Virus record (IMG/VR): IMGVR_UViG_3300031510_000024
Location: 1-31,057 of that record
Direction: 5' to 3' (one strand)
From: a virus
DNA length: 31,057 nucleotides
Shown here: in pieces, positions 1 through 31,057 of the stretch
Layout: each line of letters begins with the position of its first letter
Position numbering within the stretch: the stretch's first letter is position 1
The notes under the pieces: generated by a model
The model's input: the letters and a program-made list of their open reading frames with translations, nothing else
Databases searched by the model: none
Told to the model about the DNA's origin: nothing
Program-made: the position numbers and the translations under genes

Positions 1-1694
1 TAAAGAATAGACGTTCAGGTTTTTCTTTCATGAGTTCAGCTGAAACCGTTAATTTAGCTACATTAGCAAGTGATAGTAGATTTGGAGTCTTATCCAAAAG
101 TGGTGGAGATGCTAAGAAGATGTTTACGGATAAAATAGTACCCATAAGTATTAATTACCCATTCTTCTTTAAACCCATTCAAGATGGTATGGATAGACCC
201 AAAAGTGAACTAGCTTACCGTATTCCGGCTAAGAAATTCACTAGAAGGAAGATGAAGGAAACCGAAGAGGCTGACGACATGGAAGGCCTTGACACTACTA
301 TTGACTGGAAGAATACAGGAGACAATAGCTACGATGGTGAAAAGCTCTCCTTATTGGTCCACGATGAAAGTGGTAAATGGGAGAGACCTGATAATATCCT
401 CAACAACTGGCGAGTTACAAAGACTTGCTTAAGACTTGGTGGTAGAATTATCGGTAAGTGTATGATGGGCTCTACAAGTAACGCTCTAGACAAGGGTGGT
501 TTAAACTTCAAGAAGTTATACGGGGATTCACAGGTAAATAAAAGAAACAAGAATGGACAGACAAAATCTGGTTTATATTCTCTGTTTGTGCCAATGGAAT
601 GGAACTATGAAGGATTTATTGATGAGTTCGGAGTTCCAGTCTTTGACAATCCAAGCAATGATGTCCACGGACCAACTGGTGAATTAATAGACACTGGCGT
701 TGTAGATTATTGGGAGAATGAAGTTGAAGGACTTAGAGAGGATCAAGATGGTCTAAATGAATTTTACAGACAATTCCCTAGGACAGAAGAGCACGCATTT
801 AGAGATGAAACAAAGAATAGCTTATTCAATCTAGTTAAGATTTATGAGCAGATAGATTATAACGAAGGTAACAAGAGTTCCTCAGTATTAACCGCTGGAA
901 ACTTCCAATGGGAGAATGGGGTTAAAGATACTAAGGTTACTTTCAACCCTGATCCAAAGGGTAGGTTTAAAGTTAGCTGGGTTCCTGGGCAGAAGATGCA
1001 GAATAACGTTATAATAAAGAACGGTGTTAAGTGGCCAGGTAATGAACACATGGGTGCCTTCGGTTGTGATAGCTATGATATTAGTGGGACCGTTGACGAG
1101 AAAGGTTCTAAAGGAGCTTTACATGGGTTAACTAAGTTCAGTATGGAGGATGCACCAGCGAATACATTCTTCTTGGAGTATATTGCTAGACCTCAGACTG
1201 CTGAGATCTTCTTTGAGGACGTTCTAATGGCACTTGTATTCTACGGGATGCCAATACTCGCTGAGAACAATAAACCCCGCCTATTGTACTATTTACGTAG
1301 GAGAGGTTATAGAGGTTTTAGTATGAACAGACCGGACAAGATATGGAACAAGCTTTCCGTAACTGAAAAGGAAGTGGGTGGGATGCCTAATTCCAGTGAA
1401 GATATTAAGCAAGCTCACGCAGCTGCTATTGAAATGTACATCAACGACCATGTTGGTCACTTAGAAGATGGTACCTACGGTAGTGTTTACTTTGCTGACA
1501 CGCTTAGTGATTGGAGTAGGTTTGATATAAATAAGAGAACAAAGTACGATGCAGCAATTAGCTCGGGTTTAGCTATAATGGCTTGCAATAGACACCTATA
1601 TAGACCAAACCCAGAAGCAAAGAAACAAGCATTAAATTTAACTGTTTCTAGATATAGTAACACTGGATTTAATTCAAGAATAATTAAAAGTTAG
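1..1694 (+). CDS. terL: Terminase large subunit, 5' end cut by window edge
   Basis: This is the ATP-driven DNA packaging motor with its C-terminal headful nuclease, which docks on the portal at the capsid vertex. The first ATG is at 30, but the frame stays open to base 3 and reads KNRRSGFSF just before it, which looks like the deviant Walker A segment of some phage terminases. The true start therefore lies upstream. Numbering from the ATG at 30, a hydrophobic strand followed by HDES (111-114) fits Walker B with the catalytic Glu, and GSTSN (147-151) fits the coupling motif. In the nuclease half, GCDSYD (345-350) supplies the first acidic residue, EDV near 396 the second, and the conserved-looking segment around 500-520 the last. 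The stop is two bases before the portal start, so the two genes are probably co-translated. The family call rests on motif order and on the portal neighbour. No small terminase subunit is visible here. Confidence 0.85.
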   Translation, partial: KNRRSGFSFMSSAETVNLATLASDSRFGVLSKSGGDAKKMFTDKIVPISINYPFFFKPIQDGMDRPKSELAYRIPAKKFTRRKMKETEEADDMEGLDTTIDWKNTGDNSYDGEKLSLLVHDESGKWERPDNILNNWRVTKTCLRLGGRIIGKCMMGSTSNALDKGGLNFKKLYGDSQVNKRNKNGQTKSGLYSLFVPMEWNYEGFIDEFGVPVFDNPSNDVHGPTGELIDTGVVDYWENEVEGLREDQDGLNEFYRQFPRTEEHAFRDETKNSLFNLVKIYEQIDYNEGNKSSSVLTAGNFQWENGVKDTKVTFNPDPKGRFKVSWVPGQKMQNNVIIKNGVKWPGNEHMGAFGCDSYDISGTVDEKGSKGALHGLTKFSMEDAPANTFFLEYIARPQTAEIFFEDVLMALVFYGMPILAENNKPRLLYYLRRRGYRGFSMNRPDKIWNKLSVTEKEVGGMPNSSEDIKQAHAAAIEMYINDHVGHLEDGTYGSVYFADTLSDWSRFDINKRTKYDAAISSGLAIMACNRHLYRPNPEAKKQALNLTVSRYSNTGFNSRIIKS

Positions 1695-1696
1695 AT

Positions 1697-4090
1697 ATGG
1701 CAGAGTCTGTTGTAAGAAATTTCCCCTCACAAGCTGTAGGGGATTTAGAGAAAGCGAGTCACGGGTATGGTATTAGAGTAGCTAAAGCTATAGAGCACGA
1801 GTGGTTCTCTGGTTCTACCTCTAAGTTCGATAACATGACTAACAACTTCCACAAATTAAGGTTGTATGCTAGGGGTGAACAACCAGTGCAGAAGTATAAG
1901 AATGAGTTGTCAATTAATGGTGACTTGTCCTACTTGAACTTAGACTGGAAACCCGTACCTATTATATCAAAATTCGTAGACATAGTAGTCAACGGAATGG
2001 CTCAGAGAGCTTATGATGTTAAAGCATTCTCTCAAGATTCTTACGGAGTAAGCAAGAGAACTAAATACATGGAATCCATAATTAGGGATATGAAATCTAA
2101 AGAGTTCAGCGATGCTGCACAATCTAGCTTGAATATGAACTTGTATGAGAACAATAAAGAAGATCTACCAGACACCGAAGAGGAATTGGCTCTGCACATG
2201 CAACTTGATTACAAGCAAGCGATTGAGCTAGCTGAAGAGCAGGCTATAAACGTGTTGATGGAGGGTTGTAAGTTTGATTTAACTAGGAGGCGTTCTATAT
2301 ATGACTTAGTCACTATAGGGATAGGTGCTACTAAAACCACTTTCGATTATAGTGAAGGAGCAAAAGCTCAGTACGTTGACCCAGCTAATTTAATATACTC
2401 ATACACTGAGTCACCTTATTTTGATGATATATACTATATCGGTGAAGTGAAAGAAATTCCAGTCAACGAACTGGTTAAGGAGTTCCCAAACCTCGGAGAG
2501 GAACAAATTAAAGATATAGTAGAAAACTCCGGGACTGGGCACAACGGTAGGTCTAGTTCGGATAAAAACAAAGTATCTATATTATACTTCAATTATAAGA
2601 CACATGCTAACGATGTTTACAAGTTAAAGGAAACAGGGACAGGCTCTCAGAAGACTATAATTAAAGATGACACCTTTAACCCGCCAGTAGATCTGGAAGG
2701 GAATTTCAGTAAGCTAGAGAGGGTAACAGAATGCTTATATGAAGGGGTTTTAGTTTTAGGTACAAATAAGCTACTCAAATGGGAGATGGCTAAAAATATG
2801 ATGCGTACCAAGTCTAACTTTACTAAGGTTAAAATGAATTACAGTATCGTTGCACCTAGGATGTACAACGGTAAGATCGAATCTATGGTCAGTAGAATTA
2901 CAGGCTTCGCTGACATGATCCAGCTTACGCACTTAAAACTGCAGCAAGTAATGTCTAGGATGGTGCCGGATGGGGTTTATTTAGATGCTGATGGTTTAGC
3001 TGAGATAGATTTAGGTAATGGAACTAATTACTCACCTCAGGAAGCTTTAAACATGTTCTTCCAAACTGGTTCAGTTATAGGTAGATCATTCACTTCAGAG
3101 GGAGATCCTAACCCAGGTAAAATACCAATCCAGCAAATCCAAAACGGTGGTGGTGGTAATAAGATTCAGAGTCTTATAACTACATACAATTACTACCTTC
3201 AGATGATACGTGATGTAACTGGTTTAAATGAAGCAAGAGATGCTTCTACTCCAGATAAGAATTCATTGGTAGGTATTCAAAAACTAGCAGCAGCCAATTC
3301 AAACGTAGCAACAAGACACATATTACAGTCTATGCTGTTGTTGACATCAGAGACAGCTGAGGCTTTATCGCTTAGAATATCAGACATCGTAGAGTACTCC
3401 CCAACTAGAGAGGCTTTTATCCAATCTATTGGAGCGCATAACGTAGCCACACTTGAGGAGATAAAAGACTTACACTTATATGATTTCGGTATATTTATTG
3501 AGCTGTTACCCGATGACGAAGAAAAGCAGATCTTAGAGCAGAACATTCAAATGGCCTTAGGCCAGAAGATGATAGACTTAGATGATGCTATAGATTTGAG
3601 AGACGTTAGGAATATAAAGCTAGCCAATCAGTTACTTAAGATCAAGAGAAAGAAGAAAGCCGAGAGAGATCAAAAGGAACAGCAGGAAAATATTAAAGCT
3701 CAATCTGATGCTAACATACAAGCCCAACAAGCAGCGGCACAAGCTGAGACTCAGAAGGAGCAAGCTAAAGCTGAGATAGAGAGTAGGTTAGAAGAGACTA
3801 AGAATGAATTGAAAATGGCTTACCTTGATAAGGAAGCCGCAGTTAAGAAGGATTTAATGAATCACGAATTCGAGTTAAATATTAGGCTTAATGGTCTAGA
3901 GAACGAGACATTAAATAATAGAGAGAGTCAGAGAGAGGATCGTAAAGATGAGAGAGTGGACAGGCAAGCAGCACACCAAGATCGAGCTGCTGATAAAAAG
4001 AATTCAGGTGAATCACTTAAAAAGTTTGAGTCATCAGGTAATGATATAATCGGTGGAGGACTAGGATTAGATAAGTTCACTCCAAGATAG
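1697..4090 (+). CDS. Portal protein
   Basis: This is probably the dodecameric portal at the unique capsid vertex, the channel for DNA packaging and ejection and the dock for terminase and the head-tail adaptor. At 797 residues it is long, in the range of P22-type and crAss-like portals. Features typical of portals in this group are the segment near residues 225-260 (VDPANLIYSYTES) and a conserved-looking stretch near 505-545 that includes RDVTGLNEARD, followed by the predicted long crown-side helices. Residues about 648-770 are rich in Gln, Ala, Glu and Lys and should form an extended coiled coil, as in portals with a helical barrel projecting into the capsid. It starts two bases after the terminase stop and precedes the scaffold-like gene, the standard terminase-portal-scaffold-capsid order. 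The call comes from length, order and remembered family pattern, not from a search. Confidence 0.83.
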   Translation: MAESVVRNFPSQAVGDLEKASHGYGIRVAKAIEHEWFSGSTSKFDNMTNNFHKLRLYARGEQPVQKYKNELSINGDLSYLNLDWKPVPIISKFVDIVVNGMAQRAYDVKAFSQDSYGVSKRTKYMESIIRDMKSKEFSDAAQSSLNMNLYENNKEDLPDTEEELALHMQLDYKQAIELAEEQAINVLMEGCKFDLTRRRSIYDLVTIGIGATKTTFDYSEGAKAQYVDPANLIYSYTESPYFDDIYYIGEVKEIPVNELVKEFPNLGEEQIKDIVENSGTGHNGRSSSDKNKVSILYFNYKTHANDVYKLKETGTGSQKTIIKDDTFNPPVDLEGNFSKLERVTECLYEGVLVLGTNKLLKWEMAKNMMRTKSNFTKVKMNYSIVAPRMYNGKIESMVSRITGFADMIQLTHLKLQQVMSRMVPDGVYLDADGLAEIDLGNGTNYSPQEALNMFFQTGSVIGRSFTSEGDPNPGKIPIQQIQNGGGGNKIQSLITTYNYYLQMIRDVTGLNEARDASTPDKNSLVGIQKLAAANSNVATRHILQSMLLLTSETAEALSLRISDIVEYSPTREAFIQSIGAHNVATLEEIKDLHLYDFGIFIELLPDDEEKQILEQNIQMALGQKMIDLDDAIDLRDVRNIKLANQLLKIKRKKKAERDQKEQQENIKAQSDANIQAQQAAAQAETQKEQAKAEIESRLEETKNELKMAYLDKEAAVKKDLMNHEFELNIRLNGLENETLNNRESQREDRKDERVDRQAAHQDRAADKKNSGESLKKFESSGNDIIGGGLGLDKFTPR

Positions 4091-4114
4091 TTTTTAATTT
4101 TATAGTATTTTATT

Positions 4115-5209
4115 ATGGTAGAAGAAGAACAAGCACCTAACACAGTCGACGATGATGTGACTAAAGTTAAGGTCAGTGCCCAACCAGTCGATGATGGTAT
4201 TACTAGAGTAGACCTCAGTAAGTCAAACGAGCCGGTTGAGGAATTAGTAGAAGTGGTGGAAGAGGCCGTAGGGGATATTGTCACTGAAATACCTACTATA
4301 GAGGAGATAACTGGAGAAGACACCCCAGTGGTAGAAGAAGTTGTTATTAACGAAGTAACCGAAGCACCTATACCAGTAGTTAGCTTACCAGATAATATAC
4401 AAAAACTGGTTGACTTCATGGAGGATACTGGTGGTGATTTAAGTGACTACGTTAAGTTGAATGCAGATACATCCAAGTTAGACAACTCAGAAGTACTAGA
4501 CCAATACTACAAGGCTACTAAACCACATCTATCTGCAGACGAACGTAATTTCTTGTTAGAGGACAAGTTTGGGTTTGACGAAGACGTAGATGAAGAGAGA
4601 TCAATTAAAGGAAAGAAAATCGCTTTAAAAGAGCAAGTTGCTGAAGCGAGAGCCTATATAGACGGGCAAAAGTCTAAATACTATGAAGATATTAAAGCTG
4701 GTAGCAAGCTCACTAATGAGCAGCAGGAAGCAATTAATTTCTTCGATCGATACAACAAGGAATCAAAAGAGACTAGTAACCATACTAAGTCCCAGAAAGA
4801 GTTCTTTAAACAAAAGACTGAAACTGTCTTCAACGATGACTTCAAAGGTTTTGAATACAACGTAGGGGATAAGAAGTTTAGGTTCAATGTAAAGAACGTT
4901 AATGATGTCAAGGAGGAGCAAGGCGATATCGGTAACTTCGTTCAAAAGTTTTTGGATAAAGATAACAAGATGAATGATGCCAAGGGATACCACAAGTCGT
5001 TATTTACAGCAAACAATCCAGATGCAATTGCTCAGCATTTCTACGAGCAAGGGAAAGCGGACGCGATTAAAGAAACTGTAGCTAAAGGCAAAAATATTGA
5101 CGTTAACTCTAGGGGTACACATAGTGATCAACAAATTGGTGGTACTAAGTTCAAGGTGTTAGGTGATAGTTCTGATGACTTCAAGTTTAAGATCAAAAAA
5201 AGAAAATAA
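4115..5209 (+). CDS. Probable capsid scaffold protein
   Basis: This protein probably helps assemble the procapsid and then leaves or is degraded. No family-specific motif is visible; the call rests on position and composition. It lies between portal and major capsid genes. Its first about 90 residues are strongly acidic and rich in Val, Thr and Glu (probably disordered), the middle is helical and charged (about 130-230), and it ends in a basic tail, KFKIKKRK. A basic C-terminal end that binds the capsid protein is a known feature of scaffolds in P22-like phages. Its length of 364 residues is in the normal scaffold range. The leader before the ATG at 4115 is T/A-rich (TTTTAATTTTATAG) without a Shine-Dalgarno. 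No prohead protease gene lies nearby, so the scaffold would have to exit intact or be cut by something outside this window. An internal minor capsid protein is the main alternative. Confidence 0.6.
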   Translation: MVEEEQAPNTVDDDVTKVKVSAQPVDDGITRVDLSKSNEPVEELVEVVEEAVGDIVTEIPTIEEITGEDTPVVEEVVINEVTEAPIPVVSLPDNIQKLVDFMEDTGGDLSDYVKLNADTSKLDNSEVLDQYYKATKPHLSADERNFLLEDKFGFDEDVDEERSIKGKKIALKEQVAEARAYIDGQKSKYYEDIKAGSKLTNEQQEAINFFDRYNKESKETSNHTKSQKEFFKQKTETVFNDDFKGFEYNVGDKKFRFNVKNVNDVKEEQGDIGNFVQKFLDKDNKMNDAKGYHKSLFTANNPDAIAQHFYEQGKADAIKETVAKGKNIDVNSRGTHSDQQIGGTKFKVLGDSSDDFKFKIKKRK

Positions 5210-5231
5210 ATTAACTTTAAATTAGAAAATT
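5210..5231 (+). promoter_or_regulatory. A/T-rich translation leader of the capsid gene
   Basis: The 22 bases between the scaffold stop and the capsid ATG contain only A, T, one C and one G, with no purine-rich Shine-Dalgarno. A highly expressed gene with such a leader fits Bacteroidota-type initiation, where A/T-rich unstructured leaders replace the Shine-Dalgarno. Similar leaders precede the ATGs at 4115, 6739, 16658 and 28770. The host inference is mine. Confidence 0.45.
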
Positions 5232-6671
5232 ATGGCTGTTACAGGTGCATATGTTCCAGCTCCGGCTGCGAGCAAACAATTATTGGCTAGTGCTTATCTA
5301 GACTTTACAGGTACTACGGATACTACGTGGGCCCAACAATACGTTCCAGACTTAATGGAGAAGGAAGCTGAAGTGTTCGGTAATAGAACAATGTCAGGGT
5401 TCTTATCAAAAGTAGGCGCTGAAGAATCAATGGCTGCAGATCAAGTAGTTTGGTCTGAACAAGGTCGTTTACACTTATCTTACGGTGTTACTGTAGGTGG
5501 TTCTGGTACTACTATTACTGTAGTGTCTGATGCTGACGGTACATTAGGTACAAATCACGGTATGAGAGCCGGTGATATGGTTATGGTTGCTGATGCGGAT
5601 TGCACTGTTAAGTGTTACGTTATCTCTGTAACTGCTACCTCGGCTACAGTTAAGCCTTATACTCAAGCAAATCTAAATACTATACCGTCTGGTGGTAGTG
5701 GTATTGCTGATGGTACTGGTGCTAAAGCTTTAGTATTTGGTTCTGAATATGTTAAAGGTTCTGTTGGAAGAAACGAAGTAAACCAACCAGGTTTTAAATC
5801 TTTCAGCAACAACCCTATCATAGTTAAAGATAAGTACGAAGTATCTGGATCAGATGCATCTGCTATCGGATGGGTTGAAGTTTCTGGTGAAGAAGGTCAA
5901 AACGGGTACTTATGGTACTTAAAAGCTTCTGGTGATACTAAAGCTCGTTTTAGCGACTACTTAGAAATGGTTTGTCTTGAAGCTGAAAAAGCTACAGGTA
6001 CTGCTCCAGTTTCTACACAGGCTGACGCTACTGGTTCTGTTAAAGGAACTGAAGGTTTATTTGCCGCTGTTAGGTCTAGAGGTAATATATCTACGGGTAT
6101 TGCTGGTACTGAAGCTGCATCTGACTTAGGAGAGTTTGACGACATCCTTAAGGAGTTTGATAGAAATGGTGCTATCGAAGAGAACATGATGTTCTTGAAT
6201 AGAGATGCAGCATTAGCTGTTGATGATATGTTAGCTGGGATGAACAACCACGGAGCCGCTGGAGGTACTTCTTACGGAGTGTTCGATAACGACTCTGATA
6301 TGGCTTTAAATTTAGGTTTCTCAGGATTCCGTAGAGGTTCTTATGACTTCTACAAGTCTGACTGGAAATACCTAAATGATGCTTCTACTAGAGGTATGAT
6401 AAACACTGAAGACGTAGCTAACGGCATTAGGGGTATGTTTGTACCCGCAGGTGTTTCTTCTGTATACGATCAAAACTTAGGGAAGAACTTGAAACGTCCT
6501 TTCTTACATGTTCGCTACAGAGCTTCAAATACTGAATCTCGTAAGTACAAGACTTGGGTTACTGGTTCTGTTGGAGCTGTAACATCTGACTTGGATGCGA
6601 TGGAGATCAACTACTTATCTGAAAGATGTTTAGTTGTTCAAGGTGCTAACAACTTCATGTTGTTACAATAG
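5232..6671 (+). CDS. Major capsid protein
   Basis: This is the probable shell-forming capsid protein (expected HK97 fold; 479 residues). Residues 48-82 carry a segment typical of capsid proteins in marine and crAss-like podophages: FGNRTMSGFL, then a VGAEE turn, then ADQVVW and EQGRLH. Residues about 86-150 look like an inserted small beta-barrel (Gly, Thr and Val rich, with GMRAGDMVMV), resembling an SH3-like insertion. The C-terminal part (about 420-479) has the long strand pattern expected of the P-domain. The gene uses somewhat more CGT for arginine than its AGA/AGG-dominated neighbours and many GGT, GCT and GTT codons, as expected for high expression. A strong intrinsic terminator begins 10 bases after its stop, which would make the capsid message the 3' end of the head transcript. 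The call rests on pattern, composition and position. Confidence 0.83.
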   Translation: MAVTGAYVPAPAASKQLLASAYLDFTGTTDTTWAQQYVPDLMEKEAEVFGNRTMSGFLSKVGAEESMAADQVVWSEQGRLHLSYGVTVGGSGTTITVVSDADGTLGTNHGMRAGDMVMVADADCTVKCYVISVTATSATVKPYTQANLNTIPSGGSGIADGTGAKALVFGSEYVKGSVGRNEVNQPGFKSFSNNPIIVKDKYEVSGSDASAIGWVEVSGEEGQNGYLWYLKASGDTKARFSDYLEMVCLEAEKATGTAPVSTQADATGSVKGTEGLFAAVRSRGNISTGIAGTEAASDLGEFDDILKEFDRNGAIEENMMFLNRDAALAVDDMLAGMNNHGAAGGTSYGVFDNDSDMALNLGFSGFRRGSYDFYKSDWKYLNDASTRGMINTEDVANGIRGMFVPAGVSSVYDQNLGKNLKRPFLHVRYRASNTESRKYKTWVTGSVGAVTSDLDAMEINYLSERCLVVQGANNFMLLQ

Positions 6672-6680
6672 TGATTAATT

Positions 6681-6715
6681 AATGGTTGGGGTTTCGGCTC
6701 CAACCATTTTTATTT
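6681..6715 (+). terminator. Intrinsic terminator after the capsid gene
   Basis: An 11-bp inverted repeat (left arm 6681-6691 AATGGTTGGGG, loop TTTCGG, right arm 6698-6708 CTCCAACCATT, one G-T wobble) leads into TTTTTATTT. This is a classical rho-independent terminator in the right place, just after the major capsid gene. Confidence 0.88.
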
Positions 6716-6738
6716 AAACTTTTATATTATATTATATT

Positions 6739-7566
6739 ATGGCAAAAAAGAAAGTAACCACCAAGGAAGAAGTGGTGGAGGAGATTACGATTCCAGTGTT
6801 AGAAACTGTGAGTTATAAGAAAATACCTGAGGTTGCTAAAAAACCTACATGGGAGATCAAAGCAAGGAACTATGCTTTAACAAACAATGATAGTCCTCTA
6901 AGTAAGTCAATCAGAACTTCTGGTGTATTCTACTTCGACGAAGAAGTGGGCTACGAAAGAGAACTTAGGGTTACTAAAAATCAACGCACACCATTCGTTG
7001 ATGAATTCAAAGGTACTGTAATGCCTGAAAGCGTTATATTTAGACACGGTATACTACACGTGCCTAAGGAAAAACAGATACTACAAAAGATATTATCAGT
7101 CTACCACCCGCACAAAGGCAGGTTGTTCTACGAGGTTGACGAGGTCGAAATCGCTATAACACATTTAGATGCTCTTGAAGTAGAATTAGAAGCTATGAAT
7201 GTAGCCGCTAATTTAGATATAGATATGGCTGAAGCTGTTATGCGTACAGAGATTGGATCTAAGGTATCAGAGATGAGTTCTAAAGAACTTAAAAGAGATT
7301 TGTTATTGTATGCTAAAAGAAACCCGTACCTACTGTTAGAATTAGTGAATGATGATAACATCCACTTGAGGAATGTAGGTATAAAAGCTACAGAGCTTAG
7401 TATCATAAAACTATCCTCCGATAATAGAGCTTTTCTATGGGGCTCTAATGACAGGAAGTTAATGACCGTCCCGTTTGATGAACACCCATACTCAGCTCTT
7501 GCCTCTTGGTTTAAGACTGACGAAGGTATGGAGGTTTTAAACTCAATCGAGAAACGATTAAACTAA
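6739..7566 (+). CDS. Unrecognised protein between capsid and connector genes, probably virion-associated
   Basis: I do not recognise a named family. The 275-residue protein begins with a Lys- and Glu-rich stretch (1-30) and continues with a mixed alpha/beta region (35-110, including FRHGILHVPKEKQ). Acidic helices follow (about 130-185), then a compact C-terminal part (185-275) that includes RDLLLYAKRNPYLLLELVND and ends in LNSIEKRLN. There are no membrane segments, cysteine clusters or nucleotide-binding motifs. Genes of this size next to the capsid gene in related marine phages are usually annotated as structural or hypothetical. Its isolation between two intrinsic terminators is odd and suggests expression level separate from the capsid and connector genes. 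The leader before the ATG is a run of TATAT repeats without a Shine-Dalgarno. A head decoration protein, a head completion factor or a DNA-binding protein are all possible. Confidence 0.55.
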   Translation: MAKKKVTTKEEVVEEITIPVLETVSYKKIPEVAKKPTWEIKARNYALTNNDSPLSKSIRTSGVFYFDEEVGYERELRVTKNQRTPFVDEFKGTVMPESVIFRHGILHVPKEKQILQKILSVYHPHKGRLFYEVDEVEIAITHLDALEVELEAMNVAANLDIDMAEAVMRTEIGSKVSEMSSKELKRDLLLYAKRNPYLLLELVNDDNIHLRNVGIKATELSIIKLSSDNRAFLWGSNDRKLMTVPFDEHPYSALASWFKTDEGMEVLNSIEKRLN

Positions 7567-7586
7567 TATAGTTAGTTACAACACTG

Positions 7587-7620
7587 ATAGCCACTCTTAA
7601 CCGGGTGGCTATTTTTGTTT
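7587..7620 (+). terminator. Intrinsic terminator downstream of the 275-residue gene
   Basis: An 8-bp perfect stem (ATAGCCAC at 7587-7594, GTGGCTAT at 7605-7612) with a 10-base loop runs straight into TTTTTGTTT. It lies 20 bases after the stop at 7566 and should end the transcript of the 275-residue gene. Confidence 0.87.
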
Positions 7621-7688
7621 CCGATAGTAACATATCACTATCTTATGTGATTATATTATTGTAAAATAATAGCATAAAGTAAGGAAAA
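7621..7688 (+). promoter_or_regulatory. Candidate promoter/leader region before the connector genes
   Basis: This is the rest of the longest gap in the window (7567-7688), between a terminator and the next gene. It holds two short inverted repeats: GATAGT/ACTATC (7623-7628 and 7637-7642) and ATTATT/AATAAT (7655-7660 and 7665-7670, loop GTAA). A purine stretch AAGTAAGGAAAA just before the ATG at 7689 is the nearest thing to a Shine-Dalgarno here. If the terminator works, a promoter is needed downstream. TATCTTAT at 7639-7646 is only a weak match to the Bacteroidota -7 element (TAnnTTTG), so a promoter is inferred, not shown. Confidence 0.35.
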
Positions 7689-8786
7689 ATGGCGATAAGC
7701 ATAGATACAGTATATCAAAGGGTTTTAGCTCTAGCTAATAAAGAACAGAGAGGTTATATAACACCTCAGGAGTTTAACTTGTTAGCGGGCAAGGCTCAGC
7801 TAGACATTTTTAACCAATACTTCCACGATTATAAAACGGCTATACTCAGTCCAGGTAATCAAACGAAATCGAGCGATGATGCTGACTTAATTAGGGAGAA
7901 GATCTCGTTACATAGAAAATATGGTGTGTTCAATACTGACGCATTCGGAGTGGGAGTGTTATCTAATCAAGTACACTGGTTAGAGTCTATATATAAAGCT
8001 AGTAACACTAATAGGGTTGTAGAGATAACTATGGATTCAGCTTCCCTAGAAGTTAATTCAACTATAAGTATACCTATGTTTGGTGCTTCAGCCCCGTTAA
8101 TGGCTGCTATTCAAATGAATTTCAACGTAGCTTTTCAGACTACAACACCCCCTGCAGCTGGTAACGAAACTATAATTGTCGTGCTAACGGAGACAGAAAC
8201 CAATGCGTCTATAGCATTAAAATTCGCTCATGCCTTAAACACTTTTAGTTCCTTCCATTCAGCCACTGTTAACGGTGGCACTGTAACAGTAACCTACTTA
8301 CAGGATATAGATTGGACTATATCTGAGAGTGTAGAACACAACGCAGGTGTAGTAGTCACTGTGTTAACTGAGGGAGAGCCATCTAGCCATGTTGTGTATG
8401 AGGAAGTCAGCTTAGAAGACTCTCATTACATAAGATCAAACAAAAAGTTAAGTCCAACTAAATCCTCTAGGGGTGTATTCTATAAGAATGGTGGAGGTAC
8501 GTTAGGTAATGGCATGAAAGTCAGTGTAATACCAAACCCCGGTGTAGCCACTTTAGGTTGTAACTTTATCAAGAAGCTTAATAACCCAAGCTGGGGCTAT
8601 ATAGTTGTAGGCGAGAAAGCTCTATACAACCCAAGTAATTCAACAGACTTTGGATTGCACCCAGCAGAGGAAAGTAACTTGACGAATAAAATATTAGAAC
8701 TTGCAGGTATTGTTGTGAACAAACCAGGTTTATCTGAGGTTATACTTAGGAATCAAGCAGTTAAAGAAGCTAAAGAAAATAGATAA
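7689..8786 (+). CDS. Connector/ring-type structural protein with inserted beta domain
   Basis: This is probably part of the head-tail connector or a collar ring. The N-terminal about 80 residues (including NKEQRGYITPQEFN at 17-30, then a predicted helix with AQLDIFNQYF) match a pattern I associate with a structural protein next to the connector genes in crAss-like and marine podophages. Residues about 119-232 look like an extra beta-rich domain: low charge, Thr/Val/Ala rich, with TTTPPAAGNE and VNGGTVTVTY. It is inserted between a strand ending near RVVEIT (109-114) and its continuation at SHVVYEEVSL (233-242). Beyond it, SPTKSSRGVFY and later GYIVVGEKALYNP restore the family pattern. It is 365 residues long and precedes the next connector by two bases, so they are probably translated together. 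The role is inferred mainly from order. Confidence 0.6.
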   Translation: MAISIDTVYQRVLALANKEQRGYITPQEFNLLAGKAQLDIFNQYFHDYKTAILSPGNQTKSSDDADLIREKISLHRKYGVFNTDAFGVGVLSNQVHWLESIYKASNTNRVVEITMDSASLEVNSTISIPMFGASAPLMAAIQMNFNVAFQTTTPPAAGNETIIVVLTETETNASIALKFAHALNTFSSFHSATVNGGTVTVTYLQDIDWTISESVEHNAGVVVTVLTEGEPSSHVVYEEVSLEDSHYIRSNKKLSPTKSSRGVFYKNGGGTLGNGMKVSVIPNPGVATLGCNFIKKLNNPSWGYIVVGEKALYNPSNSTDFGLHPAEESNLTNKILELAGIVVNKPGLSEVILRNQAVKEAKENR

Positions 8787-8788
8787 TT

Positions 8789-9676
8789 ATGGGATTACTA
8801 AATGGAATAACACATAAAGCGTATAACGATACCATTGGCAATAAGGGGAATTACCAGTTTGTAACCTTAGACGATATTATAAGTTCGTTCATGGTAGTGT
8901 ACGTGGGTGAGGGTAAATTGATAAGTAAAGTCAGTAGAACCGATATACAATTTCATGGGATGAGAGCTATACAGGAATTATCATACGATGTTCTCAAGTC
9001 TCATAAAGCTTATGAAATAGAAGTACCACCAAGCTTAGTAATGTATCTTCCACAGGACTATGTCAACTATACTAAGGTAGTCAGAGTTGATAGTAGCGGT
9101 GTTGAAAACCCTCTATACCCTACGGGTAAAACATCAAACCCCTTCCCTATAGCTCAAAACCCCTCTGGAACTTACCAATGGACTTATGAAAACATATACG
9201 GGAGTTTGGATTATGGTGGTGCTGAAACAGCTGTTAGCCCATACACTTCAAGTACACGTAGCAATTACAACACCTTGGGGTCGACTAACGGAACCCAAGC
9301 TTCAGATAGTGAGGGTGGAAGGTACGGCTTAGACCCTCAGCACGCTCAGGATAATGGAACTTTCTACATAGATATTGCCACTGGGTTTATACACTTCGGA
9401 GCATCTCTAGTCGGTGAAACTGTTACGCTCAAATACATCAGTGATGGTTTAGGTACTGATGAGGAGATGGTTGTCCACAAGTTTGCAGAGGAAGCTGTAT
9501 ACAAACATATCATGTACGGTGTATTATCAGGTAGGTCAGGTGTCTCAGAGAATGTAATAGCTAGATACAAGAAAGAGAAGTTCGCAGAAACTAGGAAAGC
9601 TAAGATTAGACTATCCAATATTAAAATGGAAGAGTTCACTCAAGTGCTAAAAGGTCTTAGTAAACCAATTAAGTAA
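8789..9676 (+). CDS. Head-tail connector / tail ring protein
   Basis: This 295-residue protein is probably an adaptor ring between portal and tail, comparable in role to P22 gp4 or T7 gp11. The N-terminal helical part includes GEGKLISKVSRTDIQFHGMR and then the segment ELSYDVLKSHKAYEIEVPPS, followed by LPQDYVNYTKV near 88-98. The C-terminal half includes GRYGLDPQHAQ, a beta segment with GFIHFGASL, ISDGLGTDEEMVVHKFAEEA and a basic helical end with RKAKIRLSNIKMEEF. I associate this combination with connector proteins of crAss-like and related marine phages. The Ser/Gly/Thr-rich stretch at about 145-185 is probably a flexible loop. It sits between the other ring-type gene and the 1674-residue tail protein, the usual connector-then-nozzle order. 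No search was possible; the assignment rests on remembered conservation and position. Confidence 0.68.
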   Translation: MGLLNGITHKAYNDTIGNKGNYQFVTLDDIISSFMVVYVGEGKLISKVSRTDIQFHGMRAIQELSYDVLKSHKAYEIEVPPSLVMYLPQDYVNYTKVVRVDSSGVENPLYPTGKTSNPFPIAQNPSGTYQWTYENIYGSLDYGGAETAVSPYTSSTRSNYNTLGSTNGTQASDSEGGRYGLDPQHAQDNGTFYIDIATGFIHFGASLVGETVTLKYISDGLGTDEEMVVHKFAEEAVYKHIMYGVLSGRSGVSENVIARYKKEKFAETRKAKIRLSNIKMEEFTQVLKGLSKPIK

Positions 9677-9682
9677 TAGTTT

Positions 9683-12600
9683 ATGTCAGAGATAAAACAC
9701 ACGTTTCAAGCTGGGAAGATGAACAAGGATCTCGATGAGAGACTAGTTCCTCAAGGAGAGTATAGGGACGCTTTAAATATAGAAGTTAGAACATCGGACG
9801 GTGGGGACGCTGGTACTGCTCAGACTTCCTATGGAACTATAGAAAGGTTAGCTTCGACTGAATTGGAGTTAACAAACTCTTGGGCTCCTTATAGTACCAC
9901 TATGGTTGGTTCTGTCGCTGACGAGAAAGCTGATAAAGCTTATTTCTTTTTAGCGTCACCACCAGTATGGACTAAGGAAGAACTCTTTACTAACGCTGAT
10001 ATAACAGAGTTAAAGATCTTCAAAGACTTAATCATACAATACGATACTGTTACTAAGTCAACTAAACCTGTTGTTGTAGATATATTTGAAGTGCATAACA
10101 CTCATTCTAATCTGGGTAGCCCAGCGGGTAATGTAGCTGGGTTTACTTCGCTAACTTTAACTGCAGGTGTTACTAACACTCTTAGACCTGGAATGGCTGT
10201 ACAGGCTTACAACACTGGTGGCACGTCTTTGATGAGTGTATCCACCGATACTTTCCTAGCTGGTGATCCTATTATACGGAAGGTAGTTGGTAACATTATA
10301 TATTTTGATAGAGTAGTAGCCACTGCTTTAACCACCGCTTTGTATTGGAAGTTCATAGCGCCTAAAACACTGAACTTCAGTAGAAACACAGTCACTGAGA
10401 AGAAGTCGATTACTGGTATAAACATAATAGATAACTTTCTATTCTGGACTGATAACTTCTCTGAGCCAAAGAAAATAAATATAGATAGATGCATAGCTGG
10501 TACTCCTAGTTTTAGCTTGCATTCTAATTTAATGATCACCAGCCCAGAGTCAGCTTTAGATACCTTAGTAAACATCAACACTATAGATATTGGTAACCAC
10601 GGCGATCTCAAGGAGGAACATATAACAGTAATAAGAAGAGCACCAAGAGTCGCTCCTAAATTATTGATGTCAAGCTCAAAAAGGAGCGGTGATATAACCG
10701 GTAGCTGCACTCAAGTTTTTGCTGACGGTAACGGGCCATTATTGGCTTCTACTCTAGTATCTAATGTATCTATATCTGGCGGTGTTTTTCAGGTTGGTGA
10801 TGTACTAATATTGGAGAACGCGGATACTTTAGGTGAACTATCAGTAATTAGGTGTGTAGTAGAGGTGGCAGATACTGCACTTGGTTTGTATCAACTTAAA
10901 ATAGAAAGCATACCCACTACCCTGGTTAACACTCAGGAGGTTTGGACTATAGAGCTAGAACAACCTAAACCTATATTTGAATTAAAACTAGGTAGGTTTG
11001 GTTATAGATATAAGTACCAAGATGGGGAATTCTCATCTTTTGCTCCTTGGTCTGAGTTAGCGTTTCTACCTGGAGAATTTGATTACGTACCAAAGAAGGG
11101 TTACAACCTAGGTATGGTGAATAACTTGAGGGATTTAAAGATCACTGATTTTGTGGTTGAGGATTCACTGAGACCCGATGACGTGATCAGTGTAGACATT
11201 CTATACAAAGATACTTCATCGCCTAACGTATACGTAGTTAAGACTATCGAACGTGGTAAAGATCCTGAGTGGGACGAGAGTGCTGCAACTGGCTCTAGTG
11301 GTATATTGGAGATAACCTCTGATATGATACATAAAGCTCTACCCTCGTCTCAGCTCCTTAGAGCTTGGGATAACGTACCTAGAAAAGCTGTAGCTCAAGA
11401 GGTTACTGGTAATAGAGTCTTATACGGAAACTACTTACAGAACTATAACGTACCCAACCCCGTTGCTGTAATACAAAGACGTGTAACAAAAGCTCATGGA
11501 GATAACCTACTACCTGAAGCTTCGGTGAAGTCTATTAGGAAGTATAAATTAGGTATAGTATTCGGGGATAAGCAAGGTAGGGAAACACCTGTTATATCTG
11601 CCGGAGCAGTGACTAAAGACGGACACATAACGACTAGTGACGTCAATGTAGAAAAGAAATATGCACACGAAACAAATAAGTTAAGTGCTCAGCAAGATTG
11701 GAATTCACCTATAGAGGGTTGGATGGATTACTACAAGTACTATATAAAAGAAACTACTAACGAGTACTACAACCTTGCAATGGATAGGTGGTACGATTCT
11801 GAAGATGGTAACATATGGTTGTCGTTTCAATCTGCGGATAGGAACAAGCTAGATGAGGACACATACATAATACTAAAGAACAGACATGGTAGTCAAGACC
11901 CTGTACTAGATGAAGCTAGGTATAAAATATTAGCTATAGAAAATGAAGCGCCTGACTACATTAAGACCACAGCCAAGATACTTGGTAGCTTAAACATAAG
12001 TGAAATATCTAGCATAAGCACTACTAATGTCATAGAGTTCCCGGGTACGGCATGGGATGCTGCATTCAGTGATATAAAATTCAAAGGCATAGGTTGGGCT
12101 AGAATAAAAGGGGTTGCTAGTGGTCAAGTAATGTATTCCGCATGGGCTAGAATATCTAGACTTAACGATAGTGCTCACGAAGTAACGTTAGTAGATCCGA
12201 TAGGTGAATCAGCAGATATGACAAGCACGTTGGGAACTTCTGGGGTAGAGTATAGGTTAGAAATAAAGGATGCTGTAGTAGAGAATAGACCAGAGTTTGA
12301 TGGTAAGTACTTCGTTAAGATATACAAAGACGGGGTGTTGACTTCTAACGTATTGGGAGAGAGTGGTGATAGTATTACATACATAACTAAAGACACTTTC
12401 AAGCACGCTTACATTCAAACAGCAGGTACCAACCCAGCAGTGAACGGACCTTTCTCTGGGAACTCGTGGACCTCAGGTTATGGATTTAACTCCGGTAATG
12501 TATTCAATAATTTCGCTAAATGTGGGCACGACACGGAATCTAAGGACTTCTGGGCAGGGCATGGTAGTAATGGCTTTAGTAGCCCTTGGTACTTGGATAG

Positions 12601-14707
12601 AACCCGTGACAGAACCAATAACTCTGCAAATACGTGGAAACCTGGGTTGCATCAGAATACGGGGATTACTAATTATAGCGGTATGAGTTTCTCTATTAGA
12701 AGAGAGAATTTTGGTAGTGGTAACACCTTACTTTTCAGAACCAAGATGAGTACTCCCGGTACTTTATTTAGGTTTGCTACAGACCCCAACAATAGGGTGT
12801 ATGAAGTTAAATCAGGTAGTGGTGGTGAGATTAAAAGTTATACCTACACTAGGTTGACCGGACTCGGGGCTTGTATAACCCCGCAAGACTGGGGGTCTTC
12901 ACATAAAAGAACCTTCACTGTTAAGTTTGCTTGGATAGAAGATAGTGGCATTGGGCTAGATATTAATGACTTCGATCCTCGAGGTGCTTTAGCACATGAT
13001 GGAACTACCACTGCCAGTATACACATAGTGGAGCCGATGTTTAATTCATCTGAAAGCATAATAGTTGACCAGGGTAATGCCATATGGGAAACTGAACCTA
13101 AAGAAGATGTAGGGTTGGACTTGTACTACGAAGCCACCAACTCTTTACCTATGAGGTTAACTGAAGCTAATAACGAATCATTTGCCCCAGTCGGATCTGT
13201 TATAGAGATAGTTAGAGATGGCTTAGTGGTTAGCAATATAGTTGCTACGTACTTAGTAGTTAAGACCATGGTGAGAGATGTAGTATCGCTTAGAGAATCT
13301 ACCAGCACAGGTACTTATACCTTCAATGTGTTGGTAGGTGATACCATTAGGTTTATACATGCGGATGGTGCTATAACCGAGTCTACCGTTGTGGATTACA
13401 TGACTACCTATGACACAGAGGATAATGATTACGAAATATCTGCATCACAAACGCCCTATCTTAGATTGGATAACGAACTGTATAAGTATAAAACTCAATT
13501 ACCTTGGTACAATTGCTACTCATTTGGTAATGGCTTAGAGTCTGATAGAATAAGAGATGACTATAACGCACCAACAATAGACAATGGAGTAAAAGTATCC
13601 ACAACTCTAGATGACTATGGGCAAGAGAGGAGATCAAGTGGTTTAATATATTCTGGTATATACAACTCAACTAGCGGGACTAACAACCTCAATGAGTTTA
13701 ACATGGCAGAGAGCATCACTAAGGACCTTAATCCTACTTATGGATCTATACAAGCATTAAAAAGTAGAGACACAAATGTAGTAGCTTTCTGTGAAGACAA
13801 AGTGTTGAAGATACTAGCTAACAAGGATGCATTATTTAACGCTGATGGAAGTTCTAATGTGACGGCTTCTTCAAACGTATTAGGAGATGCGTCTGGTTTT
13901 GCCGGCGATTATGGAATATCTAAAAACCCAGAATCACTAGCGTTAGATAACTTCAGGATGTATTTTTCAGATAAACAAAGAGGAGTTATAATTAGGTTAT
14001 CTCAAGATGGGTTAACACCTGTTTCAGCCGCAGGTATGACTACTTGGTTTAGGGACAACTTAAAAGAGACCCACGAAATCGTTGGTACTTATGATGAAAT
14101 AAAAGGGGAGTATAATGCCACCTTGAGGTATGTACCAGCAGTCTACGATAGACATAGTGTGCTGGAACCTAAAACTCCAGATACCACGGTTTCCTTTAGC
14201 GAGAAAACTAAAGGTTGGACCAGCTTCAAGTCATTCACACCTCAAACAGGTTTGTCCATAAATGGGGAATACTTAACAGCCAAAGACGGTGGATTGTGGT
14301 CTCACTACGACAAGACTACACCAGCCAATTTAATATATGGAGTCCATTACGATTCCACTATCGATGTGCTATTTAATGACAACCCTGGTAGTGTTAAGAG
14401 CTTTGGCTCTATGAACTACGAAGGTACACAAGCTAAAGTATCAGTAAATACTGGTGATGGAGAATATTATAACCTAGTAGAAAAGAAGGGTTGGCACGTA
14501 ACCTCTTTCACTACGGACCTACAAGAAGGGCTTGTACCTGAGTTTATAAATAAAGAAGGAAAGTGGTTTAACCATATATTTGGTGAGACGACTACATTGA
14601 AAAACCTAGATACCAGCGAGTTCTCTGTACAAGGTATAGGTACGGTAACCTCAGTGGTGCCACCAGAACAAACAGAGTTCACAATAACAATTCAAAACGG
14701 AGAATAA
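9683..14707 (+). CDS. Large tail muzzle / tail-stabilisation protein
   Basis: This 1674-residue beta-rich protein is probably the tail nozzle or muzzle that closes the DNA channel. The N-terminus (FQAGKMNKDLDERLVPQGEY) matches the start typical of P22-stabilisation-like and crAss-like muzzle proteins. Other recognisable patches are RYKYQDGEFSSFAPWSE near 440 and KLGIVFGDKQGRETPV near 625. Residues about 1274-1500 form a strongly patterned block beginning PWYNCYSFGNG and including GLIYSGIYNS, EDKVLKILANKDALF and YGISKNPES, which I recall as the best conserved part of the crAss-like family. Residues about 905-1010 are an Asn/Gly/Ser-rich insertion that could be a surface loop or domain. There is no signal peptide or membrane helix. 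Its stop TAA shares one base with the next ATG (TAATG), so termination-reinitiation coupling is likely. The family-level call is good; the exact structural role is inferred. Confidence 0.75.
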   Translation: MSEIKHTFQAGKMNKDLDERLVPQGEYRDALNIEVRTSDGGDAGTAQTSYGTIERLASTELELTNSWAPYSTTMVGSVADEKADKAYFFLASPPVWTKEELFTNADITELKIFKDLIIQYDTVTKSTKPVVVDIFEVHNTHSNLGSPAGNVAGFTSLTLTAGVTNTLRPGMAVQAYNTGGTSLMSVSTDTFLAGDPIIRKVVGNIIYFDRVVATALTTALYWKFIAPKTLNFSRNTVTEKKSITGINIIDNFLFWTDNFSEPKKINIDRCIAGTPSFSLHSNLMITSPESALDTLVNINTIDIGNHGDLKEEHITVIRRAPRVAPKLLMSSSKRSGDITGSCTQVFADGNGPLLASTLVSNVSISGGVFQVGDVLILENADTLGELSVIRCVVEVADTALGLYQLKIESIPTTLVNTQEVWTIELEQPKPIFELKLGRFGYRYKYQDGEFSSFAPWSELAFLPGEFDYVPKKGYNLGMVNNLRDLKITDFVVEDSLRPDDVISVDILYKDTSSPNVYVVKTIERGKDPEWDESAATGSSGILEITSDMIHKALPSSQLLRAWDNVPRKAVAQEVTGNRVLYGNYLQNYNVPNPVAVIQRRVTKAHGDNLLPEASVKSIRKYKLGIVFGDKQGRETPVISAGAVTKDGHITTSDVNVEKKYAHETNKLSAQQDWNSPIEGWMDYYKYYIKETTNEYYNLAMDRWYDSEDGNIWLSFQSADRNKLDEDTYIILKNRHGSQDPVLDEARYKILAIENEAPDYIKTTAKILGSLNISEISSISTTNVIEFPGTAWDAAFSDIKFKGIGWARIKGVASGQVMYSAWARISRLNDSAHEVTLVDPIGESADMTSTLGTSGVEYRLEIKDAVVENRPEFDGKYFVKIYKDGVLTSNVLGESGDSITYITKDTFKHAYIQTAGTNPAVNGPFSGNSWTSGYGFNSGNVFNNFAKCGHDTESKDFWAGHGSNGFSSPWYLDRTRDRTNNSANTWKPGLHQNTGITNYSGMSFSIRRENFGSGNTLLFRTKMSTPGTLFRFATDPNNRVYEVKSGSGGEIKSYTYTRLTGLGACITPQDWGSSHKRTFTVKFAWIEDSGIGLDINDFDPRGALAHDGTTTASIHIVEPMFNSSESIIVDQGNAIWETEPKEDVGLDLYYEATNSLPMRLTEANNESFAPVGSVIEIVRDGLVVSNIVATYLVVKTMVRDVVSLRESTSTGTYTFNVLVGDTIRFIHADGAITESTVVDYMTTYDTEDNDYEISASQTPYLRLDNELYKYKTQLPWYNCYSFGNGLESDRIRDDYNAPTIDNGVKVSTTLDDYGQERRSSGLIYSGIYNSTSGTNNLNEFNMAESITKDLNPTYGSIQALKSRDTNVVAFCEDKVLKILANKDALFNADGSSNVTASSNVLGDASGFAGDYGISKNPESLALDNFRMYFSDKQRGVIIRLSQDGLTPVSAAGMTTWFRDNLKETHEIVGTYDEIKGEYNATLRYVPAVYDRHSVLEPKTPDTTVSFSEKTKGWTSFKSFTPQTGLSINGEYLTAKDGGLWSHYDKTTPANLIYGVHYDSTIDVLFNDNPGSVKSFGSMNYEGTQAKVSVNTGDGEYYNLVEKKGWHVTSFTTDLQEGLVPEFINKEGKWFNHIFGETTTLKNLDTSEFSVQGIGTVTSVVPPEQTEFTITIQNGE

Positions 14708-16248
14708 TGGCATTAACTGATTGCACAATAACCTCATCCGTATCTACGCATGCGGGTGGGACCGCAGGGATCACCAACCACACTTTAACTATAACACCCA
14801 ATGTTGGGTTTTCAGTTGACAAAACCGCTGGTGGTTTCACTGTTGGTGCGTTACCCAATGGGGTGTTAAGTATAGTACTAACCGATGTTGGTACTCCTGG
14901 TGATGTTGCTAATACTATACTAGTAACAGTGGATTTCACTGACACTTTTGTAATGCCATCAGCTAACACCTTGTTTGAGCTAGATATATCGGGTAAAGCT
15001 ATACCGTTACTAGATACTATAGATATTCAAATAGCCTTGGTTCACCCATTTGACGGTGCACCAAACGCTACTATAGGTTTGGTAGCAGCTGATGGTATAA
15101 GTATCGCTAATTATGCCACAGCAACACCTCACGTGTCGTACATGTATGGTACTATACTTAATAATGTGTCTACAAAGGTAGCTACAGTTACAATGACAGC
15201 TGACAGTACTACTTACACAACTGCATTAGGTGGTTGGGCATTGACAAATACTCCTTTCATATATCCATTGTCTAGCGCTTGGACTGATAGTTTTGATAAG
15301 TTTGATTGGATCTTTGTTAGTGAGACTGTTGTTAATGGTTTTACTACTAGTATAGTTTTCGATTTATTCTTTAAGGATATTGTGAGTCACAGTACTCCAC
15401 TGCAAGCTGGAGAGGTTGTTAATGGTAGGTCTACACATTTAGATGTAACGCCAAAGGAGTTAGGTCCAGATCCAGGTTTAACTATTGACTCCGTTGAGTT
15501 TGGTGATTCAACAAATTCAGGTGATACTATACCAGGTGGTGGGGTATATCCTCCGGATGATTCAATAGAGGTTAACATAAATGGTAGTGTAGGCAGTACT
15601 TTTACCATTGGTTTTGCAGAGACAACTACTAGTGGTGGAACCGGAGTTGTAACTGGAGTTCCGGACCAAGTTTTAGACGACGAAAATGTATTGCAGGACG
15701 TTGTTCAAGTAATACCAGCAGGGGGTACAATAACTTACAACTTCACGATACCATCAACTGTCACTGTAAAAGAGTTCACTATGACTATAGTAGCAGGTGA
15801 TGCGAATACGACTGTTAATTCTGTGTTAGCATCTAAAGTCTATACTCAAAGGCCAGACCCAGTGATAGATATAAGAGCTAGCAAGCCTAGTGGGTGGACT
15901 ACGGTTTCAGCTATAAAGGACAGTATTGTATCAACTGGTAAACCTGGTATTTATGCAGAGGAATTACGATGGAAGGCTGATAGTATGTTGGGCTTGGATT
16001 TTGAACTAAAATTCGTTGGCTCTGGTGCATTTGCTGTAGCTAAACCAACTCCAGGTTCTGGCGACTTTGCCACAACTGGAGGTAGTGACACGGTTGTAGG
16101 TTTAACAAACCTAACAGCTACTATATCATCAGATGGCACTCACGCTTATATACGTGGTACTATAACGGCTGATAAATTTGGTTTAACTAGTTCGACTAGG
16201 ACTATACCATTAGATACTTTATTCACATACACAGCACCGCAACCTTAG
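14707..16248 (+). CDS. Beta-sandwich virion protein, possible head or tail fibre/adhesin
   Basis: I do not recognise a family. The 513 residues are overwhelmingly Thr, Val, Ser, Gly and Ile, with few Lys/Arg and alternating polar and hydrophobic residues, as in strings of Ig-like or other beta-sandwich domains. Approximate units are 1-105, 105-250 (with aromatic clusters such as GWALTNTPFIYPL), 255-375 (opening with PGLTIDSVEFGD, with a Gly/Pro loop GGGVYPPDDS) and 390-513 (opening with IDIRASKPSGW). No catalytic motif, signal peptide or coiled coil is visible. It overlaps the muzzle gene by one base, so it is probably made with that protein and could sit on it. Receptor-binding, capsid decoration and glycan adhesion are all possible. 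Calling it a virion protein is inference from neighbours and composition. Confidence 0.55.
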   Translation: MALTDCTITSSVSTHAGGTAGITNHTLTITPNVGFSVDKTAGGFTVGALPNGVLSIVLTDVGTPGDVANTILVTVDFTDTFVMPSANTLFELDISGKAIPLLDTIDIQIALVHPFDGAPNATIGLVAADGISIANYATATPHVSYMYGTILNNVSTKVATVTMTADSTTYTTALGGWALTNTPFIYPLSSAWTDSFDKFDWIFVSETVVNGFTTSIVFDLFFKDIVSHSTPLQAGEVVNGRSTHLDVTPKELGPDPGLTIDSVEFGDSTNSGDTIPGGGVYPPDDSIEVNINGSVGSTFTIGFAETTTSGGTGVVTGVPDQVLDDENVLQDVVQVIPAGGTITYNFTIPSTVTVKEFTMTIVAGDANTTVNSVLASKVYTQRPDPVIDIRASKPSGWTTVSAIKDSIVSTGKPGIYAEELRWKADSMLGLDFELKFVGSGAFAVAKPTPGSGDFATTGGSDTVVGLTNLTATISSDGTHAYIRGTITADKFGLTSSTRTIPLDTLFTYTAPQP

Positions 16249-16258
16249 AAAATAAAAC

Positions 16259-16612
16259 ATGGCAGATATAACATTAACATTCTCTAACGAGATAAACATC
16301 TCAGTTCAAGTAGGTGACATTGCTTATTACTGTACTCCGATTGTAGACGGTAGTGGGTTTAATACTTCTAATCAATCAAGCATAACAGAGATAGGACCTA
16401 TAAGTTCTATAACAGGTTTGGTTATAGTTTGTGATATGGCTTTAACTACTGTACCACCAACAGCCAACGACTTTATACTATTCAGTAAAGATAATAAAGT
16501 GAATGCTAGCTCTCTATTAGGATATTATGGCTTAGCTAAGTTTAAGAACGATTCCACTGTTAAGAGTGAGATGTTTGCTACTGCTTGTGATGTATTCGAG
16601 AGTAGTAAATAA
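16259..16612 (+). CDS. Small structural protein (117 aa)
   Basis: This small beta-rich protein starts with two strands (ITLTFSNEINISVQVGDIAYY) and contains a central loop rich in Ser and Asn. It ends with a segment (NKVNASSLLGYYGLAKFKND, about 77-97) that I associate with a small structural protein found beside tail genes in many marine podophages. No enzymatic motif is present. The two cysteines in the first half (CTP and CDM) are probably not metal ligands. It follows the beta-sandwich gene by 10 bases and is followed by a 45-base gap before the cupin gene. A tail accessory or capsid decoration role is a guess from size and neighbours. Confidence 0.5.
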   Translation: MADITLTFSNEINISVQVGDIAYYCTPIVDGSGFNTSNQSSITEIGPISSITGLVIVCDMALTTVPPTANDFILFSKDNKVNASSLLGYYGLAKFKNDSTVKSEMFATACDVFESSK

Positions 16613-16657
16613 AGGTTTAAGACTGTGATTATATATGAGTAAATTAAATACAACCAA

Positions 16658-17113
16658 ATGAACCTACCAGTATTAAATACCAGAGAGAAAATACAGACAT
16701 TACAAGAGACTCTATTGGCTAACGCTAATGGTTTTGATATAGTGACAGAGCAAGACACCCACTTATTCCCACTGAAGCATTCTTTTGCTGATGGTATATA
16801 CGTGAGGCAAATGTTCATGGGTAAAGATACCGTAGTAGTGGGAGCAATACACAACCACTTACATGTGTGGTTCTTACTAGCTGGAGAGATAACTGTAGCA
16901 ACTGAAGAAGTCAGTGAGACTTATGTTGGACCGTGCTATGTAGTGTCTACACCAGGTACTAAAAGAGTTATATATGCTAATGAGGACTCAGTCTTCGTTA
17001 ACGTACATAAGAACCCAACTAATTGCGAAGACATCGGGATGTTAGAAAAGGAGATAGTCTCAGCTACATTCGAGGAATACGAAGAGTATATAAATAAAAC
17101 AGACAAGATATGA
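16658..17113 (+). CDS. Cupin-fold protein with incomplete metal site
   Basis: This 151-residue protein has one cupin domain. Cupin motif 1 is visible as H65, H67 and H69 followed by strand residues and GE at 75-76 (HNHLHVWFLLAGE). Motif 2 is visible as G91, then PG at 99-100 and N108, but the His normally found three residues after that Gly is replaced by Arg (PGTKRVIYAN). A metal, if bound, would use the motif 1 histidines, perhaps with Glu76 or His117. Cupins range from dioxygenases to sugar epimerases to non-enzymatic binding proteins, so no reaction can be named. Its last four bases overlap the next start (ATGA), coupling it to the ejection-type gene downstream. Position among virion genes suggests a structural or folding role, or an enzyme packaged in the particle. 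It has an A/T-rich leader without a Shine-Dalgarno. Confidence 0.7.
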   Translation: MNLPVLNTREKIQTLQETLLANANGFDIVTEQDTHLFPLKHSFADGIYVRQMFMGKDTVVVGAIHNHLHVWFLLAGEITVATEEVSETYVGPCYVVSTPGTKRVIYANEDSVFVNVHKNPTNCEDIGMLEKEIVSATFEEYEEYINKTDKI

Positions 17114-17922
17114 GTTTTTTAGTAGCAGGAGCCTTAGTTGTTAGTGCCGGTATAGGTATAGCTAAAGCTGTATCATCTAATAAGAAAGAAAAGGAAGCTA
17201 ACCGTAAGGCTGAGAAAGCTAGAGCGGAAATGGACAAAAGGAAGGATGCCTTCGAAGGGTTAGATACTAGTAACCCATTCTTAAATATGGAGAATACCGC
17301 TGAGGACCTAACGATCAACCAGAAAGGCATGGAGCTTCAAAACCAGCAAAACCAACAATCACAAGCTAATATACTGGGTGGGTTGAAACAACAAGCAGGT
17401 GGTTCAGGTGTTGCAGCATTAGCTCAGCAGATGGCTAACTCAGGTCAATTAGCTTCTCAGAAATCAGCAGCAATGATCGGAGATCAAGAAGCGGCTAACC
17501 AGAAGTTAAAAGTAGCAGAGGCTAGCAAGATTCAAGGTAAGGAGAGAGAGGGTGAGATGAAGTCTAGAGAAATGGAGAGGAACAAGCAATCAACATTGTT
17601 AGGTATGTCTCAAGGTGAGGTACAAGGCTTCACTGAGCAAGCGGCTGGATATGAGGCGGCTAAGTGGGATGGTATATCCCAAGTAGGTGATGCGGCTGGG
17701 GCAGCAGCTTCAGATAGACGTATGAAGAAGAATATAGTTAGTATAGGTAGATCAGATAGTGGTTTAACCATTTATAGCTTCGAGTATAAAGATACAATCT
17801 ATGGTGAGGGAACTTACCAGGGAGTTATGTCAGATGAAGTACCAAAAGAAGCTGTAGTTAAAATGGGTGGCTACGATGCCGTTGATTATAGTATGTTGGA
17901 CGTAGAATTTAAAAGAATATAA
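17110..17922 (+). CDS. Internal virion/ejection-type protein with C-terminal S74 self-cleaving chaperone domain
   Basis: This 270-residue protein opens with a hydrophobic stretch (residues 2-21, FLVAGALVVSAGIGIAKAV), followed by a Lys/Glu-rich helix and a Gln/Ala-rich middle (about 75-150). That resembles T7 gp14-like internal proteins, which insert into the outer membrane at ejection. The last 70 residues fit the Peptidase_S74 intramolecular chaperone: SDRRMKKNI at 201-209, then GLTIYSFEYK, YGEGTYQGVM and VDYSMLDVEF. Ser201 and Lys206 have the spacing of the Ser-Lys pair in self-cleaving tail-spike chaperones, so cleavage before Ser201 would leave a 200-residue mature chain. S74 domains normally end trimeric fibres; here one ends a small Gln/Ala-rich helical protein. 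It overlaps the cupin gene by four bases and is one base ahead of the 403-residue gene. Ejection function is inferred from order and the N-terminus; the S74 call is stronger. Confidence 0.68.
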   Translation: MSFLVAGALVVSAGIGIAKAVSSNKKEKEANRKAEKARAEMDKRKDAFEGLDTSNPFLNMENTAEDLTINQKGMELQNQQNQQSQANILGGLKQQAGGSGVAALAQQMANSGQLASQKSAAMIGDQEAANQKLKVAEASKIQGKEREGEMKSREMERNKQSTLLGMSQGEVQGFTEQAAGYEAAKWDGISQVGDAAGAAASDRRMKKNIVSIGRSDSGLTIYSFEYKDTIYGEGTYQGVMSDEVPKEAVVKMGGYDAVDYSMLDVEFKRI

Positions 17923-17923
17923 A

Positions 17924-19135
17924 ATGGGTGCAGATGCAACGTTAGTTCAAGGAGCGTATAACGCAAACAAGTATGCCAAGTCAGGTGTTGACGCAGCGTT
18001 TAGACGTTTCGGTGATTCCCTGAACGATGGTATTGGAAAGTTAAAAAGTAAGAAAGATTCTGATGCTGCAGAAGCTGAAGCTGAAGAACCTACTGTTAGC
18101 GAGAAAGAGAAAGCTAAGGAGGAAAGTAAGAAAGCTTCTCTAGATGTTATCGATGAGAATGCTGCCAAGGTAGAGAATGAACCTGGGTTGAACCACCCTG
18201 GTGATCAAAAGTTAATCAGGGACCAAGCAGAGTCTTGGCGTTCGGAATACGTTAATGCTACACCTGCTCAAAGGAAAGCTCTGATGAGTGACTTAGATGC
18301 TACAGCTAAAACTGCTGGTGAATTTGTTAATCTCAAGAGTGAGTTTGCAGCAGACTGGAATACTAGAAATATAGCTGGTGGTAAGTCGGGTGAAGGTTTA
18401 TCAGCTAGCATTAGTACCGCTGACGAAGAGTTCATTGGTAAACTGATGGATCCAGCTAACTCCGATCTTGTGGAGAACAGAACTACAGATGAGGAGGGAA
18501 AGGTAACAGTTGAATATGGTATCATAGGTAAGGATGGTAACTTCATGTCCTCTACCCAAGCTCAGACATATTTAGATGGGCTGAGAGTGGATCATACTAG
18601 TTTGAACAAGATTAAGGATTACCGTGATGCGGCTAAGTCTACTGTGGATACGGCTGATGAAAACACCCCCTTCGATAGAGATAGTGTAGGTAGAGACATA
18701 AACGAAGTTGTACGTAACGGGAATATAAGATCACTAATGTACGACAACCAGTTTGGTAATACATCATTCATGGAAGATCTACAGGAAGGGACTTTGGCTA
18801 ATCCGCTAACTTACACTCAGCTAGGCATGGACGAATACACGGCTAAGAAGTACGACAACAACAACGATGGTAAACTAAACGGGGGTGATAACTTAAGTAA
18901 AGCTGACATGGATGGTATACTAGATTATTTCGCTAACTCTGACGATACATTAAAGCTAAGAGAAGGTATGGTAAAAGATTACTATACCGCACACGTAGAG
19001 AACCAATGGAATAAAGCATATAAAGCTAAACATGGTAAACCCTTCGGGCAACCTGTAGTAGCTGAGAATAAAATAACACCTGGAGGTGTAGTGAATAAAG
19101 TTGATGGTAAACAAGTGTGGACACCAGAAGCGTAA
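17924..19135 (+). CDS. Probable internal virion protein with EF-hand-like loop
   Basis: This 403-residue protein is not recognised by family. It starts with a short Gly/Ala-containing region, followed by a strongly charged low-complexity stretch (about 40-75, with AEAEAEEPTVSEKEKAKEES) and mostly helical sequence. Residues 311-322 (DNNNDGKLNGGD) form a canonical 12-residue EF-hand calcium loop, with acidic or amide side chains at positions 1, 3, 5, 9 and 12 and Gly at position 6. A helix (SKADMDGILDYF) follows. It lies between the gp14-like gene and the 3162-residue giant, the place where T7 has gp15, so a role in the ejection channel is plausible. The spacing from the previous stop is one base. 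No enzymatic motif is visible. A scaffold for packing the giant protein into the capsid is another possibility. Confidence 0.58.
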   Translation: MGADATLVQGAYNANKYAKSGVDAAFRRFGDSLNDGIGKLKSKKDSDAAEAEAEEPTVSEKEKAKEESKKASLDVIDENAAKVENEPGLNHPGDQKLIRDQAESWRSEYVNATPAQRKALMSDLDATAKTAGEFVNLKSEFAADWNTRNIAGGKSGEGLSASISTADEEFIGKLMDPANSDLVENRTTDEEGKVTVEYGIIGKDGNFMSSTQAQTYLDGLRVDHTSLNKIKDYRDAAKSTVDTADENTPFDRDSVGRDINEVVRNGNIRSLMYDNQFGNTSFMEDLQEGTLANPLTYTQLGMDEYTAKKYDNNNDGKLNGGDNLSKADMDGILDYFANSDDTLKLREGMVKDYYTAHVENQWNKAYKAKHGKPFGQPVVAENKITPGGVVNKVDGKQVWTPEA

Positions 19136-19176
19136 TAACCATATAGTAATAATAACGGGTAACTAACGAAACAGTA

Positions 19177-22100
19177 ATGGTAGAATACTTATTAGACGGA
19201 GAGTCTTTATGGACCTCAATTGAGAATGAAGAAGCTTTCAAGGAAGCTAACCCAGAGGCAACATTAGCCCCTGCTAAAGAAGAAGTTAAAACCCCCGCTA
19301 AGGAGGTAAAGATGGATGGCGATGCAAAGAGTGTGGATGCGGAGTCGAAAACAACAGACACTACTCCAGGGAGTACGGATTCAGATTCGGAACCTACTTC
19401 CTTGGCTTCAGGAAAGCATGATTGGCTTAACTACAACACTAGACAAGGTGTTAGTAATAAGCCTTTCTTTGATTCTAAGGAAGAGGTTGCTGTAGTCCAG
19501 TTAAAGGAGAAGTATCCTGGATTTAAGTTTGAAGAGAGTAACAGTATGAGCTTAGGCTTCAATGTTGTTACTATAACTGGACCTAATGGAGCTAAGAAAG
19601 AGATTGAGTTTAACGTGGGTGGTAGTCAGATGAAGCCTGAGATAGTTGAGAGTCACTATGAGCAAGCTTATAATGACTTAACTAGTTTCATAGACACTAA
19701 CTCTACGAGTGAGACTGATGCAGCTCATATCAAGGCTAGTAAAGCAAGGATTGAAGAATACAAGAAGTACAATGAGAACATGAAGTACACTCCTGAGCAA
19801 GAGATTGCAGCGCAGGAAGAGTATAGTAGTGAGGATTTGTTTAAGGAATACGAGGAAGAGGTTACTGCCTATCATGGCAGCGGAATGGATGGTAAGTATG
19901 CACCTAAAATGCCATCGACCACTAAGACGATTAAACCATACGAAGAAGAGTTAGAACAAGCTAAAGCTGCTTTAATAAGAAGTGGTAACGAAGAGCCTAG
20001 TTTAGAGGAAGTAGAAGCTAGAGCTAGAAAGATATTAGTCAATAATGATCTGGATTCTATAATAAAATCTAATACAGAGAACTTACTCGAGACTATGGAA
20101 GGTGTACAGACCGGTTATGACGCTATCAGTCCGCTTAGAGCACTTAACTTATCATCTAACCCTATACCTAGACAGAAGTTAGCTTTAGCAGCTAAGGAGT
20201 TTGAGGTTGAATACAATGCCAAGCTGGACATGTTAGAGGTGGGTATGTATGAACTAAGAGAGAATGGTGAAGCTGAGAGCTTAACATCAACTGTCGCTAA
20301 GTTTGAGGACGAAGACTATGAGTTTGATATTATAGAAGGGGAGGAAGTTGTTAAGTTAAACAATGGAAAGATTGTACCCGCTAGAATAGTCAATGAACAT
20401 ATTAAAGCTGCAGAAGCTTTTAATGATAGGATAGAGAAGGTTAAAACTATACAAGGAGATGTAGTAGCTAACTCACACAACATAGAATCAACTAACGCAC
20501 AGTTAGATTTACTAAGCAGGAGTTACAACAGTTGGGAAGAAAGGATTGTAGAAACTGGTGTTGGCTTAGCTGAGATGGGGGCTGCAACTCTATATGGTTT
20601 AAGTAGGTTTTCTGGTGGACAAGACGATATGGCTAATGAAGCTTTCGCTAGCTTTAGAGGTCATGCACAGTCAGTGCGAGACTCTTATGCTAAAGACGTA
20701 GAGTTCCACGATGCCTTCAGTTCTATAAGTAACTTTGGTACCTTTGCTGGTCAAGAGTTATCTAATCAAATACCTGTGTTTGTCGCGTTGGCAACACCAG
20801 GAGGGATGGGGGTTATTGGAGCTCAATCCTTTGGTAATAGGTACGGTGATATGTACAACGAAGAACAAGGACCTAACCCTAAGAAGACCTCTCAAATGGA
20901 GAAGTGGTTTAGTAGTGCTGGGTTCGCAGCAACAGAAGTGTTGTTCGAGAGCTTAACTACCTTACCATTAATGCGTAATGCTAAGAAGGCATTTTTAAAT
21001 AATCCAGGAGCTAATCAATTGTTTGGTGATGGAATAAAATCTTATTTCAAGAACAATGCCGCTAGGTCATTAGTGTTCGAACCTCTAAGTGAAGGTGTAT
21101 CAGAAGGCTTAACATCGTTAAGTCAAAACCTAATAAGCGGAGCACCACTGACCCAAGGGTTAGATCACGCTGTGTTTTCTGGTTTAATGTTCGGTACTAC
21201 ACTTAGTACAACACCGTTCATGAAGGGGTTATACGTATCTAGCTTTTCTGACTTTGAAACCAAGCAGGTTGTTAGAGGTAGGATCAGTGAGATGCAAGAG
21301 CTTGATAAGTTCAACAACAGGATACAGAGAGGCTTAGATAAGAGAGGTAAATCTGGTCTGGGTGATGCTCAAGATATTAAAGATAATCAAGCTAAGATAC
21401 AGGAGCTACAAAAAGCTAATGAAGTTGATTACGCTGAGATAGAAGCTAAGGTTAAAACACTGACACCTAAAGCTGCTAAGTCTTTTTTCGAAGCTCAAAG
21501 TAGGTTGGAAAGTTTAAGATTAGAAGCTGCTAGAATAATAGGTATTGAGGCGATGCCTGAGAATATCAAAGAGACTAAGTTAGCTAATATAAAAGCCGAG
21601 TTTGACGCTACGCAACAATCTATAGACAGCTTCAAGGCTAGCGATACCTTCAATAATAATTGGACTCTATTTCAAGGTAACAAGAAAAACAAGAGTGAAA
21701 TTGATAGGATAAACAAGTTAGCTGTAGCTCAGGTTAAATCCCAAGGCGGCGATACTAGTAGTAGTAACGTAAGTGAAGTAGCTAGGGTTATATACAATAA
21801 AGAAGCTATAAACAAAGATATAAACAAGAAGAAATCTAATAACAAACTAAATAACTCCTTAACTTCTCACGAGACAGTGGGGGAAACTGTTGACTACCTA
21901 ACGAAAGATGCTGAAGCTAAGATCAAAGCTTTAGATACTAAAGAAGCTGATGGTGCTAACAAGAGAGCCATAGATAAGATAAACACCGAACTAAAAGAAG
22001 CTGTTGAAGCTGTCGAGAACGGTGCTCATGGATTTATGCATGTGAATTCCAAGGGTCAAAAAACAGCCGTTGTCAATGTAGATAACATGGCTAAAGCTGA

Positions 22101-25100
22101 TAGGTTGGAGACTCGTACACATGAACTACAACACGTTTTATTCACTGATGCAATAGGGTATGACTCTAAGGCATACAAAGGTTTATCGGATCAGATACTA
22201 TCCTGGACAAAAGAGAATAACTCAGATGTGTTTAAAAGGATACTAGCAAACGCTGAACGTAGGTCTGATGGTAACTTAAAAGAAGAGGAAGTTGTAGCAG
22301 TATTCTTTGAGGAGGTTGCAGCTGGTAATATAAACCTAAATAAGAAAAGGAACTCCACGTTCGCTGGAATGTTAGGTCATTTGATTGGTGTAGGAACTAA
22401 GAAATCTATAGACGTAGATATGGATCTTGCCGGGGAGACTGACGCTATAAAGTTCCTAGTGAACTTAGCTGGGAGAGTCAAGAATGGTAGTCTAACCCTT
22501 GCTGACTTAAAGAAAGTTAAGAGTAACAAGATAATAAAGGAAGCTAAAAAATCTAACAGTAAGGACAGTAAGGCTGCTACTACATTCTCTAATGAGAACA
22601 CTGACACCGCTAACTCCATAAAGATCAAGAAGTTATACGAGCCAATACTAACATTGCAAGAGAAGGCAAATCCTACAGAGGCTGATCTAAAAATGATCGA
22701 TAGAATGAAGGCTGATATATCTGGTCAGATAGCAATGGAGTATAGAGGAATGGCTGAGAAGATTTTCAGTAGAACCTTAGCTAACGCTATCACAGAGGAT
22801 ATTAGACAGGACTTATTGTCTAATAAGGAGGATATTATTGCTGGGATATTATACGATCCTGGGACAGAGACAGCTAAAGCTAGGACAGTACTTGGTTTGG
22901 TAATGGACTTCGACCCCAACAAGCACGCTCATAAGAACGTAGCTGCATACATCAACCAATTCCTACCTGAGAGATCTAAAGAGATCTTTGCTAAGAGAGG
23001 TATTGAAGAGACTTCTACTAAGTCTATGACTGATGAGAAGGTTGCGATGGAAGCTGAGAATGTTGTAGACAATGATGTAGATTCTAGAGATGATAGTAAA
23101 CCTAAGAGAAAAGGTATATTATTATCTGATCGTTTTGATGTTAGAGATAAAATGGATGCAGCAGCTAAGGACTTTGTTACGGCAAACAATCTAGCTGGTA
23201 AATCTTATAAAGAAACACCTAGCATAGCTACAGACGTTGTAGGTGAATTAATGGGTATCAGCCCAGCTAAGATACTTAACAATGCTAACTTAACTAAAGG
23301 TGAATTAGCATCAGCTCAAATGTTCATAGCTAAACACCCCGAGTTACTTATAGCAGCTCTACCCGAGGGATCAAACTCTGAAGGTAAGGCTACTGGTGTT
23401 CAGAAAGTTCTACTAGAAGGTTTGTATAATAAGAAATCTATTAGAGCTAAGACTGGAGCTGGCTTGAATGTACAGGTTAAGAAACCTAACATTAAGAGAT
23501 CTGACTTCATAGAAAGATTTGGTATTGTAGATGGTAAGAGATCTAGAGATGATAGAAACACTTCATCTAGAGTGTTAGCTCTAGCTAAGCAATTGGATAG
23601 AACTATATCCAACCAATCTATTAGAGAGCAATTAATCGAGCAAGGTGAAGGTAAAGGCTTGGTGCACGCATTAGCTGATGGTAAATCCCCGGTTATGTTC
23701 AGTAGAGATGGCGACGTTACTAACCACGTAGACCCTAAGCTAGCGATAGGTGTTAGTGTATCTAATAAAGATATATTCTTAAATAGATTCGATCAAGTAC
23801 TAGAAGGTATACCTAACGGGTTTGATCCAACGGATTTAAAAGCTACTAGAGCAAGGCTTAAAGAAGTATACAAAGGTACTAGAATAACTACTCAAGAAAT
23901 CAATGCCATAGCTAAGAACATTAAGAAGTACACTGATAGGTATTCTGATGTTAAGACTAAAACCTCTCACACTAAAATTGGGGATGTAGGTCAAGAAGCT
24001 TACATGAGAGCGTTCCTACTTCAAGCAGTTGAGGAAGATGTGGCTGATAGATCTTTGATTCAATTGTTTGGTAGGTTACTACCTAATGGTTTCACTAACA
24101 CTACTAACTTGTATACTAAAGATAGGATTGTTAGAAACAGAGAGACATTTATATCTTTTGTTAGGCATGCAAAGAATGAGCTGGGCTGGAGTGATAAGAA
24201 GATACTTAGATTAATATACACTCAGTACAAGGGGATGTATACTGGTGCAGGTAAGATTGGAGATGGTTCTCTCATAAAAGATGCTGATGGAAACATCATT
24301 GAGGATCCAAATTGGAATGATACTAAACCAGGGAAGTTCGATGGTAATAAGTGGAAGAGAAACGAAGATGGTAGCTTAAAGCTGGACAAGGCCGGTAAAC
24401 CTGTAACGCAAGACTTTAGAGGTCAAGTGTTCGGTCATGCTAACGATTTGATTGATGAGTTATCTAACATCGAAGGTTTTGCAGACATTAAAGGTAAGAC
24501 CTGGAATGAAATTGCTAAGAGTAGAGGTTTTGACAAGAACACTTTTGCTGAGAAATCTAAAGCAGCAATGATGGACTTAGATTATAAGGGTCGATTAGCT
24601 CAAGCTGTTGAAGCTAGGGAAGCTGTTCAAGGTTTATCTGAATTCTATTTATCTAGAATTAAAGATGGTACTGTTGATCACGGGGATTTACTAATGCTGG
24701 GTAAAATGCTTGGCTCTGGTATGTCTTCACCTATGAAGAGAGCTGCAAACGTAGCGTGGATCGGAGTTGGTGTAGAAAGCATCCCGTTAGATAAGTTAGG
24801 TCAAGAAACTGAGTATGAACACATGATACCAACTAACAAGATGATGTTGGAGATGTTCAAGCATTTAGTTAACGACGGTGTATTACCTGAGGGATTCTGG
24901 AATAACTACGAAGTAGCTATCATACCTAAGGTAATGGATAAGGGTTTAATCCAGAACGGACTTAGAGACTTCTTACCAATGTCATTACAAGTGGAAGACC
25001 ATATCGGTAGTCCAAAGTTTGAAGCGTGGAGAAGATATTATAACAAACAAACCCTAGGTGGTAAAGGTCAAGTAGCTATTAAAAGCATCGACCCCGCTAA

Positions 25101-28100
25101 GAAAGGTTTAGTAATTGGAGAGGATTTTGTTAAGGCTAGCAATATGTTAGTGGCGCAGGATAAGTCTCACGAAGCTCAACAGATACTAGGTAAAGTAGTA
25201 GTAAATTACTCTAAAGAAGTTAAAGGTGCTAGCATCTGGGACTTCGATGATACTTTAGCTCGAACTAAGTCAGGTGTTAGGTATAAGCTACCTAACCCGA
25301 GTGGTAAACCCCAACCAGGTAGAAAAGTAATCTTCATGGCTGGTGGAGCAGGTTCAGGTAAGTCTGGAGTGTTAAAGCAGTTAGGGCTTGAAGGTCAAGG
25401 GTTTAAGACAGTGAACCAGGATATATCATTAGAATGGTTGAAGAAGAATGCTGGGTTACCAACTGATATGAGGGATTTAACACCTGAGCAATTAAGCGAA
25501 GTTAATAAGTTAGCTGGTGAAGCTAGACGTATTGCTAAACGTAAGCAAGGTAAGTTCAAGGGTAATGGCGATGGTGTTGTTATTGATGGCACTGGCGGTT
25601 CTTTGAATGTAATGAAGAAGAAGGTTCAGGAGTTTAAAGATGCTGGGTATGATGTTCAGATGGTATTCGTTGAGACATCTTTAGATGTAGCACAAGATAG
25701 AAATGCTAATAGAAAAGAGAGATCATTAGGTAGTATCATAGTAGCACAGAACCACAAGGCGGTTCAAGGCAATAAGGAAGGTTTCAAAGAGTTATTCGGT
25801 AACAACTTTGCTGAAGTTAATACAGACAAGCTAGCTCAAGGTGAAGCTATGCCTAGTGCATTTGCTGATAAGGTTAATAAGTTTACTAGTGGTTATATTA
25901 ACGCTAGGCTAGATGCAGGACAATTCGCTCACGTTGGAGCTGACCTACTAGCACAAGGTGCTACGTTTGACTTCTCTGAATTCAGTCTAGTTAAAGACGG
26001 ATCACAAGGACCATTATTCCAGGAAGCTCTATCAAGAGCTAAGAAGTATGGAACTAAAGATCAGTTTGTATTAACAGCTAGACCTATGGCTGCTGCACCA
26101 CACATACAGCAGTTCTTAAAGGAACAAGGTCTAGATATACCAATTGAGAATATAACTGGATTAGAGAGCTCCTCTGCTGATTCTAAGGCATTGTGGATTG
26201 CTGAGAAGATTGGAGAGGGTTACAATGATATATACTTTGCTGACGATCACTTAGCTAATGTTAATGCTGTAAGCAAGATGCTATCTCAGTATGATGTTAA
26301 AGGTAAAGTTGTACAAGCTAAAGTGTTATTTAGTAAAGATGCTGAAGGACATTTCAACGAGATACTTGAGAGAGTAACAGGAGTTAAAGAGTACAAAGAG
26401 TTCTCTGGAGCTGCAGCAAGGCTTAGAGGCTCTAACAAGGGTAGGAACAAGTTCTTTGTTCCGCCATCAGCCGAGGATTTCAAAGGTTTAATATATTCAT
26501 TCCTTGGTAAAGGTAAGGATGGTGATGCTGATATGGCTTGGTTCAAAAAGCATTTATTAGATCCTTTCTCTAGAGGTATTAAAGCATTGAATGCTACTAA
26601 GCAGTTAATGTCCAATGAGTATAAAGCTTTACGTAAACAATTCCCTAGTGTAGTTAAAGGTCTGAACAAAAAGGTTGGAGACACTGACTTTACTTTAGAC
26701 GCCGCGATTAGAGTTTACCTATGGGATGCTAGTGGTTTTGAAGTACCTGGTTTGTCTAACACAGACAAGGCTGCACTACTTAATCACATGGCTAACGATC
26801 CAGAAGCTAGAGCTTTTGCTGATGTGTTAGGTAAGATCTCTAGAAGGAAAGATGGTTACATCAAACCAGGAGAGTATTGGGTTGTCGAGACTATTGCTGC
26901 TGATCTACACAACGTAGTAACTAAAGTTAACAGAGCTGAGTTCTTAGCTGAATGGAATGAGAATGTAGGACTAGTATTCTCTGAGAAAAACCTCAACAAG
27001 ATTGAAGCTGTATATGGTACAGTATTTAGAGAGGCTTTAGAGAATATCTTATTTAGAATGCGCACTGGCTCTAACAGAGCTACAGGACAAGATAAGTTAG
27101 TATCTAAGTTCACTGATTGGATCAACGGTTCTGTTGGTGCTGTAATGTTCTTTAACACTAGGTCAGCAGTGCTACAAACATTATCAGTGGTTAACTTCAT
27201 TGATTGGAAGGATAACAACCTATTCAAAGCAGCAGGTGCATTCGCTAATCAGAAACAATACTGGACTGATTTTGGTACACTATTTAATTCTGATATGTTA
27301 AAGCAGCGTAGAGCTGGTATGGAGATCGATGTCTCAATCTCAGAGCTAACCGAAGCTGTTAACGGCGCTAATGATAAAGCTAAAGCTGCTCTTAGATATT
27401 TACTACAGATTGGTTTCACACCAACACAGGTAGCAGATAGTTTTGCTATTGCTGCAGGTGGTTCTACTTTCTACAGAAACAAAGTTAAGAAGTACGTTAA
27501 AGAAGGGATGAGTAAGGAAGATGCTGAATCAAAGGCATTCAATGACTTCCAGGAGATAGCAGAGGAAACTCAGCAGTCATCTCGTCCAGATATGATCTCT
27601 CAGCAACAATCAGGAGTACTAGGTAGAATCATACTAGCTTGGCAGAACACACCGATGCAGTATACAAGGTTAACTAAGAAGGCTATATCTGATCTTGCAA
27701 ATGGTAGGGGAGATTGGAGATCTCACGTTTCTAGAATACTTTACTATGGCTTAATACAGAACGTTATATTTGGTTCACTGCAAAGTGGTTTAGCCTTTAT
27801 GATGTTCAGTGGAGAAGACGAAGAAGAGGAGAAACAGAAGAAGGAATTGAGAGTAGCTAACGGAGCTTTAGATACTATACTTAGAGGTACAGGTATCTAC
27901 GGAGCTATGGCAGCGACTCTTAAGAATACAATCATGAAGTACTATGAACAGAAAGAGAAGGGTTACGGTAGACAAGATTTAAGTGCTATTGGTTTAGAGC
28001 TTATTAGTTTATCACCACCTATATCTAGTAAGATCAGAAAGATTGTTAGTGCTGCTAAGACTTACCTATACAACGAAGATGTGATAGATAAGATGAGTGC

Positions 28101-28665
28101 AAACATTGACAACCCGATGTATAATGTAGTAGGTTCTATCATTGAAGGTGCTACCAATATACCTCTGAATAGAGTTGTTAAGAAATTAAACAATTTAGAT
28201 GAGGCTTTAAATGGTGGTCACGCTTTATGGCAACGTGTTGCATTAGTCTTAGGTTGGGATAAATGGAGTCTCGGAACTAAAGATGCTGATGTTGAAAAAG
28301 CAAGAGCTGAAGTCAAGGAAGATAAAGCTGAAGCTGCAGTAGAACGTAGGGAGGTTAAGAAAGCCGAGAACAAAAAGATCAAGGAGGACGAAGCTAAAGC
28401 AGTTGAAGCAAAGAAGAAAGCCTCTGGGGTTAAAGAGGTTAGATGTTCTGGTACTAAATCAAACGGTGAAAGATGTAGCCTAACAGTCGAGACTAAAGCT
28501 AAAACAGTCAAGTGTTCTTACCACAAATCGTACGGACCTAAAGAGGCCAGTGATACGGATGGTGATGGAGTGAAAGAGTACCAATGTACTTCTAAGACTG
28601 GATCTGGGAACAGGTGTAAGAATAGAACAGAGAATACTAACAAGAAATGTTATGCTCATCAATAG
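19177..28665 (+). CDS. Giant polyvalent virion protein: metalloprotease, HAD with nested kinase, zinc modules
   Basis: This 3162-residue protein is probably packaged inside the capsid and ejected with the DNA; its place after two smaller proteins mirrors T7 gp16. Residues 1-110 are acidic and low-complexity. Hydrophobic patches at about 531-555 and 665-690 may enter a membrane, and coiled coil follows (about 700-880). HELQH at 982-986 marks a zincin metalloprotease. A conserved-looking region (about 1200-2000) includes an EHMIP segment (1881-1885) of unknown meaning. HAD motif DFDDTLA (2022-2028) is followed by P-loop GGAGSGKS (2056-2063), a zeta-toxin-like kinase, and then the rest of the HAD domain (to about 2385). 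A long helical region with a hydrophobic stretch near 2855-2880 leads to two zinc-binding modules (3090-3161). The reading frame is unbroken for 9.5 kb. Polyvalent proteins of this style are known from phages and conjugative elements. Substrates, and whether it is processed into parts, are unknown. Confidence 0.8.
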   Translation: MVEYLLDGESLWTSIENEEAFKEANPEATLAPAKEEVKTPAKEVKMDGDAKSVDAESKTTDTTPGSTDSDSEPTSLASGKHDWLNYNTRQGVSNKPFFDSKEEVAVVQLKEKYPGFKFEESNSMSLGFNVVTITGPNGAKKEIEFNVGGSQMKPEIVESHYEQAYNDLTSFIDTNSTSETDAAHIKASKARIEEYKKYNENMKYTPEQEIAAQEEYSSEDLFKEYEEEVTAYHGSGMDGKYAPKMPSTTKTIKPYEEELEQAKAALIRSGNEEPSLEEVEARARKILVNNDLDSIIKSNTENLLETMEGVQTGYDAISPLRALNLSSNPIPRQKLALAAKEFEVEYNAKLDMLEVGMYELRENGEAESLTSTVAKFEDEDYEFDIIEGEEVVKLNNGKIVPARIVNEHIKAAEAFNDRIEKVKTIQGDVVANSHNIESTNAQLDLLSRSYNSWEERIVETGVGLAEMGAATLYGLSRFSGGQDDMANEAFASFRGHAQSVRDSYAKDVEFHDAFSSISNFGTFAGQELSNQIPVFVALATPGGMGVIGAQSFGNRYGDMYNEEQGPNPKKTSQMEKWFSSAGFAATEVLFESLTTLPLMRNAKKAFLNNPGANQLFGDGIKSYFKNNAARSLVFEPLSEGVSEGLTSLSQNLISGAPLTQGLDHAVFSGLMFGTTLSTTPFMKGLYVSSFSDFETKQVVRGRISEMQELDKFNNRIQRGLDKRGKSGLGDAQDIKDNQAKIQELQKANEVDYAEIEAKVKTLTPKAAKSFFEAQSRLESLRLEAARIIGIEAMPENIKETKLANIKAEFDATQQSIDSFKASDTFNNNWTLFQGNKKNKSEIDRINKLAVAQVKSQGGDTSSSNVSEVARVIYNKEAINKDINKKKSNNKLNNSLTSHETVGETVDYLTKDAEAKIKALDTKEADGANKRAIDKINTELKEAVEAVENGAHGFMHVNSKGQKTAVVNVDNMAKADRLETRTHELQHVLFTDAIGYDSKAYKGLSDQILSWTKENNSDVFKRILANAERRSDGNLKEEEVVAVFFEEVAAGNINLNKKRNSTFAGMLGHLIGVGTKKSIDVDMDLAGETDAIKFLVNLAGRVKNGSLTLADLKKVKSNKIIKEAKKSNSKDSKAATTFSNENTDTANSIKIKKLYEPILTLQEKANPTEADLKMIDRMKADISGQIAMEYRGMAEKIFSRTLANAITEDIRQDLLSNKEDIIAGILYDPGTETAKARTVLGLVMDFDPNKHAHKNVAAYINQFLPERSKEIFAKRGIEETSTKSMTDEKVAMEAENVVDNDVDSRDDSKPKRKGILLSDRFDVRDKMDAAAKDFVTANNLAGKSYKETPSIATDVVGELMGISPAKILNNANLTKGELASAQMFIAKHPELLIAALPEGSNSEGKATGVQKVLLEGLYNKKSIRAKTGAGLNVQVKKPNIKRSDFIERFGIVDGKRSRDDRNTSSRVLALAKQLDRTISNQSIREQLIEQGEGKGLVHALADGKSPVMFSRDGDVTNHVDPKLAIGVSVSNKDIFLNRFDQVLEGIPNGFDPTDLKATRARLKEVYKGTRITTQEINAIAKNIKKYTDRYSDVKTKTSHTKIGDVGQEAYMRAFLLQAVEEDVADRSLIQLFGRLLPNGFTNTTNLYTKDRIVRNRETFISFVRHAKNELGWSDKKILRLIYTQYKGMYTGAGKIGDGSLIKDADGNIIEDPNWNDTKPGKFDGNKWKRNEDGSLKLDKAGKPVTQDFRGQVFGHANDLIDELSNIEGFADIKGKTWNEIAKSRGFDKNTFAEKSKAAMMDLDYKGRLAQAVEAREAVQGLSEFYLSRIKDGTVDHGDLLMLGKMLGSGMSSPMKRAANVAWIGVGVESIPLDKLGQETEYEHMIPTNKMMLEMFKHLVNDGVLPEGFWNNYEVAIIPKVMDKGLIQNGLRDFLPMSLQVEDHIGSPKFEAWRRYYNKQTLGGKGQVAIKSIDPAKKGLVIGEDFVKASNMLVAQDKSHEAQQILGKVVVNYSKEVKGASIWDFDDTLARTKSGVRYKLPNPSGKPQPGRKVIFMAGGAGSGKSGVLKQLGLEGQGFKTVNQDISLEWLKKNAGLPTDMRDLTPEQLSEVNKLAGEARRIAKRKQGKFKGNGDGVVIDGTGGSLNVMKKKVQEFKDAGYDVQMVFVETSLDVAQDRNANRKERSLGSIIVAQNHKAVQGNKEGFKELFGNNFAEVNTDKLAQGEAMPSAFADKVNKFTSGYINARLDAGQFAHVGADLLAQGATFDFSEFSLVKDGSQGPLFQEALSRAKKYGTKDQFVLTARPMAAAPHIQQFLKEQGLDIPIENITGLESSSADSKALWIAEKIGEGYNDIYFADDHLANVNAVSKMLSQYDVKGKVVQAKVLFSKDAEGHFNEILERVTGVKEYKEFSGAAARLRGSNKGRNKFFVPPSAEDFKGLIYSFLGKGKDGDADMAWFKKHLLDPFSRGIKALNATKQLMSNEYKALRKQFPSVVKGLNKKVGDTDFTLDAAIRVYLWDASGFEVPGLSNTDKAALLNHMANDPEARAFADVLGKISRRKDGYIKPGEYWVVETIAADLHNVVTKVNRAEFLAEWNENVGLVFSEKNLNKIEAVYGTVFREALENILFRMRTGSNRATGQDKLVSKFTDWINGSVGAVMFFNTRSAVLQTLSVVNFIDWKDNNLFKAAGAFANQKQYWTDFGTLFNSDMLKQRRAGMEIDVSISELTEAVNGANDKAKAALRYLLQIGFTPTQVADSFAIAAGGSTFYRNKVKKYVKEGMSKEDAESKAFNDFQEIAEETQQSSRPDMISQQQSGVLGRIILAWQNTPMQYTRLTKKAISDLANGRGDWRSHVSRILYYGLIQNVIFGSLQSGLAFMMFSGEDEEEEKQKKELRVANGALDTILRGTGIYGAMAATLKNTIMKYYEQKEKGYGRQDLSAIGLELISLSPPISSKIRKIVSAAKTYLYNEDVIDKMSANIDNPMYNVVGSIIEGATNIPLNRVVKKLNNLDEALNGGHALWQRVALVLGWDKWSLGTKDADVEKARAEVKEDKAEAAVERREVKKAENKKIKEDEAKAVEAKKKASGVKEVRCSGTKSNGERCSLTVETKAKTVKCSYHKSYGPKEASDTDGDGVKEYQCTSKTGSGNRCKNRTENTNKKCYAHQ
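21994..22326 (+). other. Domain in the giant protein: zincin-type metalloprotease
   Basis: Residues about 940-1050 of the 3162-residue protein. A strand with TAVVNVDNM precedes the helix carrying H982, E983 and H986 (HELQH), the zinc-binding and catalytic signature. A downstream helix rich in Glu (E1036-E1038 and E1045-E1046, around VVAVFFEEV) could provide the third ligand. The arrangement resembles metallopeptidase domains described in polyvalent proteins. Possible targets are the giant itself, other virion proteins or a host protein; nothing in the sequence decides this. Confidence 0.7.
25219..26331 (+). other. Domain in the giant protein: HAD phosphatase interrupted by a P-loop kinase
   Basis: Residues about 2015-2385. 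HAD motif I (D2022, D2024 in WDFDDTLA) comes first. The inserted kinase (about 2045-2235) has Walker A GGAGSGKS (2056-2063) and VNQDIS with D2082, placed like the catalytic Asp of zeta-toxin-like kinases. VVIDGTGG follows at 2134-2141, and arginines R2175, R2179 and R2182 form a LID-like cluster. The HAD fold then resumes with FDFSEF (2264-2269), motif II LTARP (2299-2303, T2300), motif III Lys2337 and motif IV FADDH (2354-2358, D2356 and D2357). All catalytic residues of both folds appear present. Confidence 0.78.
28444..28659 (+). other. Domain in the giant protein: twin C-terminal zinc-binding modules
   Basis: The last 73 residues hold two tandem copies of one pattern: C3090-x9-C3100-x12-C3113-x2-H3116 and C3137-x9-C3147-x10-C3158-x2-H3161. 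Both contain Lys and Ser-Asn-Gly or Gly-Ser-Gly-Asn before the second Cys. A DTDGDG linker (3126-3131) that resembles a calcium loop separates them. Small CCCH modules of this type, with a Gly-x-x-Cys turn, occur in phage and bacterial proteins of unknown role. Metal binding is a reasonable inference; the partner (DNA, RNA or protein) is not known. Confidence 0.65.
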
Positions 28666-28684
28666 TGGTATAATACTTTAAGTG

Positions 28685-28727
28685 TCACCCATACTGTGTA
28701 ATATTCTAGTATGGGTGAATTACCCAT
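28685..28727 (+). promoter_or_regulatory. Three-arm RNA hairpin element between virion and fibre genes
   Basis: A perfect 11-bp inverted repeat (TCACCCATACT at 28685-28695, AGTATGGGTGA at 28708-28718, 12-base loop) lies 20 bases after the giant gene. Its right arm can instead pair with a third arm, ACCCAT at 28722-28727, through ATGGGT (28711-28716, loop GAATT). The two foldings exclude each other. There is no long T-tract, only TTTCC after the third arm, so it may be a processing or attenuation site rather than a plain terminator. Confidence 0.5.
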
Positions 28728-28769
28728 TTCCTCAAGAAATTGAGTTTTAATAATTAAAAAATATACACA

Positions 28770-29027
28770 ATGGCATATTCGAATTTAACCAATCCAGGTA
28801 ATTATCAGTTAGCTTCTTTCGGGCAGAAAGGATTTAAACTTGTATCAACGGTAGCTGCAACAGGACATTTCAATGCTGTACAAGTATTAGAAGATGCTAC
28901 GGTAACTGTAGTATCAGTTAGTGGTGATGGTTTAACAGCAGCTATGATTCCAGCTGGTGCGACTATATTTGGGTTGTTCACGTCTGTGACTGCACCGACC
29001 GGAAAAGTACTAGCATATATAGCATAA
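28770..29027 (+). CDS. Small structural protein ahead of the tail fibre (85 aa)
   Basis: This short beta-rich protein has the pattern GFKLVSTVAATGHFNAVQVLEDATVTVVS (about 25-52), followed by MIPAGATIFGLFTSV and GKVLAYIA at the end. I have the impression that similar 80-90 residue proteins precede fibre genes in many marine podophages, but no function is established. There is no membrane segment or enzymatic motif, and lysine and cysteine are rare. The stop is three bases before the fibre ATG, so the two are co-translated and may belong to the same tail-tip or capsid-decoration assembly. The leader ATTAAAAAATATACACA before the ATG lacks a Shine-Dalgarno. It is the first gene after the hairpin element at 28685-28727. 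I am confident it is a real gene but unsure of its role. Confidence 0.55.
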   Translation: MAYSNLTNPGNYQLASFGQKGFKLVSTVAATGHFNAVQVLEDATVTVVSVSGDGLTAAMIPAGATIFGLFTSVTAPTGKVLAYIA

Positions 29028-29030
29028 CCA

Positions 29031-31057
29031 ATGTTAGGTCTAGGATTAAGTTTAACTAAGATAGGTGGTAGCCTACTTAGTATAGTCAAGGCAGGGTTGA
29101 AACTTTGGTATAAAGCAGACACAACTCAATCACCTCTAGGAGAGGAGGGGATTACTGATGGTAGTTTCGCTTCAGGTCCGGATTTATTCGACCCAGGTAA
29201 GGGTACGTTTGACAACGGGGTTGGTAGTTGGAAAGAGTATCATGCAAACACCATAGAAACTGTAGGTTCTCAATTGAAGGTTACCAATAATGGTAACAGC
29301 GATGGGGCTTATTTGTATTTCAGAGATTCAAAGGATTTAAGTGATGATTTAATTATTGGTAAAACATATGAAGTCACTTTTGACGCTAGGAAGGATAGCG
29401 GTGCTAATCCAACCAGAGCCGAGGTGTTTACTGGTTTGGCTGGTGATTATTTACACAGTGCTCCCTTCACTAATGAAATGGCTCAGTATAAGGTTTACTT
29501 TACGGCTAGGAGTGTTAATTATGCTTCTATCAAGTTTGATGCCATGAACCCTGGTGCCAGTGTCTTCCTAGATAACATATCAATAAAGCAAACAAACATT
29601 AACGATAGCTGGCTTATACAAAACCCTAGCTCTTCACAAACGGTTGAGTTCCGCTCTGATGGGGTTTTCGTTGATTACGTTCATGACGCAGCTGGCACAT
29701 CAACTGGTTCAACTGGTATAAACCAACCTGCACTAACTGTTGGTAGGAAATATAAGATAGAAGTGGATTTTGGTACTATAACAGGTCAAGGAAAGATACA
29801 AGCCGGGGGTAAAGGTCATACCATAACTTCCACTAGTAGTGATAAAACTGTAACAGTTATTTTAGATAATTGGCTGGATACTCAAGAGCATGTGTATATA
29901 GTAAGAAAGACTGATCTAGAATCATTCTCAGCTTTAATCAAGAGGGTATCAGTAAAAGAAATAACAAACTCCGTTCGTGACTACTCTAGTAGTGCTAACA
30001 ATGGTATGCTATACTCCGGTAAGGCTTTGGATTTTGATGGTAGTGATGACTACTTAAGCTTTGGTTCTGACTTAAATGAGAATAGCACTGTGTGGTCTCT
30101 AGCTTTTTGGTTAGGGGATTACACTCAAGGTGGTAACAATCTAGATAACTACGATTGGATAATTGGTGGTGGAACTACTGCTAATATTGGCTTAAAGAAA
30201 AGTGCAGAAGGTATATTCTATAGACAAACATCGGGTGTAGATGCAAATGCTTACTGGGAGTTTGGTCATGTACTAGATAGCTTTACTGGATACAAGAGGT
30301 TCGTGTTCACCTCTGATGGGATTATCATATCTCTATATATAGACGGAATGTTTATAAGCTCTGTGAAACCAGAATCTACTAACCTAATGGTTGAGAGGTT
30401 AATGTCCGGGTACAATACTGACGACTACATCGTAAATGGTAAGTGTTCTGATTTCCAGCTTTACAGTAAGACTTGGACACCAACAGATGTAGAGTATGAC
30501 TGGGAAAACCCAGATAAAGACGTGTTTGACGATACAGTTAGAGCTGAAGTTTTAGGGCCTGAAAATATAATCAATGGAGACTTCTCAACTAGCGATTTAT
30601 CTGGTTGGAACTTCAACGTAGCTCCGACAACAGGTACTCGTAGTATAGTTAACGGGAAGTTAGAGTTTTATTCTGGGGATGCCACACCTGAGTACCCAGT
30701 TGGTAACTCTAACATATTGGGTAACTATAATTTAGTGGGTAAAAAGGGTGATGTATACAGGGTTGAGGCACACTTTTCAGACTTCGTTGGTAATACTAGT
30801 GCGTCCCTTAGAGGGAACGGTATTGTAGCAGGTAATATGGTGTTTTCCACTTCCTATAGTAAGGTTGTATACTGGACCGCTGATGCAGACTTCAATTACT
30901 TTGGTTTAAATTCTGGGAGTCACTCAGACAGACTCAAACTAGATAATTTTTCTATAAAGAAAGTTTTAAAGCACAAGTCAGAAATTTCAGTTACAGACTG
31001 TAAAGCTTTGTACAGACTGAACGAAGGAGCTGGTGATAGAATTTATAACGCAGCACC
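29031..31057 (+). CDS. Modular tail fibre / receptor-binding protein, 3' end cut by window edge
   Basis: This frame opens at the ATG at 29031 and has no stop to the end of the window, giving at least 675 residues. The N-terminus (MLGLGLSLTKIGGSLLSIVK) is amphipathic and may anchor the fibre. A carbohydrate-binding-type jelly-roll follows (about 58-187, starting FDNGVGSW and ending VFLDNISIK). A second beta unit spans about 195-310 (ending IKRVSVKEI). A LamG/concanavalin-like domain spans about 312-490 (KALDFDGSDDYLSFG, then WSLAFWL and LYIDGMFISSV). Another jelly-roll follows (about 511-645, NIINGDFSTSDLSGWNF to LDNFSIKKV), and the last residues (CKALYRLNEGAGD) look like the start of a second LamG-type unit. 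Such modules bind surface sugars, so host recognition is the likely role. Fibre function is inferred from domain types and position next to the small tail protein. Confidence 0.72.
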   Translation, partial: MLGLGLSLTKIGGSLLSIVKAGLKLWYKADTTQSPLGEEGITDGSFASGPDLFDPGKGTFDNGVGSWKEYHANTIETVGSQLKVTNNGNSDGAYLYFRDSKDLSDDLIIGKTYEVTFDARKDSGANPTRAEVFTGLAGDYLHSAPFTNEMAQYKVYFTARSVNYASIKFDAMNPGASVFLDNISIKQTNINDSWLIQNPSSSQTVEFRSDGVFVDYVHDAAGTSTGSTGINQPALTVGRKYKIEVDFGTITGQGKIQAGGKGHTITSTSSDKTVTVILDNWLDTQEHVYIVRKTDLESFSALIKRVSVKEITNSVRDYSSSANNGMLYSGKALDFDGSDDYLSFGSDLNENSTVWSLAFWLGDYTQGGNNLDNYDWIIGGGTTANIGLKKSAEGIFYRQTSGVDANAYWEFGHVLDSFTGYKRFVFTSDGIIISLYIDGMFISSVKPESTNLMVERLMSGYNTDDYIVNGKCSDFQLYSKTWTPTDVEYDWENPDKDVFDDTVRAEVLGPENIINGDFSTSDLSGWNFNVAPTTGTRSIVNGKLEFYSGDATPEYPVGNSNILGNYNLVGKKGDVYRVEAHFSDFVGNTSASLRGNGIVAGNMVFSTSYSKVVYWTADADFNYFGLNSGSHSDRLKLDNFSIKKVLKHKSEISVTDCKALYRLNEGAGDRIYNAA

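Follow-up and report, generated by a model that had tools for sequence, protein, structure and literature searches.

The giant gene and its surroundings

The window, by which we mean the whole 31,057-base virus record analysed here, contains a reading frame that remains open over 3162 amino acids (19177-28665; + strand, as are all the domains and motifs located within it below). The gene order runs from the terminase through the portal, several structural genes, a 1674-aa structural protein and short tail genes to this giant ORF, which is the last member of the structural gene block. A comparable order is found in Flavobacterium Elemovirus, where the last gene is syntenic with the window giant and encodes a 3694-aa protein annotated "structural protein". 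The N-terminal part of the window giant also resembles a protein of Tenacibaculum phage Gundel_1 that bears the same annotation (E = 1.3e-14). No isolate phage matched the giant gene in a near-identity search. The closest relative of the window terminase is MW202828, followed by those of the Flavobacterium elemo, Cellulophaga and Tenacibaculum podoviruses. A crAss-like affiliation of the window was considered and rejected; its sole support was a match below cut-off between the 1674-aa protein (14327-14581) and the C-terminal domain of the crAss phage muzzle protein (1.5e-5). Two further observations concern the end of the block. The C-terminus of the giant (28444-28662) carries two Cys/His-rich repeats, one of the form C-x9-C-x12-C-x2-H and the other similar to it, perhaps zinc knuckles, and a second large ORF of at least 675 aa lies downstream (29031-31055), runs past the end of the window and has no match among the Pfam or PHROG families.

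About a thousand residues before the domains that interest us, the giant carries a zincin-like HExxH motif (HELQH, residues 982-986, 22120-22134). An HExxH motif is present in all 39 distinct giant relatives, some 880-1220 residues N-terminal of the HAD phosphatase domain described below in nearly all of them. Phage polyvalent proteins are encoded next to virion genes, commonly bear peptidases and are probably packaged and injected (Iyer et al. 2017, PMC5512222). Judged by its sequence, the window giant has the features of this group that were looked for: it is a multidomain giant encoded beside virion genes and contains HExxH. The sequence-only reading had described it as a virion-type protein, a description with which its place at the end of the structural block, the Elemovirus synteny, the Gundel_1 homology and the ubiquitous HExxH all agree. 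We consider it a probable polyvalent or ejection protein and, in our judgement, it is likely to be carried in the virion.

The HAD domain and the kinase within it

The HAD domain was recognized with a profile built exclusively from 30 relatives that contain no kinase. This profile matches the window protein in two pieces (total E = 1.2e-73). The first (model positions 2-32, residues 2010-2040, 25204-25296) comprises the motif I strand, the squiggle and the first flap strand; the second (model positions 34-194, residues 2241-2401, 25897-26379, domain E = 1.6e-66) comprises the second flap strand, a small cap region and the core. Since the two pieces adjoin in the model but lie 200 residues apart in the protein, they reflect an insertion and not a chance set of motifs. 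The four HAD motifs (DxDx(T/V), T/S, K/R and DD) are all present and in order: motif I is DFDDTLA (2022-2028, 25240-25260), motif II is LTARP (2299-2303, 26071-26085), motif III is Lys2337 (26185-26187) and motif IV is FADDH (2354-2358, 26236-26250). Asp2022, Asp2024, Thr2026, Thr2300, Arg2302, Lys2337, Asp2356 and Asp2357 are invariant among 16 nested sequences and 21 kinase-free relatives. In the window protein Pfam detects the kinase alone, as the HAD is split by the insert. The kinase-free relatives match DUF2608 in 29 cases out of 30, a family that we take to belong to the HAD clan, and the HAD family PF12710 in nine (best E = 0.018). The HAD profile had no match in the PDB at E = 0.1, whereas a Foldseek search with a HAD-only model returned weak but coherent matches to known HADs (L-2-haloacid dehalogenase, the HAD domain of Lem4, and Ceg4). 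By these features the outer domain is a HAD phosphatase whose motif I and motifs II-IV share one predicted core.

The inserted segment (residues ~2040-2239, 25294-25893) was located by structure prediction. The AlphaFold2 model, computed from a 62-row alignment, is confident (pLDDT 91.9, pTM 0.80) and places the kinase between strands 2033-2039 and 2240-2246. A model of L015, which has no kinase, shows the two corresponding strands connected by a turn of five residues. These strands form the HAD flap hairpin, the site of C1-cap insertion, so that in the model the kinase occupies the C1-cap site at the tip of this hairpin. A scan of IMG/VR for relatives yielded 50 loci. The matching stretch almost always belongs to a giant ORF, and contig ends cut a few of the loci. 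The relatives exist in two forms, with 277 residues between motifs I and II when the kinase is present and 77-80 when it is absent. The insert of 200 residues is found in 17 complete nested homologues and is missing from 35 natural relatives.

Since the window comes from one metagenomic contig, the arrangement could in principle stem from a chance juxtaposition of motifs or from an assembly artifact. Nevertheless, the 17 complete nested copies lie on independent contigs, share an identical junction and mostly have 56-66% identity to the window sequence (47% in one case), none of 500 shuffled window proteins matched the HAD profile, and the predicted fold is confident. The independent homologues refute the artifact explanation, and we regard the nesting of a complete P-loop kinase within one HAD as practically certain. 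The sequence-only reading had proposed precisely this architecture, with related fusions in other marine phages; the motifs that it quoted were all found at the residues given, and both the structure prediction and the nested copies uphold it.

The kinase domain is covered by a purpose-built profile over residues 2047-2255 (25315-25941), the C-terminal end of which overlaps the second HAD piece because the profile takes in some flank. Pfam matches above the cut-offs span residues 2046-2196 (AAA_33, 1.4e-9; Zeta_toxin, 4.5e-9). The Walker A motif is GGAGSGKS (2056-2063, 25342-25365), in which Lys2062 is invariant and Ser2063 is replaced by Gly in six of the 16 nested sequences. The putative general base Asp2082, in the context VNQD (25420-25422), is invariant in the 16 nested and 25 free-standing kinases. 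A conserved DGTG (2137-2140, 25585-25596; Asp2137 and Thr2139 invariant) follows a core strand, and the LID arginines 2175, 2179 and 2182 (25699-25722) are invariant in the nested sequences. The catalytic residues of both folds that had been reported from the sequence are thus present, and those checked are invariant among the 16 nested sequences with the single exception of Ser2063.

Structure and sequence rank the relatives of this kinase differently. When PDB structures were ranked by their fold similarity to the nested model, the polynucleotide kinase of Clostridium thermocellum was the top match (E = 3.5e-8, TMt 0.73); zeta toxin, T4 Pnkp and Pnkp1 came next. A phmmer search of the domain against the PDB gave a sole, weak match to PezT (E = 0.13), and profiles were therefore used instead; among these, zeta toxin is the best PDB sequence match (3.8e-7) and scores above T4 Pnk (1.7e-5). 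The tested features (Walker A, catalytic Asp, LID arginines and fold) identify the inner domain as a P-loop kinase of the PNK/zeta clade. The earlier label "zeta-toxin-like" holds as far as this clade is concerned, but since the best fold match is a bacterial polynucleotide kinase it represents one of two readings.

One scenario follows the zeta side of this clade. At entry, the kinase could phosphorylate a cell-wall precursor such as UDP-GlcNAc, and the HAD could limit the damage by dephosphorylating that sugar or a related one. Besides the rank of zeta toxin among the sequence matches, all 30 kinases examined match the Zeta_toxin family, and Iyer et al. 2017 (PMC5512222), who noted zeta-like kinases in polyvalent proteins as well as in MuF fusions, proposed that they have a role in the cell wall. 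The top match in the viral structure library, an "uncultured virus" protein with 57% identity, is also labelled UDP-N-acetylglucosamine kinase, although this name is automatic; relatives are therefore already present in UniProt under such automatic names. Yet polynucleotide kinase is the closest match by fold and the E-G-T segment of zeta and PezT is replaced by D-G-T-G, which makes a sugar-nucleotide enzyme seem rather unlikely.

Nested, tandem and separate forms

The history of the insertion was explored in a HAD-only tree of 61 rows, obtained from a single tree search, in which the free-standing HADs lie across the root branch and long branches limit the detail. The 17 nested rows require three gains or losses, at least two of which are forced by well-supported branches. 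A diverged nested copy (L083) clusters with two kinase-free rows, apart from the other nested rows, and a clade of 22 rows, 21 of them kinase-free, falls within the nested grade. This pattern indicates that the kinase was both inserted and lost; the nested form would have been gained and lost in evolution, perhaps more than once. The contig of the diverged copy has a peculiarity of its own, since both of its strands encode a kinase-bearing giant ORF of ~3500 aa (L223:2595-12947 and L224:3-9848), which may represent a duplicated gene or a chimeric assembly.

Where both domains are present, they are maintained under purifying selection. Among the least diverged pairs, dN/dS is ~0.09-0.21 in the kinase and 0.06-0.33 in the HAD core, and the median pN/pS is 0.345 and 0.412, respectively, so that the kinase is constrained no less strictly than the HAD. 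These values bear on the possibility that the kinase serves chiefly as a cap or scaffold that shapes the access to the HAD site, its own catalysis being weak or lost in some lineages. Such a role would fit an insertion located precisely at the C1-cap site, the replacement of the P-loop Ser by Gly in six of the 16 nested sequences and the loss of the kinase in a whole clade. Nevertheless, the remaining catalytic residues of the kinase are all invariant and selection on it is at least as strong as on the HAD, and we hold a mere scaffold to be quite improbable.

The same two families also occur in other arrangements. In one locus (L064:5400-6281), an intact HAD and, in tandem behind it, the same kinase lie within a giant ORF that is interrupted by the contig end. 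A free-standing kinase gene of ~225 aa is common in viral contigs, with at least 492 confirmed relatives that include Pelagibacter phage HTVC008M and the Methylophilales phages Melnitz. The free-standing HAD has at least 416 relatives, none of them among the 50,697 records of isolate phages. Of 30 contigs with a free-standing HAD, 14 also encode the kinase, and the two genes lie less than 6 kb apart in 16 of 80 loci, from about five lineages. The converse association is weak, as this HAD was found on only three of 30 contigs with a free-standing kinase, and no kinase was found elsewhere on 30 kinase-free podovirus contigs, which are fragments. In larger phages the HAD and the kinase are encoded by separate genes, which often share a contig. 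The genome contigs searched yielded two HAD-only contigs in metagenome bins and no nested bacterial protein. That these families coexist in nested, tandem and separate form speaks for a common pathway.

Several neighbourhoods of the separate genes deserve mention. In L078 (1637-5935), a 2H phosphoesterase (PF13563, 3.2e-13; Acb1, 2.4e-5) adjoins the kinase and HAD genes, and several ORFs start with comparable short sequences (MIKLMDLLKEG, MVKLIDILVEN), so that the cluster may encode a set of packaged proteins. An ORF between the separate HAD and kinase in L178 and L185 resembles by eye an APS-kinase-like P-loop protein; L178 has a nucleotidyltransferase-like ORF in the same interval, and glycosyltransferase-like ORFs lie upstream, both likewise recognized by eye. 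In Agrobacterium phage Atu_ph07 (L054:2185-4557), the domain N-terminal of the kinase looks, by eye, like an ADP-ribosyltransferase.

The N-termini of the free-standing kinases (L062-L137, L052 and L053) are informative about their possible destination. They begin with MKTFxELQE|G, MKTYKELQE|G or similar sequences, in which L-x-E|G lies just before the kinase core. The T4 internal proteins IPII and IPIII have a close N-terminus in the T4 genome (MKTYQEFIAE|A); in T4 this capsid-targeting sequence directs internal proteins into the head, and the gp21 protease trims them there (PMC9958956). The capsid-targeting pattern, a short N-terminal MK(T)(F/Y)..(L/I)xE| ahead of the mature protein, was found in 25 of 50 distinct kinases vs 23 of 1045 other ORFs from the same loci, a difference whose significance is inflated by sequence kinship. 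The resemblance to T4 internal proteins suggests that the free-standing kinases may be packaged in the capsid. A strict T4-type tag was ruled out for the free-standing HADs, of which 1/41 has the pattern; a looser pattern is found in 22/41, vs 24%. Atu_ph07 has the same T-E-G site, but inside a longer protein. A repeated "FSK"-like linker was considered as a processing site and dropped as inconsistent.

Possible functions and comparison with known systems

The leading reading of the function is that the module, that is, the HAD with its inserted kinase, works like a polynucleotide kinase-phosphatase (PNKP). We infer delivery in the virion, catalysis by both domains, a cap role for the kinase and a nucleic-acid substrate, and the following scenario may be outlined. 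The giant would be a polyvalent protein, probably ejected, from a podovirus whose relatives are phages of marine Flavobacteriia, and the module would enter the cell with the DNA. Since the kinase sits at the C1-cap site, it would overhang the phosphatase site from the tip of the flap hairpin and would thus be a cap that is an enzyme too. On nucleic-acid ends, the kinase would add a 5' phosphate and the HAD would remove a 3' phosphate, and the outcome would be the end-healing half of an RNA or DNA repair that counters host nucleases.

Several observations are consistent with such end editing. A bacterial polynucleotide kinase heads the fold ranking of the predicted structure, with T4 Pnkp and Pnkp1 also high. 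Both halves match PHROGs labelled polynucleotide kinase: phrog_505 in 30/30 kinases (best 1.3e-13) and phrog_415 in 25/30 kinase-free HADs (best 4.8e-8). The frequent presence of the kinase on contigs with a free-standing HAD and the L064 tandem point in the same direction, as do the 2H phosphoesterase of the L078 cluster and a more distant kinase relative in Staphylococcus phage SA11 that is fused to an RNA ligase. In addition, jumbo phages have been reported to pair PNK and HAD for RNA repair (PMC7824862). Delivery with the virion would agree with the order of the structural genes, with the HExxH of all 39 giants and with the T4-like capsid-targeting N-termini of the free-standing kinases. 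Other data argue against it. The nucleic-acid-binding Arg of T4 Pnk, three residues past the catalytic Asp (NRDDYR, i.e. DxxR), is Leu in all 16 nested sequences and Tyr, Phe or Leu in the 25 free-standing kinases. Zeta toxin outscores T4 Pnk in the sequence profiles, free-standing kinase contigs seldom carry this HAD, and, despite its PHROG label, the HAD does not align to the T4 PseT phosphatase past motif I. An RNA ligase was found on 5/26 contigs, none of them a podovirus fragment, and a 2H phosphoesterase on 2/26, which rules out both as constant partners. Weighing these points, we favor the editing of phosphates on nucleic-acid ends after virion delivery as a tentative hypothesis, to which we give slightly less than an even chance.

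Alternatively, the kinase and the HAD could convert nucleotide, NAD or ADP-ribose signals of the host immunity. The 2H phosphoesterase of the L078 cluster matches the anti-CBASS protein Acb1 as well, the ADP-ribosyltransferase-like domain precedes the Atu_ph07 kinase, and systems of this kind are present in jumbo phages (PMC7824862). Nonetheless, the scarcity of the 2H phosphoesterase among the contigs and the lack of anything in the window that ties the module to a signal pathway make an anti-defence chemistry unlikely. In a wider formulation, the kinase and the HAD would be a portable, virion-delivered phosphate-editing pair: separate internal proteins in T4-like phages and nested in the giant of flavobacterial-type podoviruses, where the kinase would cap the HAD and pass substrate between the sites, so as to reverse host signals or the damage caused by host nucleases within minutes of the onset of infection. 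We consider this generalization rather unlikely.

Among the known systems, the polynucleotide kinase-phosphatases (T4 PseT/Pnkp, bacterial Pnkp1 and the jumbo-phage PNK-HAD proteins) resemble the module in joining a P-loop kinase of the same clade and a HAD on one chain, a likeness to which the fold and PHROG matches add. Yet in T4 PseT the kinase is N-terminal to the HAD, whereas in the window it lies inside it, and the HAD, its PHROG label apart, shows no specific likeness to the PNKP phosphatase. Because the T4 Pnk Arg was tested and found absent, and because the domain order differs, the module is not classed as a PNKP. The zeta and PezT toxin kinases have in common with the window kinase the Walker A motif, the catalytic Asp, the LID arginines and a Zeta_toxin match above cut-off, but they carry EGT where it has DGTG and belong to toxin-antitoxin pairs; no such pair was seen for the window kinase, and its fold is closer to Pnk. 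The HAD itself compares with the C1-capped phosphatases, in which an insertion likewise occupies the flap hairpin between motifs I and II. To our knowledge, no HAD is known with a complete P-loop kinase as the insert at this site, and a literature search for nested kinase-HAD proteins returned nothing relevant. Finally, the polyvalent proteins are, like the window giant, large, multidomain, encoded beside virion genes and endowed with HExxH, and zeta-like kinases have already been noted among them, but the main text describing them mentions neither a phosphatase nor a nested kinase, both of which the window giant has (PMC5512222).

The architecture thus combines a PNKP-like pairing, a HAD cap insertion and a polyvalent protein. 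Kinase-phosphatase pairs on one chain and giant polyvalent phage proteins were already known, but a whole P-loop kinase threaded into the cap site of a HAD is an architecture that we have not found described. As relatives exist in nature both with the insert and without it, what the kinase contributes to the phosphatase can be tested directly. Should the homologues indeed carry capsid-targeting sequences, they would point to an as yet unassigned class of phosphate-editing enzymes that are injected by marine phages, among them those of Pelagibacter and Methylophilales.
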